Assembly: GCF_001017175.1 (NCBI RefSeq)
Contig: NZ_LCYG01000020.1
Coordinates: forward strand, 186,001-250,000
DNA from: Microvirga vignae
GTDB lineage: Bacteria; Pseudomonadota; Alphaproteobacteria; Rhizobiales; Beijerinckiaceae
Length of the DNA stretch: 64,000 nucleotides
Direction of reading: 5' to 3'
This document shows, piece by piece, positions 1 through 64,000 of the stretch. Under the pieces are notes generated by a model. The model was not told the origin of the DNA and did not search any database. It saw only the letters and a program-made list of their open reading frames with translations. A program made the position numbers and the translations under genes. Within the stretch, counting starts at the first letter, position 1, and each line of letters begins with the position of its first letter.

Positions 1-40
1 ACCTGGGACAATCGCAGCCATCTCTTCAGGAGGATCTCCC

Positions 41-1363
41 ATGACGGAACTCTCCGATGCCCCCAAACGGGCTCGTGTTGTGATCGTTGGCGCGGGCTTT
101 GGCGGTCTGACGGTGGCGAAGGCCTTGGCCAAGGCGCCGATCGACCTGACGGTTGTCGATCAACACAACTACCATCTGTTCCAGCCCCTGCTCTACCAGG
201 TTGCGACGGCAGCCCTCTCACCGGCTGATATTGCTTCGCCTATCCGCACGATTCTCAAAGGACAGCGGAACTCCTCCGTGCTGCTGGCAAAGGTCACGGG
301 CATCGATACGAACTCCGGGGAGGTCATGGCGGGAGATCGTCGGATTCCGTATGACTATCTCGTTCTCGCGACCGGCGCCCGGCACGCATACTTCGGCCAT
401 GACGATTGGGAGGCCTATGCCAAAGGCATCAAGACGATCGACGACGCGACTGCACTACGGCGCAAGATCCTGCTCGCTTTCGAGAGAGCCGAATTCGAGC
501 ATGATCCAGTGGAGCGCGGCCGCCTGCTCGCGTTTGTCATTATCGGCGGCGGTGCAACAGGGGTCGAGATCGCTGGGGCCATGGCTGAGTTGGCCCGGAA
601 AGCGCTGGCTGTCGACTTCCGCTCGATCGACCCGACGAATGCCCGCATCGTCCTGATCGAAGCGGGTCCGCGCCTCCTCCCGGTCTTTGAGGAGCATCTC
701 TCGGAGGCGGCCCGGCGCTCGCTGGAAGAGCTCGGGGTGGAGGTCCGGGTTTCGACCGCCGTCACAGACTGCGATGAGGCTGGTGTATCACTCGCGGATC
801 AGCGGATCGGGACGCGCACAATCATCTGGGCCGCGGGCGTGCAGGCATCGCGGGCGGGCCAGTGGCTTGGGGCCGAGACCGACCGGGCTGGCCGGGTCAA
901 AGTCGCGCCGGACCTCAGCGTCCCAGGATACCCGAACATCTTCGTCCTCGGTGATACGGCCCACGTGCGCGACATGGATGGAAAACCTCTCCCAGGCGTT
1001 GCCCCTGTGGCGAAGCAGGAAGGCAAGTATGTTGCCGAGCTGATCCAAACACGGATCGCCGGCGGCGATCTTCCACCCTTCCGCTACCGCGACCCGGGAT
1101 CGCTCGCTACCATCGGCCGGAAGAAAGCGGTGGTGCAGTTTCGCCGGCTTCGCCTCAGCGGCTACTTGGCATGGTGGCTCTGGAGCGTGGCTCATATCTA
1201 CTTCCTGATCGGGTTCCGCAACCGGCTGGTCGTGGCGATGAATTGGGCTTGGACCTATGTCAGCTTCCAGCGCGGCGCACGCCTCATCACGGGTCCTGAT
1301 CCGGAGCCAGAGATCAGAACCGACAAAGGTCCGGGGATGGAGCGACTGCACGAAGTTGCCTAG
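41..1363 (+). CDS. ndh: Type II NADH dehydrogenase (NDH-2), FAD-dependent
   Basis: Single-subunit, non-proton-pumping NADH:quinone oxidoreductase expected at the inner face of the cytoplasmic membrane. An N-terminal FAD-binding GxGxxG lies at about residues 17-22 (GAGFGG), a second NAD-binding Rossmann motif near 165-175 (IIGGGATGVEIAG), and the C-terminal flavin motif (IFVLGDTA) near 305-312. A hydrophobic C-terminal stretch (WWLWSVAHIYFLIGF) is typical of the membrane-docking end of NDH-2. At 440 aa the length is normal for the family. A GGAGGA ribosome site lies just upstream of the ATG. It stands alone on the plus strand, convergent with the LysR gene that follows. A related FAD/NAD(P) oxidoreductase is possible, but the overall pattern fits NDH-2 well. 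Confidence 0.88.
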   Translation: MTELSDAPKRARVVIVGAGFGGLTVAKALAKAPIDLTVVDQHNYHLFQPLLYQVATAALSPADIASPIRTILKGQRNSSVLLAKVTGIDTNSGEVMAGDRRIPYDYLVLATGARHAYFGHDDWEAYAKGIKTIDDATALRRKILLAFERAEFEHDPVERGRLLAFVIIGGGATGVEIAGAMAELARKALAVDFRSIDPTNARIVLIEAGPRLLPVFEEHLSEAARRSLEELGVEVRVSTAVTDCDEAGVSLADQRIGTRTIIWAAGVQASRAGQWLGAETDRAGRVKVAPDLSVPGYPNIFVLGDTAHVRDMDGKPLPGVAPVAKQEGKYVAELIQTRIAGGDLPPFRYRDPGSLATIGRKKAVVQFRRLRLSGYLAWWLWSVAHIYFLIGFRNRLVVAMNWAWTYVSFQRGARLITGPDPEPEIRTDKGPGMERLHEVA

Positions 1364-1437
1364 GACACCAACAATCGTCCCGCGACAGATCCTGAGCAGG
1401 CTTCTGCCGCCATCAATCCCTCCTTGCAGACCTCACG

Positions 1438-2379
1438 TCAGGCAAGCTCTTCCATCCGTTGACGCTCCTTCTCGAGGTCCAGGGCAAGAGCAGGCTGTCC
1501 GAGCCATTGCGCCCGCATGGCCTCGCGCACGAGGGCTCCAACGGCCGGGGAATACGGGCGCCCGCGGACCGTCACCAGATTAACCTTGCGCCAGATTTCC
1601 GGGTCGACCATCGGCCGGGCCACGACCATCGGATGCCTGGCACAGCTCTTGGGCATGAAGCCAAAGCCGAGCCCCGCCGCGATCATGGCGAGAATCCAGT
1701 CGTCCCGCTCGCTGCGATAGACGGTGTCGCACCCAGCAAAACCATGCTCTCTCCAGATCGGCCCGGCATACCCGTTGAACTCGCAATTGATGCGGTTGAG
1801 ATAGCGCTCCCCTGTGAGGTCGCGCGGCGTGATCACGTGCCGGGATGCGAGCGGGTGATCGGGCGAGACGACAATCATGAACTGCTCCCGGAACAACGGC
1901 ATGTGGTGCAATCGCTCGTCAGGCTCCTGCCCCGGAATGCAATAGATCGCCACCTCAAGCTGGCCGTTGATGAGCCGGTTCTCCAAGTCGGCCGCGTTGG
2001 CATCGACAATTTCGAGTTCGATCCCGGGGTGTCGCGCCTGCAGGCCGCTGACGAGCCCAACGAGCTCATCAGGCTGGATTGTGCACATCACACCTAACTT
2101 CAAGGTTGTTTTCTTCAGCTTGGCGAAGTCGAAGGCCTGCCGCTTGGCTTCCTCCGCTTGGGCATAGACCTGCTCAAGATGCGGTTTCACCATGCGCCCG
2201 AGCTCTGACAGGTGCGTGTTGTTCCGCTCCCGATGGAACAGAACGCCCCCAAGTTCCTCCTCGAGCAGCTTGATCGCTCGCGTCAGGGAGGGCTGCGCGA
2301 CATTGCAGTGCTCTGCCGCCCGCGTGAAGTTGAGATCTTCGCAGACGGCGAGGAAGTATCGGATCTGGTGCATCTCCAT
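1438..2379 (-). CDS. LysR family transcriptional regulator (copy 1)
   Basis: LysR-type regulator of about 313 aa. The N-terminal winged helix-turn-helix begins MEMHQIRYFLAVCEDLNFT, with the family core AAEHCNVAQPSLTRAI at about 24-39; the remainder is a periplasmic-binding-protein-like effector domain. I chose the ATG at 2379 because the paralogue at 7612-8559 starts with the same MEMHQ; an in-frame start six codons upstream is less likely. It is divergent from the cupin gene, with palindromic operator candidates in the shared intergenic region. It is closely similar along its length to the regulator at 7612-8559, so the two probably arose by duplication. Its likely targets are the cupin/MFS/SDR genes, which is inference from position. 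Confidence 0.88.
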   Translation of the reverse strand: MEMHQIRYFLAVCEDLNFTRAAEHCNVAQPSLTRAIKLLEEELGGVLFHRERNNTHLSELGRMVKPHLEQVYAQAEEAKRQAFDFAKLKKTTLKLGVMCTIQPDELVGLVSGLQARHPGIELEIVDANAADLENRLINGQLEVAIYCIPGQEPDERLHHMPLFREQFMIVVSPDHPLASRHVITPRDLTGERYLNRINCEFNGYAGPIWREHGFAGCDTVYRSERDDWILAMIAAGLGFGFMPKSCARHPMVVARPMVDPEIWRKVNLVTVRGRPYSPAVGALVREAMRAQWLGQPALALDLEKERQRMEELA

Positions 2380-2403
2380 GGGAAGCCTCCTCCCCATTGG
2401 TTA

Positions 2404-2418
2404 GGTGGCTATACCACC
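2404..2418. promoter_or_regulatory. Perfect inverted repeat, candidate operator
   Basis: GGTGG-CTATA-CCACC is a 5-bp perfect inverted repeat with a 5-bp spacer, 25 bp upstream of the LysR start codon in the divergent LysR/cupin region. Its size and place suit an autoregulatory LysR site, but no motif model was run. Confidence 0.35.
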
Positions 2419-2482
2419 GTCGCTGGCTCTGCCTGCATTCGGCGCTCATCCTCAACATACCGTCGAATGGTCCGTTGCAGTG

Positions 2483-2497
2483 ATAGCTTCTGGCTAT
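2483..2497. promoter_or_regulatory. LysR box, ATAGC-N5-GCTAT (T-N11-A)
   Basis: ATAGC-TTCTG-GCTAT is a 15-bp interrupted palindrome containing the T-N11-A core usual for LysR recognition sites. It lies between the divergent LysR gene (start 2379) and the cupin gene (start 2621), where an activation site would be expected. The sequence is direct observation; the assignment to this LysR protein is inference. Confidence 0.5.
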
Positions 2498-2620
2498 GGA
2501 ATTGAGGCCCACTCGGCATTTCCAATCGGCCCTTGCCTGCCCGACCATGAAGCTACCGCATCGCGCCGGCTCCACTTGGTTGCCTCCATCTGGGCGCAGC
2601 GGAACAGAGGAGACGTTGAT

Positions 2621-3118
2621 ATGCTGAACCGAATTCAAGGCGCCTTTATGCTCCGGCATGGACTCTGCGCGGTCGCTCTCCTGGCGGGTGCTGTCCTGGC
2701 CGCTCCCGCACATGCCGGGGAGTGCCCCGCTGACAAGATGAAGGCCGGCGCCCGCGCCCAGGGTGAAACCCAACCTAAAGGTGTCACAGACACGACCCTC
2801 GCGTCGATCGACCTGTCGAAGGAGAAGGTCAACCTGCAAGACCGGCAGATGCGAATCCGGAGGCTGGTGGTCCAGCCTGGCGGCGTCGTTCCCTGGCACA
2901 GCCATGAGGACCGCCCTGCCCTGATCTATGTCGTCTCGGGCACGATCGAGGAATACGCCAGCAACTGCACCGTACCGATCGTGCACAAGGCCGGCGAGGT
3001 TTCGGTCGAGAAGCTCGGCGTCCAGCACTGGTGGAAGAACACGGGCAAGGCACCGGCGGTCCTGCTGTCCTCGGATGTCTTCCACGAGATGAGGAAAGAG
3101 GACGAGCACATGATGTGA
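2621..3118 (+). CDS. Secreted cupin-domain protein
   Basis: A 165-aa protein with a cleavable signal peptide: a hydrophobic core LCAVALLAGAVLAAPAHAG ends in an AxA-type cleavage site near residue 30. It then carries a small beta-barrel cupin domain. Metal-binding motif 1 is recognisable (WHSHEDRPALIYVVSG, with His-x-His and downstream residues), and a later histidine sits in LGVQHWW. The frame is open further upstream, but the ATG at 2621 is preceded by an AGAGGAGA ribosome site and directly starts the signal peptide, so I use it. The gene heads the plus-strand run cupin-MFS-SDR-patatin-SDR and is divergent from the LysR regulator. Substrate unknown; periplasmic location predicted. Confidence 0.82.
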   Translation: MLNRIQGAFMLRHGLCAVALLAGAVLAAPAHAGECPADKMKAGARAQGETQPKGVTDTTLASIDLSKEKVNLQDRQMRIRRLVVQPGGVVPWHSHEDRPALIYVVSGTIEEYASNCTVPIVHKAGEVSVEKLGVQHWWKNTGKAPAVLLSSDVFHEMRKEDEHMM

Positions 3119-3192
3119 TCATGCCCTGACGCGTCCGGCGCCCGGCATTTCGGGCCGGCCGCCGGACCACCACAGCATTACGGGAGGTGATC

Positions 3193-4455
3193 ATGACCCA
3201 TTTCAGCCAAGATCAGCTAATGCCGATGCATGGCCATCATGCCGGCACGCTGGAGCGAACCGTTCTGATCGGCTTGATCGCCTTCCTGACGGTGGTCGAT
3301 CTGTTCGGCACCCAGGCCATCCTGCCGGCGCTGGCCAGGAGCTACGGCGTGACGCCCGCCGCCATGGGCTTCGCCGTGAACGCAACCACGATGGGCATGG
3401 CGCTCGCTTGCCTGGCGGTCGCCTACTTCAGTCACCGGATTGATCGCAGGCGCGGCATCCTGGTCAGCCTGACGGGGCTCGCAATCCCGACGGCCCTCCT
3501 CGCCGTTGCCCCCGACCTTACGACCTTCACGGTGCTGCGGATCGCCCAGGGGCTGTGCATGGCCTCAGCCTTCACGCTCACCCTCGCGTATCTCGGCGAG
3601 CATTGCAGCGCCATGGACGCCGGCGGAGCCTTCGCGGCCTACATCACCGGCAATGTGGCCAGCAACCTCTTCGGCCGGCTTCTGGCGGCAGGGTTCGCCG
3701 ATCATCTCGGCCTGCCAGCGACTTTCCTGTCTTTGGCCGGTTTGAACCTTCTCGGCGCGGTGATCGTCTATGTCTGGCTCACGCAATCCGCGATGATGAC
3801 CGCTCAGGACGAACCCGTCCGGGCACCATTTTCGATCTGGGCCGAGCACCTGCACAATCCGCTCCTGCGACCCAGTTTCGCCATCGGCTTCTGCATCCTG
3901 TTCGCCTTCATCGGCACCTTCACTTACGTGAATTTCGTGTTGGTCCGTGAGCCGATCGCGATCGATCAGATGACTCTCGGGTTCGTTTACTTCGTATTCG
4001 CGCCCTCCATCGTCACCACCCTGCTGGCAGGCCGCGCTGTGCAGCGCTTCGGGACCCGCCCCACCTTCTGGGGATCCCTGGCCGTCGCAGGACTCGGTCT
4101 GCCCCTTCTGGTCGTGCCAAGCCTCCCCGCAGTTCTGATCGGCCTGATGCTCGTTGGCGTCGGCACCTTCTTCGCGCAGGCGACCGCGACGGGCTTCGTC
4201 AGCCATGCGGCCACAACGGACCGCGGCTCGGCGAGCGGACTTTATCTCGCCTCCTACTTCTCGGGCGGACTGGTTGGGAGCGCGATTCTGGGTCAGGCCT
4301 TCGATCGCCTCGGCTGGGGAGCGTGCGTCATCGGGGTCGGTATCTCGCTCCTGGCCGCCGCACTCCTCGCAATCCGGCTGCGACCCGCATACGAGAGACC
4401 TTTGCCCGAGACGGAGCGGGATATCCCGACACCATCTCCATCCGCTCTGCGCTAG
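3193..4455 (+). CDS. MFS transporter
   Basis: Major facilitator superfamily permease of about 420 aa with roughly 12 hydrophobic helices. The loop 2-3 signature is present as YFSHRIDRRRGILVS, corresponding to the Gx3(D/R)xGRR region, and a helix-4/5 arrangement LRIAQGLCMASAFTLTLAYL follows. I start at the ATG at 3193, spaced correctly behind GGGAGGTG; a GTG two codons upstream would overlap that ribosome site. The N-terminal tail is histidine-rich (MHGHHAG). Position between the secreted cupin and the SDR/patatin genes suggests uptake or export of a small molecule handled by this cluster. Direction and substrate cannot be told from sequence. Confidence 0.85.
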   Translation: MTHFSQDQLMPMHGHHAGTLERTVLIGLIAFLTVVDLFGTQAILPALARSYGVTPAAMGFAVNATTMGMALACLAVAYFSHRIDRRRGILVSLTGLAIPTALLAVAPDLTTFTVLRIAQGLCMASAFTLTLAYLGEHCSAMDAGGAFAAYITGNVASNLFGRLLAAGFADHLGLPATFLSLAGLNLLGAVIVYVWLTQSAMMTAQDEPVRAPFSIWAEHLHNPLLRPSFAIGFCILFAFIGTFTYVNFVLVREPIAIDQMTLGFVYFVFAPSIVTTLLAGRAVQRFGTRPTFWGSLAVAGLGLPLLVVPSLPAVLIGLMLVGVGTFFAQATATGFVSHAATTDRGSASGLYLASYFSGGLVGSAILGQAFDRLGWGACVIGVGISLLAAALLAIRLRPAYERPLPETERDIPTPSPSALR

Positions 4456-4599
4456 GCGTATCCAGGCGGCTCGATAGCGGCCCTCTATCAATACGGCAGC
4501 AAACCGGCATTTCAGATCCAAGCCCTTCGCTGCCATCGTCGAATGGGTTGGATGTCAATCCACCGGAACGCGTCACGACACCCCTGCAGGAGGATCATT

Positions 4600-5424
4600 A
4601 TGAACGTCGCCCTCACCCAGCCATCGACCGGTTTCGCGAGAGTTCTGGACGGCAAGGTCGCCATCATCACGGGCTCGACCAGCGGCATTGGCCTTGGCAT
4701 CGCCCGCGCCTTCGCGTCAGCCGGAGCGTCGGTGGTCATCAACGGGTTTGGCAAGCCGGACGAGATTAACGCAACGGTCGATGGCTTCCAGAATGAAACC
4801 GGCACCAAGGCGGTCTACTCCGCTGCAGACATGACCAAGCCGGACGAGATCGCCGGCATGGTGGATCTTGCCCTGGAGACGTTCGGTCGCCTGGACATCC
4901 TGGTGAACAATGCCGGCATCCAGCATGTCAGCCCGATCGACCAGTTTCCCATCGAGAAATGGGATGCGGTTCTGGCCATCAATCTCTCCTCCGCCTTCCA
5001 CACGATCCGCCTCGCCCTTCCGGCAATGCGGCGTCAAGGCGGCGGCCGCATCATCAACATCGCCTCGGCGCACGCCCTGGTCGCCTCCCCGTTCAAGGCC
5101 GCCTATGTGGCTGCAAAGCACGGGATCGTCGGTTTGACCAAGGTCGTCGCGCTTGAGACGGCGGAGCAGAACATCACATGCAACGCCATCTGCCCGGGCT
5201 ATGTCTCGACCCCGCTGGTCGAAGCGCAGATCGACGACCAGGCCAAGTCTCACGGCATCCCGCGCGAGCAGGTGATCCGGGACGTGCTCCTGGCGCAGCA
5301 GCCCAACAAGCGGTTCGCCACCGTGGAGGAAATCGGTGCCTTCGCCACCTTCCTGGCCAGCGATGCCGCAGCCTCGATCACAGGTGCTGCTCTGCCAGTC
5401 GACGGCGGCTGGACCGCCCACTGA
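4600..5424 (+). CDS. bdhA: 3-hydroxybutyrate dehydrogenase-like SDR (copy 1, substrate residues intact)
   Basis: Classical short-chain dehydrogenase, 274 aa. It has the TGSTSGIG cofactor loop near 24-31, NNAG at 103-106, and the catalytic Ser156, Tyr169 and Lys173. At a constant offset of +14 from Pseudomonas fragi D-3-hydroxybutyrate dehydrogenase, every carboxylate-binding residue known for that enzyme is kept: Gln108, His158, Lys166, Gln210 and Trp271. It should therefore oxidise D-3-hydroxybutyrate to acetoacetate with NAD. The ATG at 4600 follows GCAGGAGGA; upstream in-frame codons lack a ribosome site. It is followed 10 bp later by the patatin gene and then by a paralogous SDR, probably as one operon. 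Residue correspondence is from memory of the crystal-structure literature. Confidence 0.85.
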   Translation: MNVALTQPSTGFARVLDGKVAIITGSTSGIGLGIARAFASAGASVVINGFGKPDEINATVDGFQNETGTKAVYSAADMTKPDEIAGMVDLALETFGRLDILVNNAGIQHVSPIDQFPIEKWDAVLAINLSSAFHTIRLALPAMRRQGGGRIINIASAHALVASPFKAAYVAAKHGIVGLTKVVALETAEQNITCNAICPGYVSTPLVEAQIDDQAKSHGIPREQVIRDVLLAQQPNKRFATVEEIGAFATFLASDAAASITGAALPVDGGWTAH

Positions 5425-5434
5425 GGAGGACGTC

Positions 5435-6697
5435 ATGCTGAACCATGGGACACCTAAGGCCGACATGAGGGGCAAGGGCTCCGACGAGGCGGTGATCCGC
5501 GAACTCGAGCGGACGGGAACCTCACCCGAAGCGATCACCGAACAACGGCTCCCAGCGACGGTGCCGACCCGCTTGCGCCGGATCCCGAAGGAGCTCGGCC
5601 AGATTGTCCTCGTGCTGCAGGGCGGCGGCGCGCTCGGAGCCTATCAGGTCGGCGCCTATCAGGCTCTGCATGAGGCCGGAGTCGAGCCGGACTGGGTGAT
5701 CGGCACCTCGATTGGCGCCATCAACGCCAGCCTGATCGCAGGCAACGCGCCGGAGGACCGCATGGAGCGGCTGCGGGAGTTCTGGAGCCGCATGCAGCAC
5801 AGCCCCTGGGTAGAGCTCCTGGGGGCTTGGCCACTGGTGGGACCGCTGGCCACGAACCTGACAACCATCACGCAGGGCATTCCGGCCTTTTTCAGGCCCA
5901 ACCTGCCAGCTTTTCTCGGCCTCCAGGTGCCCCTCGGATCGGAAACCGCCGCCTACTACGATACCTCGCCTCTGGCCGAAACCCTGTCCGAACTCGTGGA
6001 CTTCGAGCGGATCAACGGGAAGGAGACCCGCCTGACGGTGGGAGCCGCCAATGTGCGCACCAGCGAGATGCGGTACTTCGACAGCCGTGACATGGATCTC
6101 GATGTCCGACACGTGATGGCATCCGGTGCGCTCCCTCCGGCGTTCCCGGCGGTGCGGATCGACGGAGATCTCTACTGGGACGGGGGCATTCTGTCGAATA
6201 CGCCGGTCGAGGCCGTGTTCGATGACAACCCGCGGAAAAACTCGGTCATCTTTGCGGTCCACATCTGGAACCCGCAGGGACCTGAGCCGGACACGATCTG
6301 GCAGGTCATGAGCCGGCAGAAGGATATCCAGTATTCCAGCCGCGCGGTCAGCCACATTGCCCGGCAGAAGCAGATCCATCGGCTCCGACATGTGATTGCC
6401 GAACTTGTGCGCCGGTTGCCGGAGAGGGAGCAAAGGACCGATGCTGTGCGGGAGCTGGCAAGCTATGGCTGCCTGACCCGCATGCATGTGGTCCGGTTGC
6501 TGGCGCCGCCTTTCGAGGGGGATGACCACACGAAGGATATCGACTTCAGTCCGCGGGGCATCCGCCGCCGCTGGGAGACGGGTTATGCCGACACGAGCCG
6601 GGTTCTGGAACTGGCGCCCTGGTTGGGCGACTTCGATCCGGTGGAGGGCTTCATCCTGCATGAGACCCGGCCCGGTGTGATGATGACGGCCGGATAA
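5435..6697 (+). CDS. Patatin-like phospholipase family protein with DUF3734
   Basis: A 420-aa patatin-fold serine hydrolase. The oxyanion glycine-rich loop is LQGGGALGAYQ (61-71), the nucleophile elbow GTSIG has Ser92, and the catalytic Asp lies in DLYWDGGILSNTP. The C-terminal third, rich in Arg and with RHVIAELVRRLPE, matches the DUF3734 extension. No signal peptide, so cytoplasmic or granule-associated. ATG at 5435, ten bases after the SDR stop, with GAGGAGGA spanning the junction, supports translational coupling. Sitting between two 3-hydroxybutyrate-dehydrogenase-like genes, it could hydrolyse a 3-hydroxyacyl ester such as a polyhydroxybutyrate oligomer. That role is inference; lipid acyl hydrolysis is the default family activity. 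Confidence 0.85.
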   Translation: MLNHGTPKADMRGKGSDEAVIRELERTGTSPEAITEQRLPATVPTRLRRIPKELGQIVLVLQGGGALGAYQVGAYQALHEAGVEPDWVIGTSIGAINASLIAGNAPEDRMERLREFWSRMQHSPWVELLGAWPLVGPLATNLTTITQGIPAFFRPNLPAFLGLQVPLGSETAAYYDTSPLAETLSELVDFERINGKETRLTVGAANVRTSEMRYFDSRDMDLDVRHVMASGALPPAFPAVRIDGDLYWDGGILSNTPVEAVFDDNPRKNSVIFAVHIWNPQGPEPDTIWQVMSRQKDIQYSSRAVSHIARQKQIHRLRHVIAELVRRLPEREQRTDAVRELASYGCLTRMHVVRLLAPPFEGDDHTKDIDFSPRGIRRRWETGYADTSRVLELAPWLGDFDPVEGFILHETRPGVMMTAG

Positions 6698-6769
6698 GGT
6701 GCCGGTCATGCGGACCGGCGCCTCTCCATCAATGAATAGACCTGGTGGAACTGCCGCAGGAGAAGCACT

Positions 6770-7594
6770 ATGAAACTCACCTTCCCCCAGCCGGCGGTCG
6801 GTGCGACGAGGATACTCGACGGCAAGGTGGCGCTTGTGACGGGCTCCACCAGCGGAATCGGCCTCGGCATCGCCCGCTCATTCGCCTCTGCGGGAGCCTC
6901 GGTCGTCCTCAACGGTTTCGGCAAGCCCGAGGAGATCAGCGACGCCGTTGACGGCCTGCAGCGTGAGACCGGCAGCAGAGTAGTCTACTCTGCTGCCGAC
7001 ATGACCAGGCCGGACGAGATCGCCAGCATGGTGGACGTTGCCCTGGAGAGCTTCAGTCGCCTCGATGTCCTGGTCAACAACGCCGGTATCTTCCATGTCG
7101 GTCCCGTTGATCAGGTTCCGGTCGACAAGTGGGATGCGGTTCTGGCGATCAATTTGTCTTCCGCCTTTCACACGATCCGCCTGGCGCTTTCAGCGATGCG
7201 CCGCCAGGGCGGGGGCCGCATCATCAACGTCGCCTCGGCACTCGCTCTCGTCGGTTTGCCGCTCACGTCGGCCTATGCGGCGGCCAAGCACGGGATCGTG
7301 GGCCTGACCAAGGTGGTCGCGCTCGAGACGGCAGAGGAAAACATCACCTGCAATGCCATCTGCCCCGGAAATGTCTGGACGCCGCTCGCGGAGGCACACA
7401 TTGCGGAGCAGGTTCAGACGCAGGGTCTCTCACGCGAGGAGGTGATCCGGAACATCCTGCTGGCCGAGCAGCCTAACAAGCGCTTTGCCATGGTCGAGGA
7501 GATTGGGGCTCTCGCCACCTTCCTGGCGAGTGATGCCGCCGCTTCGATCACGGGCGCGGCGCTCCCCATCGACGGCGGCTGGACGGCCCACTGA
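6770..7594 (+). CDS. 3-hydroxybutyrate dehydrogenase-like SDR (copy 2, substrate residues changed)
   Basis: Paralogue of the SDR at 4600-5424 with identical length (274 aa) and very high similarity. The cofactor loop and catalytic Ser156-Tyr169-Lys173 are intact, so it should be an active NAD-dependent dehydrogenase. The residues that hold the substrate carboxylate in 3-hydroxybutyrate dehydrogenase are replaced: Gln108 to Phe, His158 to Leu, Lys166 to Thr, Gln210 to His; Trp271 is kept. Automatic annotation as 3-hydroxybutyrate dehydrogenase is therefore doubtful; a bulkier or uncharged 3-hydroxy substrate, such as an ester or ketone, is plausible. It starts 72 bp after the patatin gene behind GCAGGAGAAG and ends 17 bp before the convergent LysR gene. 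Confidence 0.85.
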   Translation: MKLTFPQPAVGATRILDGKVALVTGSTSGIGLGIARSFASAGASVVLNGFGKPEEISDAVDGLQRETGSRVVYSAADMTRPDEIASMVDVALESFSRLDVLVNNAGIFHVGPVDQVPVDKWDAVLAINLSSAFHTIRLALSAMRRQGGGRIINVASALALVGLPLTSAYAAAKHGIVGLTKVVALETAEENITCNAICPGNVWTPLAEAHIAEQVQTQGLSREEVIRNILLAEQPNKRFAMVEEIGALATFLASDAAASITGAALPIDGGWTAH

Positions 7595-7611
7595 AACGAC
7601 CCGATCAGATC

Positions 7612-8559
7612 CTATGCTTGGGCATCGTCATCGACGGGAGCCTCAGCGGACCTGGCCTGCTCGACTGCAAGGGCACGCTCCCCGAACCAGCGCGTGCTCA
7701 TCGCCTCGCGCACCAGCGCCCCGACGGCCGGCGAGTGCGGCCGACCCCGCACGGTGACGAGGTTCACCTCGCGCCAGAACTCGGGCTCGATGATCGGCAG
7801 GCCGACCACAGCCGGATGGTTGACTGAATTGGCCGGCATGAAGGCCCAACCCAGGCCTGCCGCGACCATGGCCAACGTCCAGTCATCCCGCTCGCTCCAA
7901 TAAACGGCGGTGCATTTGACGTTCTGGGCCTGGAACACCGGATCGGCATAGCCTGCGAACTCACAATTCGTGCGATGGATGTAGCATTCCCCATCGAGAT
8001 CTTTCACCCGGACGGCGTTCCGGCTCGCCAAACGGTGCTGCCTCCCAAGCGCCGCAACGATCTGTTCTCGGAAGAGCGGAAGAACGTGGAGTCGCTCGTC
8101 CGGCTCCTTTCCGGGAATGCAGTAAATGGCGACCTCCAGGTCACCTTGGAGGAGACGCTCCTCCAGTTCCCAGGCATTGGCATCGGCCATCTTCAGCTCG
8201 ACTCCTTCATGCCGCGCCCGAACTGCACTGATGAGGCCAACGATCTGATCCGGAGCGATGGTGCACATGATGCCGAGCTTTAGGGGAGTATGCCTCAGCC
8301 TGGCGAAATCCCCCGCTTGGCGCTTGGCCTCCTGCATCTCGCGGTAGACCTGCTCCAGATGCGGGCGGACGATCCGGCCGAGCTCCGACAGGTGCGTGTG
8401 AGTACGCTCCCGGTGGAAGAGTGGCCCTCCGAGCTCCTGTTCCAACTGCCGGATTGCGCGCGTCAGGGAGGGTTGAGCCACATGGCAGCGCTCGGCCGCG
8501 TGGGTGAAGTTAAGGTCCTCGCACAGGGCGAGAAAGTACCGCACCTGATGCATTTCCAT
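7612..8559 (-). CDS. LysR family transcriptional regulator (copy 2)
   Basis: LysR-type regulator of 315 aa, close paralogue of the one at 1438-2379. The N-terminus MEMHQVRYFLALCEDLNFT and the helix-turn-helix AAERCHVAQPSLTRAI are nearly identical between copies, and the effector domains align throughout, including the NRINCEF/HRTNCEF and YRSERDDW/YWSERDDW regions. It is convergent with the second SDR. The two LysR genes lie in the same orientation at both ends of the cluster, so a duplication of a LysR-SDR unit is likely. A perfect 8-bp inverted repeat upstream (8628-8648) may be its operator. Confidence 0.88.
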   Translation of the reverse strand: MEMHQVRYFLALCEDLNFTHAAERCHVAQPSLTRAIRQLEQELGGPLFHRERTHTHLSELGRIVRPHLEQVYREMQEAKRQAGDFARLRHTPLKLGIMCTIAPDQIVGLISAVRARHEGVELKMADANAWELEERLLQGDLEVAIYCIPGKEPDERLHVLPLFREQIVAALGRQHRLASRNAVRVKDLDGECYIHRTNCEFAGYADPVFQAQNVKCTAVYWSERDDWTLAMVAAGLGWAFMPANSVNHPAVVGLPIIEPEFWREVNLVTVRGRPHSPAVGALVREAMSTRWFGERALAVEQARSAEAPVDDDAQA

Positions 8560-9259
8560 CGCACACCTCCCGCAAGCTTGGCCTTCATGGCCGGCGAGGG
8601 TCTGATTCCCTTTGGGTTTGAACTTTGCTCCATCAGAAGGTGATGGAGAACGCGATCAGGAGAACCGCAGAACCAAATTCGCCAATCTGCTGTTGCCCAT
8701 AGTGGTCTCCCGCTGACTTCAGGTGCCCTGAGCAAGTGCCTCCGTGGGGCCACAAAGGTTCGCCTCAACCATTGGCGGACGAATTTTTGCATGGATACTA
8801 AGGCGATGGTCGAGCCGATGTGCGGAAGGGCACCTGGACGCTGAGGTGAAACCTCCAACACCGGACATCCTACTAACCGCCCAACACAACGCCCGGCTAA
8901 ACTACGCGAATCATCTTAACTTCCGCGAAATAACGGCAAACTGAAGAATAGGAGTTATGGGCCAGCCAAGCGGTGCAATATCGCGTGCTGAGTGGCTGTT
9001 TCCGCGCCCTTTTGGCGTGTCGGACGAACACATGGGCCAAGCTCGCCGCAGGCATCGATGCTCTCCCTCTATCGACGCAAGAGCCACAAAGTATTTCCGC
9101 CACGCAGCCCCTACCCTCATCCTAGATCCATTGGCTTTCGGAAAGGCTCGTCTCGACCATGACCAGCATTTCTGAAGCGACAAACTGAAACAGCCATAGC
9201 ACCGAGTTCCAGACGAAATGTCTGTTTGGGTGCCGGTCTCAATTTGAGGAGTTCTGGGC
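8560..9259. other. Intergenic region without a convincing gene
   Basis: About 700 bases with no open frame that shows family signatures, a good ribosome site or codon use like its neighbours. It includes the inverted repeat at 8628-8648 and, at its right end, the TTGAGGAG ribosome site for the DM13 gene. It may hold the promoters of the LysR gene (leftward) and the DM13 gene (rightward). Confidence 0.5.
8628..8648. promoter_or_regulatory. Perfect 8-bp inverted repeat upstream of LysR copy 2
   Basis: CTCCATCA, a 5-bp spacer, then TGATGGAG, about 70 bp upstream of the LysR start at 8559. Placement suits an autoregulatory operator. No poly-T tract follows on either side, so a terminator is less likely. 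Confidence 0.35.
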
Positions 9260-9790
9260 ATGCGCAAGCTTCTCCTTGCCTTTCTGGTTGGCGGTATTCT
9301 GGGAGCCAGTGTTGGGGTGGCCCTCGGGTTTTTCTTCTTCCCGTTCGTGTTCCCTCCCCCGGTCGCGATGGACGCCCTGAGTGAAAACGAACGTACGAAG
9401 GTAATCGCGACCGGTGAGTTCCTTCACGCCAATCCCGCCGATCCAATTCATTACGGCCGTGGACGCGTGACGGCCACCTCAAGAACGGTGTTTCTCGAGG
9501 ACGACTTCGAGGTCGGTCCCGGCCCAGCATTTCATGTCTACCTGGTGCCACGGAAGGAGGTGCGCCGATCCGCGGATGTCACCGGAACCATGTTCGTTGA
9601 CCTCGGCCCCCTGCGCGCGTTCAAGGGAAGCCAGCGCTATTCGATCCCGAGCGGAGTCGATGTGGCTCAATTCGACAGTGTCGTGATCTGGTGTCGCGAA
9701 TTTTCGGTTCTGATCTCGCCGGCTGACCTTCAATTCAAGACATCAAAGCTAAGTGCCGTAGGTGAAGCTGACCCGTCGATCGCCCGATAA
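9260..9790 (+). CDS. DM13 domain-containing membrane-anchored protein
   Basis: A 176-aa protein beginning with a hydrophobic helix (LLLAFLVGGILGASVGVALG, about 4-23), likely an uncleaved signal anchor, followed by a DM13 domain from about residue 48. DM13 landmarks are the GEFLHANPADPIHYGRG start, the FEVGPGPAFHVYLVP strand, and the C-terminal IWCREFSVLISPADL with the conserved cysteine. DM13 domains are proposed redox or haem-related electron-transfer modules exported to the cell surface; the function here is unknown. The ATG follows TTGAGGAG. It stands alone with no operon partner. Confidence 0.8.
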   Translation: MRKLLLAFLVGGILGASVGVALGFFFFPFVFPPPVAMDALSENERTKVIATGEFLHANPADPIHYGRGRVTATSRTVFLEDDFEVGPGPAFHVYLVPRKEVRRSADVTGTMFVDLGPLRAFKGSQRYSIPSGVDVAQFDSVVIWCREFSVLISPADLQFKTSKLSAVGEADPSIAR

Positions 9791-10046
9791 GTCCACATGG
9801 GCACATGGAAACCACTGCTCGGTGTCATTGAACATGGATAATCAGGTGATGGAACAAATATCCATGAAGTTCCCCCACCCTTTACACATGTCTGGTTAGG
9901 CGCGACGAGCGGACCAAAACGTTACTTCCGAGAAGTGCCAATTGCTGACATTCCCACTATCTCCATTCGGGACGCATCAATCTGGACTATCAGCCCCAAG
10001 ACTCGTCGATCGGCTTTCCAAACCTGCCCGCCATTCAGCACCCGCA

Positions 10047-11165
10047 TCACGACGCGAGTGTCGACGTCCTGCCTTTTTCAGTCCGGGCCGGCTGGTAGGG
10101 CCTGATCGAGAACGTCTGAAGACGCACGAGGGCGGCGCTCAGGCGGGCGGCCTCCTCATAGCGGGTTTCATCATGGGGCGGCTGGTCCGTGTGGCCGCTG
10201 GCGAGCGCCTCTGTCGTTGCGACCAGCCGGCGGAGCGGCTTGGCGAGCCATGCCGAGAATAGGTAGAGCAGGACGAGACCGACCAGTGCACCGGCGCCGA
10301 GCAGCATCCAGAAGGCCTGTGCGATGGCCCGCGTGGGATCGAGCACCGTGTTCAGGTCCGCACGTACGATGAGGCTCCAGCCGAAGCTGGGCATGTCCTT
10401 AAACTGGATCGAGGGAATGACGGCCGCTATGTAGTCCTTGCCGTCCTGCCATCTTTCGCGAAGCGAGATCGATATGCCCTGGCCGGCGGCGACGGCCGAC
10501 CCTTCGGACAATCTCGTCTCCTGAAGCTCCGGCGGGCCCGAGAGAACCATCCGGTCCCGCGAGACGAGAAGGGCATCGACTCCCTGTCCCCTCACGGCCT
10601 GGATGATATCCCTGACCATGTTCCAGTCGAAATGCGCCCCGATGACGCCGATCACGGCGCCTTGGTCGTTCCTGATCGGAGCAGAGAAATCGACGAAACG
10701 GCGCGGCTCCTGCGTGGCGGGGAGAAGCTTCGCCAGAAGAACCGCCTCATGCACATCGACAGCGGTCGGGCCGTTAAGGCCGCGGCGAAACCACGGCCTC
10801 TCGGCAACGCTTGCGCCCTCCAGCATGCCCTGCGAGGCGGCGATTACCTTCCCCTGCACATCGGCCACGCCGATCCAGGTATAACGCCGATCCACCTGAC
10901 CCAGCAGGGTGAACTGGCGGCGGATTTCCTCAGGATCGTCCAGGCGAACGACGCGCGCCATTCCCTCAACGTCCTGCCAGAGCTCGTGCATGCGCTGTCC
11001 GAGCTGGTTGGCGACGATTTCGCCAAGAAGCCGCAAGCGCGCGCTGTTGGCCACCTCTGCACGGCGCTGCATGGCATTCGTGAACATGGTGCCGGCCACG
11101 ATGGCTGGCACGAGCATCAGCAAGGCGCCGATGACGAATACAAGTGTCTTGATCCCGATGCGCAT
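10047..11165 (-). CDS. Cache-domain membrane sensor with HAMP-like region, no output domain
   Basis: A 372-aa protein with an N-terminal membrane helix (about 7-29), a large extracytoplasmic region resembling a double Cache domain (for example WIGVADVQGKVIAASQGML and GVIGAHFDWNMVRDII), a second membrane helix (about 295-318, FWMLLGAGALVGLVLLYLF), and a short HAMP-like segment (LAKPLRRLVATTEALASGH). It ends about 50 residues later with no kinase, GGDEF or methyl-accepting domain, so output must be passed to another protein. The frame is open upstream inside the GT2 gene, but the ATG at 11165 begins the membrane helix. It is 23 bp downstream of the GT2 gene in the same operon, and may sense a signal controlling polysaccharide synthesis. 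Confidence 0.75.
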   Translation of the reverse strand: MRIGIKTLVFVIGALLMLVPAIVAGTMFTNAMQRRAEVANSARLRLLGEIVANQLGQRMHELWQDVEGMARVVRLDDPEEIRRQFTLLGQVDRRYTWIGVADVQGKVIAASQGMLEGASVAERPWFRRGLNGPTAVDVHEAVLLAKLLPATQEPRRFVDFSAPIRNDQGAVIGVIGAHFDWNMVRDIIQAVRGQGVDALLVSRDRMVLSGPPELQETRLSEGSAVAAGQGISISLRERWQDGKDYIAAVIPSIQFKDMPSFGWSLIVRADLNTVLDPTRAIAQAFWMLLGAGALVGLVLLYLFSAWLAKPLRRLVATTEALASGHTDQPPHDETRYEEAARLSAALVRLQTFSIRPYQPARTEKGRTSTLAS

Positions 11166-11188
11166 TCTCGCGCTCTCCTCTCTTGCGC

Positions 11189-13165
11189 CTACCGCGACGC
11201 CAGGCTGCGCATCCAGCCTCTGATCATCTCGGGAAGGTCGCCCCGCCCGGTTCCCGGCTTCGCATCTGCCGTGTGGAGCTTGCGCAGAATCCCATCGCGC
11301 TGTTCCGGAGTTGGACGCAGGGACAGGTGATAGCCGTCGTTCGTTTCTTTCGATATTCGGACGGCGACATCGCCGACATCCGCAAGAGCGATCGCTCCCA
11401 GGGCGCCGACCGTCAACCCGGCCAATCCGCGGACACGGGCATGATCGACTCCGAGCTCGAGCACCCAGGACGGGAGTCGTTGCGATCCGACGGAAATCGT
11501 GGCCAGCTCGACATTCTCGCGCTGGGGCCGGTTGGCGCGAGGCCGCTCGATGCAGACCAGCATGGTGATGGCGAGCACGACCAGATTGTAGATCGTCCAG
11601 AACAGGATGATCCTGATGCCATCTCCGGCTTTGGCCACGTGGCTGAAATGATCCGGGAAGATCAGGGGCAGGAGCATTCCCAGCACGGTGAGGCCGAAGA
11701 GGATCGCGAAGGGCTTCATCATCGGCCATTGCACGATTGTCTTCGTCCGGTCGCCGCCCTTGGCCGTTACGCGGAATTTGTGCGGTCCTTTGGTCAACAG
11801 ACCCATCGCTGCCGCGCGCGTGATGGGCCATGCGGCAATGAGCTGGGACACATCGTTGAGCACAGGCCAGATCAAGCCGCCGGAGATCCAGTTGAGCGTG
11901 ATCAGCACGGCTGCGTAATAGGGCAGATAGTACGAAACGACATCTGTCAGCGAGGCATTCACGACGAAGATGCCGAAGTACCAGTAGAGCAGCGGGCCGA
12001 TGAGAGCGATCAGGCGGAACGGAAAGGTTGTCGTCCAGAACATTACCGAGTCGACGAGGCTCAGGCGCTGCATGAAGCGCAAGCCATTGGCGCCGAAGGG
12101 ATTGTAGACGTTGCGCACGATCTCCATCATGCCCAGGCACCATCGCCCGCGCTGCACAACATATTCGTGCAGTCCTTCCGGGGCGAGCCCTTCCGTGAGC
12201 GCTTCGTTGAGGTAGACCGTGCGATAGCCGTGGCTGTCGAGGCGGATGGTCAGAAGGAAGTCTTCCGTCACGCTCTGCGTCGGCAGGCCGCCGATCTCGC
12301 GCAAAGCCGAAACGCGCACCATCGAGGAGGTCCCGCAGCACACCGCGATGCCCCATGCGTCGCGCGCAGGTTCCAGATGATCGAAGAAGAAGCGCTGCTC
12401 GTCGGGATAGGCGGAGGCGATGTAGAGATTGTGCTGGATCGGGTCCGGATTGAAGAAGTGCTGCGGCGTCTGGACGAGGCCGACCTTCGGATTGTGGAAT
12501 AGGGCGACGGCCCGGCGCACGAAATTGCGGTGCGGCACGAAATCCGCGTCGAGGACGGCGACGAAGTCGGGGGCATCCTCATCCTTCAGGCGCTGTGTCA
12601 GCGTGTAGTTGATGTTGCCTGCCTTCGCGTGCTCGTTGGTGGGTCGTGTCCTGTGCTCGGCGCCATAGCGGCGGCATACCTCGGTCAGCCATTCCCGGCG
12701 CCCGTCGTCGAGAACGAAGACTCGTAAGCTCGGATAATCGCTCGCCTGCGCACCGGCGAGCGTGCGCTCGAGAACCTCCAATTCCTCGTTGTAGGTGGCG
12801 ATGTAGAGGTCGACGCGCGGCGGATTGCTGCCCCACCAGGCGATGTTCCGGTCCGCTTCCTCATGTCGGTCTTTCCGGCGGGTGAGGAACAGATAGGCCG
12901 TGGTCGAGGACACGAGAGTCAGGGCCTCGATCGCTACGAAAATCCATCCGGCGATGACATCGAGGGTGAGGCCTTCGGCCGCCGACGGAACGGTCTCGGT
13001 GATCCGCCAGATCATGTAGCGCCAGCCCAGCAAGGTCGTCAGACCGAGCAATAGGGCACGGATCCAGGTGCTCTTCGGCGGGGCGAGCGGCAGCAGCAGC
13101 AGGGCAAGGCCAATGACAATGGCTAGACCCGCGAGGCTCGACAGGTATTGGTCGAGGACGAGCAT
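11189..13165 (-). CDS. Cellulose-synthase-like family 2 glycosyltransferase with degenerate PilZ-like tail
   Basis: A 658-aa multi-spanning inner-membrane processive glycosyltransferase. Catalytic motifs are in order: DDG (153-155), DAD (206-208), TED (300-302) and QRGRW (338-342), the Q(Q/R)xRW signature of BcsA-type enzymes. Hydrophobic helices flank the catalytic domain on both sides. Residues about 555-632 look like a PilZ fold after the last helix, but the preceding basic stretch ERPRANRPQR has no RxxxR spacing, and the expected (D/N)xSxxG is DHARVRG. Cyclic-di-GMP control as in BcsA is thus questionable. Its start touches the stop of the HlyD-like gene, indicating coupling. No bcsB, bcsC or bcsZ is nearby, so the polymer may not be cellulose. 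Confidence 0.85.
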   Translation of the reverse strand: MLVLDQYLSSLAGLAIVIGLALLLLPLAPPKSTWIRALLLGLTTLLGWRYMIWRITETVPSAAEGLTLDVIAGWIFVAIEALTLVSSTTAYLFLTRRKDRHEEADRNIAWWGSNPPRVDLYIATYNEELEVLERTLAGAQASDYPSLRVFVLDDGRREWLTEVCRRYGAEHRTRPTNEHAKAGNINYTLTQRLKDEDAPDFVAVLDADFVPHRNFVRRAVALFHNPKVGLVQTPQHFFNPDPIQHNLYIASAYPDEQRFFFDHLEPARDAWGIAVCCGTSSMVRVSALREIGGLPTQSVTEDFLLTIRLDSHGYRTVYLNEALTEGLAPEGLHEYVVQRGRWCLGMMEIVRNVYNPFGANGLRFMQRLSLVDSVMFWTTTFPFRLIALIGPLLYWYFGIFVVNASLTDVVSYYLPYYAAVLITLNWISGGLIWPVLNDVSQLIAAWPITRAAAMGLLTKGPHKFRVTAKGGDRTKTIVQWPMMKPFAILFGLTVLGMLLPLIFPDHFSHVAKAGDGIRIILFWTIYNLVVLAITMLVCIERPRANRPQRENVELATISVGSQRLPSWVLELGVDHARVRGLAGLTVGALGAIALADVGDVAVRISKETNDGYHLSLRPTPEQRDGILRKLHTADAKPGTGRGDLPEMIRGWMRSLASR

Positions 13166-14371
13166 CTACAGGCCGAGATCCGCGAGCTTCTGCCGGATGC
13201 CGGCGAGCGGCCCGCCTACGAAGACCACCCGGCCCGTGCGGCCGACGGCGCAGGAGAGGTCCGGATCGCTCGCAAGCTCCGGAATGCTCAAGGCGACGTC
13301 GAAGCGGGTCAGGTGCTCGGGGCTGGGACCGATGGCGAGCGTGCTGTAGAGGCCGGCTGCCCCCGATCCGCCGAGGCGGGTGATCGTTCCCTCGAAGACC
13401 CGGCTGTCGCCGACCAGCCGGAACTGGGCCGGCATGCCAATCCGGAGGGTGGAATAGACACTCTCGCTCACGCTGGCCGTGACCATGACGGCGGAGCAAT
13501 CCACGAACCGGACGAGATCCTGCCCTTGGTTGACGTGTTCTCCGCTGCTGGCAAGGAAGTTCCAGACGATGCCGGGGCTCTGCACCGAGAGTTCTGCCGA
13601 GGTCAGGCGATTGACCCGGACCCGCTCGGCCGCGATCTGCTCGGCGGTCAGGCTCAGGCGGCGGCTGACATTGTCGGCCTCCGCCTTGAGCTCGGCCAGC
13701 CTGAGGTCGAACTCCCGGATGCGTTGGATCGAAAACGGTGCGTCGTTGTAGGAATCACCGATGAAGACGCCGTTCTGAGCCGACGAGAGTTCCGCCGTGA
13801 GATAGGTGATGCGCTCGCGGGTGCTGGCGATGTCCTGCTGCGCGACGTCGTGTTGGGCCTTGGCGCGGTCGAGGGTGATCGCGGTCTGCACGCCGCGCGA
13901 ACTCAGCTCGCGGGTCCGGTCCAGAGCGCTGTTCGCCTCGCGGAACCGTGCCTCCGCCGAGTTCACGGCGGTCTGCGCCTCAGCGATGCGGGACCGGATC
14001 TGGCGCACTCGCCCTTCCTGATAGCTCTTGGCCTGGGTGTCCAAGACCTTGCGGGCCTCGTCCACCGCCGCGGTCTGGGCCTGGAGCCGGGCGAGATCCG
14101 CCTCGAGTGTGGAGCGGGTTCGCTCCAGGTCAATCAGGCGGGCATTGTCGAATTGGTTGTCGGTGATGCGCACAACGGTCTCTTCAGGGGAGATCTGGGC
14201 TCCAATCGTGCGCACAGAGAACTCGGCCAGTCCCTGGATGGGCGCACGCAGGACGGTGGTGCGGGCATTGATCGTGGCGTCGGCGCTGGTTCCCGAGAGG
14301 TACTCGCCGACAACGACATAGAGCCCTCCAAGGAGCAGGATTGCTCCCAAGAAGATACGGACGAATTTCAT
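13166..14371 (-). CDS. HlyD-family membrane fusion / periplasmic adaptor protein
   Basis: A 401-aa adaptor with one N-terminal membrane helix (FLGAILLLGGLYVVVGEYL), a split biotinyl-lipoyl-like domain starting RAPIQGLAEFSVRTIG, a long coiled-coil hairpin (about residues 100-235, rich in Glu, Arg and Ala) and a C-terminal beta-barrel region (GIVWNFLASSGEHVNQGQDL onward). It is first in the minus-strand operon, and its stop codon abuts the GT2 start with no gap. In alginate-type systems a comparable adaptor (Alg44) pairs with the synthase, but this one has no PilZ domain. It probably carries the nascent polysaccharide through the periplasm; an outer-membrane partner is not in the window. Confidence 0.82.
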   Translation of the reverse strand: MKFVRIFLGAILLLGGLYVVVGEYLSGTSADATINARTTVLRAPIQGLAEFSVRTIGAQISPEETVVRITDNQFDNARLIDLERTRSTLEADLARLQAQTAAVDEARKVLDTQAKSYQEGRVRQIRSRIAEAQTAVNSAEARFREANSALDRTRELSSRGVQTAITLDRAKAQHDVAQQDIASTRERITYLTAELSSAQNGVFIGDSYNDAPFSIQRIREFDLRLAELKAEADNVSRRLSLTAEQIAAERVRVNRLTSAELSVQSPGIVWNFLASSGEHVNQGQDLVRFVDCSAVMVTASVSESVYSTLRIGMPAQFRLVGDSRVFEGTITRLGGSGAAGLYSTLAIGPSPEHLTRFDVALSIPELASDPDLSCAVGRTGRVVFVGGPLAGIRQKLADLGL

Positions 14372-15126
14372 TGGTTAGAACTCGATCGGGACCTGAGACA
14401 GATTAGGCTGCAACGACCTTGCCCTTGCCCCTGATTGAAGACGCATCCGCTATCAGGCTACGAGGTAGGTCAGAGACATAAGTCTTAACCTAGCCGTTGG
14501 TTTCTGATGGGGTAATCCGAAAGAGGTTTTTGGACAACGGGGCCATGTGGCGACGTGATGTCCTATCACGCCGCTGACACCGTGATAGGCGCATGCTTCT
14601 GTTCAACGAGCACTGTAGCGCGCACGAGGTGAGCTGAGCTTGTGTGGCGCTATTCTGAAGGTCGCCTTCGGGTCAAAAGGCGAAGTTCCCCACCCTTCAC
14701 AAACGTCGGCTCACCGCTCACAAGCTGACCAAGATGCAACGTCTGTGATGTGCCAGAAGCAGTCCTTGGGTGCCCTCGACGTCGAAGTCACGTTTCAATC
14801 CCTTGTGGATATTTAGGTCAGCGGCATACACGGCTGCTGACTCATCGCGAAAGCTCGGAAGGTCCGCTACAGGGATGCTGACCTTGGCTACAGCAAGTTT
14901 CCGCGTTCCTCTGTGCCGCTGTTGCGGACGCATGCGTGACTTCAACGCTCCCTGACGGCAAAACCGTTTGGCGGCTCGATAGCCGCCACAGATGATAGGT
15001 AAAGTTGCCAACAACTGCGACCGAAAGGACCTGAACCCAGCCAGTGAACTTGGCCGCCGCGAACATGGACTTGACCACTCGCACCGCCTTGGATCCATTC
15101 TGGCAGTCATCGCCTGGCGGCTCTCG
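14372..15126. other. Intergenic region, possibly decayed coding sequence
   Basis: About 750 bases between the polysaccharide operon and the large STAND gene. The minus strand shows stretches that read like protein in different frames: a start near 15084 giving a short hydrophobic segment (WVQVLSVAVVGNFTYHLW), then in another frame about 14757-14900 a segment containing DLPSFRDESAAVYAADLNIH. They could be pieces of one decayed gene, but I recognise no family. Base composition appears lower in GC than the flanks by eye. No RNA gene or transposon end is visible. Confidence 0.35.
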
Positions 15127-17439
15127 TCAGGACGGCAGCCGTATTTCCCGAAAGGATTCGCCAAGTTGGAGTGCAGCGCTCCGTCGATCGCCCATATCCA
15201 CGAGCAGATCGAGTATTCTCAACAGCTTCTGGGCAAGGGACAGTGACATCGATGCGTCGCGCCCCGCGAAGTCCTGAACGAGCTGGGCAATCCTTGCGCT
15301 GAGGAATGTGCCTCGCCAGCCCTTCAGAGATTGGAGCCCGCCGCCAATGACTGCAAGGACTTGGTCGGCAAAAGCATCGGCCGGATAAGAGGCCTTCGCA
15401 CGTTCGCAAAGGGTAAGATAGTGGTCCATCACCGGCGCGGCCCAGCCCCCAGCCCGCACGAAGCGATCAATAATCGGCAGAATTCGAGCGATCTCGGACC
15501 AGTCGCCGTTCACATAGCGCGCCGCGCCATTCGCGCGCTCGATTTCAACAAACATCAGGGTCTGCACTAGCCGCGGCTGATCGAAACCGGAGAACTCACC
15601 GCTGCGATAGGACTCCTTCTCAATTGCTGAAGAAGCGAGCAACCGTTCAAGGCAAAGCTCAAGAACCTCAATCGCATCAGAGGGCACGGCCGCTGCATCG
15701 TAGATGTAGCGGCATACATAGGAGCTGGCGAATGGTGCGAGAAGCGCCCAGCAATTGTCGCTCTCGAGCTGAAGGATCGGCTCGAGCAATCGCGGTTTGA
15801 TATCCGCGAGCGGAAGAAGCCCCGCGATCCGGCCCAACGTCTCCCCGAGTTCGTGGATCCACTCAAAGAGGTTTGACGAGCTCCGATCACGGCGGCCCGG
15901 CTTCACCCAAGGTGGCGCGTTCTTCTCGTTAGTCCAGGTGAGAACCGACGACATAAAATCGAGGAAGAAGGGCTTTGCATCGCTCGCGACAATTCCTTCG
16001 ATTGGACCGTGTCGGATGATCTTGGCCGCGTACTGCGAGTACCAGTACACATCGGGCTCGCTCCACACTTCGTTTGGGTCCGCCGCGTCGCTGTCATCGT
16101 AATCTTCATAGTGCTGACGCCGACCGCGCGCGTTCCGTGCATCGAGCTTCACCCAAGCCGGCGGCGGCTGAGGGATTGGCAACCAGCCCGCGCCATTCAG
16201 GTAGAACTCAGCGGCATGGTTGAGAGCGGCCTGGGCGTCTTCCTGCGAATGGACAGGATCGCCTGGGCCGCGCATCTCGCCCGGGGGGACCCGCTTAATG
16301 TGACAGAGCGAAAAGGCAAGGACGAGCGCCGACCAAGCCAGCTTTGGATCGATACTCCAGAGCCCAGAAACCTCCTGCAAAGCAGCCAGCGACACCACTT
16401 CAAGCGGATGCGCCACGAGCGCTAAGAGTTTGGTCGCCGCGTCCTTCTCCGCAGTGCCGTTTCTCAGGTCAGCCGCCAGACCGCGCGCAACGAAGATCGA
16501 TGGGTGCCAAGGGATGATGCTTCTCGACGTCCAATATGCGTCGCGCTCTTCCGGAGCGCGGATCGCCCGGTTGAGGATTTCACGGGCCCAATCGAGATCG
16601 GCGGGGTCAAGCTGCTCACGCAAATTCAAGGCCACAGCAGCAGTTGCGGCGACCGCACCGCGGTGCATCTCGATCTGATCGTCTTCGCCTTCTGGCGCTT
16701 CAAACAGGGCAGGATTGTCGATCTGCTTCGCGAGCGCAATTGCCTCATGGGTTGTGAACCCGTCAGCAACCTTTCCATCTTCAAAGGTCTTTGCTGCCCA
16801 GGTCCAGAGCTGCGCCTTTCGGAGGTACAACGTCGCCTTTTCAGCCTTCACTTGCCGTTCGGGGGCGGCTGCTGATGGGCTGACATGGTTCAGCCAGATA
16901 GTGTCGGGATCCTCACTGGCGCAGTAAGCCTCGTAGTTCTCGGGGTCAGCCAGCTCCTCATATTCGAGTGCCTGTGCGAGGTAGTTTTCCCGCGCAGCCG
17001 GATCGTTTTGCTCCTCTTCGTAACGGTACGGGAGCGCGTTCTTGAAATTGCGGATCGCCGTGCGCGTTCTCTCCGCGAACTGTTCACCGCCGAAAACGTA
17101 TCGGGGAACCAGCCATCGCAGCTGCTTCTTCCGGGCAGTCCGCTCGTTCACGGACCGGATGGCGTCGATGTGCGCCTGGTCGGTGCGAGCCTTAAAGCCC
17201 ATGAGGCTAGTGGTGTTCGCCGAGATGTCCTGGGCCATGCGGTTGTGATCGGCCGACCATAGCGCCTGTGATGTGACGAGGGGGAAGACCGCTTCGGAAA
17301 TGGCATCGGTATCGAGCGCCAACGCAACAGCGACACCGAGGATGGCAATGCATTCATTCCCCTCGACGATCTCCTGGATCAGTACGTCAAGTGAACGACC
17401 GCGCTTGAGTTCGGCGAAACACCAATCCTCAAGCGCCAA
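15127..17439 (-). CDS. C-terminal part of the broken STAND protein (helical sensor region)
   Basis: A 770-codon frame starting at an internal ATG (17439); the same frame is open back to about 17602, past the C6 run where it should join the upstream piece. It begins ALEDWCFAELKRGRSLDVLI and is rich in Ala, Leu, Trp and acidic residues, consistent with a helical repeat solenoid. I see no catalytic motif, no signal peptide and no membrane helix. No convincing ribosome site precedes the ATG, so independent translation is doubtful. I read it as the sensor half of the protein encoded from 20508-20535. Confidence 0.6.
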   Translation of the reverse strand: MALEDWCFAELKRGRSLDVLIQEIVEGNECIAILGVAVALALDTDAISEAVFPLVTSQALWSADHNRMAQDISANTTSLMGFKARTDQAHIDAIRSVNERTARKKQLRWLVPRYVFGGEQFAERTRTAIRNFKNALPYRYEEEQNDPAARENYLAQALEYEELADPENYEAYCASEDPDTIWLNHVSPSAAAPERQVKAEKATLYLRKAQLWTWAAKTFEDGKVADGFTTHEAIALAKQIDNPALFEAPEGEDDQIEMHRGAVAATAAVALNLREQLDPADLDWAREILNRAIRAPEERDAYWTSRSIIPWHPSIFVARGLAADLRNGTAEKDAATKLLALVAHPLEVVSLAALQEVSGLWSIDPKLAWSALVLAFSLCHIKRVPPGEMRGPGDPVHSQEDAQAALNHAAEFYLNGAGWLPIPQPPPAWVKLDARNARGRRQHYEDYDDSDAADPNEVWSEPDVYWYSQYAAKIIRHGPIEGIVASDAKPFFLDFMSSVLTWTNEKNAPPWVKPGRRDRSSSNLFEWIHELGETLGRIAGLLPLADIKPRLLEPILQLESDNCWALLAPFASSYVCRYIYDAAAVPSDAIEVLELCLERLLASSAIEKESYRSGEFSGFDQPRLVQTLMFVEIERANGAARYVNGDWSEIARILPIIDRFVRAGGWAAPVMDHYLTLCERAKASYPADAFADQVLAVIGGGLQSLKGWRGTFLSARIAQLVQDFAGRDASMSLSLAQKLLRILDLLVDMGDRRSAALQLGESFREIRLPS

Positions 17440-20179
17440 GAACCCGCAAGCGATGGGCTTCGGTGCCCAAAGGGCGCGAAACCAGAGGTATTCCCGGGTA
17501 CCGCCCCAGAACCTTTGTGTGCCCCATGGGAAGGTGAGTTCGAGCGGTATGGGGGGTGCCCCCGCGGTCGCGGGAATGGCGATGAAGTTGCCGCCAAGCG
17601 GTCATCGCATGATTGCAGAGCCCACGCAAAAGGCGAAGCGCGTCAGCTGGCGCGGACTGAAAGAGCGCATGAAACGGCTCCCTCAGAGGCGATGGCGGCC
17701 AGAAGTTTTGTGTATCCTCATCAATCGAGAGTCGTTCCCAGTCATGATAAGAGAATTCACCAATGCTCCGGATTGAGAACCCACTAGCGATGCCGAGCTC
17801 ATCGATGCGCGTGCGCTCACTCTCGGGTTTTCCGAGCGCCGCAAGGCTGCGCTCGGAGGCCTTTTGCAACTCCTTTCTCTCCCGCGCGACCTGATCGTCG
17901 GGAAGCTCTTTCGTCAGGTGTGCAAGGGTCAGCTCGACCAGCAACTGGGGGTGTGAGCGCGCGAGATAACCCGAAAAGCCGACCAACTCCTCAAACTGGC
18001 GGCTCCGCATGCGATCTGCCCGGATGACGCGCTCAAGATACTCGGTTGTGAGTTCCGGTTCGGTCCGGGACGATGTGAGAATGAGCGCTGAGAGCCGACG
18101 CCGGAAATCGCCGAAATCAGGAACCTGATGCCAGCGGCTTGATGTCGGCGTCGGCACATCGTCCGACGACACGCAGTCAATTTCGCGAAGCCACTCTGCG
18201 CACCTCGATATGATCGCCTTCGAAATGGGATTGGGGTAGTCCCAGAGCGCGTTCTGCCAGATCTCGAATACAGCGACAATCTCTGGGTAGAGACGTGAAG
18301 GGATCTCGTCGAGGCGGGCAAGAATAAAAGTGATCAGGCGGCGCCATGCCGCGAAATCGGATGGCCAGCCAAGGAGGTCCGCGAACCGCTGGCGCTGCTC
18401 TTGGGGTAGATTGCCCGCGAGGATCGTTGGATTCGGGATGGTCTTTTCAGACTGGAACCAGACGAGTACCTTCTCAAGCAGGCGGAAGTCATTGGCATAA
18501 ACTGCGGTCGCGAAGCGCTCCGGAGCAACTTCGAATTTAGCCGAGCCAAGGGGGCCAACGAGCCAAGCGCGCATCCACTGGGACCTCAGACCAGACGTTT
18601 CGGCCTGCGCCAGGTAGGCCCCCCAATTCTGGTCTTCGGTGTACTCCCACTGCGATAGCAGCTCGACGACACGAGCGACAGCCGGCGGCTCGCCACAAGC
18701 TCTAATCTCATCAAGCCACTGCGACGCCTGATCGGCTAGAACGTGAAAGAAGGCCCGCTCAAAGAAGATGTCGTGGGCAAATCGGACAGAGTGTCCCGCC
18801 CGGGCATCCTGCAGGATGCCGTCCGTCCTCAGGTCGTCGATGTGAGCAACCGACTTTAGCTGGCTGAGTCTGATCGGCTGACTGAGCTGTCGCGCGCGAA
18901 CCGTGGCGAGATCGAGTATCGCACGTTGCCGTTCAACCGCACTCTGACCAGAAGCGTTGTAGCCGCCGCGCTTCCACCAGTTCTCGATCAGATCGATTTC
19001 GGACTGGGGCGTGAAGGACGGCCCCCTCGGATCGGCGATGAAACTTTGGTTCAGGACCTTGGCAAAGAACGGTCGCCGCACGATCGCCTTGACCTGACGC
19101 GTGCCAAACAGGAGTGATCGGAGATGGGGTTTTGCGTTGGCGAGAAGCTCCGCCTCGTCATCGTTCAGAGCGTCGACGCCAAGCGTCTCAACCTTGGCTA
19201 GAGCAAGCACGTCGCCCAGCCAGTTGCGCAGAATCTCAATCTCAGTGTCGCGGAGGGAGACGACGATCCGCCAGTTGCCGAGCAGCGGAGACTGCACAAC
19301 GGTGCGGATCACATCCAGCACAACAGGTTGGTGCTCCTTCTCGACTCGATCAATCGCGTCGATAAAAAGGATCGGCGTACCCGCCGCCCCGATCTCAACG
19401 AGTAGGTGTTCGAGGGAAGCGCTCGACATCCCTTGGGACGCCGCGTAGCTGATCCAACTCGTGCCTTCGAGCTGCTCTGCTTTGAGGAAAAGTGTTGGAC
19501 CGTCTTTGAGCGACCGCTGAACGGCGCGGCGCATGAGCACGGACTTGCCACTGCCCGGCAGTCCGCGAACTTGAACGAGGCGGGCCGTGTTTAGCTTTGA
19601 GTCCAGCTCTGCCAGGAGTGTCGGTCGCTCAAGCTTCGTGCCTCCAACATCATCTTGGATCAGCTCCGCATAGCTCTTGGCGAGCGCGGAAACATTGTCG
19701 AGGTCGTCCTGCAAAGAGGTCGCGCCACGCAGACGCGCGACTTGCGCGATCGAGCGAACCAGCCGCGGACGATCAAACTGCCCCGCCTTGCCCGCCGAGG
19801 CTCGGGCGAGCTGGACCATTCGCGACCAGATAAGAGGCGCCTTAGCAGCGTCACCTGGGATGAGGCAGTCACGGATACGATTGATCGCTTCGGGCGGGTC
19901 AGCTGCGCCCTCGCGCAGGAAATCGAAACGGATCAGGACGAAGTGAGCGAGGAACCGGTGCACTTCCTCACTCGTGCATAGCGAACCTTTGGTGTCATTG
20001 AGGAGCGCAACCATGTCCGCTCTGACCGCCTTTTCGGCTGGGCCGGCATTTCCGCCCTCCGCGAAGCGCGCATCGAAATGCGCTGGTGTAAGGCTTTCGC
20101 GCGCCAGATCACAAAGGGTCCTGAGAGCCCTTTCCTTGGCGGAGGTTATCGTTCCGACCGCCGCCCCATGGCGGTCCAC
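17429..20179 (-). CDS. STAND NTPase core of the broken Avs-like protein
   Basis: A 916-codon frame from a GTG at 20179. That GTG is not a real start: in-frame sequence upstream (about 20180-20326) encodes meaningful residues (GATGAPARLSLQVKRELTIS and onward). Walker A GLPGSGKS is at 206-213 of this frame, Walker B ILFIDAID at 270-277, and a downstream basic stretch VSLRDTEIEIL fits the sensor-1 region of STAND ATPases. The last 35 or so residues, after RDRGGTP, are frameshift product and look like noise, ending at 17429. The true partner of this frame is the downstream one to 15127. Confidence 0.65.
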   Translation of the reverse strand: MDRHGAAVGTITSAKERALRTLCDLARESLTPAHFDARFAEGGNAGPAEKAVRADMVALLNDTKGSLCTSEEVHRFLAHFVLIRFDFLREGAADPPEAINRIRDCLIPGDAAKAPLIWSRMVQLARASAGKAGQFDRPRLVRSIAQVARLRGATSLQDDLDNVSALAKSYAELIQDDVGGTKLERPTLLAELDSKLNTARLVQVRGLPGSGKSVLMRRAVQRSLKDGPTLFLKAEQLEGTSWISYAASQGMSSASLEHLLVEIGAAGTPILFIDAIDRVEKEHQPVVLDVIRTVVQSPLLGNWRIVVSLRDTEIEILRNWLGDVLALAKVETLGVDALNDDEAELLANAKPHLRSLLFGTRQVKAIVRRPFFAKVLNQSFIADPRGPSFTPQSEIDLIENWWKRGGYNASGQSAVERQRAILDLATVRARQLSQPIRLSQLKSVAHIDDLRTDGILQDARAGHSVRFAHDIFFERAFFHVLADQASQWLDEIRACGEPPAVARVVELLSQWEYTEDQNWGAYLAQAETSGLRSQWMRAWLVGPLGSAKFEVAPERFATAVYANDFRLLEKVLVWFQSEKTIPNPTILAGNLPQEQRQRFADLLGWPSDFAAWRRLITFILARLDEIPSRLYPEIVAVFEIWQNALWDYPNPISKAIISRCAEWLREIDCVSSDDVPTPTSSRWHQVPDFGDFRRRLSALILTSSRTEPELTTEYLERVIRADRMRSRQFEELVGFSGYLARSHPQLLVELTLAHLTKELPDDQVARERKELQKASERSLAALGKPESERTRIDELGIASGFSIRSIGEFSYHDWERLSIDEDTQNFWPPSPLREPFHALFQSAPADALRLLRGLCNHAMTAWRQLHRHSRDRGGTPHTARTHLPMGHTKVLGRYPGIPLVSRPLGTEAHRLRVLGA

Positions 20180-20268
20180 GCCACTCCGAAAGTCCGGTTT
20201 TCCAAGGGTAGCCCAACTATCGCGAATGATGTCGCGGAAATCCTCGTTAGACTCCGCCTTGCTGATTG

Positions 20269-20535
20269 TCAGTTCCCGTTTGACTTGCAGGCTGAGGCGC
20301 GCGGGGGCGCCAGTCGCGCCCTCAAATCGACGATGACATCATCCAGTGGCTCACCGAAGTCACGCTGCTGGACAGCAACGCGGACCACGGTCCGGTCATC
20401 AATGCCGGGCGCATAGTCCTCGGCGAGAAGCGCCGCGAGATAAAAGGCGGCGGCATCTCCCTCAAAGGTGAAGCCTTCACCTCCCGCGAGTTCAGGTGAT
20501 TGCGGCATGAGCAGCCTTCTGAATCGGTCGAGCAA
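20269..20535 (-). CDS. N-terminal fragment of the broken STAND protein (nuclease-like)
   Basis: A short frame beginning MLDRFRRLLMPQSPELAGG; the better start may be the second Met (20508). It reads convincingly up to EPLDDVIVD and then turns into out-of-frame residues ending at 20269. Continuing in the neighbouring frame gives GATGAPARLSLQVKRELTIS. Asp in DDVIVD and the Gln-x-Lys in LQVKR are spaced as in PD-(D/E)xK nucleases such as the Cap4/DUF4297 group. This is inference from motif spacing, not a profile search. Confidence 0.5.
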   Translation of the reverse strand: MLDRFRRLLMPQSPELAGGEGFTFEGDAAAFYLAALLAEDYAPGIDDRTVVRVAVQQRDFGEPLDDVIVDLRARLAPPRASACKSNGN

Positions 20536-20944
20536 TCGCCACGTGCATCCACACGTTGCGACGAGACGATGGTGGATATGTATTTCTTCCCCAGAGTCAA
20601 TTGGCGTTACCCGTACCCGGACTTGATGAACGTCCGCGATGGATTGCGATCGGAGGTCGGCCCCACCTATTGCAGTTATCCGACACGCAATTATCGAACG
20701 ACCGCTTGGGATAGAATTCGGCCTTTAAGCGCGGCCGTGTAGAGGTTCGCTTTAGGTCTGTATTTAGACCCTCCGCTTCGAACCTCGGATCTGCTAGGGA
20801 AAAGCCAAACGTCCAATGCGGAAGAGAGTGCCCCCGCTACCCATATCATCGTATAGCAGGCAGAAGTGTTACCTCAGGCGTAACCTTAAACCGGTACATG
20901 CAGTACAGGCAGCGCCCTAAAACTATCTATGTCTTTGAAAACAT
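20536..20944. other. Intergenic region between STAND gene and tRNA-Lys
   Basis: About 400 bases of lower GC by eye, without a convincing gene. It should carry the promoter of the minus-strand STAND gene. It was searched by eye for a second copy of the tRNA 3' end; none seen. Confidence 0.5.
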
Positions 20945-21021
<77 letters not shown>

Positions 21022-21119
21022 TCGCCGAAGCGCTTTCAGCGGCGCGATCTCCGCTGAAGAGGCCGTGCGTGTAACAAACCGTACGGCCCCTGTCTAGCCC
21101 ATTTGGAGAGGTTTTTTCC

Positions 21120-21977
21120 TCAAGCTGCGGTTTTCGATTTGGCGCGGTGATAGCTGCCGTCACCTTGTGTCAAAATCCGATCCTCAGGCTGGATCTGCCC
21201 GGGCTCGATCTCTCCCTGCCCCTCCAGTTCCTTCCAGAGCGGAATCAGCCGGTCGATGTCCAGGCTCGGCCAGGCTTCGACGCCGTCGAGCACGAAGTAG
21301 GTCTCCTGGTAGTCATCGATCCGGTAGAGGGTGCGCATGACACGGCCCAGATCGAACGCGACGCGGTTCGGCGATGGGCTCTCGAGCGCAAAGATCGTCT
21401 CGCCCGGGGACGAGGCGATCCCCGCGCCGACAATGCGCATCCCTTGAGGGGTCTGGGCGAGGCCGAACTCCACCGTGTACCAGTAGAGCCGAGCCAGATA
21501 CTTCAATGCCCCATGCTCGGCGGCCACGAGGCCTGCCTTACCGTAGGATTCGAGATAGTCCGCATAGATCGGCTGCATGATCAGCGGCACGTGGCCGAAC
21601 ACGTCATGGAAGATATCGGGCTCCTCGATGTAGTCGAGCTGCTCCGGTTTGCGGATCCAGAAGCCTGCCGGGAACTGGCGATTGGCCAGCATGCGGAAAA
21701 AGGCCAGATCCGGGATGAGCCCGGGCACGGCCATGACTTCCCAGCCCGTCGCCGCCTTGAGGCGCTGGTTCATGACGCGGAAATCGGGGATCCCCTCCTC
21801 GCCGATGCCGAGGCGTTCGAGCCCTTCGAGGAACTGGTCGGCGATACGGCCCTTCAGGATCTCCCGCTGACGCTTGGCCAGGGTTCTCCAGGTGGCGTGA
21901 TCGGTCTCGGTGTAGTTCTCAAAGCCCTGATCACGGATGTAATCGCGCGGATCGTCGCTGCCGTTGGCGGTGTTCAT
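21120..21977 (-). CDS. phhA: Phenylalanine 4-monooxygenase (phenylalanine hydroxylase)
   Basis: Tetrahydrobiopterin-dependent non-haem iron enzyme converting phenylalanine to tyrosine; 285 aa, normal for bacterial monomeric PhhA. Iron ligands are visible: the two His of FHDVFGHVPL (about 124-129) and the Glu of YWYTVEFGL (about 168). Pterin/substrate-pocket sequence IRKPEQLDYIEEPDIF precedes them. The N-terminus has a short leader that includes DYTETDHATWRTL-like sequence typical of the family. It is divergent from an Lrp/AsnC regulator 129 bp away, the common arrangement for an amino-acid-responsive catabolic gene, so Lrp control is likely. No phhB is seen nearby. Confidence 0.95.
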   Translation of the reverse strand: MNTANGSDDPRDYIRDQGFENYTETDHATWRTLAKRQREILKGRIADQFLEGLERLGIGEEGIPDFRVMNQRLKAATGWEVMAVPGLIPDLAFFRMLANRQFPAGFWIRKPEQLDYIEEPDIFHDVFGHVPLIMQPIYADYLESYGKAGLVAAEHGALKYLARLYWYTVEFGLAQTPQGMRIVGAGIASSPGETIFALESPSPNRVAFDLGRVMRTLYRIDDYQETYFVLDGVEAWPSLDIDRLIPLWKELEGQGEIEPGQIQPEDRILTQGDGSYHRAKSKTAA

Positions 21978-22106
21978 GGCGTTTCCTCCGTCGTTGTTGT
22001 GTCGTTAGGATAACACCCGCTTCAGGTCATTGTTCGCCGGATCCTGCCTGGAAAAGCATCCACGCGGTCATAAAATGACCTGAAGGCCTCAATTGATGAG
22101 ATTTTC

Positions 22107-22577
22107 ATGAAGCGCCACCTGTCTCTCTCCGACCGCCGGATCCTGCGTGCCATCCAGGGGGACGGGCGCATTCCCAATTCCACCCTGGCCGAGAAGGTCG
22201 GGCTTGCCGCCTCCCCCTGCCTCAGACGCCTGAAAGCCTTGGAGGAGGATGGGATCATCGAGGGCTACCGGGCGCTCGTGAACCGCAAGGCCCTCGGCTT
22301 TGAGGTGGAGGCCTTCGTGTTCATCAAGCTGGAGCAATCGGAACCCGGCTGGCGCACCCGCCTCGTGGACCGGCTGAAAGGCTACGAGGAGGTGATCGCC
22401 TGTCATGCTCTCGCCGGCGAGGTGGACATCATCGTCCATGCGGTGGCGCGGGACATCGAGAGTTTCGGCGAGTTCACCATGAATCGGCTGCTCACGCTGC
22501 CCGGTGTGGCCGACGTACGCTCAAGCTTCGTGCTCTCGACCATCAAGCAGCAGAGCCCGATCCCGGTGCCGGATTAA
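22107..22577 (+). CDS. Lrp/AsnC family transcriptional regulator
   Basis: A 156-aa regulator with an N-terminal AsnC-type helix-turn-helix (LSDRRILRAIQGDGRIPNST, then LAEKVGLAASPCLRRLKALE) and a C-terminal RAM/ACT-like ligand domain (about 70-150). Length and order are those of local amino-acid-responsive Lrp-type regulators. It is divergently transcribed from phhA, so it is probably the regulator of phenylalanine catabolism, with phenylalanine or tyrosine as effector (inference from position). A palindromic repeat follows its stop codon. Confidence 0.92.
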   Translation: MKRHLSLSDRRILRAIQGDGRIPNSTLAEKVGLAASPCLRRLKALEEDGIIEGYRALVNRKALGFEVEAFVFIKLEQSEPGWRTRLVDRLKGYEEVIACHALAGEVDIIVHAVARDIESFGEFTMNRLLTLPGVADVRSSFVLSTIKQQSPIPVPD

Positions 22578-22600
22578 GCAAAGGCAGCTCTTTGTCTCCG

Positions 22601-22682
22601 GTCATGGCCGCACTTGTTGCGGCCATCACGTCTTTCGCCGCCTAAGACGTGGATGCCCGGCACGAGGCCGGGCATGACGGGA
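22601..22682. repeat. Intergenic palindromic repeat, GTCATGGCCG family
   Basis: GTCATGGCCGCACTTGTTGC then GGCCATCACGTC forms a stem, followed by a second hairpin around GCCCGGCACGAGGCCGGGC and ending GCATGACGGG. The same design occurs at 58580-58674, and related units at 45801-46052. It lies between the convergent Lrp-type gene and leuA, so it may end transcription in both directions. Confidence 0.65.
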
Positions 22683-22690
22683 AGGATGCT

Positions 22691-24253
22691 TTACTCCGCA
22701 GCGTGCTGCGCGTGGAGGCGAGCGCCTCGGCTCAGCAGCTTGTTGAGGGCGCCGAGATAGGCCTGAGCGGACGCGACCAGCGTGTCGGGATCGGCGGCGC
22801 GGGAGGTCACGCTGCGGCCGTCGGCGGAGAGGCGCACCGACACTTCGGCCTGCGCATCCGTGCCTTCCGTCACCGCATGCACCTGATACAGCTCCAGCAC
22901 GGCTTCGTGCGGCACCAGCGCCTTGATGGCGTTGAAGGTGGCATCCACCGGGCCGTTGCCCTCCTGCTCCTCGATCACGGCCTTGCCGTCGACCTGAAGG
23001 CGCATGGTGGCGCGCTGCGGACCGCGCGTTCCGGCGACAATGTGGAGCGAGACCAGCTTGATGCGATCATGCGCGGTGGCGATGTTCTGATCGACCAGCG
23101 CCTCGATGTCCTCGTCGTAGACGTGCTTCTTGCGATCGGCCAGATCCTTGAAGCGCTCGAACGCATCCTGGAACTGGTTGTCGGAGAGGCTGTAGCCCAG
23201 CTCGTCCAGCTTGTTGCGGAATGCCGCGCGGCCCGAATGCTTGCCCATGACGAGCGAGGTCTTGGACACGCCGACGCTTTCCGGCGTCATGATCTCGTAG
23301 GTCTGCGCATTCTTCAGCATGCCGTCCTGGTGAATGCCGCTTTCGTGCGCGAAGGCGTTCCGGCCGACGATGGCCTTGTTGTACTGCACCGGGAACGAGG
23401 TCGCAGCCGAAGCGAGCTTCGACGCGCGCGTGAGCATCGTCGTTTCGATGCCGGTCTCGAAAGGCAGCACGTCGCCGCGCGTCCTGATCGCCATCACGAT
23501 CTCTTCCAGCGCCGCATTGCCCGCACGCTCGCCGATGCCGTTGATGGTGCACTCGATCTGACGTGCGCCGCCCTCCAACGCGGCCAGCGAGTTGGCGACA
23601 GCGAGACCCAGATCGTTGTGGCAATGGGCGGAGAAGATCGCCTTGTCCGCATTCGGCACGCGCTCGCGCACCGCACGGAACATGGCGCGATATTCATCCG
23701 GCGTCGCATAGCCCACCGTATCCGGCAGGTTGATGGTGGTGGCGCCTGCCCTGATCGCAGCCTCCACGCAGCGGCACAGATAATCGATCGGCGTGCGTGT
23801 GGCGTCCATGGCCGACCATTCGATGTCCTCGATCAGGTTGCGGGCCTGGGTCACCGTGGTGGTGATGATCTCCAGCACCTCTTCCTCGGTCTTGCGCATC
23901 TGGTGCGCCAGATGGATTGGCGAGGTGGAGACGAAGGTGTGAATGCGCGGTTTCTTGGCATGGCGCACGGCCTCGCCGGCGCGGGCGATGTCGGCCGAGA
24001 TGGCGCGGGCGAGACCGGCGACGGTCGCGTTCTTCACCTGCTGCGCGATGAGGGACACGGCCTCGAAATCGCCATTGGAGGCGATGGGGAAACCCGCCTC
24101 GATGATGTCGACGCCCATGGCATCGAGCAAAGCCGCAACCTCGAGCTTTTCCTCCAGCGTCATGGTCGCGCCGGGGCATTGCTCGCCGTCGCGCAGGGTG
24201 GTGTCAAAAATGAATACGCGGTCCTTGGAGGAGCCGGTGGTGGAAGCGGTCAT
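22691..24253 (-). CDS. leuA: 2-isopropylmalate synthase
   Basis: First committed enzyme of leucine synthesis, condensing acetyl-CoA with 2-oxoisovalerate. It is 520 aa: an N-terminal HMGL-like TIM barrel opening with [17 protein letters not shown], the metal-binding HxH in [11 protein letters not shown], and the [20 protein letters not shown] signature; the C-terminal part is the LeuA dimer domain that binds leucine for feedback inhibition. The ATG at 24253 is 77 bp downstream of a leucine attenuator with a leader peptide rich in Leu, so transcription should rise when charged tRNA-Leu is scarce. It is monocistronic within the window. Confidence 0.96.
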
Positions 24254-24329
24254 CGTGTCAGTCCTTCTCGGAGGGAGCGCGATCCAGGGCCTTTATGCCA
24301 TGCGCTCACGGTTGTTCTTGAGATCTTCC

Positions 24330-24377
24330 AAAAACCCCTGAGAGCCCAGGCGGCAGCGCCCAGCCGACCCTCAGGGG
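24330..24377 (-). terminator. Attenuator terminator of leuA
   Basis: On the minus strand CCCCTGAG (24377-24370) pairs with CTCAGGGG (24342-24335), followed by TTTTT (24334-24330). The interior contains a further GC-rich hairpin. The structure begins at the stop codon of the leucine-rich leader and lies 77 bp before leuA, as expected for ribosome-controlled attenuation. Confidence 0.78.
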
Positions 24378-24439
24378 CGGCTAAGGAGAAGGAGGCCAAG
24401 GAGAAGCGCGCGGCCGGCCGCTGCAGCGGTGCCGTTCAT
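24371..24439 (-). CDS. leuL: leuA leader peptide, Leu-rich (attenuator)
   Basis: A 22-codon frame, ATG at 24439, encoding MNGTAAAAGR followed by ALLLGLLLLSRP and a stop that falls at the base of the attenuator terminator. Seven leucines in an eight-residue run are the classic sensor of tRNA-Leu charging. When ribosomes stall there, an alternative pairing should prevent the terminator hairpin. The peptide itself is not expected to have a function. Confidence 0.75.
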   Translation of the reverse strand: MNGTAAAAGRALLLGLLLLSRP

Positions 24440-24706
24440 TCCAGCGCTGTGGGAGCCGATTGCCATCGCTGCCCATTCCTCCAAAGACCGCGGCCCTGCC
24501 GCGAACAACGGGCACGTTTGTAACGGGACGTTCAGGGAATGGCAAGCGCTTGAAACAAACGAAAAGCCAGAGCCCGACGATGGTATAGGAAATATCGTCC
24601 GAAGCCATGGCCCAGCTGGAGACCCTGGCCGGAGGCCAAAATGCTCTAGATCAGATCGAGCTTGGCTTTTTTCAGACCGTCCCAGCCCGAACATGAGGTG
24701 CCTTCG

Positions 24707-25018
24707 ATGACAAACGCGATCCGCGGCCTATGGCTTACCGGCCTCGTGGCCTTGCCGCTCGCCGCCTGCAACCAGACCACCTCGGGCCCTGCACAGGCGC
24801 CTGCCAGATTCCGCATGCCGGACGGCTCCGGCTGCCAGGGCGAGATCGCCCGCTACCGGGCCGTGATGAGCAACGATCTCGCCATGGGCCACGTGAACCA
24901 GACCGTCTACAACCGTGTCGACCGGGAGATCGGGCAGGCCGAGGCCGCGTGCGCCGCCGGGCGCGATGCGGAGGCGCAGCGCATGATCAACGCGACGAAA
25001 AACCGCCACGGTTATTAG
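24707..25018 (+). CDS. Small predicted lipoprotein of unknown function
   Basis: A 103-aa protein with a lipoprotein signal: GLWLTGLVALPLAACNQ, the lipobox LAAC placing the lipidated Cys near residue 20. The mature part contains DGSGCQGEIARYRAVMSNDL and a second half with two more cysteines. I start at the ATG at 24707 behind GAGGTG; an in-frame ATG 15 codons upstream would spoil the signal peptide. I recognise similar small alphaproteobacterial lipoproteins but no named family. The stop codon TAG overlaps the first bases of the 71-bp palindromic repeat. Confidence 0.75.
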   Translation: MTNAIRGLWLTGLVALPLAACNQTTSGPAQAPARFRMPDGSGCQGEIARYRAVMSNDLAMGHVNQTVYNRVDREIGQAEAACAAGRDAEAQRMINATKNRHGY

Positions 25019-25087
25019 CGCATCGTGCGGACCCGAAGGGCCGCGTCAGCGGAAAGTGGCCCCGGTTTTCCGCTTCAACGATGCGCT
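25017..25087. repeat. 71-bp dispersed palindromic repeat, copy 1
   Basis: Begins AGCGCATCGTGCGGACCCGA and ends ACGATGCGCT, so the termini are inverted repeats; the interior has GGAAAGTGG and CCGGTTTTCCGC, which can form an inner stem. A second copy with only a few differences lies at 36312-36383. Its first two bases form part of the lipoprotein stop codon. Confidence 0.8.
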
Positions 25088-25150
25088 CATTCTAGAAGGG
25101 AGCATCGGATGGATCCCGAAAGTGCAAATCCACTTTTCACGTCCGAGGCT

Positions 25151-25861
25151 CTAGTGAGTGAAGACCCACTCGAAGAAGGATTGCAGAAAGAGGGGCATCG
25201 CCTTCGGGTCGATGTCCCCCACTCCGCGGATGATCCGCACATCCTGCAATTCGGGCTCGGAGTCTTTGGCGATGTTGGCGCGGATGAGGCCTGCGCCTTC
25301 CTCCGCCGTCATCGGCAAAGTCACCATGCGCAGAAGTGCAATGGTCGGCCAGCGCTGGACGATGATCCACTCGTCATCCACGTGGAACTCGTTCTCCCGA
25401 AGGCCTGTCTCTTCGATCAGCTCGCGTGTCAGGCTGGAGGCAAGATCGACAGTGCCGTCAGGCCTGAGATCCGACAGATCCGGTGTGCCCGCCGCGAAAT
25501 AGACGCGGCCCGCATTCGTGGTATGCGCGCCCATGACGCCGCAGATGAAAGCGCCGTCCGATCCGCGCAAAGCGCCCATGGCGAAGCCGTTGGCAATGCT
25601 CTTGTCGGGATAGCCGCTGTCGATCCAGGCAACGAAATCAGCGTAGCTCGTCTCGAAGTAGGTGTTGCGGCACAAGTCCTTTTCGAACTCGACATTGCGG
25701 AGCAGCAGAACCCGCCCATTGAACATCTTCGGCTTGTCCGCCGTGCGGCGCTTCCAGTTCGCCGCGATGAGATCGCGATTCTGCTCCGCCCAGGCCCATT
25801 CCATGGGCACGCATCTCGCCTCGACGCGTGAGACGCGCCTGATCAGAACCTCACGATTCAC
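25151..25861 (-). CDS. Nudix hydrolase family protein (atypical box)
   Basis: A 236-aa protein with a partial Nudix box: LTRELIEETGL supplies the REUxEExGU core (about residue 150), which binds the divalent metal and pyrophosphate substrate. The upstream half of the box, GX5E, is not recognisable, since the position of its Glu is Val. It starts at a GTG (25861) that overlaps the stop of the PhzF-like gene by four bases, so the two are translationally coupled; the open frame upstream lies inside that gene. Last gene of the pdxY-phzF-nudix minus-strand operon. Substrate unknown, perhaps a damaged or cofactor nucleotide. Confidence 0.75.
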   Translation of the reverse strand: MNREVLIRRVSRVEARCVPMEWAWAEQNRDLIAANWKRRTADKPKMFNGRVLLLRNVEFEKDLCRNTYFETSYADFVAWIDSGYPDKSIANGFAMGALRGSDGAFICGVMGAHTTNAGRVYFAAGTPDLSDLRPDGTVDLASSLTRELIEETGLRENEFHVDDEWIIVQRWPTIALLRMVTLPMTAEEGAGLIRANIAKDSEPELQDVRIIRGVGDIDPKAMPLFLQSFFEWVFTH

Positions 25862-26763
25862 GCAATGATCTCGCCGCGGCTCACCATGACCGCACCGCCG
25901 CCGATCTCGGCGGAAACCAGCGCGCCATTCTTGATGGTCATCTGCAGGAAGATCTCGCTCGGACGGCCCATCTCGACGCCCTGCTCGATGACGATGTTGT
26001 GCTCGCCATCTCCCAGCGGCTCGCATTGCATGAGCGCGCCTGCGAAAGCTGCAACGGCGGAGCCGGTGGCCGGATCTTCCGCGATGCCCATGCCGAGGCC
26101 GAACATGCGGGCACGGAAACGCAGGCCATCTGCGTTCGGCATCCGGGTATAGACATAAGCAGCCGGATGATCGCTATCGAGGAAAGCCTTGTCGAACGCC
26201 TCGCCCTGCGGCCGGGCGCGGGCCAGCGCATCGAGCGATGCGACGGGGACGAGATCGTAAGCCACACCACCCGTGTGGCGGCTCGGCACATGCCGCTCGA
26301 AACCGATCTCCGTGGGATCAAGGCCGAGCGCCCAGGCGCAAGACGTCGTGTCCTTGCCCTCGCCCCAGGAAGACGGCAGGCGCGGCAGGCGGAAGCGGGC
26401 CTCGCCGCTCACAGCATCCTTCACCTCGACCACGCAGGGCACGATGCCGACCAGCTCCTTCAGGCCGAAGACCACGGCGCCGGGCTGGCCGTTCTGATCC
26501 AGCAGCGCGAGCAGCACCGCCGTTCCCACCGTAGGGTGACCGGCGAAGGGCAGCTCGCGTCCGGGCGTGAAGATGCGGATATCGGCGCGCTGATGCGGAT
26601 CAGCCGGCGGGAAGACGAAGACCGTCTCGGAGAGGTTGAACTCTTTCGCGATGGTCTGCATGCGCGCGTCGTCGAGCCCCTCTGCGTCGAGGACGACAGC
26701 CAGGGGATTCCCGGTGAAGCGCTCCGAGGTGAAGACGTCGAGGGTGATGAAACGGCGGGCCAT
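25858..26763 (-). CDS. PhzF family isomerase/epimerase
   Basis: A 301-aa member of the PhzF/diaminopimelate-epimerase fold. The start ITLDVFTSERFTGNPLAVVL and the catalytic Glu region FNLSETVFV (about 45-53) are family hallmarks, together with FTPGRELPFAGHPTVGTA and the C-terminal EDPATGSAVAAF. I use the ATG at 26763 (MARRF); a TTG three codons upstream overlaps the pdxY stop. Members act on varied small molecules, and only one branch makes phenazine; no phenazine genes are nearby, so a phenazine role is not supported. It lies between pdxY and the Nudix gene in a coupled operon. Confidence 0.9.
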   Translation of the reverse strand: MARRFITLDVFTSERFTGNPLAVVLDAEGLDDARMQTIAKEFNLSETVFVFPPADPHQRADIRIFTPGRELPFAGHPTVGTAVLLALLDQNGQPGAVVFGLKELVGIVPCVVEVKDAVSGEARFRLPRLPSSWGEGKDTTSCAWALGLDPTEIGFERHVPSRHTGGVAYDLVPVASLDALARARPQGEAFDKAFLDSDHPAAYVYTRMPNADGLRFRARMFGLGMGIAEDPATGSAVAAFAGALMQCEPLGDGEHNIVIEQGVEMGRPSEIFLQMTIKNGALVSAEIGGGAVMVSRGEIIA

Positions 26764-26768
26764 GCGGA

Positions 26769-27617
26769 TCAAACCTCTTCGGCGATAAAACGATTGGTGG
26801 GCGAGACGAACTCGTCCTGCGCCGCGATGGTGAGGATCTCGCGGGACCCCGCCTCCTCCGTGCGCTTCAACAAGCCGTAGACAGAGGCAGAGGCTTCGGC
26901 AAGTGCTGTCGCAGCGGAGCCCGAGCGCGCATAGTGGACGAAGAACAAGGCCGCGATTGCGTCCCCTGCCCCGTTCACGCTGAGCGAGAGCTTCGGCGTA
27001 CGCACGCGCCAGAAGCGTCCGTCCTCACCCGCAATCAGATCGATGGAATCCGCGGGAGTTTCCTTGGTTCCAACGGAGGTCACGAGAACGGCCCTGGGAC
27101 CGAGCTGCTGCACGGCAGAGACGGCCTTCTTCAGATCACTCAAGGTTTCAGTCGTGAGGCCCGCAAGATAGTTCAGTTCGAACTGGTTGGGCGTGATGAT
27201 GTCGGCAGCAGGAACCGCGTGATCCCGCATGAATTCGGGAATACCGGGGCGCACGAAGATGCCGCGCCCCACATCCCCGATCACCGGATCGCAGCAATAG
27301 AGCGCCTTTGGATTGAGCTTCCGCACCCGGGCCACGGCGGAGAGGATCGCGTTGCCGATATCGGCCGAGCCCATATAGCCGGAGAGAACGCCGTTGCAGC
27401 GTTCCAGCACGCCGCGCTCGGCAATGCCGTCAACCAGCTCTTCGATGGCAGGACCGTCGAAGACTCGGCCCTTCCAGGAGCCATAGCCCGTGTGGTTGGA
27501 AAACTGCACCGTATGGATGGGCCAGACCTCGACACCGAGCCGCTGCATCGGGAAGACGGCGGATGCATTGCCCACATGTCCATAGGCAACATGGGATTGG
27601 ATCGAGAGAACATTCAT
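26769..27617 (-). CDS. pdxY: Pyridoxal kinase
   Basis: ATP-dependent kinase of vitamin B6 salvage, forming pyridoxal 5'-phosphate; 282 aa, ribokinase fold. The N-terminus LSIQSHVAYGHVGNASAVFP and the segment VQFSNHTGYGSWKG match PdxY/PdxK substrate-binding sequence; DPVIGDVGRGIFV and the anion-hole NGAGDAIAALFF near the C-terminus are also present. First gene of a minus-strand operon with PhzF and Nudix genes, its stop nearly touching the PhzF start. Divergent from a DedA remnant. Assignment is confident. Confidence 0.94.
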   Translation of the reverse strand: MNVLSIQSHVAYGHVGNASAVFPMQRLGVEVWPIHTVQFSNHTGYGSWKGRVFDGPAIEELVDGIAERGVLERCNGVLSGYMGSADIGNAILSAVARVRKLNPKALYCCDPVIGDVGRGIFVRPGIPEFMRDHAVPAADIITPNQFELNYLAGLTTETLSDLKKAVSAVQQLGPRAVLVTSVGTKETPADSIDLIAGEDGRFWRVRTPKLSLSVNGAGDAIAALFFVHYARSGSAATALAEASASVYGLLKRTEEAGSREILTIAAQDEFVSPTNRFIAEEV

Positions 27618-27723
27618 GACTTTGGCCCCTTCTGCTTCCTGGGTTAGCGCATCGCCGATCCGGCATCAAATCAGGGGATGTGATCTTTTTCATCACGGGG
27701 AGGAAACATGCCGCCCTGTGGCG

Positions 27724-27984
27724 AAGCGGGCCTATGGCATCTGGCCCCTCTCGAGAAGCCCGGGCATGATCGAAAGGGGCGAATTCTTCTTCCAGCGCTT
27801 CGGTCCCTGGGCCATGTTCCTGGGCCGCTTCTTCGGTCCCACCCGCGCGGTTCTCCCGCTGATCGCCGGCATCTTCATGATGCCGCGCGTTCTCTTCCAG
27901 GCTGCCAACATGGCGTCAGCCTCGGTCTGGGCTTTTGCCCTCCTTGCGCCTGGGGCCGGGCTGGCACATTACCTGCTCTGGTAA
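27724..27984 (+). pseudogene. C-terminal remnant of a DedA family membrane protein
   Basis: In frame, the sequence YGIWPLSRSPG followed by FFQRFGPWAMFLGRFFGPTR and PLIAGIFMMPRVLFQ reproduces the second half of DedA/VTT proteins, including the FxGRFxGPxRA signature. Full-length DedA proteins are about 200 aa; only about 85 remain and the N-terminal helices and first reentrant loop are missing. The longest ATG-initiated frame is 27766-27984 (72 aa). I read it as a truncated gene; translation of the short form cannot be excluded. Confidence 0.6.
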
Positions 27985-28047
27985 GATATTTCGGGGAACC
28001 GGGTCAGGTAAGGCTCATTAACCTCCCATACCAAACGGAGGTTTCCT

Positions 28048-28203
28048 ATGGGCAAAGGCAAGATGAGCGGCGACAACTCCGCCGAAAGCAAGAAGCACCC
28101 TGGCACTCACATCCGCGGCTCGGGCGGCACCATGAAGAACCGCACTGATCCCGGCAAGCAGGACAACAACAAGGCCGCAAACACCAAAAGCAACCAGCAG
28201 TAG
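28048..28203 (+). CDS. Small hydrophilic protein, 51 aa, unknown function
   Basis: A 51-codon frame starting MGKGKMSGDNSAESKKHPG and ending KQDNNKAANTKSNQQ, preceded by a well-placed CGGAGG at 28036-28042. It is extremely polar and rich in Lys, Gly, Asn and Ser, with no hydrophobic core, so it is probably unstructured and may bind nucleic acid. Codon use is like that of the neighbours. I recognise no family. Confidence 0.6.
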   Translation: MGKGKMSGDNSAESKKHPGTHIRGSGGTMKNRTDPGKQDNNKAANTKSNQQ

Positions 28204-28401
28204 TGTCGGTGCTTTTCAGCCTTCCTGATTAAAACGCTCTCCATTTTCGGACAGTGGCAAATGCCTTCCGCAATGTTGGCCAGAAGATACAACATTGCAG
28301 GAGGATTGCATGGGGCGGTGCCCCGAGTGTGGGCTTTCATCTTTGCAGGCCTATTGCGGTAGCAGCCCTGGCCCGACACTCGGCTGATCCGCTGAAAATC
28401 A

Positions 28402-28433
28402 GAAAAAAGAAGGGGCGGAAGTTTCCGCCCCTT
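28402..28433 (-). terminator. Rho-independent terminator of ilvC
   Basis: AAGGGGCGGAA pairs with TTCCGCCCCTT around a short loop; reading the minus strand it is followed by CTTTTTTCT. It lies 24 bp after the ilvC stop. Confidence 0.88.
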
Positions 28434-28456
28434 TTGATGTCTGCTTCCTGCAGGGA

Positions 28457-29482
<1,026 letters not shown>

Positions 29483-29750
29483 CTAGTCCTTGTGTTTCAG
29501 GGGGCGTTCCCCAGTCTCCATTGGCATTGCGGTCAGGCCCGGGCCATCGCGCAACATTTGTTTTGTCCAGCGCCGCTTTTAGCGAACAAAACTGCGCTGA
29601 CAAGTCGAAGTTTGTAGGAAAGATGCGGAAATTGCCTCAGTTCGGCACTTCCACCTCACCCCACAAACGGTCCGAGCGCGGAGAGTTCAAAGAGCCCTCC
29701 AATGCTCTAGATTGGCTTCAAAGCGATTCCCCTTCGAAAGGACAAGCCGC

Positions 29751-30299
29751 ATGCAGCGCCTCGCCACTCCCGATGAAGTTCTCGCCTTCTGGCGCAATGC
29801 CGGGCCGGAGAAGTGGTTTTCAAAGGACGAAGCCTTCGACCAAGACTGCCGGGACCGTTTCATGTCCACCTATGAGGCCGCCGCGAGGGGCGATCTCAAC
29901 GAATGGGAGCTCACCCCTGAAGGTGCGCTCGCCGTCATCCTTCTGCTCGACCAGTTCCCCCGAAACATGTTCCGGAGCCGGCGCGAGACCTATAAGACCG
30001 ATCCCGTCGCCCTGATGGTCGCAGACCGTGCCATCGAGAGAGGGTTCGACCGCAAGGTGGAGCCGGAGCTCCGCCGTTTCTTCTACCTGCCCTTCATGCA
30101 CTCCGAGTCCCTGCGGCACCAGGAGCGCTCGGTGGCTCTGAACGAGTCCCTCGGCGAGGAAGACTCCATCAAATGGGCGCGCCACCACCACGACATCATC
30201 GCCCGCTTCGGTCGCTTCCCTCATCGCAACGCCATTCTTGGGAGAGAGACGACGCCGGATGAGGAAGCCTTTCTGAAAGAGAGCGACTTCAGAGGGTGA
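29751..30299 (+). CDS. DUF924 family protein
   Basis: A 182-aa protein matching DUF924, a TPR-like helical family of unknown biochemical role. Signatures are VLAFWRNAGPEKWFSKDEAF at the N-terminus, ALAVILLLDQFPRNMFR in the middle and FFYLPFMHSESLRHQERSV later. The ATG at 29751 follows GAAAGGA with good spacing, and I prefer it over an open frame 13 codons upstream. It is convergent with ilvH (4 bp between stops). Confidence 0.9.
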   Translation: MQRLATPDEVLAFWRNAGPEKWFSKDEAFDQDCRDRFMSTYEAAARGDLNEWELTPEGALAVILLLDQFPRNMFRSRRETYKTDPVALMVADRAIERGFDRKVEPELRRFFYLPFMHSESLRHQERSVALNESLGEEDSIKWARHHHDIIARFGRFPHRNAILGRETTPDEEAFLKESDFRG

Positions 30300-30303
30300 T
30301 CCC

Positions 30304-30849
30304 TCACAGAATTCCTTCCGCACCGCGTGCCATGGCGGCAACGCCGGTGCGGGACACTTCCACGAGACCCACTGCCGTCATGAGCTTGATGAAGCGCTCG
30401 ACCTCATCGGTCGTGCCCGTCAGCTCGTAGACGAACGACGTGAGCGTCGCGTCGAGAGTGCGTGCGCCGAAAGCGGAAGCGAGTCGCATCGCTTCCACGC
30501 GATGATCGCCCTTGCCCACCACCTTCACGAGGCAGAGCTCGCGCTCCACTGCTTCGCCGGTCATCGTGAGATCGACCACGCGATGCACCGGCACGAGACG
30601 CTCGAGCTGGCTTTTGATCTGCTGAATGATGCTGTCCGTACCCGTGGTGACGATGGTGATGCGCGAGATATGAGCCTCGTGCTCCGTCTCAGTCACGGTC
30701 AGGCTTTCGATATTGTAGCCGCGGCCCGAGAAGAGACCAGCGATGCGGGCGAGAACGCCCGGCTCGTTGTCGACGACCACCGCAAGAGTGTGCCGGTTGA
30801 CGGGCTCGACGCGGTGCGCATCGGGGTAATGGGTTTTCATCTGGAGCAT
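30304..30849 (-). CDS. ilvH: Acetolactate synthase small (regulatory) subunit
   Basis: Regulatory subunit binding valine and activating the large subunit; 181 aa. An N-terminal ACT domain starts RHTLAVVVDNEPGVLARIAG with the typical GLFSGRGYNIESLTV, followed by the C-terminal ALS_ss_C-type domain. ATG at 30849; a TTG further upstream in the same frame is unlikely. It is the last gene of the unit ilvI-GST-ilvH, 29 bp after the glutathione-transferase gene, and shares the ilvI attenuator. Confidence 0.95.
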   Translation of the reverse strand: MLQMKTHYPDAHRVEPVNRHTLAVVVDNEPGVLARIAGLFSGRGYNIESLTVTETEHEAHISRITIVTTGTDSIIQQIKSQLERLVPVHRVVDLTMTGEAVERELCLVKVVGKGDHRVEAMRLASAFGARTLDATLTSFVYELTGTTDEVERFIKLMTAVGLVEVSRTGVAAMARGAEGIL

Positions 30850-30878
30850 GGTTCGTTGTCCGGCTTTATCGTCTGGCT

Positions 30879-31559
30879 TCAAGCTGCTTTGCGGTAATTC
30901 TCGAGTGCTTCTTCATCGACCTCGTCGGCGTCGACGATCCAGGTCTCTTTCAGCGCCGCAGCGCGCCATTCCTTGAAAGCGGGAAGCGAGAGGATCGTGT
31001 CGACATAAGCGCGCGTTGGCGCATCGAGCGGAAGAGAATAGGTGTCGAGGCGTGTCACGAGCGGCGCATACATGGCATCCGCCGCCGAGAACGCGCCGAA
31101 GAGGAACGGCCCGCCCGCACCGAAACGCTCACGCGCCTGTCGCACGACTTCACAGAACCGTGCCACATCGCGCGCGACGGCCTCGCCGCGATCCTTTTGC
31201 GCGTACTTCTTGCCCAGATTCATCGGGCACGCATTACGCAGAGCGAAGAAGCCAGCGTGCATCTCCGCCGCGACGGAGCGTGCCATGGCACGAGCCTTGC
31301 GACCCTCGGGCCACACAGGAACACCAAAGGCATCGCCCACATATTCCATGATGCTGATGCTCTCCCACACGGCCACATCACCATCGATGAGGATCGGCAC
31401 CTTTCCGGCGGGAGAGTGCCTGAGCACCTTCTCCTTCGTATCCGGCAGATCGAGCGGGATCGTGATCTCGTCGAAGGTGACGCCCAGCTGCTTCATCAGC
31501 AGCCAGGGACGCAGCGACCAGGACGAATAGCACTTGTTGGCAATGACAAGGGTTGGCAT
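30879..31559 (-). CDS. Glutathione S-transferase family protein
   Basis: A 226-aa two-domain GST: N-terminal thioredoxin-like domain (MPTLVIANKCYSSWSLRPWL) with conserved GKVPILIDGDVAVWESISIM, the cis-Pro and Glu-Ser glutathione site, then an all-helical C-terminal domain. The catalytic residue is probably a Ser/Cys near CYSSWS. ATG at 31559. It sits between ilvI (17 bp upstream) and ilvH (29 bp downstream), so it is very likely co-transcribed with acetolactate synthase, which is unusual because ilvI and ilvH normally adjoin. Confidence 0.88.
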   Translation of the reverse strand: MPTLVIANKCYSSWSLRPWLLMKQLGVTFDEITIPLDLPDTKEKVLRHSPAGKVPILIDGDVAVWESISIMEYVGDAFGVPVWPEGRKARAMARSVAAEMHAGFFALRNACPMNLGKKYAQKDRGEAVARDVARFCEVVRQARERFGAGGPFLFGAFSAADAMYAPLVTRLDTYSLPLDAPTRAYVDTILSLPAFKEWRAAALKETWIVDADEVDEEALENYRKAA

Positions 31560-31576
31560 GGGTTCACTCTTTCCGA

Positions 31577-33349
31577 TCACACCAGCATCTTGCCCTTCTC
31601 GTCGATCACGGAGCCGATATCGGCACCGGTCTCGCCGAGATAGTCATTCAGCAGCATCTCGTTATGCGCCTTGCCCGAGGGAATCATCGGGAAGCAGTTC
31701 TCCGTCTTGTCGACGATGCAGTCGAAGATCACCGGGCGGTTCACGGTGATCATCTCCATGATCTTCGCATCGAGCTCGGCCGGGTTGTCGCAGCGGATGC
31801 CCACCCCGCCATAGGCTTCCGCGAGCTTCACGAAATCGGGGAGCGATTCCGAATAGCTCTGCGAGTAGCGGCCGCCGTGCAGCAGCTCCTGCCACTGGCG
31901 CACCATGCCCATGTACTCGTTGTTGAGGATGAACACCTTGATCGGCAGATTGTACTGCAGCGCCGTCGACATCTCCTGCAGCATCATCTGGATCGAGGCT
32001 TCACCCGCGATGTCAATGACGAGCGCATCGGGATGCGCAAGCTGCGCGCCAACGGCTGCCGGCAGGCCATAGCCCATGGTTCCATGGCCGCCCGAGGTCA
32101 TCCAGTGGTTCGGATCCTCGAACTTGAAGTACTGCGCCGCCCACATCTGGTGCTGTCCGACCTCGGTCGTGACATACGGCGCACGATCCTTGGTGAGTTC
32201 GTAGAGACGCTGGATCGCGTATTGCGGCTTGATGGTTTCTTTCGAATTCTTGTAGGCGAGGCAGTTGCGTGCACGCCAGCCCTCGATCTTGTTCCACCAC
32301 TCCTTCAGCTCCACCTTGTCCGCCTGACGCGCGCCCTGGCGCCACAGACGCACCAAGTCGTCCAGCACATGCGCGCAATCGCCGACGATCGGGATGTCCA
32401 CCTTCACTGTCTTGTTGATGGAGGACGGGTCGATGTCCACGTGAATGCGCTTGGAGTAGGGAGAGAACGCGTCGAGGCGACCCGTGATGCGGTCATCGAA
32501 ACGCGCGCCGATGTTGATCATCACGTCGCATTCATGCATCGCGAGATTGGCCTCGTAGGTGCCGTGCATGCCGAGCATGCCCAGCCACTGCTTGTCCGAG
32601 GCCGGATAGGCGCCGAGGCCCATCAGGGTCGAGGTGATGGGGAAGCCCGTGAGCTGCACGAGTTCGCGCAGCAGCGCCGAGGCATGCGGGCCGGAATTGA
32701 TGACACCGCCGCCCGTGTAGAAGACGGGACGCTTCGCATTCGCCATCAGCTCGATGGCGGCGCGGATGTGGTCCATGTCGCCCTTCACCGTCGGGCGATA
32801 GGTCTTGTGCTGGTTGTTGGTGGGGCGAACGTAGGTGCCGGCCTTGAACTGGATGTCCTTCGGCAGATCCACCACCACCGGGCCGGGGCGGCCGTTCTGC
32901 GCCACGTAGAAGGCTTCGTGCAGAATGCGCGGCAGGTCCTCGATGGATTTGACGAGATAATTGTGCTTCGTGCAGTGGCGCGTGATGCCGACCGTGTCGC
33001 ATTCCTGGAACGCGTCGGAACCGATGAGATGGGTCGGCACCTGACCGGTGATGCAGACCAGCGGGATCGAGTCCATCATCGCATCGGCGAGACCCGTGAT
33101 GGCATTCGTCGCGCCGGGGCCCGAGGTCACCAGCACCACGCCCGGCTTGCCCGAAGAGCGTGCATAGCCTTCCGCAGCGTGAACCGCACCCTGCTCATGA
33201 CGGACGAGAACGTGACGCACGTTCTCCTGGTGGAAGAGCGCATCGTAAATGGGAAGAACCGCGCCGCCCGGATAGCCGAAGACATGCTCGACTCCCTGGT
33301 CCTGCAGGGCTCGGATCACCATTTCGGCTCCGGTCATCGTCTCGCTCAT
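31577..33349 (-). CDS. ilvI: Acetolactate synthase large (catalytic) subunit
   Basis: ThDP- and FAD-dependent enzyme making 2-acetolactate or 2-aceto-2-hydroxybutyrate; 590 aa. The catalytic Glu region GYPGGAVLPIYDALF and VRHEQGAVHAAEGYAR are at the N-terminus; the ThDP-binding motif is GEASIQMMLQEM with a downstream NN (ILNNEYMGMVRQW). In many families the motif begins GD; here it is GE, a point for checking. The ATG at 33349 lies about 60 bp beyond an attenuator with leader peptide, giving end-product control through tRNA-Ile/Leu/Val charging. Operon: ilvI-GST-ilvH. Confidence 0.96.
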   Translation of the reverse strand: MSETMTGAEMVIRALQDQGVEHVFGYPGGAVLPIYDALFHQENVRHVLVRHEQGAVHAAEGYARSSGKPGVVLVTSGPGATNAITGLADAMMDSIPLVCITGQVPTHLIGSDAFQECDTVGITRHCTKHNYLVKSIEDLPRILHEAFYVAQNGRPGPVVVDLPKDIQFKAGTYVRPTNNQHKTYRPTVKGDMDHIRAAIELMANAKRPVFYTGGGVINSGPHASALLRELVQLTGFPITSTLMGLGAYPASDKQWLGMLGMHGTYEANLAMHECDVMINIGARFDDRITGRLDAFSPYSKRIHVDIDPSSINKTVKVDIPIVGDCAHVLDDLVRLWRQGARQADKVELKEWWNKIEGWRARNCLAYKNSKETIKPQYAIQRLYELTKDRAPYVTTEVGQHQMWAAQYFKFEDPNHWMTSGGHGTMGYGLPAAVGAQLAHPDALVIDIAGEASIQMMLQEMSTALQYNLPIKVFILNNEYMGMVRQWQELLHGGRYSQSYSESLPDFVKLAEAYGGVGIRCDNPAELDAKIMEMITVNRPVIFDCIVDKTENCFPMIPSGKAHNEMLLNDYLGETGADIGSVIDEKGKMLV

Positions 33350-33409
33350 GGTACTTAGCTCCGTCGGGTCTGTCGTGTTTGTCTGCGTTGTTCTGGTGTT
33401 TCGGGCAAT

Positions 33410-33432
33410 AAAAAAGGCCCCTGAGGGGGCCT
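33410..33432 (-). terminator. Attenuator terminator of the ilvI operon
   Basis: AGGCCCC (33415-33421) pairs with GGGGCCT (33426-33432) around a TGAG loop; on the minus strand it is followed by TTTTTT. A competing stem can form upstream between GCGCCATCG (33436-33444) and CGATGGCGC (33474-33482), overlapping the leader peptide end. Together these resemble an amino-acid attenuator. Confidence 0.85.
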
Positions 33433-33458
33433 GTGCGCCATCGCCGGATCTACGGGGA

Positions 33459-33509
33459 TTAATCCCGCTCCGTCGATGGCGCTCGTACTACGAGAATAAG
33501 CTTGCGCAT
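33459..33509 (-). CDS. ilvI operon leader peptide (Leu-Ile-Leu-Val-Val)
   Basis: A 16-codon frame MRKLILVVRAPSTERD with stop TAA, starting at 33509 behind a GAGAGC-like ribosome site. Five consecutive branched-chain codons (Leu-Ile-Leu-Val-Val) sit where a stalled ribosome would mask the hairpin that normally lets the terminator form. Position, length, codon content and the following terminator together make a regulatory leader very likely. Confidence 0.8.
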   Translation of the reverse strand: MRKLILVVRAPSTERD

Positions 33510-33629
33510 TTGGGCAGCTCTCGGTTCAAAAGTTGCGCAGACGCTATCTGATCCATTTCATTCGGTCAAGCGGGGTCCGATTGGCAGAATGCAGCTTAGC
33601 TTTTAAGGTGCGCGTCCTATTTTAGTCGT

Positions 33630-34463
33630 ATGACCATGAACGATACCATCTCCTCGACCGGCGTTCCGATGCAAAATCAACGCCTGACCGCCCGTGCCCT
33701 CCTTTTGGGCGATCGCCTCGACGTGGCAGGGCTCGAGCGCAGTGACGTTCTGTCCACCACCCCCCTCGCCTTCCGGGCCGGCCAGGATGGCTTCGTGGCC
33801 CTGTTCCGTTACGGCGTGGCCGTTCTTGTGGGCCTGACGCCCCTCGAGGAGGACGAGGTCATCCGCGGCTTGCGCCAGCGCATCCAGGGCGAGTTCGCGC
33901 GGCATGAGGAGGAGACCGCGGTCATCGAGATCTCGCCCGACCGGGATGACCAGATCCCCCCAGGCGGCCCGATCTATATCAAGCAGCTCTCCACCGAGCG
34001 GCTGATCGTCATTGCCGACGCCCTTTCCAAGAGCGCGACCCTGGCTCGCGACGAACGCGAGGCGACCGCTGCCTTCGAGCTGGTGGAGCCCTCCGTCGAG
34101 CATTTGGCTGCCAAAGGCCGCCGCCCCAGCGACCGCCGCAAGATCCTCAAGCATGTGGGCCGCGCCCTTCTCGTGCGTCAGCGTATGTCAGGGCGCGTGG
34201 CCGTGGAGGAAAAGCCGGACGTGCTCTGGGACCGGCCCGATCTCGAACGTCTCTATGCGCGCCTCGAGGACGAATACGAGCTGAAGGAGCGTGCCGCCGC
34301 GCTTCACCGAAAGCTCGAAGTGCTGGGTGATACGGCTCAGGCGCTCACCGACATCATCGACACGGAGCGTTCCTTACGCCTCGAACTGATCATCGTGCTC
34401 CTGATCGTGTTCGAGATCTTCATCACCTTCTACCAGATGTTCACGGGCGTCTCGGGGCATTGA
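33630..34463 (+). CDS. RMD1/DUF155 family membrane protein
   Basis: A 277-aa protein of the RMD1/Sif2-like DUF155 family. The core domain runs about 18-180 ([15 protein letters not shown], then [20 protein letters not shown]), followed by a helical stretch ([20 protein letters not shown]-like) and a C-terminal membrane helix [18 protein letters not shown]. In yeast, family members act in mitochondrial translation or membrane anchoring; the bacterial role is unknown. It is convergent with miaA and overlaps its 3' end by 23 bp. Confidence 0.85.
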
Positions 34464-35373
34464 GGCCCGCCAGCACCGCCTCATATCCCCTCTCGGGCTC
34501 CACCCATTGCCAATCCGGCAGCTGATGGCGGAACCAGGTGAATTGGCGCTTGGCGTAGCGGCGCGTGTCGCCCTGTCCCTTGGCGATCGCTTCATCGAGC
34601 GAAATCTCGCCCCGCAGGTAGCTCAGCAAGCCCGGCACACCGTGCGCCCGCATGGCGGGAAGCATCGGGTCGAGGTTTCGTTCGCCCAGCGCCTTCACCT
34701 CATTGAGCGCGCCCTGCTCCATCATGGCGAGGAACCGCTGGTCGATGCGCCTGCGCAGTTCCTCCCGCTCGGGGGCAAGGAACAGCTTGATGACGGGCAC
34801 ATCGCTCAACGGCCCTGGCTGGCGGGCTCCATGGAAGGACACGAGCGGCTGGCCTGTGGCCGCGAAGATTTCGAGCGCCCGCTGCACCCGCAGCCGGTCT
34901 GAGGGACGCAAGGTGCTTGCCGTTTCGGGGTCGCGCTCCGACAGCAGGCGGTGAAGCTCGGGCGTTTCCAGCCCCTCGCTTTCCCGGCGCACTTCTTCGC
35001 GGATTTCTTCCGGCACGGGCGGAATATCCGAGAGGCCCTCGGTCAGCGCCTTGAAGTAGAGCCCGGTGCCGCCCACGAAGATCGGCAGCTTTTGCCCCCG
35101 GATCTCCTCCAGAACCTGGACGGCATCGGCCACGTAGCGACCCACGGAAAAGTTCACCGCAGCGTCCACGTGGCCGTAGAGCCGGTGGAGAGCCTGAGCC
35201 TCCTCCTCAGGCGTCGGGCGGGCCGTGATCACCCGCAGGTCGCGATAGACCTGCATGGAATCGGCATTGATCACCACGCCGTCGAGGCCTTGAGCCAATT
35301 TGATGCCCAGAGCGGACTTGCCTGATGCGGTCGGTCCTGCAATGAGAACGGCGCCGATCTTAAACCCACTCAC
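34441..35373 (-). CDS. miaA: tRNA dimethylallyltransferase
   Basis: Adds a dimethylallyl group to A37 of tRNAs reading UNN codons; 310 aa. The P-loop [12 protein letters not shown] is at residues 9-20, followed by [19 protein letters not shown] and the conserved [12 protein letters not shown] region; the C-terminal [14 protein letters not shown] is diagnostic. The chosen start is a GTG at 35373 with GGAGA upstream; a longer in-frame start at 35436 would overlap the divergent serB coding region. The two start codons are only 14 bp apart, so promoters must lie inside the opposite gene. Confidence 0.93.
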
Positions 35374-35387
35374 AGCCCGGTCTCCCC

Positions 35388-36302
35388 ATGGCGTCTTCTC
35401 AAGAATCCCTCGTCGCGACCCTGATCGCCAACCCATCCCAGCCGGTCGTCACGGACGACCTCGTGGCCATGGCGGCGCGCGCGCTTGGTCATGAGACGGA
35501 ACGCACCATTCTGGCAAGGGGAATCGCAGCGGACCTGATCCTCCCCGCCTCTGCCGGGGCCATGGCCGTCGAGGCAGATATCCGCGCGGCCGTTGAGGGA
35601 CAGCCCATCGATATCATCGTGCAGCCCTTGGCCACGCGCCGCAAGCGCCTGTTCCTGGCAGATATGGATTCCACCATGATCGGCCAGGAATGCATCGACG
35701 AACTTGCCGATTACGTAGGCCTTAAACGCGAGGTTTCGGAAATCACCGAGCGCGCCATGCGCGGCGAGATCGCCTTCGAGCCGGCGCTCCGTGAGCGCGT
35801 GGCGCTCTTGAAGAACCTGCCTGTCGGCGTCGTCGATGAGATCATCGAGAAGCGCATTACCCTGACCCCCGGTGGCCCCGCCCTGGTCCGGACCATTCGG
35901 GCCAATGACGGCTATACGTGCCTCGTCTCAGGCGGGTTCACCCTTTTCACCGGCCCGGTGGCCGCGATGGTCGGCTTCAACGAGCACCGGTCCAACCACC
36001 TGATCGTCGAAGGCGAGAAGCTCGCCGGCCTCGTGGAAGAGCCGATCCTGGGCCGCGAAGCAAAGCTCGCGACGCTCATCGAGTTGCGAGAGCACTTCAA
36101 GCTTGCGCACCACGAGACCATGGCCGTAGGCGACGGCGCGAACGACCTCGCCATGCTGGGCGAAGCGGGCCTCGGCGTCGCCTTCCGTGCAAAGCCCGCC
36201 GTGGCTGCCGCCGCTCACGCCCGCATTGACCACGCGGATCTGACGGCGCTTCTCTATGCGCAGGGATACCGGGCAGAGGAGATCGTTGCGACGTCGGTTT
36301 AA
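35388..36302 (+). CDS. serB: Phosphoserine phosphatase
   Basis: Last step of serine synthesis; HAD-superfamily phosphatase of 304 aa. An N-terminal ACT-like segment (about 1-85) precedes the catalytic domain. HAD motif I is FLADMDSTM (Asp nucleophile), motif II is VSGGFT, and motif IV is [12 protein letters not shown] with the metal-binding Asp residues. Between them lie the Lys of the phosphate pocket and the cap. ATG at 35388, divergent from miaA. A 72-bp palindromic repeat follows the stop. Confidence 0.95.
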
Positions 36303-36311
36303 GCAGAATCT

Positions 36312-36383
36312 AGCGCATCGTGCGGACCCGAAGGGCCACGTCAGTGAAAAGTGGGCCCGGTTTTCCGCTCCCAACGATGCGCT
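36312..36383. repeat. 72-bp dispersed palindromic repeat, copy 2
   Basis: Starts AGCGCATCGTGCGGACCCGA and ends ACGATGCGCT, nearly the same as the copy at 25017-25087, with scattered substitutions and one indel. It lies just after serB and before the convergent acs gene. Confidence 0.8.
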
Positions 36384-36472
36384 GCTCGAGTTGCCGGAGG
36401 CACTATCGCGCAGGCTCTCCGGCGAGCGACCTATCCCGATGAGCTATGACCTTTATGACAAAGATATGACGG

Positions 36473-38416
36473 TCAGGTTTGCTGGAGCTGAATCCGCTTC
36501 ACGATATCCGCCACCACGGTGGGATCGGCCACAGTCGATGTGTCGCCATGGTTCTCGAAGTCGCCAGCAGCGATGCGCGTGAGGATGCGGCGCAGGATCT
36601 TGCCTGAGCGGTTCTTCGGCAATTGCGCTGCCCACTCGATGCGATCAGGCGTTGCGATGGGGCCGATGCGGGTGCGAACGATCTGAATGAGATCACGCTG
36701 CAAGTCCTGGCTCTCGGCGACACCTTCCTTCAGCGTCACGAAGGCGAAGATGCCCTGCCCTTTGATGTCGTGCGGAAAGCCTACGACGGCAGCTTCTGCC
36801 ACAGACGGATGTGAAGCGAGAGCCGCTTCGACCTCGACTGTTCCGAGACGATGCCCGGAGACGTTGATCACATCGTCCAGACGGCCGGTGATCCAGTAAT
36901 AGCCATCCGCATCTCGACGCGCGCCATCGCCGGTAAAGTAGAAGCCAGGATAGGTGCTGAAGTACGTTTTCAGGAAGCGCTCGCGATCGCCATGGATCGT
37001 GCGCGCCTGTCCCGGCCATGAATCGGCAAAGCACAAGCCGCCCACCCCCTCGCCTTCGACGATCTTGCCGTCGTTGCCCAGCAATGCAGGACGCACGCCG
37101 AAGAACGGCTTCGTCGCGGAGCCCGGCTTCAACGCCATCGCGCCTGGCAGCGGGCACAGCAGAACCGCGCCCGTTTCCGTCTGCCAATAGGTATCGACGA
37201 TGGGACAGCGCCCACCGCCGACAACCTCGTGATACCAGAGCCACGCTTCCGGGTTGATCGGCTCGCCCACGGAGCCCATGAGCTTCAGCGACGAGAGATC
37301 GTGCTTGCGCACCGGCCCCTCGCCTTCGCGCATCAGCGACCGAATAGCTGTCGGCGCCGTGTAGAAGATGTTGACCTTGTACTGCTCGATGATCTGCCAC
37401 CAGCGCGATGCATCGGGCCATGTTGGCACGCCTTCGAAGAGCACGATGGTCGCGCCATTCGCGAGAGGCCCATAGATCAGATAGGTATGCGCCGTCACCC
37501 AGCCCACATCCGCCGTGCAGAAGTGGATGTCGCCGGGATGGTAGTCGAACATCGCCTTGAAGCTCGCAGCCGCATGCACGAGATAGCCGCCGGTCGTATG
37601 CAGCATGCCCTTCGGTTTTCCCGTAGAACCGGAGGTATAGAGAATGAAGAGCGGATCTTCCGCGGTGACATCCACCGGCTCACAGACATCCGGCACCTCC
37701 GCCAGAGCCTCGTCGTACCAGCGGTCGCGTCCGGCCTTCATGGGAACGTCGCGTCCCGTGCGGCGAACCACGAGCACATGCTCGACGAAGGGAAGGTGTT
37801 CGAGAGCCGCATCCGCATTCTTCTTCAGCGGAACATATTTGCCGCCGCGCATGCCTTCATCGGCCGTGATGAGAACGCGCGAGCGGCAATCCTCGATGCG
37901 CCCTGCAAGCGCCTCCGACGAGAAGCCGCTGAACACGACCGAATGGATTGCGCCGATGCGTGCGCAGGCGAGCATTGCAGCGATCGATTGATGAACGACC
38001 GGCAGATAAACGCTGACGAAATCGCCCTTCTTCACGCCGAGCTTTTTCAGCGCATTCGCGAGACGGGAGACCTCGCTGTGAAGCGCGCTCCATGTGATCC
38101 GTTTCGTCTCCCCGGGCGCATCGCCCTCCCAAAGGACCGCGGCATCATTCCCGCGCGTGGCCGCGTGGCGATCCAGGCAGTTGTAGGACGCATTGAGTCG
38201 GCCATCGGCGAACCATTGAATGGTGACATCCTCAGGCGAGTAATGCGTGTTTTTCACCTGGGTGAACGGCTGCGACCAGTCGAGGATCTGCGCCTGCTCC
38301 CGCCAGAAGGTCTCGGGATCGTCAATGGATTGCCGATAGAGCCTCTCATAGGTCTCGGCATTCACGTGAGCCGATGCTTGCAGGCTACCTGGTACGGGGA
38401 AAACGTTCTGGGTCAT
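36473..38416 (-). CDS. acs: Acetyl-CoA synthetase
   Basis: AMP-forming acetate:CoA ligase, 647 aa, the normal length. Adenylate-forming signature ILYTSGSTGKPKGMLHT lies near 265-281, the GDGARRDADGYYWITGRLDD hinge near 520, and the acetylation-site motif PKNRSGKILRR near the C-terminus carries the catalytic Lys regulated by acetylation. It should capture acetate, including acetate released from ketone-body breakdown by the BDH cluster, though no link is shown. ATG at 38416; no operon partner. It converges on serB. Confidence 0.97.
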   Translation of the reverse strand: MTQNVFPVPGSLQASAHVNAETYERLYRQSIDDPETFWREQAQILDWSQPFTQVKNTHYSPEDVTIQWFADGRLNASYNCLDRHAATRGNDAAVLWEGDAPGETKRITWSALHSEVSRLANALKKLGVKKGDFVSVYLPVVHQSIAAMLACARIGAIHSVVFSGFSSEALAGRIEDCRSRVLITADEGMRGGKYVPLKKNADAALEHLPFVEHVLVVRRTGRDVPMKAGRDRWYDEALAEVPDVCEPVDVTAEDPLFILYTSGSTGKPKGMLHTTGGYLVHAAASFKAMFDYHPGDIHFCTADVGWVTAHTYLIYGPLANGATIVLFEGVPTWPDASRWWQIIEQYKVNIFYTAPTAIRSLMREGEGPVRKHDLSSLKLMGSVGEPINPEAWLWYHEVVGGGRCPIVDTYWQTETGAVLLCPLPGAMALKPGSATKPFFGVRPALLGNDGKIVEGEGVGGLCFADSWPGQARTIHGDRERFLKTYFSTYPGFYFTGDGARRDADGYYWITGRLDDVINVSGHRLGTVEVEAALASHPSVAEAAVVGFPHDIKGQGIFAFVTLKEGVAESQDLQRDLIQIVRTRIGPIATPDRIEWAAQLPKNRSGKILRRILTRIAAGDFENHGDTSTVADPTVVADIVKRIQLQQT

Positions 38417-38539
38417 CGAAGGTCATCGCTGGATTCACGAGCCGTGCTCAAAGGCTCGTTAAGGAGGCAATGCCCCAGATGCCTCGACGATGGACGCTAT
38501 GTCAACCAAAACGTTCTTTATTTAGAACAGTGAATGACG

Positions 38540-38563
38540 AAAAAGGCGGCCGAAGCCGCCTTT
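38540..38563 (-). terminator. Rho-independent terminator of degP
   Basis: AAAGGCGGC, a CGAA loop, GCCGCCTTT. Reading the minus strand after the stem gives TTTTTCG. It lies 21 bp after the degP stop and separates it from acs. Confidence 0.88.
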
Positions 38564-38583
38564 CTCGAGAGATCCCGGTTCAT

Positions 38584-40095
<1,512 letters not shown>

Positions 40096-40183
40096 CGAAA
40101 ACCCTCTCTTGGAGAATGAGATATAGATTGTCGTTCCTGCCCGTCATTCAAGCGGCGAATGCGGCAGAAGCTGGGCCGTTGCC

Positions 40184-40375
40184 TTAAGCAAACCAGCGCA
40201 CCAGCCATATGATGCCAAGACCGACGAAGGCCGACACGATGCCGACAAGACGCATCTGATCGCTCGGGCTGTGCGCGGCCTCGTACATGGCGCGGCGCAT
40301 TCCATCAGGGAAGGCCGCAAACAAAAGGCCCTCGACCGCGAGAGCGAGGCCGAGGGCTGCAATCAAGTCCAACAT
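40184..40375 (-). CDS. DUF2065 family small membrane protein
   Basis: A 63-aa protein with two predicted membrane helices (ALGLALAVEGLLFAAFP and GIVSAFVGLGIIWLVRWF) typical of DUF2065. It begins six bases after the hflC stop, a gene order (hflK-hflC-DUF2065-degP) conserved in alphaproteobacteria. Role is unknown; co-transcription suggests membrane-protein quality control. Confidence 0.9.
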   Translation of the reverse strand: MLDLIAALGLALAVEGLLFAAFPDGMRRAMYEAAHSPSDQMRLVGIVSAFVGLGIIWLVRWFA

Positions 40376-40381
40376 CAGGTC

Positions 40382-41305
40382 TTACTGAGCAGGAGCCGGC
40401 TGGGGAGCCGGGGTTGAGGGAGAGCCTCCATTGGGCCTGCCCGCAGACCCGTTGAAGTAGCGGAAGAAGTCTGAGTCAGGGCTCAGAACAAGGCGTGTGC
40501 TGCTTCCCTTCAGGCCTGCTTCGTAGGCCTGCATGGAGCGGTAGAAGGCGAAGAACTCGGGATCCTGACCAAAGGCCTCGGCCAGAATGCGGTTGCGATC
40601 CGCATCACCCTGGCCGCGCAACTCTTCAGCTTTGCGGTTGGCCTCGGCGCGAATGATCGTGGCCTCGCGCTCCGCTTGGGCCCGAATGGTTTGAGCACGC
40701 TGCTGGCCATTGGCCCGCAGATCCGCCGCTTCACGCTCACGCTCGGTGCGCATGCGTTGATAGACGGCCTGACTGTTTGCCGCAGGCAAATCGACGCGGG
40801 TGAGGCGCACATCGATCATCTCGATCCCGAGGCTGCGTGCCTGGCGGTTCACGTCTTCCTGGATCCGGTTCATCAATCCACCACGTTCCGTGCGAACGAT
40901 GGCATCACGCGAGGCATTGGCCAGAACATTGCGCATGGCGGAGTTGGTGAAGCTCTGCAGGCGCTGATTGGCAAGAGCGATGTTGCCGACAGCCTGATAG
41001 AAGCGGAGCGGATCGTTGATGCGGTAGCGCGTGAATGCATCGACCTCGAGGTTCTGACGGTCGGCGGACAGGACGGTCTGAACCGGCAGATCGAGATCGA
41101 GCACCCGCTTCTCGAAATAGGTGACGTTGTCGATGAGCGGCAGCTTGAACTTCAAGCCCGGCTCGGAGATCGCGGACTGCACGGCACCAAAGCGTAGCAC
41201 GAGTGCATATTGCGTCTGCTGGACGATGAAGATCGAGCTGTAGAGAACGATGGCAACCAGAGCCAGAAGGATCAGGAAACCTGTGCGAAGCGCAGGGTTA
41301 TTCAT
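40382..41305 (-). CDS. hflC: Protease modulator HflC (SPFH/band-7)
   Basis: Forms the HflKC complex that surrounds and modulates the FtsH protease. 307 aa: N-terminal anchor TGFLILLALVAIVLYSSIFIV, then an SPFH/band-7 domain (LPLIDNVTYFEKRVLDLDLP) and a coiled-coil C-terminal part rich in Glu, Ala and Arg (about 190-240) ending in a Pro-rich tail. Its ATG overlaps the hflK stop by four bases (ATGA), so the two are coupled. Confidence 0.95.
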   Translation of the reverse strand: MNNPALRTGFLILLALVAIVLYSSIFIVQQTQYALVLRFGAVQSAISEPGLKFKLPLIDNVTYFEKRVLDLDLPVQTVLSADRQNLEVDAFTRYRINDPLRFYQAVGNIALANQRLQSFTNSAMRNVLANASRDAIVRTERGGLMNRIQEDVNRQARSLGIEMIDVRLTRVDLPAANSQAVYQRMRTEREREAADLRANGQQRAQTIRAQAEREATIIRAEANRKAEELRGQGDADRNRILAEAFGQDPEFFAFYRSMQAYEAGLKGSSTRLVLSPDSDFFRYFNGSAGRPNGGSPSTPAPQPAPAQ

Positions 41306-42435
41306 CGCGTGGCCCCCTGATTGGTGGTGCCGCTGTTCTGGGATTGCGGCACTTGGTTGAGCGGCAGGAAAGGCACGACCCCCTGCCCGTTCTGATCGAC
41401 GATGATCTTGTCGACGCTGCCGAAGACACGCTCCATGGTCTCGAGGAAGATACGCTCGCGGCTGACGTCAGGCGCCTTGCGATATTCCTCATAGACCTGA
41501 CGGAAGCGCGCAGCCTGACCGCTTGCATCGGCCACGGACTGCTCGCGATAGGCTTCCGCCTGCTGGATGGTGCGGGAGGCTTCGCCTCGCGCTTCGGGAA
41601 CGATGCGGCTGGCGAAGGTCTCGGCCTCGTTCTGCACGCGCACCGCATCCTGCTGTGCGGCGTTCACATCGAAGAAGGCCTGCTGGACCTCGGACGGAGG
41701 ACGGGCTGCCTGAAGCTGCACCACGTTGATCAGCACGCCTGCGCCATAGGCATCGAGCGCTCCCTGCATGATCTGGCGCACTTCCTGGGCGACACTCGCC
41801 TGCTCGGTCGTGAGAATGGCTTGAATATTGCGCCGGCCGATCACCTCGCGCATGGCGCTCTCGGCGACGGACTTGATGGTGCCGTCGGGGTTCTGCAGGT
41901 TGAACACGTAATCCTGCGGGCGCGCGGGATTGATCTGCCAGACCGCATCGAAATCGATGTCGACGATGTTCTCGTCGGCGGTAAGCATCAGACTTTCCTC
42001 GATCACATCACGGGCGCGGCCCTGGCCGGTCGCCGTCGAGCGGTAGCCGACCTCGACCCGCTGCTGCGCGGTCACATTGGGCTTGATCACCCGGCCGATC
42101 GGATAGGGATAGTTGTAGCGCAGGCCCTCACCGCTCGTGCTGCTGTATTCCCCGAAGATCATATTGATGCCGACCTCATTGGGCCGGACCGTGTAGAAGC
42201 CGGTCAGCAACCAGATGGCGACGACACCGAGGACGAGGAGGATGAGCCCCTTGCCGCCCATGGAGCCGCCGGGGATAAAATCCTTCAGGCGATCCTGGCC
42301 GCGGCGCAGGATATCCTCAAGGTCGGGCGGGTTTCCATTGCCTTGCGGGCCACCGGAGCCCCACGGACTCTTGCCGCCTGATCCGCCACGTTGCCCCCAG
42401 GGGCCGCCGCCGCCGCTTTGGTTACTCCAAGGCAT
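41302..42435 (-). CDS. hflK: FtsH protease activity modulator HflK
   Basis: Partner of HflC. A 377-aa protein with a Gly/Pro-rich cytoplasmic N-terminus (about 1-50, typical of HflK), one membrane helix (LILLVLGVVAIWLLTGFY), an SPFH domain and a coiled-coil C-terminal region. The Gly-rich head contains repeated GGxxGxG tracts. ATG at 42435; first gene of the hflK-hflC-DUF2065 set. Confidence 0.95.
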   Translation of the reverse strand: MPWSNQSGGGGPWGQRGGSGGKSPWGSGGPQGNGNPPDLEDILRRGQDRLKDFIPGGSMGGKGLILLVLGVVAIWLLTGFYTVRPNEVGINMIFGEYSSTSGEGLRYNYPYPIGRVIKPNVTAQQRVEVGYRSTATGQGRARDVIEESLMLTADENIVDIDFDAVWQINPARPQDYVFNLQNPDGTIKSVAESAMREVIGRRNIQAILTTEQASVAQEVRQIMQGALDAYGAGVLINVVQLQAARPPSEVQQAFFDVNAAQQDAVRVQNEAETFASRIVPEARGEASRTIQQAEAYREQSVADASGQAARFRQVYEEYRKAPDVSRERIFLETMERVFGSVDKIIVDQNGQGVVPFLPLNQVPQSQNSGTTNQGATR

Positions 42436-42569
42436 AGGACGCCTTTCCTCACTCTGAAAAGACCGGCTGGGAAGCCGATGGGAATTTAAGACGGTTTTGG
42501 GTTTTGCCTGTCCCGCCTGTCAAGCCTGCGAATTGGGGATTCAAGAGCCGTTCGTCAACCTTAGGCAAG

Positions 42570-43082
42570 TCAGGAGCGCCTTTCGAGATCAATAAAGGTA
42601 AACGGATGCTCGTCATCAGGTCCCTTAGGGTGGGCAACCCGGGCCGTTTCGCGAAAGTATGAACGGTCGATAGGTGGGAAGAACGCGTCCCCTTCCGGAG
42701 CGGCAGCGACCTCGGTGAGGTATATTTTCTGCACATGCGGCAAGGCGATTTTATAAATTTCGGCCCCTCCTACGACGGCAACGGCATTGGCCCCCATCGC
42801 CTTGGCAAGCTCCTCCCCCTTGGCCACGGCCCCGTCCCAGCTATGGGCGACATGAACGCCCGGGACGGAGAAGTCGGCATGGCGCGTGAGCACGACGGTC
42901 TCACGCCCCGGCAGCGGCTTGCCGATGGATTCAAACGTCTTGCGACCCATGATCATGGGCTTGGCCATGGTGAGCTCGCGAAAACGCTTCAGATCCGTGC
43001 GAAGACGCCAGAGCAAGTGGTTGTCGCGTCCGATGACGCCGTTCTCGGCCACTGCGACAACCAAGATGAGAGGGATCGCCAT
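42570..43082 (-). CDS. folA: Dihydrofolate reductase
   Basis: Reduces dihydrofolate for dTMP, purine and methionine synthesis; 170 aa. Family motifs: AVAENGVIGRDNHLLWRL (substrate pocket and Met20-loop equivalent), FRELTMAKPMIMGRKTFESI, VVGGAEIYKIALP. I use the ATG at 43082, which shares one base with the GNAT stop codon (TGATG), over an upstream in-frame start inside that gene. It is last in the operon thyA-DUF2293-GNAT-folA, so the enzyme that makes dihydrofolate and the one that recycles it are co-transcribed. Confidence 0.95.
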   Translation of the reverse strand: MAIPLILVVAVAENGVIGRDNHLLWRLRTDLKRFRELTMAKPMIMGRKTFESIGKPLPGRETVVLTRHADFSVPGVHVAHSWDGAVAKGEELAKAMGANAVAVVGGAEIYKIALPHVQKIYLTEVAAAPEGDAFFPPIDRSYFRETARVAHPKGPDDEHPFTFIDLERRS

Positions 43083-43561
43083 CACGCCTCCGCCAGTTTG
43101 TTGAGCGCCTTGCCCGTCATGCGCTGCACGGTCCATTCATCCATCGGCACGGCGCCGATGGAGCGGTAGAATTTCAGCGCCGGCTCGTTCCAGTCGAGCA
43201 CCCACCATTCGAGGCGCGGCAGGTTCTCGTCGATGCAGCGCCGTGCCAGATGCTTCAGCAGCGCCTTGCCGACGCCCTTCGAGCGGAACTCTGGCCGGAC
43301 GAAGAGATCTTCCAGATAAATACCGTGACGCCCGCGGAAGGTGGAGAAATTGTAGAACCACAGGGCAAAGCCTGCAGGTTTCCCCTCCCATTCGGCGATG
43401 TCCGCAAACGCGCGCGGGTTCGATCCGAACAGCGCCTTCGCAATATCGTCCTCGGTCGCGCCGACGTCGTGTGCCAGTCGCTCGTATTCGGCGAGTTCCT
43501 TGATAAAGGATAGGATGAGCGACGCGTCGCGCTCTTCAGCTTTGCGGATGGTCAGTGTCAT
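43082..43561 (-). CDS. GNAT family N-acetyltransferase
   Basis: A 159-aa acetyltransferase of the diamine-acetyltransferase-like group. It starts MTLTIRKAEERDASLILSF; the acetyl-CoA-binding motif A is YLEDLFVRPEFRSKGVGKAL with R/QxxGxG/A seen as RSKGVGKA; the C-terminal WWVLDWNEPALKFYRSIGA is a motif B. Frame is open upstream, but the ATG at 43561 gives the normal N-terminus. Placed between DUF2293 and folA. Substrate unknown. Confidence 0.88.
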   Translation of the reverse strand: MTLTIRKAEERDASLILSFIKELAEYERLAHDVGATEDDIAKALFGSNPRAFADIAEWEGKPAGFALWFYNFSTFRGRHGIYLEDLFVRPEFRSKGVGKALLKHLARRCIDENLPRLEWWVLDWNEPALKFYRSIGAVPMDEWTVQRMTGKALNKLAEA

Positions 43562-43595
43562 TGGGCTTGTACTGAAACTCGAAACTGTCGTGGAT

Positions 43596-43901
43596 TCAAT
43601 CCGCTTCGTCCTCAGCGAGGACACGGCGCGGCGATCCCCATTCCTCGAGAATGGCATTCATGTCATCAAGCACGAAGAAGCGGGCGCTTTCCACGTCGTA
43701 ACCTTCATCGAGCAGGTTGTCGTAGTCGGTGAGCCTGTGGCGGATATACGAGGTGATCGAGAGCCACGCCGCAGTCTCGGGCGAAGCCGTATGGAGGCCG
43801 CGGCTGCCGAGGGCGTGATCCATCACGGACTCGAATTCGTGCTTCGGGATTCGGGGAGCCAGAACCCGGACAGCGCCCTCGATGGCCTCGCGCCTGTTCA
43901 T
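43596..43901 (-). CDS. DUF2293 domain protein
   Basis: A 101-aa protein I recognise as DUF2293: APRIPKHEFESVMDHALGS, SPETAAWLSITSYIRH, DYDNLLDEGYDVESARFF and a final DDMNAILEEWGSPRRV. Start at the ATG 43901, five bases after the thyA stop, so coupled. All-helical and acidic; no known activity. Confidence 0.8.
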   Translation of the reverse strand: MNRREAIEGAVRVLAPRIPKHEFESVMDHALGSRGLHTASPETAAWLSITSYIRHRLTDYDNLLDEGYDVESARFFVLDDMNAILEEWGSPRRVLAEDEAD

Positions 43902-43906
43902 GCACG

Positions 43907-44701
43907 TCAAACCGCAACAGGAGCCTTGATGGCAGGATGCGGATCGTAGCCTTCGATAGCGATGTCATCGAAGGTGAAATCGAACAGCGACCGCACAGCC
44001 GGATTGAGCCTCAGCTTCGGCAGAGCGCGCGGCTCGCGCGAGAGCTGAAGACGCGCCTGCTCCAGATGATTCAGATAGAGATGGGCATCGCCGAAGGAAT
44101 GCACGAAATCGCCCGGCTGCAATCCTGTCGCCTGCGCCATCATATGCGTGAGCAGCGCGTAGGAGGCGATGTTGAACGGCACGCCGAGGAACACGTCCGC
44201 CGAGCGCTGATAAAGCTGACAGGAAAGCCTTCCTTCCGCCACGTAGAACTGGAACAGGCAGTGACAGGGCGCGAGCGCCATCTTGTCGAGATCCGCCGGG
44301 TTCCAGGCGGAAACGATCAGGCGGCGGGAATCGGGATTGCGGCGGATCTCGTCGAGCACCCATTTGATCTGGTCTACGGTGCCGCCGTCGGGCTTCGTCC
44401 ATGAGCGCCACTGCTTGCCGTAGACGGGGCCGAGATCGCCGTTCCCGTCCGCCCACTCGTCCCAGATCGTGACGCCGTTCTCCTGCAGGTAGCGAATGTT
44501 GGTATCGCCCTTCAGGAACCAGAGCAGTTCGTGAACGATCGAGCGCAGGTGAAGCTTCTTGGTGGTGACGAGCGGAAAGCCCTGGCTCAGATCGAAACGC
44601 ATCTGATGGCCAAAGACGGATATCGTCCCGGTTCCGGTCCGGTCGTCCTTGCGGACGCCCTCATCCATAATGCGGCGGAGAAGGTCGTGATAGGCGTGCA
44701 T
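43907..44701 (-). CDS. thyA: Thymidylate synthase
   Basis: Folate-dependent methylation of dUMP to dTMP; 264 aa from the ATG at 44701, the same length as the E. coli enzyme. Active-site Cys is in [12 protein letters not shown], the phosphate-binding Arg in [12 protein letters not shown], and [15 protein letters not shown] forms the dUMP pocket. An upstream start at 44722 is possible, but GGAGCA precedes 44701. First gene of thyA-DUF2293-GNAT-folA; divergent from the tmRNA. Confidence 0.96.
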
Positions 44702-44834
44702 GGGGTGCTCCTGCCCCATCATAGGGCAGCGCTCCTGCCGTTCCGAGTCACTTTTAACTGCTCTTCGGGTTATCCCCGCTCTTTCAAATTCCATCTCCGC
44801 CACCTATATTGGGGATGCCGGTCGCAAGACCGGC

Positions 44835-45145
44835 TATGGCGATAAACGGCTATCGGAATAAACCCATCGGACCCGGGGGCGGTACCCGGCGCCTCCACCA
44901 AAGCCTAAGCTCAGCTTGGGTTTCGGCGGGGGCGAAATAGGATCGACGAGGGCGTAAAGGATAGACTTTCGCTCGGCATGGTTCCGCCGACATCGGGCCG
45001 ATTCAATAGTTGCCAACGACAACTATGCTCCGGTTGCAGTGGCTGCGTAACGCGGTCCCTAATACCGACTCAAAGCCCTAGCGGTTAGCACCGTTAGGCG
45101 GGGTTCGGAGGCACCTGGCAACAGAAGCCTCCACTTCTATTTCTG
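44835..45145 (+). ncRNA. ssrA: tmRNA, two-piece circularly permuted (ssrA)
   Basis: The gene order is permuted. The acceptor piece comes first and ends GGCGCCTCCACCA at 44900; a T-stem-like CCGGG/CCCGG with a seven-base loop spans 44873-44889. After an intervening segment rich in complementary bases, the coding piece starts GGGGGCGAAATAGGATCGAC at 44928. CGCCTCC (44890-44896) pairs with GGGGGCG (44928-44934) to form the acceptor stem between pieces. The tag reading frame is 45012-45050 and a GGAGGC/GCCTCC stem closes the 3' part. Ends are approximate. This split form is known from alphaproteobacteria. sspB follows immediately. Confidence 0.92.
45012..45050 (+). CDS. tmRNA proteolysis tag reading frame
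   Basis: GCC AAC GAC onward encodes ANDNYAPVAVAA followed by TAA. The first residue is the resume codon of trans-translation. The ending AVAA suits ClpXP recognition, and the AND start suits SspB binding by analogy with AANDENY-type tags. It is translated only from the tmRNA, not as a separate protein. Confidence 0.88.
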   Translation, partial: ANDNYAPVAVAA

Positions 45146-45159
45146 AATAGGGACCGCCT

Positions 45160-45768
45160 ATGGCCGGCAAAGACCTGATCCGCTACGATCTTCTGGTGCA
45201 GGACGCTCTGAAGGGCGTCGTGCGCAAAGTGCTGATCGATGCAGGCAAGGACGGCCTTCCGGGCGAACACCATTTCTACATCTCCTTCCAGACGGATTAT
45301 CCCGGCGTTCGGCTCTCGAACCGCCTGCGCGAAAAATATCCTCAGGAGATGACCATCGTCCTTCAGCATCAGTTCTGGGATCTGAACGTCACCGAGCACG
45401 CCTTCGAGGTGGGTCTCTCCTTCTCCGGCGTTCCCGAGCGGCTGCTCATCCCGTTCGATGCGCTCACTGGCTTCTTCGACCCCTCCGTCCAGTTCGGCCT
45501 GAAGTTCGACGGCCAGGACGAGGAGGAAGACGAGATTGCCGAGGCTCCGCCCGCGCCGCAGCCTGTGCGCGGCTCAGAGCCCGTGGAGTTGAAGCAGCCC
45601 CGTAAGGCCTCGCCGGCTGCGGAGAAGAAGCCCGGCCCCGCAAAAGCCCCGGTCACCAAGGTCGAGCAGACCGAAGCAGCTCCTGCCCCCAAGCCGGAAG
45701 CGGCAGACGCCAATTCCTCCGGCACCGCCGAGGTCGTGAGCCTCGACGCCTTCCGCAAGAAGAACTGA
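45160..45768 (+). CDS. sspB: ClpXP adaptor SspB (alphaproteobacterial type)
   Basis: Delivers ssrA-tagged proteins to ClpXP. 202 aa: an N-terminal substrate-binding domain (IRYDLLVQDALKGVVRKVL, HHFYISFQTDYPGVRLS, LNVTEHAFEVGLSFSGVPER) and a long flexible C-terminal linker rich in Glu, Ala, Pro and Lys, ending with VVSLDAFRKKN, a short conserved motif for docking to the ClpX zinc domain. It starts within about 30 bp of the tmRNA end, so tag-encoding RNA and tag-reading adaptor are neighbours. Confidence 0.93.
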   Translation: MAGKDLIRYDLLVQDALKGVVRKVLIDAGKDGLPGEHHFYISFQTDYPGVRLSNRLREKYPQEMTIVLQHQFWDLNVTEHAFEVGLSFSGVPERLLIPFDALTGFFDPSVQFGLKFDGQDEEEDEIAEAPPAPQPVRGSEPVELKQPRKASPAAEKKPGPAKAPVTKVEQTEAAPAPKPEAADANSSGTAEVVSLDAFRKKN

Positions 45769-46634
45769 CCCTCACTCCCGATACAGTCCCGAGCGCCCCT
45801 TCCGTCATGGCCGGCTCCGGACTTGATCCGGGATCAGCCTTGGCCCGCTAAGCGTGTTCACCCCTTCCAGTCTACCCTCCGCGTCATGGCCGGCCCCGGA
45901 CTATCCAGGGACAGCTCCGGCCACTCACGTCTGTTCGCATCGCCAGTGAACCCTCCCGTCATCCCCGGCCGTGTGCCGGGGATCCCCGTCTTGGACCCGC
46001 AGCGCTCCCAAGACGGGGATGCCCGCGACAGGCGCGGGCCTGACGCGAGGCCATGGCGGCGGCAGCGCACGTTCCCACTTTGTTCTTGACTGTTGTCCTA
46101 ATCTGGGCCATGGTCGGGCTGACCTGCCGAGGGGCGCGCTCGCGAGGCGTCGTAAGCTGCGGGGTCGGGAGCGGTCTCGTGCAGGAGCCACACGCGGGCT
46201 CGTGTGACGGGAGGCCCAGGCTGTGGCTTGGGGTTCAGGACTGGTCGCAGGCCGCCTGCTCAGACGGGCAGTGTCCGCCTGCGGCAGTTGGTGAACCTCA
46301 GCTCGCCTGTCCGCCTAAAAGAACCGTGCGCGAGGAGCCGTTCGGTTCCACGCTTACACCTCAGACATCGAGCCGGACCGCTCCTCGCGCCCCCTCGACC
46401 GCTCACCCTCGGATGGCTCTCACGCCCCGAGGACGATTCCGCTCGGCTCTTTGACATCGCCCTTGTCTCATTCCCGACGCTGTCCGCCTGTGAACCCGCT
46501 CCATGTCATCTCCGGCGGTCCGAAAGGACCGGGAAGGAGATCCACGATCAAGCGCCGTGCAGTGCCCCCTCCCCTCCGCTGCGCTCCGGCCGGGCATGAC
46601 CGCGGTACATGGGGGTTGCCATGTTTGCTGTCGC
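45769..46634. repeat. Repeat-rich intergenic region (GTCATGGCCG family and hairpins)
   Basis: About 865 bases with no convincing gene. It holds two units GTCATGGCCGG(C/T)(C/T)CCGGACT, at about 45805 and 45885, each followed by a variable tail, then a hairpin-rich unit at 45957-46052 with CCCCGGCCGTGTGCCGGGG and a second arm pairing GGGGATCCCCGTCTTGG with CCAAGACGGGGATGCC. A further related fragment GTCATCTCCGGC is near 46503. Open frames of 65-222 codons here on both strands lack family signatures and are probably chance in GC-rich repeats. Confidence 0.6.
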
Positions 46635-48029
46635 TCAGGGCGAGCGGTGTGTCAGACGCATCGGCAGGCCGCCGCGCGGTCTCAGGGTGATTCTCTGCAG
46701 GGGCATCACTTCATGTCCTTCGACAAGATCGAGCCGCACCGCCCGGACGATGGCGGCCAGCACGATGACAGCTTCCTGCAGCGAGAAGCTCGCGCCGATG
46801 CAGACCCGAGGACCAGCTCCAAAAGGCAGATAGGCGAAGCGGTCAATACGGCTCCGCTCTTCCGGCAGGAAGCGCTCGGGCCTGAAAGCGTCAGGCTGAT
46901 CCCACAGCTTCCGATGCCGATGAAGAACATAAGGCGAGATCGCCACCATCGATCCCGCCGGAATATGCAGATCTCCGATCCGTTCATCCTGGATGGCAGT
47001 CCGGCTCATATACGGCACAGGCGGGTAAAGGCGGATCGCTTCGTCGATGACCGCGCGCGTATAGATGAGCCGTTCAAGATGATGCGGCTCGAAGGGCCCC
47101 TGCCCCAACACCTCATCCACCTCCTGCTCGATCTTGGTGCGGGCCTGCTCATCCTGAGACAGCAGATATAGCGACCATGAGAGGGCGTTGGCGGTCGTCT
47201 CATGCCCCGCTCCGATGAACGTCACGATATTCGCCCGCACCTCGATATCGCTCAGGCCCTTGCCGGTTTCGGGATCGGAGGCCTCCAGGAGAAGGGTCAG
47301 CAGATCCCGCGGGGCAGGCTCTCCACGGGCAAGCAGTGCCTTTCGGGCTGTGATGAGTTCGTTGACGATCTCTTCGAAGAAGCGAATGGCAGGTCTGGCA
47401 CGCAAGCGGCCTATTCTCGGAATCCACTCCGGAAAGCCGAAGATATCGAGAGGATCGACCCGCCCCAGGCTGTTGAAATAGCGCGTGATGGCCCGCCCGA
47501 GGGCGTCCGGGTCCCGCTGTACGCCATGGGTGAAGATCGTCCGCTCCAGCACATCGAGCGTCACGCGGGTCATCTCCAGCGAGGCATCGACCACGCGGCC
47601 CTCCCGGCGCCTTCGCCAGCGCCTGACGAGACGCTCTGCCGCCCCTGCCATGGCCGGGAAGAAGCTGCCGACATTGCGAGGCGTAAAGAGCGGCGCGATG
47701 GTGCGCCGCTGAAGCCTCCACTCCTCCCCCTCGGCCGTAATGAGACCGCGCCCCAGACCTGGAGCGAGGATCCGGATCTGGAGGTCGTCTTTCCGGTAAT
47801 TGGCCGCGTTGTCGAGGAGGATGCGGCGGATGATGGCCGGGTCGTGCACCACGGTCAGATGACCCAGGGCTCCCTCGCCCGCCAGGACCAATTCCTCAAA
47901 ATGCAGCTCCATCCAGGTGGCAAGGGGGTTTTCGCGGACGGCTCTCAAAAAGGCCAAGGTCCCGAGCGGCTCTGTCCGTGGCTTGGGGGCCGGTGGGCGG
48001 AAAAGCGGGGCGTCGAGGGTGTCAGTCAT
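46635..48029 (-). CDS. Cytochrome P450
   Basis: A 464-aa soluble P450. I-helix oxygen-activation motif AGHETTANAL (about 260), ExxR motif DEAIRLYPPVP, and the haem-binding FGAGPRVCIGASF (Cys ligand) near 405-417. The N-terminus has a Pro-rich start and RAVRENPLATWMEL, without a membrane anchor. No ferredoxin or reductase gene is nearby, so the electron donor and substrate are unknown. It is divergent from fumC with 89 bp between starts. Confidence 0.93.
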   Translation of the reverse strand: MTDTLDAPLFRPPAPKPRTEPLGTLAFLRAVRENPLATWMELHFEELVLAGEGALGHLTVVHDPAIIRRILLDNAANYRKDDLQIRILAPGLGRGLITAEGEEWRLQRRTIAPLFTPRNVGSFFPAMAGAAERLVRRWRRRREGRVVDASLEMTRVTLDVLERTIFTHGVQRDPDALGRAITRYFNSLGRVDPLDIFGFPEWIPRIGRLRARPAIRFFEEIVNELITARKALLARGEPAPRDLLTLLLEASDPETGKGLSDIEVRANIVTFIGAGHETTANALSWSLYLLSQDEQARTKIEQEVDEVLGQGPFEPHHLERLIYTRAVIDEAIRLYPPVPYMSRTAIQDERIGDLHIPAGSMVAISPYVLHRHRKLWDQPDAFRPERFLPEERSRIDRFAYLPFGAGPRVCIGASFSLQEAVIVLAAIVRAVRLDLVEGHEVMPLQRITLRPRGGLPMRLTHRSP

Positions 48030-48118
48030 CCGAATTTACAAGCCCGTTATGCGGCCTTCGCTGTTGCGAGCGCCTGAGTTTGAGATAAGAACACGCAACT
48101 CCATCGAAAGAGGTCAGG

Positions 48119-49513
48119 ATGTCGCCCTCAACCCGCACCGAAACAGATACCTTCGGACCTATCGAAGTTCCTGCCGACAAGCTCTGGGGCGCACAGACGC
48201 AGCGCTCCCTCCAGAACTTCCGCATTGGCACCGACCGGATGCCGCTCCCTCTGGTCCATGCGCTGGCCATTGTGAAGCAGGCCGCCGTTCTTGTGAACAA
48301 GGACCTCGGCAAGCTGGAGCCGCGCCTCGCCGACGCCATCGCCTCGGCTGCCGCCGACGTGGTGCAGGGCAAGTACGACGGCGAGTTCCCCCTCGTGGTC
48401 TATCAGACGGGCTCGGGCACCCAGTCCAACATGAACATGAACGAGGTGCTCTCGAACCTCGCCATCGAGCGCCTGGGTGGCGAGCGCGGAAGCAAGAAAC
48501 CGGTTCACCCCAACGATCACGTGAATATGGGCCAGTCGTCCAACGACTCGTTCCCCACCGCCATGCACATCGCCGTGGCACGCGAGATCAACGATCGCCT
48601 GCTTCCCGCCCTCAAGCACCTGCTGAAGGCTCTCGAGGACAAGGCCGAGGCGTTCAAGGACCTCGTGAAGATCGGCCGCACGCACCTGCAGGATGCGACG
48701 CCGGTCACGCTCGGCCAGGAATTCTCCGGCTACGCCACTCAGGTCCGCCTCGGCATCGCCCGCATCGAGCAGACGCTGCCCGGCATCTATGCGCTGGCTC
48801 AAGGCGGCACCGCCGTCGGCACGGGCCTCAATGCCCACCCCGAGTTCGCTGACCGTTTCGCTGCGAAGGTCGTCGAGCTGACCGCTCTGCCCTTCACCTC
48901 GGCCACCAACAAGTTCGAGGCACTCGCCTCCAACGACGCGCTCGTCTACACGCACGGCGCGCTGGCAAGCCTCGCCGCTGGCCTCTTCAAGATCGCCAAC
49001 GACATCCGCCTCATGGGTTCCGGCCCGCGCTCGGGCATCGGCGAGATCTCGCTGCCTGAGAACGAGCCCGGCTCGTCGATCATGCCCGGCAAGGTGAACC
49101 CCACCCAGGCCGAAGCCATGACGATGCTGTGCTGCCAGGTGGCTGGCAACCAGACAACGGTGACCTTCGCCGGCAGCCAGGGCCATTTCGAGCTCAATGT
49201 GTTCAAGCCGGTGATCGTGAATGCCGTGCTGCAGTCGATCCGCCTGCTCGCGGATGGTGCGATCAGCTTCACCGACAACTGCGTCATCGGCATTGAGCCG
49301 AACAGGGATCGCCTGAAGGAGCTGATGGAGCGTTCGCTCATGCTCGTGACGGCGCTCGCTCCGAAGATCGGCTATGACAAGGCCGCAGCAATTGCGAAGT
49401 CCGCGCATAAGAACGGCACGACGCTGAAGGAAGAGGCCCTCAAGGCCGGTGTTTCGTCTGAGGACTTCGACGCTGTCGTTCGTCCCGAGACGATGCTTCA
49501 GCCAGGCGAATAA
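48119..49513 (+). CDS. fumC: Fumarate hydratase, class II
   Basis: Interconverts fumarate and malate in the citric-acid cycle; 464 aa. Signatures are the start [19 protein letters not shown], the substrate-site [15 protein letters not shown] and [15 protein letters not shown], and the class signature [15 protein letters not shown] (about 318-332). It carries two small genes downstream (DUF4169 and ribbon-helix-helix) in an arrangement I know from alphaproteobacteria. Confidence 0.97.
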
Positions 49514-49526
49514 TAAAACAGGCGCC

Positions 49527-49715
49527 ATGGCTGAGATCGTCAATCTGCGCCAGGCGCGCAAGCAAAAGGCGCGGGCCGAGAAAGAGGCCCGCGCCGAGCA
49601 GAACCGCATCACCTTCGGCCGCACCAAAGCGGAGAAGGAGCAGACCAAAGCCGAGCGGGATCTGGCGCAACGCCGCCTCGACTTCCACAAGCGCGACGAC
49701 AACGAGAAGCCTTGA
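49527..49715 (+). CDS. DUF4169 family small protein
   Basis: A 62-aa very basic and acidic helical protein, MAEIVNLRQARKQKARAEKE, typical of DUF4169. ATG at 49527, 13 bp after fumC. The stop of this gene directly precedes the ATG of the next. Role unknown. Confidence 0.85.
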   Translation: MAEIVNLRQARKQKARAEKEARAEQNRITFGRTKAEKEQTKAERDLAQRRLDFHKRDDNEKP

Positions 49716-49934
49716 ATGGGCTCCGGCATCGTCAAGCGCTCCGTCTCGATTGCCGGTCACCGGACCAGCATTTCTCTCGAAGAACCGTTCTGGCAGATTC
49801 TGCGCGAGATCGCCGAGCGCGAGAAACTTTCCATTCAAGCCCTGATCGGACGCATCGACGCCGAACGCCGAGAGCAGAATCTCTCCTCTGCCATTCGTGT
49901 CTTCGTGCTGATGGATCTGCGCGACCGCGGATGA
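49716..49934 (+). CDS. Ribbon-helix-helix domain protein
   Basis: A 72-aa protein of the ribbon-helix-helix (RHH_4-like) group: KRSVSIAGHRTSISLEEPFW forms the strand and first helix, and LSIQALIGRIDAERREQNLS the second helix, with a short hydrophobic end (AIRVFVLMDLRDR). Probably a DNA-binding dimer. It starts on the base after the DUF4169 stop and ends the fumC operon. Possible regulation of the operon is untested. Confidence 0.85.
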   Translation: MGSGIVKRSVSIAGHRTSISLEEPFWQILREIAEREKLSIQALIGRIDAERREQNLSSAIRVFVLMDLRDRG

Positions 49935-49976
49935 GAGCCGCAGAGAGGCGCTCCTTACCGAAAAGCTGGAAAAAAC

Positions 49977-52900
49977 TTATCGTTCAGGATTGCCGTAGAT
50001 GCGTGGTGGAGCACCGAGCTCCACCGGTGGATTCAGCGGCGGCGCCGATGTCTGCGAAGGCGCCGCCTCTTCATCCGGCTGTCGCTGTTGCTCGGATTGC
50101 AACCGCTCTGCCTCACGGCGCGCCCGCTCGGCCTCAGCCTGGGCCCTCAGCTGGCGCGCAGCTTCTTCGGCGACAGCTCTCGCGCGTTGACGCTCTGCTT
50201 CCTGCTGCGCCTGGATCTGGCGCTGCCGCTCGGCGGCAGCGCGCTCGAAAGCTTCGATCTTTTCGAGCTCACGCTTGAGCACGATGGCCGCGAGTCCGTT
50301 GCGGAATGGCGCCGCATCCACCTGGCGCACAGGAGCGGCAATCGGGCCACGCCAGTTCAACCCGATGGACGGCGGAGCGCCGGTCCATCCAGCAGGAGAT
50401 GTCCTGGAAACGAGCGAGCCCCGCGCATCGAGTTCCAGCGTATTGAGATCGAACGTCACTCCACCTTGCCAAGTCGACGGCCCACTTTCGATCACGAAAG
50501 GCGAGAGCCGCAGCGATCCGCCTACGAGTGCCGCCGATGTCTTGACCGTTTGCGCGGTGAGCGCAGCACGGCCCAGTTCAGCATTGATGATGGCTTCGGC
50601 CTTACCCTCGACGAGGGGTTCGTTCTCGGCCAAGGCGCGCTTGAGCGCACGGTCGAACACGGCAGGATCGGCATTCGGCACGCGCAGCTTCGTGATCGTC
50701 CAATCACCTGCACCACCAAGAGCCGACACGAGCTTGGACGTGCTTTCTCCCGCCGTGCCGAATCTGAGATTGCCGGACAGTATGGTCTCGATGGGCGATG
50801 AACCGACAAGGGCCCAAAGCGGCACGCTATCAAGCGCGCCTTCGCCGACGACCGTCGCCGTAGCACCCTGGCGCGTGATGGTGGTGGAACCTGTGAGACG
50901 ACCAGTGCCAATGCTGGTGTCGATATTGCGGATCGATATGCCGTCGGCTTGGGCCTCGACCGTGAAGCTCGCACGCGTGCCCTGGATGCCGCGCCCGAGA
51001 TCGAGATTGCCAACCCGAAACGTCACCTGCCCACCGCTTACGAGCCGCCCGCTCTGCCCGAACGTGGCGTTGGACCAGATTGCGGTGGCATTGGGATCGC
51101 CCGGCACATTGAGCACCAGCGCCGCCGTGAGCCACGGCAGCGAAAGTCTATCGAGAGAAACCTCACCGCCGATCTCCGAACGAGAGCGGACATTGAGGCT
51201 CGCCTGGACAGAGTTGCCGGCGACCTGCCCCGTCACATCGAGGCGGCTTGCATCGCGTTCGCGCCCAAGCGTGACGCGGGCCTTCACTGGAACAGGCGGG
51301 TTCACGCCTGCGCCATCGCCCAGCAACAGCAGGAATGGGGTGACATCGGCCGTCACGAACTCTGCTTCGCCGCTATCCACCACGTCGTCATTCTCGCTCA
51401 GAGAGAAAGGCCGCAGAGTTGCAATCTGCGCCCCTGCTACCTCACCGGCGAAAGTGACGTTGAACTGGCCGGAGCCGACACGCGTGCCGCGAAGGTCGAT
51501 CCGGGACAGACGATCGAGACCCTTCATGTTGCTGCGGTTCACCCAGCGGCCTGTATTCTCCGTTGCGAGCGTAAGATTGAGATTTTCGGTCCGACCATCG
51601 ACAGAATCGACACTGCCCTCAATCGTGCCACCTGCCGCCGTTCCCTTCATCGTCGTGCGCAGGCGCAGCTCAGTGGAGCCGGGAGGCGGAGCGACGCGCT
51701 CGGTTCCCACCTGCACATTGAGTGCACCTTCACGCAGGAAATGCGGCACGAGCTTGGAGACTCCGCCGACCCACACGCTGCCGAGAAGATCGATGAGAGG
51801 AGCAGCGCGCTGTGCCGTCACCTTGCCGGTGATGCTGCCGGAGCCATCAGGCGCGATGCGTCCATTCACACGAGCATTGGCGCCAGCGAGATCCACAATA
51901 TCGAGGTTCTCGACCAGCAACGCCGGGCCATCGGAGAGAATGCGTGCCGTGATGCGGCCAGTCGCCGAGCTCTTGCCCGCGCTGACACCGCGCGCCTCGA
52001 GTATGAAGCCGACATCGACATTCTGCGTCGCCTCGAACACGCTGGAGAGCTGCGGGAGCTGATCGAGGTTCAAGTTCTGAACCGCGACCTGCGCTTCCAG
52101 CTTACCGCGCTCATCGGCTTCGGGCGCAGTATAACGCAGATTACCGGTGGTAACGGCATCGCCGATTTTCACGCGCATGCGGTTGAGCGAAAGAACCGGA
52201 TTGTTGAAGACGATATCCGACGATGCTTCGACAGGTCGTCCATCGAGAACGTCGAGGAAAGGCGAGCGGATCTTGATGCGGTCGAGATAACGCGCCAAAC
52301 GATCCGATGCGTTGGAAGCCAGTGCCACCTTGCCTTCGATGCCGCCCTGTGTCGTCAGACCGAGCTGACCTTCGAGCGCCACCCGCGTCTCGCCAGGAGC
52401 ATTGAACTCGATGCGATCAAGCCGCGCCTTGCCCCGCTCGAGGGACAGGCGGAGGTTGGCGTTGGATAGATCCTCCTGTCCCAACCCGATGCTGTCGATC
52501 TTGAGATCGAGATCGATGGGAACGGTGATCGGAGGAAGCGACCACTCCTTAACGCGCGAGGCGAAATCCCGACCGCTCGAGGACAGAATGAAGCTGTCCG
52601 CATCGAGCCGCCGTCCTTCGAGCTTCAGCGCGATGCGCGGATCGGTGATGCCGATGCTGCCCTCGCCGGTCATACGCAGGCTCGCGCCACCCTCGCCTGC
52701 TTCCAACGTGACTGAACTTAGCGCAACAGCGCCATCAGCCGTCTTGAAGTCAGTTTCGACAGCGATCGGAATGGGAATGCCTGCCGCTGCGACCTGAGCC
52801 GGAGGACCGAACAGGATCTTCGCTTTACCAGAAACATTCGGAGTGGTGCTTCCGGCCGCCACATCATCCAGAGCAAGACGAGAATCGATATCGAAGCGCG

Positions 52901-53540
52901 GATAGATGTCACCACCACCCGAGAGCTTGACCTGGACAGTCTTGTCCTCGCCCAGTTCGCCCGTCACGAGCCGGAACGGCACACCCGCCGTCGTGCCCTC
53001 GACACGCCAGGGGCCGATCAGCTTCTGCCCCTCGATCTGGACATTTTCCGCAAAGGCCTGGTTCGTGTGGCCTGTGGCCGTCCTCTGCGTCGTGACCAGA
53101 AGCTGACCGATAGTGAGATTGTCGATGGCCCATTCGCGGCTGCGCCCGCTGCCTGAAATGAGATCGGGCGGCAGGCGCCAGTCACCTCTGCCTGAAACCG
53201 GAACCTGGATATCGGCTCGGCCAATCTGAGTTGCCGTAAAGCGGACCTCGCCCCGCAGGAGTGGCGTAAGCGCGATCTCAGCCAGAACGTTGTCGGCCGT
53301 CAAAGTGGGAGAATCCGGTGTCTTGCCGCCGAGTTGCAGCCGGTCGAGGACGATCTTCGGCTCCGGCAGCAGACGAATACCGATGCTGCCTTGCGTGCGC
53401 GCCTCTGTTCCCGAGGCACGCGAAATCATCCCATCGATCGTGTCGCGGTAATCCTCCCAGGTCATGAGAGGAGGCGCCGCAACGGCAATCGCCAGGATCA
53501 GGATCACAATGCCTGCGATAATCGTCAGGATATCGCGCAA
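49977..53540 (-). CDS. AsmA family protein
   Basis: A 1,187-aa inner-membrane-anchored, periplasm-spanning protein of the AsmA group, related to the TamB/VPS13-like lipid-transfer family. N-terminal helix ILTIIAGIVILILAIAVAA is followed by an AsmA domain and long beta-rich regions. The last 120 or so residues change character: an Ala/Gln/Arg/Glu-rich helix (RQIQAQQEAERQRARAVAEE and further) and a Pro-rich end. Such coils may extend the protein toward the outer membrane or peptidoglycan. ATG at 53540. No operon partner is obvious. Confidence 0.85.
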   Translation of the reverse strand: MRDILTIIAGIVILILAIAVAAPPLMTWEDYRDTIDGMISRASGTEARTQGSIGIRLLPEPKIVLDRLQLGGKTPDSPTLTADNVLAEIALTPLLRGEVRFTATQIGRADIQVPVSGRGDWRLPPDLISGSGRSREWAIDNLTIGQLLVTTQRTATGHTNQAFAENVQIEGQKLIGPWRVEGTTAGVPFRLVTGELGEDKTVQVKLSGGGDIYPRFDIDSRLALDDVAAGSTTPNVSGKAKILFGPPAQVAAAGIPIPIAVETDFKTADGAVALSSVTLEAGEGGASLRMTGEGSIGITDPRIALKLEGRRLDADSFILSSSGRDFASRVKEWSLPPITVPIDLDLKIDSIGLGQEDLSNANLRLSLERGKARLDRIEFNAPGETRVALEGQLGLTTQGGIEGKVALASNASDRLARYLDRIKIRSPFLDVLDGRPVEASSDIVFNNPVLSLNRMRVKIGDAVTTGNLRYTAPEADERGKLEAQVAVQNLNLDQLPQLSSVFEATQNVDVGFILEARGVSAGKSSATGRITARILSDGPALLVENLDIVDLAGANARVNGRIAPDGSGSITGKVTAQRAAPLIDLLGSVWVGGVSKLVPHFLREGALNVQVGTERVAPPPGSTELRLRTTMKGTAAGGTIEGSVDSVDGRTENLNLTLATENTGRWVNRSNMKGLDRLSRIDLRGTRVGSGQFNVTFAGEVAGAQIATLRPFSLSENDDVVDSGEAEFVTADVTPFLLLLGDGAGVNPPVPVKARVTLGRERDASRLDVTGQVAGNSVQASLNVRSRSEIGGEVSLDRLSLPWLTAALVLNVPGDPNATAIWSNATFGQSGRLVSGGQVTFRVGNLDLGRGIQGTRASFTVEAQADGISIRNIDTSIGTGRLTGSTTITRQGATATVVGEGALDSVPLWALVGSSPIETILSGNLRFGTAGESTSKLVSALGGAGDWTITKLRVPNADPAVFDRALKRALAENEPLVEGKAEAIINAELGRAALTAQTVKTSAALVGGSLRLSPFVIESGPSTWQGGVTFDLNTLELDARGSLVSRTSPAGWTGAPPSIGLNWRGPIAAPVRQVDAAPFRNGLAAIVLKRELEKIEAFERAAAERQRQIQAQQEAERQRARAVAEEAARQLRAQAEAERARREAERLQSEQQRQPDEEAAPSQTSAPPLNPPVELGAPPRIYGNPER

Positions 53541-53621
53541 GAGGTTTATTGTCTCCGTTTCACCCTATCTCTTAGCCCATAGATCATGGGATCGGGAGCG
53601 CCCCGGGTGCTCCTTCCACCA

Positions 53622-55037
53622 TCAAAGTGCAACGATCTTACCCGGATTCATGATGTTGTGCGGGTCTATCGCCCGTTTCAAGACGCGCATGAGGTCGAGC
53701 GCGGCTTCTCCATGCTCAATCTCCAGATATTTCATCTTTTTCTGTCCAACTCCGTGCTCGCCGGTACAGGTACCTTCCATGGCAACGGCCCGCTTCACGA
53801 GCCGATCCACGAAGGCCTCGCAGGCGGCGACTTCCGCAGGGTCATCCGTGTTCACAAGCGGTTGAACGTGGAAGTTGCCGTCGCCCACATGACCCACAAT
53901 GGGAGCGATCATGCCGCTTTCCAGGATATCCTTCTTCGTCTCATCCACACATTCGGCAAGGCGTGAGATCGGCACGCAGACGTCGGTCGCCACCGATTGC
54001 GCGCCTGGGCGCAGACCTCGGGCTGCCCAATAGGCATCGTGCCGGGCTTGCCAGAGGCGCGAGCGCTCTTCAGGCTTCGTGGCCCATTCGAAGGGCTGGT
54101 CAGTGAACTCCGCCGCGATCTCGCCGAAGCGCTCGGCCTGTTCCTGCACGCTGGCGTCGGTGCCGTGGAATTCAAGCAAGAGCAAGGGGCTCTCCGGCAG
54201 GGAGAGCTTCGAGTGAAGATTCACCGCCCTCACTTGGACCTCGTCGAGCAGCTCGATGCGTGCCACTGGGATGCCGGACTGGATCGTCATGATCACCGCA
54301 TCGCAAGCAGCCTTGACTGTCGGGAAGGGACAGATGCCCGCCGAGATCGCCTCCGGAATGCCCTGCAGCTTCAGGGTGATCTCGGTGATGACACCGAGCG
54401 TGCCCTCGGAGCCGATCATCAGCCGGGTGAGATCATAGCCTGCCGAGCTTTTCTTCGCGCGGCTCGCGGTCTTCACGATCTCGCCATTCGGCAGCACGAC
54501 GGTCAGCGAGAGCACCACGTCCTTCATTGTGCCGTAGCGGACGGCATTGGTGCCGGAGGCTCGCGTGGAGACCATGCCGCCGATGGAGGCATCCGCCCCC
54601 GGATCGATAGGGAAAAACAGGCCTTTGTCGCGCAGGTGTTCGTTGAGCTCCTTTCGGGTCACGCCTGCCTCGATTACGCAGTCCAGATCTTCCTCATGGA
54701 CGGCGATGATCCGCTTCATCAGACTCAAATCAATGCAGACGCCGCCATCGGGCGCGTTGACGTGGCCCTCGAGCGAGGTGCCCGTGCCGAAGGGAATAAC
54801 CGGGACGCCCTTGGCCGCGCAGAGCTTGACGATTTCGGAGACCTCCTCCGTCGTACGGGCATAGACCACGATATCCGGCGGCTGATTTTTCACCCAAGTC
54901 AGCGTATGGCCGTGCTGCTCGCGTACGGCCGCAGAGGTCACCACCCTTTCGCCGAAGCGGTTAGAGAGTTCTGCCACCAAGTCAGAAATGGCGGCTTCGG
55001 AAGCCTTAGGACGGCTAGGTGAGAGAATGGCGTTCAT
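53622..55037 (-). CDS. FAD-binding oxidase, D-lactate dehydrogenase (cytochrome)/GlcD type
   Basis: A 471-aa flavoprotein of the VAO/PCMH superfamily oxidising D-2-hydroxy acids. The FAD domain has VIPFGTGTSLEGHVNAPDGG and FFPIDPGADASIGGMVSTRA; the C-terminal domain contains PIVGHVGDGNFHVQPLVN and the GTCTGEHGVGQKKMKYLE end, the latter with the His expected in this family. Start at the ATG 55037 (MNAILSP); TTG further upstream is unlikely. No lactate permease neighbours. Exact substrate, D-lactate or glycolate-like, uncertain. Confidence 0.88.
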   Translation of the reverse strand: MNAILSPSRPKASEAAISDLVAELSNRFGERVVTSAAVREQHGHTLTWVKNQPPDIVVYARTTEEVSEIVKLCAAKGVPVIPFGTGTSLEGHVNAPDGGVCIDLSLMKRIIAVHEEDLDCVIEAGVTRKELNEHLRDKGLFFPIDPGADASIGGMVSTRASGTNAVRYGTMKDVVLSLTVVLPNGEIVKTASRAKKSSAGYDLTRLMIGSEGTLGVITEITLKLQGIPEAISAGICPFPTVKAACDAVIMTIQSGIPVARIELLDEVQVRAVNLHSKLSLPESPLLLLEFHGTDASVQEQAERFGEIAAEFTDQPFEWATKPEERSRLWQARHDAYWAARGLRPGAQSVATDVCVPISRLAECVDETKKDILESGMIAPIVGHVGDGNFHVQPLVNTDDPAEVAACEAFVDRLVKRAVAMEGTCTGEHGVGQKKMKYLEIEHGEAALDLMRVLKRAIDPHNIMNPGKIVAL

Positions 55038-55221
55038 CTTGAGTTTGCGTTCCAATTACGGGGTCTCTTTATCCATACCTACCAAAACCTTCCTGAACGC
55101 AAGACGCTAGGCCGCAAATGGGCCAATTAGCCCATGCATGGCTGGCGGATATGTGCTAACATTCCCGCCCTGACTAATAGAGAGAGATGCTCGTGACCGA
55201 CATCGCGGGAAAGAACTGACC

Positions 55222-55764
55222 ATGGAGAAGAGGACTCCGGTGTTCTTCTTCACCCCCTTCGTGTCGTCCACGATGCGGGTCGAAGCGGCCTGGATCGACT
55301 ACAATGGCCATATGAACATGGCCTATTACCATGTGCTGTTCGACCGCGCCCTCGATGAGGGCTTTAGCCTTCTCGGCCTTGGCCAAGAGTACGTGGAGGA
55401 GCGCAAGGCCTCCTTCTTCACCGCCGAGATCCACACTCTCTACAAACGTGAACTGACGTTGCGCGACCAAGTGCGTGTGACCCTTCAACTCGTCGATTAC
55501 GACGAGAAGCGCATGCACTACTACATGGAAATCCGCCATGCCGCGGAGGGTTGGGTAGCCGCCTCCATGGAAGGCCTGTCCCTCCACGTGGACATGGAAA
55601 CCCGTAAGGTCTCTCCTTTCCCCGAGGATATCGCTGCCAATCTCGCGGTGATGAGAGCGGCCCATGCCCGTTTGGCTAAGCCCGAGGCCTCCGGCCGCAT
55701 CATCGGCATTCCGGACCAGCCCGACAAGCCCGAGGCCCTGCTCGCTTCCGGCACCCGGCACTAG
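55222..55764 (+). CDS. Thioesterase family protein (hot-dog fold)
   Basis: A 180-aa acyl-CoA thioesterase-like protein. The 4HBT signature WIDYNGHMNMAYYHVLFDRA (about residues 26-45) includes the catalytic Asp/Asn and His. The C-terminal 40 residues form a charged tail. Its closest relatives I recall act on betainyl- or carnitine-derived CoA esters, which is memory-based. ATG at 55222. It is convergent with a small exported protein. Confidence 0.85.
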   Translation: MEKRTPVFFFTPFVSSTMRVEAAWIDYNGHMNMAYYHVLFDRALDEGFSLLGLGQEYVEERKASFFTAEIHTLYKRELTLRDQVRVTLQLVDYDEKRMHYYMEIRHAAEGWVAASMEGLSLHVDMETRKVSPFPEDIAANLAVMRAAHARLAKPEASGRIIGIPDQPDKPEALLASGTRH

Positions 55765-56036
55765 CAACGGACCGCGCCGGGAGAACAACGATAAGGGGAG
55801 GTGATCGGCGGACTGGAGAATATCCTCTGCCGCTCGATGTCCTGCCTGATCTGCCCGTTCTTGAGGCGAAAATCCTGCTCCAGGGATTGGATACGCCGCT
55901 CCTGCTGCATATCGCGATTGAGCTCCTCCACCCGACGTTCGGACCGGCTCTTGAGCGGAAGGCGCTCCGTTTGAGCCTTAACCGGCAGAGGCAGAGCAAA
56001 ACTGAAGCCAATCAATGCCGCGACGAGGAAACGCAT
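55761..56036 (-). CDS. Small exported protein, unknown function
   Basis: A 91-aa protein with a signal peptide (MRFLVAALIGFSFALPLPVKAQ, cleavage after AxA-like VKA near residue 21). The mature part is a charged helix (SERRVEELNRDMQQERRIQS) followed by a short Pro/Ser-rich end. ATG at 56036 after a weak AGGAAT. Convergent with the thioesterase gene with a 4-bp overlap of stops. I recognise no family. Confidence 0.7.
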   Translation of the reverse strand: MRFLVAALIGFSFALPLPVKAQTERLPLKSRSERRVEELNRDMQQERRIQSLEQDFRLKNGQIRQDIERQRIFSSPPITSPYRCSPGAVRC

Positions 56037-56169
56037 GGGGACATTCCTTTCGGAACCTTCTCTCCCCATATGGTGATGAAAGCCTTTTCCGACAACGCCG
56101 CCGAGCCTCCAGCTGCCCTGCCGCAGGGTGGCGGCATTTACGGGCTCGACGCCGTTCGCCTTTTGATCC

Positions 56170-58560
56170 ATGGTCGCGCCGATGAATCAGCCTGATAACA
56201 GCCCCAATTCCCAGGACGATCTTGCGCACCAGCCGTCCTCCGGTTCCCTGAGCGCCCGTGCCCGTGCCGCGGTTGCGCCCCAACTCGCCTATCTGAGTGG
56301 TCTGAACCCCGAGCAGCGCGCCGCAGTGGAGGCAACCGAAGGCCCCGTCCTTGTGCTCGCCGGCGCGGGCACCGGCAAGACCCGCGTGCTCACCACCCGC
56401 ATCGCCCATCTGATCGCCACCGGTAGAGCCTGGCCGTCGCAGATCCTCGCCGTAACCTTCACCAACAAGGCCGCCCGCGAGATGCGCGAGCGCATCGGCC
56501 GCGCCATCGGCGAAGTGGCCGAGGGCATGCAGTGGCTCGGCACCTTCCATTCCATCGGCACCAAGATCCTGCGCCGCCACGCAGAGCTCGTAGGCCTGCG
56601 TTCGGACTTCACGATCCTAGGTACGGACGACCAGCTGCGCCTGATGAAGCAGGTGATCGAGGCGGAAGGCATCGACGAGAAGCGCTGGCCTGCCCGCCAG
56701 CTCGCCGGCCTGATCGATGCTTGGAAGAACCGCGGCCTTGGTCCCGATCAGGTGGCTGCCGGAGAAGCCGGAGCCTTCGCCAACGGCAAGGGCGGACGGC
56801 TCTACCGCGCCTATCAGGAGCGCCTGAAGGTTCTCAACGCCGTGGATTTCGGCGACCTGCTGCTCGAATGCCTGCGCCTATGGCGTGAGCACCCGGACAT
56901 TCTCGAGCAGTACCAGGACCGCTTCCGCTACATGCTCGTGGACGAATACCAGGACACCAATGTCGCGCAATATCTTTGGCTGCGACTGCTCGCACAGAAG
57001 CGCAAGAACCTGTGCTGCGTGGGCGACGACGACCAGTCGATCTATGGCTGGCGTGGTGCTGAGGTCGACAACATCCTGCGCTTCGAGCACGATTTTCCGG
57101 GCGCAATCGTGATCCGGCTCGAGCGCAACTATCGCTCTACCGGCCACATCCTCTCTGCGGCCTCCGTGCTGATCGCCAAGAACCAGGGCCGTCTCGGCAA
57201 GACGCTGCGCACCGAAGATGAGCTTGGCGAGAAGGTGACGATCACCGGCGCCTGGGACTCGGAGGACGAGGCCCGCCTCATCGGCGAGGAGATCGAAGCG
57301 CTGCACGCCAAGAAGCATCCGCTCTCGGAAATCGCCATTCTCGTGCGCATCTCGGCGCAGATGCGCGAGATCGAAGATCGTCTCGTGCAGCTCGGCGTAC
57401 CCTATCGCGTCATCGGCGGCCCGCGCTTCTACGAGCGCGCGGAAATCCGCGATGCACTGGCCTATTTGCGCGTCGTGAACCAGCCCGCCGACGATCTCGC
57501 TTTCGAGCGTATCGTCAATGTGCCCAAGCGCGGCCTTGGCGATGCGACGATCCAGGTGCTGCACAATCATGCCCGCGCCGCGCGCGTGCCGATGATGGAG
57601 GCCGCACGCTTCATCGTCGAGACCGACGAGCTGAAACCAAAGCCGCGTGCGACGTTGCGCGATCTTCTGATCTCCTTCGGTCGCTGGTCGAAGCTCTCCG
57701 AGACCATGTCGCAATCCGAAGTGGCGCAGATCGTGCTGGAAGAATCCGGCTATACCGACATGTGGCAGAAGGAAAAATCCGCTGATGCCGCAGGCCGTCT
57801 AGAGAACCTGAAGGAGCTTGTGCGCTCCATGGAGGAATTCCCGGATCTGCAGAGCTTCTTGGAACACGTCTCGCTCGTGATGGAAGCGAACGAAAGCGAC
57901 ACCTCAGAGCGCGTGAGCCTGATGACGCTTCACGCCGCGAAGGGTCTGGAGTTCGACACGGTGTTCCTGCCCGGTTGGGAGGAAGGCCTCTTCCCCAATC
58001 AGCGCGCACTTGATGAGAGCGGCCGTGCAGGATTGGAAGAAGAACGCCGCCTTGCCCATGTGGGCATCACCCGTGCCAAACGGCGTGCGAAGATTTATTT
58101 TGCCTCCAACCGTCGCATTCACGGCCTGTGGAACTCGACCGTGCCGAGTCGCTTCGTCGACGATCTGCCGGAAGCGAATGTCGAGATCGTGGAAGCACCC
58201 GCGAACTTCTCCTATGGTGGCGGATACGGCGGCGGCTCGCGCTTCGATCGCATGCAGCCTTTTAGCGGCTCGTCCTACCAGACGCCCGGCTGGCAGCGTG
58301 CACAGGCGCATCGCGCGAGCACGGAGGACGGCGGCTCTTCAGCCCGCCGCTCCCGCGACAGGCGAGGCCCGATGATGATCGAAGGCGAGCTGGTGGCAAA
58401 ATCGACCGGCAGCTCAGGCTTTACTGTCGGCGGGCGCGTGCTGCATTCGAAATTCGGCCCTGGCACCATTGAGGCGGTGGACGGCAACAAGCTGACCGTC
58501 GAGTTCGACAAGGCCGGGCGCAAGATGGTGCTCGACAGTTTCGTCGAAGCGTTGGGTTAG
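56170..58560 (+). CDS. uvrD: ATP-dependent DNA helicase, UvrD/PcrA type
   Basis: Superfamily I 3'-5' helicase for nucleotide-excision and mismatch repair; 796 aa. Motif I GAGTGKTRVLTTRI (about 65-78), motif II DEYQDTN (about 257-263), GDDDQSIYGWRGA motif III, and VTNV-equivalent motifs IV to VI with SLMTLHAAKGLEFDTVF and GITRAKRRAKIYFA are in order. The C-terminal third has a Gly/Ser-rich linker and the Tudor-like end FTVGGRVLHSKFGPGTIEAV. ATG at 56170; one at 56182 (MNQPDN) is equally possible. Faces rightward, with a repeat after the stop. Confidence 0.95.
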   Translation: MVAPMNQPDNSPNSQDDLAHQPSSGSLSARARAAVAPQLAYLSGLNPEQRAAVEATEGPVLVLAGAGTGKTRVLTTRIAHLIATGRAWPSQILAVTFTNKAAREMRERIGRAIGEVAEGMQWLGTFHSIGTKILRRHAELVGLRSDFTILGTDDQLRLMKQVIEAEGIDEKRWPARQLAGLIDAWKNRGLGPDQVAAGEAGAFANGKGGRLYRAYQERLKVLNAVDFGDLLLECLRLWREHPDILEQYQDRFRYMLVDEYQDTNVAQYLWLRLLAQKRKNLCCVGDDDQSIYGWRGAEVDNILRFEHDFPGAIVIRLERNYRSTGHILSAASVLIAKNQGRLGKTLRTEDELGEKVTITGAWDSEDEARLIGEEIEALHAKKHPLSEIAILVRISAQMREIEDRLVQLGVPYRVIGGPRFYERAEIRDALAYLRVVNQPADDLAFERIVNVPKRGLGDATIQVLHNHARAARVPMMEAARFIVETDELKPKPRATLRDLLISFGRWSKLSETMSQSEVAQIVLEESGYTDMWQKEKSADAAGRLENLKELVRSMEEFPDLQSFLEHVSLVMEANESDTSERVSLMTLHAAKGLEFDTVFLPGWEEGLFPNQRALDESGRAGLEEERRLAHVGITRAKRRAKIYFASNRRIHGLWNSTVPSRFVDDLPEANVEIVEAPANFSYGGGYGGGSRFDRMQPFSGSSYQTPGWQRAQAHRASTEDGGSSARRSRDRRGPMMIEGELVAKSTGSSGFTVGGRVLHSKFGPGTIEAVDGNKLTVEFDKAGRKMVLDSFVEALG

Positions 58561-58579
58561 CGTTTTTTCAAATAGTGAT

Positions 58580-58674
58580 CGTCATGGCCGCACTCGTTGC
58601 GGCCATCTGCGTCTTAGAACCGCTAAGCCAGATAGGCATGGCTGCCCGGGTCAAACCCGGGCATGACGGAGACT
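58580..58674. repeat. Intergenic palindromic repeat, GTCATGGCCG family
   Basis: CGTCATGGCCGCACTCGTTGC then GGCCATCTGCG, followed by a second hairpin (GCCCGGGTCAAACCCGGGC) and ending GCATGACGG. Very similar in plan to 22601-22682. It separates the convergent uvrD and Mn-catalase genes. Confidence 0.7.
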
Positions 58675-58684
58675 ATTTTGACAA

Positions 58685-59566
58685 TCACTCCGCAGCGGTG
58701 GGCGGTACAGGCGTAGGCGGCGTGCCGTAGACACGCGGATCGACCGGATTGAGTTGGCCCTCGTCTTCCGTGTAGGCAGGAGGACGATCTACGTAAGTGA
58801 ACTGGCCTTTGCCATCCGGCGAGGGACCGTTGGCCCAGCGACCCTGCTGGCTTTCCACACCTTCCGAGTGATTGAGGAATTGATAGGCGACTTCACTCTT
58901 CTCTAGATTTTGCGGGAAGTTCGAAGGCACCGGCGTCATCTCCAGCCCGTCTTCCTCCAGTTCCCTGATGGCAGCGAGCCATTGGTTCTGGTGCATTGTG
59001 TCGCGCGCAATAAGAAAGGACAGCATGTCGCGCACACCCGTGTCATTCGTCATGTTGTAGAGCCTGCTCACCTGCAGTCTGCCCTGGCTTTCCGCCGTCA
59101 CGTTGAAGCGGAAGTCAGCGAGCAGATTGCCGCTCGCGATTGTGTAGGCCGATGTCCAGGGATTGCCGATGCTGTCCGATGGACGTGCACCGAGACCGGC
59201 CACGATCATATGCTGCGGGTTCATGCCCGCGACAATGGCATCCTCTACGCGCGCACCGCCCATCACGGCTCCGACGATGGAGTTCTTCGCCATGTCTTCC
59301 TGCTGTTCGATCGGCGAGGTTTCGAGCAGGCGCGCGATCATGGTGGCGAGCATTTCCACGTGACCGATCTCCTCGGTCCCGATATCCATGATCATGTCCT
59401 TGTACTTCTGCGGACCGCGACAGTTCCAGCCTTGGAACAGGTACGTCATCATGACGCTGATCTCGCCCCACTGGCCGCCAAGAGGCTCCTGCAACATCTT
59501 GGCGAAAAGCGGATCAGGTCTCTCGGGCTTGGCATGGTATGCCAACTGCCGCTGACGGAAGAACAT
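58685..59566 (-). CDS. Manganese catalase
   Basis: Non-haem dimanganese catalase decomposing hydrogen peroxide; 293 aa with a ferritin-like core. Probable ligands: Glu in QWGEISVMM, the Glu/His set in GTEEIGHVEML, and the later AESQGRLQV Glu and RDTMHQNQW His. A Pro-rich tail (NPVDPRVYGTPPTPVPP) extends beyond the core. ATG at 59566. Often stress- or sporulation-linked in other bacteria; here it is monocistronic and divergent from cfa. Confidence 0.95.
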   Translation of the reverse strand: MFFRQRQLAYHAKPERPDPLFAKMLQEPLGGQWGEISVMMTYLFQGWNCRGPQKYKDMIMDIGTEEIGHVEMLATMIARLLETSPIEQQEDMAKNSIVGAVMGGARVEDAIVAGMNPQHMIVAGLGARPSDSIGNPWTSAYTIASGNLLADFRFNVTAESQGRLQVSRLYNMTNDTGVRDMLSFLIARDTMHQNQWLAAIRELEEDGLEMTPVPSNFPQNLEKSEVAYQFLNHSEGVESQQGRWANGPSPDGKGQFTYVDRPPAYTEDEGQLNPVDPRVYGTPPTPVPPTAAE

Positions 59567-59770
59567 CGGCTTGCTCCTGGTTAAGTTTAGTGAATTGACC
59601 CTTCTGGCCTTGCAAGAGTCAGCCTTCCAACCAGGGCTTACCGCCGTTGTTCCCCAATGAATCCAAGTAACCTCTACTTTAGATCCTTTCTGAATTTCTT
59701 ACCCTCTAGCCAAGCTCCTTGAAGTGTGGAACCATCCTGGCCCAGCTGATGCTCATCGGGAAGGCCTCTG

Positions 59771-61042
59771 ATGTTTCCTCTCTCACATATGCTGAAGTCC
59801 TTCGTGCGCACCGGCACGTTAAAAGTCATCGATGCCGAAGGCAAAGTGCATGTCTTCGGCGGGGAGAAGCCGGGCCTGAACGTGACCATGCGGCTGACGG
59901 ACCGCTCGCTCTATCACAAGCTCTTCCTCAATCCGGAGTTACATGCAGGCGAGGCCTATATGGATGGGCGCATGAGTTTCGAAGAAGGCTCGACCTTGCG
60001 GGACTTCCTGAACCTCTTCTCCCAGAACCGCTCGACGCTGGCGAACTACCCCTTGCAGAACGTTCTGAAGCGCATCTCACGGACCGTAAAGCGTTTCCAG
60101 CAGGCAAACCCCGTCGGCAAGGCACAGCAGAATGTGGCGCATCACTACGATCTCGGCAATGACTTCTACAGGCTCTTCCTCGACAAGGGGATGCAGTATT
60201 CCTGCGCTTATTTCATCAATGATGATGACACTCTGGAAGAAGCCCAGCAGAACAAGCTGCGCCTCATCGCAGCGAAGCTGCAACTCAAGCCTGGCCTGAG
60301 AATCCTGGACATCGGCAGCGGCTGGGGCGATCTCGCGCTCTATCTCGCCGCCATGGAGGATGTGGATGTCACGGGTGTGACGCTCTCCAAGGAGCAATAC
60401 GAACTCTCGAATGAGAAAGCGCGGCGCGCGGGCCTGTCACACCGCGTACACTTTGAGCTGCTCGATTACCGCAAGGTCGACGAACGTTTCGACCGCATCG
60501 TGTCGGTAGGCATGTTCGAGCACGTGGGCGTGCATCATTACGGCGAGTTTTTTGCCAAGATCAACGCACTCCTCAACGATGACGGGCTCATGGTGCTGCA
60601 TTCCATCGGCAAGATGAGCCCACCCGGAACCGCAAGCCCTTGGCTGCGCAAATACATTTTCCCTGGCGCTTACTCGCCTGCCCTGTCCGAGGTCTTCCCT
60701 GTCACGGAGCAGAACAGCCTGTGGGTGACGGATCTCGAGTTCCTGCGTCTTCACTATGCCAAGACTTTGAACCACTGGCACAAGCGTTTCGAAGCCAATC
60801 GGGAAAAGATCGCCGCCATGTATGACGAGCGTTTCTGCCGGATGTTCGAGTTCTATCTCATCAGCGCAGAGACGATGTTCACCACGGGCAGCCAGCTCGT
60901 GTTCCATATGCAACTCGCCCGCAAACGCGATGCCGCGCCCATCGTGCGCGATTACATCACGGATCTCCAGCGCCATTACCAATCCATCGAGCCTGAGCGT
61001 CTCAAGATCCTCGAAAAGGCCAAGGAGCTGATGCCGGCGTAG
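59771..61042 (+). CDS. cfa: Cyclopropane-fatty-acyl-phospholipid synthase family protein
   Basis: SAM-dependent methyltransferase that adds a methylene bridge to unsaturated phospholipid chains; 423 aa. N-terminal lipid-binding part (to about 110) precedes the SAM fold with VAHHYDLGNDFYRLFLDKGM and LRILDIGSGWGDLALYLAAM, then SVGMFEHVGVHHYGEFF, and the C-terminal YYF-like aromatic pocket (FLRLHYAKTLNHWHKRFE). ATG at 59771, 204 bp from the divergent Mn-catalase gene. Both are stress-related, so co-control is plausible. Confidence 0.93.
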   Translation: MFPLSHMLKSFVRTGTLKVIDAEGKVHVFGGEKPGLNVTMRLTDRSLYHKLFLNPELHAGEAYMDGRMSFEEGSTLRDFLNLFSQNRSTLANYPLQNVLKRISRTVKRFQQANPVGKAQQNVAHHYDLGNDFYRLFLDKGMQYSCAYFINDDDTLEEAQQNKLRLIAAKLQLKPGLRILDIGSGWGDLALYLAAMEDVDVTGVTLSKEQYELSNEKARRAGLSHRVHFELLDYRKVDERFDRIVSVGMFEHVGVHHYGEFFAKINALLNDDGLMVLHSIGKMSPPGTASPWLRKYIFPGAYSPALSEVFPVTEQNSLWVTDLEFLRLHYAKTLNHWHKRFEANREKIAAMYDERFCRMFEFYLISAETMFTTGSQLVFHMQLARKRDAAPIVRDYITDLQRHYQSIEPERLKILEKAKELMPA

Positions 61043-61060
61043 GAACCGGCATCAAATCAA

Positions 61061-61936
61061 TCAGGTGAGCGTCTCGTAATCCTTGTTCTTCAGTCCGTCA
61101 TGCGAATGACGCGTAGGCAATGTGCTCTTCGGCTGCTTCTTGAAATGCGAGGATGCCTTCATGCCGACGGGTCCTTTGCCGATCGTGATGCCGCCATCCA
61201 CTGTGTAGAGCGCGCCGGTGACGAAACTCGCTTCGTCAGACGCAAGGAAGCAGAACACGTTCGCAACCTCTTCCGGCGTGCCACGACGGCCCATGGGCGT
61301 GGCCTGCGTGATCATTGTGGCAAGTTCCGCATCCATCGGCCCCGTGGATTTATGGGTCCAAGCGGTATCGATGGGACCAGGGCAAACGCAATTCGCACGC
61401 ACGCCATAAGCAGCCTGCTCAGCCGCGATGCCTTGCATGAAGGAATGGATGAACGCCTTCGTGCCGCCATAGATCGCGTTCTTCGGATGTCCGACCATGC
61501 CGGCCTCCGAACCCGTGGAGACAATATTGCCGTAGGTCTCCTGCAAATGCGGCAGTGAAAACTTCGTCATGAGAAAGACGGAGCGCACATTCGAGCGGAG
61601 CGTCTCATCAAACTTGTCGATGGGATAATCCTGCGTTTCGGCGACAGCCAAGAACACGCCTGCATTATTGATGAGGATATCGATGCGCCCGTAAGCGCTC
61701 ACGCAGGCTTCCACCGCAGCTTGGGCGTGATATTCCTCGGCGATATCGCCAAGGTATACTTCGGCAAAGCCCCCTGCCCCGTTGATAAGCCGCGCCACAT
61801 CCTCGACAGGATCATCGGGCAGGCCGACAAGAAGAAGGCGTGCACCTTCCCGGGCGAATTTCAGGGCAATGGCTTCGCCGATGCCGGTGCCAGCACCGGT
61901 GACGATGGCAACCTTATCGAAAAGACGACCGGACAT
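61061..61936 (-). CDS. Short-chain dehydrogenase/reductase (SDR) family oxidoreductase
   Basis: Classical SDR of 291 aa. Cofactor motif TGAGTGIGEAIAL near 14-26, NNAGVF, the catalytic Ser in VSTGSEAGMVGH and the Tyr-x3-Lys as AIYGGTKAFIHS. The final 35-40 residues (GPVGMKASSHFKKQPKSTLP and on) form a polar tail beyond the typical SDR end. Start chosen at the ATG 61936 (MSGRLF) rather than an upstream in-frame start. Substrate unknown. Divergent from prmA. Confidence 0.9.
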   Translation of the reverse strand: MSGRLFDKVAIVTGAGTGIGEAIALKFAREGARLLLVGLPDDPVEDVARLINGAGGFAEVYLGDIAEEYHAQAAVEACVSAYGRIDILINNAGVFLAVAETQDYPIDKFDETLRSNVRSVFLMTKFSLPHLQETYGNIVSTGSEAGMVGHPKNAIYGGTKAFIHSFMQGIAAEQAAYGVRANCVCPGPIDTAWTHKSTGPMDAELATMITQATPMGRRGTPEEVANVFCFLASDEASFVTGALYTVDGGITIGKGPVGMKASSHFKKQPKSTLPTRHSHDGLKNKDYETLT

Positions 61937-62086
61937 GGGGATCTCCTGCGGGCGCACTGCAACGCTTCGAGCATTACGGGAACAGGCTTAGCGCTTGCAA
62001 AACGGGCGCTGCTCCTGAGGGTTCCGGCGAAAGACCCCGATCGTGATCGCTTGAGGCATAACCCGCAGGGTGCTAGAGCAGCGTCC

Positions 62087-63007
62087 ATGCTTGAAGGTCT
62101 GCACCCCAATCGCCCTACCCACGTCTTCCGCATCACCACGGACGAGCGCTCCGCGCGCGCCATGACGGATCTGATCGGAGAGATCTTCGATCCCGCCGAG
62201 ACGGCCGTTGCCGCTTTCGAGACGGTGGAGGACGGCCCCTGGCTGCTCGAGGCCTATTTCGCCCATGAGCCGAACGAGACTGCCATCCGCGACCTCGTGC
62301 GCCCCATCGTGGGCGAGGAAGCCGACAAGGGCGTGTTCCTGCCCTTGGAGCAGAAGGATTGGGTCAGGACTTCTCTCGAAGGCCTCAAGCCAGTGCGGGC
62401 CGGCCGCATTCTGGTTCACGGCTCCCATGATCGGGAGCAACGCCGGAGCAACGACATCGCCATCGAAATCGAGGCAGGCTTGGCCTTTGGCACGGGCCAT
62501 CACGGCACGACGCTCGGGTGTCTCAAGGCTTTCGTGGATGAGCTGAAGATTCGTACGCCGCGCCATGTGCTCGACGTGGGCACCGGCACGGGCATCCTGG
62601 CCTTTGCTGCAGCCAAGGTCCTGAAGCGGCCTGTGATTGCGGGCGATATCGATCCGGAAGCAGTGCGGGTGGCGAAGGAGAACGCGCGTCTCAACGGCAT
62701 CGGACCGTGGATGAAGCTCTATGTCGGCCCTGGCACGCGCAATGCGGAAGCGAACCGGCCGGGCTATTTTGACCTCGTCTTCGCCAACATCCTCGCAAAA
62801 CCCCTGCGAATGCTGGCGCCCTCGCTGGCGCGGGTGGCGAGCAATGACGGAACTCTCATTCTCTCAGGGCTTCTGGCCCATGACGTTCCGGGAGTGCTGT
62901 CTTCTTACGCGCATCAGGGCTGGTATCTCCAGCGCCGTTACGATCTTGAAGGCTGGGCCGCTCTTGTATTGAAGCGGGGCAACGCGCGTCCGCAACCCCG
63001 CCAATAA
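62087..63007 (+). CDS. prmA: Ribosomal protein L11 methyltransferase
   Basis: Trimethylates L11 of the ribosome; 306 aa. The N-terminal substrate domain (about 1-110) is followed by a SAM fold with GLAFGTGHHGTTLGCLKAF (PrmA hallmark), VLDVGTGTGILAFAAAKVL and the NPPY-like DLVFANILAKPL. ATG at 62087; the open frame upstream lies inside the divergent SDR gene. Followed by small leftward genes. Confidence 0.93.
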   Translation: MLEGLHPNRPTHVFRITTDERSARAMTDLIGEIFDPAETAVAAFETVEDGPWLLEAYFAHEPNETAIRDLVRPIVGEEADKGVFLPLEQKDWVRTSLEGLKPVRAGRILVHGSHDREQRRSNDIAIEIEAGLAFGTGHHGTTLGCLKAFVDELKIRTPRHVLDVGTGTGILAFAAAKVLKRPVIAGDIDPEAVRVAKENARLNGIGPWMKLYVGPGTRNAEANRPGYFDLVFANILAKPLRMLAPSLARVASNDGTLILSGLLAHDVPGVLSSYAHQGWYLQRRYDLEGWAALVLKRGNARPQPRQ

Positions 63008-63018
63008 CCGTTAAGGAC

Positions 63019-63123
63019 TTACTCGGTGATGAGGCCGGGATAACGCTTCATCAACTCGCGGCGGAGCTTGAAGGTGTCGGCAATAATCTCGCGGATGACT
63101 TTCATAGCGACGACGATCAACAT
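63019..63123 (-). CDS. Small protein, 34 aa, unknown function
   Basis: A 34-codon frame reading MLIVVAMKVIREIIADTFKL followed by RRELMKRYPGLITE, with a GAGAAGAGA ribosome site upstream. It resembles short alphaproteobacterial proteins ending in a basic RR-x2-LMKRYP-like helix, which I have seen but cannot name. It is too short for ordinary gene calling. Confidence 0.5.
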   Translation of the reverse strand: MLIVVAMKVIREIIADTFKLRRELMKRYPGLITE

Positions 63124-63158
63124 GGCTTTTCTCTTCTCTTTCGTACGTAATTCTTGTC

Positions 63159-63383
63159 TCAGATCTTGAACGGCAAATCATTGCTTTGGATCAAGAAATC
63201 CGCGGAATGATCCTGTCTGCGGCCGAGATCGGCCATGAGAGTTTCGTGACGGCGCAGCTCACGCGCTGCGCTCCGGGCACGGCTCTCGGCAAGAGCGCTC
63301 ATCATGGTCTTGACGATCAATGAAAACGTGGACGGAGTCCGGACCTGACCGGCATAGACGGACGACAAAACGGCTGTGTTCAT
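63159..63383 (-). CDS. Hypothetical protein, 74 aa
   Basis: A 74-aa protein MNTAVLSSVYAGQVRTPSTF, then ALAESRARSAARELRRHETL and MADLGRRQDHSADFLIQ. One amphipathic helix is rich in Arg and Ala. ATG at 63383 follows GGAAATG. Lies directly upstream of the 34-aa gene in the same orientation, perhaps one transcript. No named family recognised. Confidence 0.6.
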   Translation of the reverse strand: MNTAVLSSVYAGQVRTPSTFSLIVKTMMSALAESRARSAARELRRHETLMADLGRRQDHSADFLIQSNDLPFKI

Positions 63384-63675
63384 GGGCTCATTTCCAACAG
63401 GTTGGTGTTGAGACCCTTCAGTTCAGCGTTCCTCTGTTGTTGTTACGCTATACATAAGCCATGCACGACTTTAGTTGTAGTTGGGGGATTGCATGTGAGC
63501 CATGCGTATTTTGCAGCGCACAATCAGAAAATATTAATGCTTAGGCGTCCAGCGCATACTGGACGGGCAGATTGCCTGTTGCATATGCAGGTCTTAAGGA
63601 CAGCATAGCGGTTGCGGGGCTCCTTCCTCCGGCATAGCGTGCTGCCTTTCCCATTTCTGTTCCGGTGCTTCTCGG

Positions 63676-64000
63676 ATGGCTCAATTTCAGTTCTTTGACG
63701 ATACGACCTCCCCTTCGCAGGGTCCCGCCCATATCGCAAAGCTACGGGCCGAATTGAGCCGACGCGGCTTCGACGGGTTCATCGTGCCCCGGGCCGACGA
63801 GCACCAGGGTGAGTATGTGCCGAAGAGCGCCGAACGCTTGGCTTGGCTGACGGGTTTCACGGGTTCCGCCGGCACCGCCGTGATCCTGAAGGACACGGCG
63901 GCCCTCGTGGTCGATGGGCGCTACACGGTCCAAGCCGCCGAGCAGGTAGACACTTCCGTGATCACGCCTGTGCAACTTGCCGAGATGTCGGTCGAGGACT
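63676..64000 (+). CDS. Aminopeptidase P family protein (5' part, cut by window edge)
   Basis: A plus-strand frame from the ATG at 63676, still open at the last base. It starts MAQFQFFDDTTSPSQGPAHI and has the creatinase N-terminal-domain core (RADEHQGEYVPKSAERLAWL, TGFTGSAGTAVILKD, LVVDGRYTVQAAEQ). The catalytic pita-bread domain lies beyond the window. Likely a metal-dependent Xaa-Pro aminopeptidase (M24). Confidence 0.85.
   Translation, partial: MAQFQFFDDTTSPSQGPAHIAKLRAELSRRGFDGFIVPRADEHQGEYVPKSAERLAWLTGFTGSAGTAVILKDTAALVVDGRYTVQAAEQVDTSVITPVQLAEMSVED

Follow-up and report, generated by a model that had tools for sequence, protein, structure and literature searches.

A conserved paralogue of 3-hydroxybutyrate dehydrogenase in Microvirga with a replaced substrate pocket

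Organization of the locus

The stretch of DNA analysed here (the window) comprises 64,000 nucleotides of contig NZ_LCYG01000020.1 of Microvirga vignae (positions 186,001–250,000). Its first 9 kb contain, in order, genes for NDH-2, a LysR-type regulator (LysR1, minus strand), a cupin-domain protein, an MFS transporter, a 3-hydroxybutyrate dehydrogenase (BDH; copy 1), a patatin with a DUF3734 domain, a second protein of the BDH family (copy 2) and a second LysR-type regulator (LysR2, minus strand). The features are as follows.

1438..2379, minus strand: LysR-type regulator 1 (profile match), in an ORF reaching 2397
2621..3118, plus strand: cupin-domain protein (PF07883), upstream in the cluster, start chosen inside ORF 2405–3118
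3187..4455, plus strand: MFS transporter (PF07690), upstream of copy 1
4600..5424, plus strand: copy 1, canonical 3-hydroxybutyrate dehydrogenase, Q108/H158/K166/Y201/Q210 (TIGR01963, 385.5 bits, cut-off 307.05)
5435..6697, plus strand: patatin-like protein with C-terminal DUF3734, separating copies 1 and 2 (PF01734 and PF12536 above cut-off)
6698..6769, plus strand: gap between patatin and copy 2, containing an RBS-like AGGAG (sequence scan)
6770..7594, plus strand: copy 2, SDR-type member of the 3-hydroxybutyrate dehydrogenase family, substrate pocket F108/L158/T166/N201/A207/H210 (ORF, TIGR01963, alignment)
7612..8559, minus strand: LysR-type regulator 2, convergent with copy 2 (PF00126 and PF03466)

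Copy 2 is an intact ORF of 274 amino acids, its ATG preceded by the RBS-like AGGAG. It is identical to copy 1 at 210 of 274 residues (77%), and the two hardly differ over the C-terminal stretch that ends in DGGWTAH. No consensus promoter or terminator was found in the gap separating patatin from copy 2, shuffled sequences yielding 0.6 and 2.4 by chance; in M. lotononidis this gap is about 20 bases. A hairpin 3' of patatin, with −30.3 kcal/mol for the window sequence, was discarded, being weaker in the five other copy-2 loci that were folded.

The two regulators, 65% identical and both on the minus strand, flank the cluster. Both are also present in two loci without copy 2, L025 (M. lupini) and L027; in a third such locus, L026, LysR1 was the only one found. 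Beyond LysR2 the window encodes a protein with a DM13 (electron transfer) domain (9260–9790); M. lupini (L025) has it close to the cluster as well. In two copy-2 loci, L021 (6826–9364) and L024 (6923–9371), three additional ORFs separate copy 2 from LysR2. Judged by eye, they resemble cytochrome b561, MsrP and MsrA (methionine sulfoxide repair), a hint of an oxidative-stress context. The cluster sits on a 1.13-Mb plasmid in M. lotononidis. A check of plasmid location gave four RepC matches in the window's genome, none of them on the window's contig.

The substrate pocket of copy 2

If the two copies share 77% of their residues, where do they differ? We aligned both to the BDH of P. fragi (1wmb) with phmmer. 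The alignment is gapless, query residues 16–273 falling on chain residues 2–259, and it confirms the constant +14 offset on which an earlier, sequence-only reading of this DNA had relied. That reading had named an alignment with a characterized BDH structure as a check on the residue differences it listed, and 1wmb bears them out. Copy 1 keeps Gln108, His158, Lys166 and Gln210; in copy 2 these are replaced by Phe, Leu, Thr and His, respectively, while Ser156, Tyr169, Lys173 and Trp271 are retained. Asn128 is also kept in both copies. The earlier list omitted two further changes in copy 2, Y201N (Trp187 in P. fragi, Tyr in copy 1) and V207A, together with the sequence-near changes S111G, F116L/V, F165L and V170A/T.

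These replacements recur. The four canonical residues (QHKQ) are present in 117 of 123 distinct family proteins, a set collected by similarity to copy 2 rather than as a random sample of BDHs, and the remaining six are the copy-2 orthologues. All six distinct orthologues have Phe, Leu and Thr at 108, 158 and 166, and a basic residue at 210 (His in four, Arg in two); this recurrence across six genomes disfavours a sequencing error. Asn201 and Ala207 are likewise present in six of six. Among the 117 QHKQ proteins, position 201 is Tyr in 104 and Phe in 13. When ten copy-1 and six copy-2 sequences are compared, 17 of the 274 columns have no residue common to the two sets, nine of them fixed in both. 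All four positions named by the earlier reading fall within these 17 columns, for which a uniform draw gives P = 1.0e-5 (the sites are not truly independent). The catalytic Ser156, Tyr169 and Lys173 are unchanged in all six orthologues, and Asn128 of the tetrad is kept in five, being Asp in the copy from Pseudaminobacter soli HC19.

Might copy 2 have no substrate of its own, and serve as a pseudo-enzyme that tunes copy 1 from within mixed tetramers? BDHs are tetramers, and the adjacency of the genes, their 77% identity and the nearly identical C-terminus fit such a partnership. A non-catalytic subunit, however, would have no need of the Ser, Tyr and Lys that all six orthologues preserve, and the identical pocket changes in all six also count against it. 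We consider this explanation improbable.

Comparison with known enzymes

Copy 2 scores 331.6 bits against TIGR01963 (NCBIfam, 3-hydroxybutyrate dehydrogenase), above the cut-off of 307.05, and all six orthologues match this model at E 1e-70 or better. It has the features of a classical SDR: a Rossmann fold with TGxxxGIG, the residues N128/S156/Y169/K173, and matches to PF13561 and PF00106. The top solved match to its AlphaFold2 model (mean pLDDT 92.6, pTM 0.90) is 1wmb, with Z 40.6, rmsd 1.3 over 260 residues and 52% identity in the structural match; several other BDHs are tied within 1 of it. The modelled fold is thus the BDH fold, and the fold does not name the substrate. Nor does a homology search with residues 150–240 of copy 2, which match BDHs first and then mixed SDRs, much as in copy 1. 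With the 3-hydroxybutyrate dehydrogenases (EC 1.1.1.30; TIGR01963; P. fragi 1wmb/1x1t, S. meliloti 3v2h) copy 2 has in common the fold, the length, Asn-Ser-Tyr-Lys and Trp271. It differs from D-3-hydroxybutyrate dehydrogenase in all four substrate-binding residues, Gln94, His144, Lys152 and Gln196 in P. fragi numbering, and in the aromatic residue at 187, which lines the substrate site: the orthologues have F-L-T-(H/R) and Asn201 in six of six. PMC13390443, citing Feller et al., describes these four residues as critical.

What do such replacements do to activity? A guide is provided by the BDH CF3HBD (5YSS), which also acts promiscuously as an amino-acid cyclase and is 53% identical to copy 2 in the structural match. 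Its description (PMC6265244) gives the residues near docked 6-aminocaproate as Q91, S139, V140, H141, K149, Y152, W184, V190 and Q193. We used this published list, which maps at an offset of 17, as the definition of the pocket of copy 2. Six of its nine residues differ between copies 1 and 2 (P = 1.7e-6 for a uniform draw, 2.5e-5 for one within codons 101–274), while the catalytic Ser and Tyr stay; where CF3HBD has Q91/H141/K149/W184/Q193, copy 2 has Phe/Leu/Thr/Asn/His. The mutant table of the same paper adds position 189, whose equivalent is Leu in both window copies. On 3-hydroxybutyrate, the mutants Q91A, H141A, W184A and W184E of CF3HBD had no activity, K149A had 8.9%, Q193A 18.4% and V190A 98.2% (PMC6265244). 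Given this last value and the presence of Ala207 in 12 QHKQ proteins, V207A is weak evidence. In the same table Q91E kept 115% and Q193E 212%, and V140A was dead (PMC6265244). Since Ala stands naturally at the equivalent of V140 in 123 of 123 family proteins, the table transfers imperfectly.

Could copy 2 then still act on D-3-hydroxybutyrate, as a dehydrogenase whose kinetics are poor or altered? Its score above the TIGR01963 cut-off and the unchanged fold of the model are consistent with this, as are the activity of Q91E and Q193E and the failure of the V140A result to hold for the natural family. On the other hand, the three positions at which alanine mutants of CF3HBD are inactive all carry unlike residues in copy 2, and 117 other family proteins retain Gln, His and an aromatic residue at those positions. 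That copy 2 remains a BDH of this kind seems to us unlikely.

Does replacement of the four residues abolish the binding of an acid? The basic residue 210 of copy 2 has counterparts in R-2-hydroxypropyl-CoM dehydrogenase (R-HPCDH, 2cfc) and L-KDFDH (8xwk), which have a basic residue at the equivalent position 196 (P. fragi numbering, equal alignment spans), their overall similarity to copy 2 being much lower. According to PMC11199699, in R-HPCDH Arg196, together with Arg152, interacts with the sulfonate, and in L-KDFDH the substrate is recognised at its C1 carboxyl, C2 hydroxyl and O5 by Arg148, Arg192 and Arg214 jointly, Arg192 being the residue at the 196 position. Position 152 is also Arg in both enzymes but Thr in copy 2 (Thr166 in six of six orthologues), and Arg210 occurs in two of six; anchoring of the acid by Arg at both 152 and 196 is thus not found in copy 2. 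The sequence-only reading had held that the substrate-carboxylate-binding residues were lost. They are indeed gone, but a simple loss of acid binding does not follow, since position 210 is His in four orthologues and, in two, the Arg that is equivalent to a ligand of R-HPCDH and L-KDFDH. An acid may thus still be the substrate; by analogy with these enzymes, it could be held from the side of residue 210, the old cage serving as a hydrophobic wall.

Distribution, origin and selection

Which genomes carry copy 2? At a threshold of E 1e-130, 9 of 48 genomes of the genus give a match, and five of these nine have both copies: the window's genome, M. tunisiensis, M. zambiensis, strain KLBC 81 and M. 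lotononidis. The sixth copy 2 is that of P. soli HC19 (L022 6001–6810), a strain classed in Phyllobacteriaceae; transfer or a misnamed strain are possible explanations. The gene order is copy 1, patatin, copy 2 in all six loci, and the window's patatin is 85.2–90.5% identical to those of the other five. Four genomes (M. lupini, M. sesbaniae, M. massiliensis and one further of the genus) have copy 1 followed by patatin, with a single match. The match to the patatin of M. lupini (L025 6836–7954, no copy 2) spans only residues 1–373 of 420, and its end may be altered. The MFS gene precedes copy 1 in those Microvirga-group loci whose flank extends that far.

The search for related loci kept 78 from the best 80 of 270 candidates. 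Across the order, 193 of 397 genomes gave a match, and the 29 further loci examined from that search were all QHKQ. Plasmid records gave 149 matches, one record being examined among 25 of the matches listed. No wider family of the Phe-Leu-Thr type was found in this survey of the best 80 of 270 candidates, 29 order-wide loci and one plasmid record. The literature within our coverage, outside which most subscription journals lie, yielded no report of such a BDH variant, and no paper naming both Microvirga and hydroxybutyrate dehydrogenase.

In a quick tree that included outgroups, the copy-2 proteins fall into a single clade (SH-aLRT 100), nested in a larger one that unites copies 1 and 2 of the Microvirga group (92); the trees resolve little of the branching within this group. 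The copy-2 clade is recovered in a protein tree without the 17 divergent columns (98/94) and from codons 101–274 without the divergent codons (86/84), and is weak in a DNA tree without those 17 codons (74/30). With codons 1–100 the copy-2 sequences do not form one clade. Over its first 100 codons (L023 6001–6300), copy 2 of KLBC 81 joins copy 1 of the same strain (98/95 in a rough bootstrap), a pattern that suggests gene conversion of the coenzyme part, the pocket residues staying of the copy-2 type.

Is copy 2 nevertheless decaying? Pairwise Nei–Gojobori estimates, made with our own script, give a mean ω of 0.124 over 15 copy-2 pairs (range 0.06–0.17), compared with 0.074 over 15 copy-1 pairs from the same six genomes (of ten copy-1 sequences in the set). 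Within copy 2, dS is 0.53–1.14; there are no stops, and the frame is intact in six of six. Copy 2 is under purifying selection, somewhat looser than that on copy 1 (ω about 1.7-fold higher). Its faster evolution and the Asp at tetrad position 128 in HC19 are as partial decay would give, but that copy 2 is a functionless, decaying duplicate is highly improbable, given six ORFs intact despite this dS and with ω so low, the same residues fixed in all six, and a KLBC 81 copy that retains the copy-2 pocket although over its first 100 codons it joins the copy 1 of that strain.

Function of copy 2

We conclude that a change of specificity after duplication is the probable reading of these sequences: copy 2 would be a selected, NAD-dependent SDR that is no longer a normal D-3-hydroxybutyrate dehydrogenase. 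The tree and the gene order support an origin of copy 2 within the Microvirga group, through duplication of the BDH gene in a LysR-cupin-MFS-BDH-patatin cluster. By sequence, it has retained the coenzyme domain and the Asn-Ser-Tyr-Lys machinery (Asn in five of six), its substrate pocket being altered as a set and then held. By family precedent, Tyr169 would accept the proton and Ser156 would hold the substrate oxygen while hydride passes to NAD. Judged by the homologue mutants, D-3-hydroxybutyrate would no longer be a substrate, since Phe/Leu/Thr have taken the place of the Gln/His/Lys cage and Asn that of the aromatic wall at 201. Nor need copy 2 supply that activity: the window's genome has two QHKQ BDHs (copy 1 and L003) and two PhaC_N matches, so that D-3-hydroxybutyrate use and PHB metabolism could be covered without it.

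What, then, might copy 2 oxidize or reduce? More speculatively, its substrate is probably a bulkier or more hydrophobic hydroxy or keto compound. It may be an acid, with the conserved basic residue 210 holding its charge, and the neighbouring patatin hydrolase may supply it. The earlier proposal of a live dehydrogenase with a different substrate agrees with the frame intact in six of six, the ω of 0.12, the retained Ser-Tyr-Lys and, in CF3HBD, the inactive mutants at three positions; the esters it had put forward for assay are not favoured over a larger acid. A bolder version, which we hold to be rather unlikely, is that the pocket has been turned round. Phe108, Leu158 and Thr166 would then take the hydrophobic part of the substrate, and Asn201 and the basic residue 210 its polar end, so that a recent natural duplication would have given new regio- or stereochemistry, for example towards (S)- or longer-chain 3-hydroxy acids.

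Copy 2 is a conserved variant within an enzyme family already known, rather than a system of a new kind. It offers a compact natural experiment: two near-adjacent genes, 77% identical, in which the pocket has been exchanged and the catalytic residues are fixed, relatives with copy 1 alone serving as controls. There is a precedent for a misnamed enzyme of this sort in mammalian BDH2/DHRS6 (2ag5), once considered a hydroxybutyrate dehydrogenase and now, according to PMC11199699, a 4-oxo-L-proline reductase, although its match to copy 2 is far weaker than that of 1wmb (E 3.2e-36 versus 4.2e-80). The suspicion, already voiced from the sequence, that the standard product name is wrong is probably justified: the NCBI family model TIGR01963 still names copy 2 a 3-hydroxybutyrate dehydrogenase although all four binding residues are gone, and the name is probably a false transfer. 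Models of PHB and ketone-body pathways that rely on this automatic name may be misled by it.
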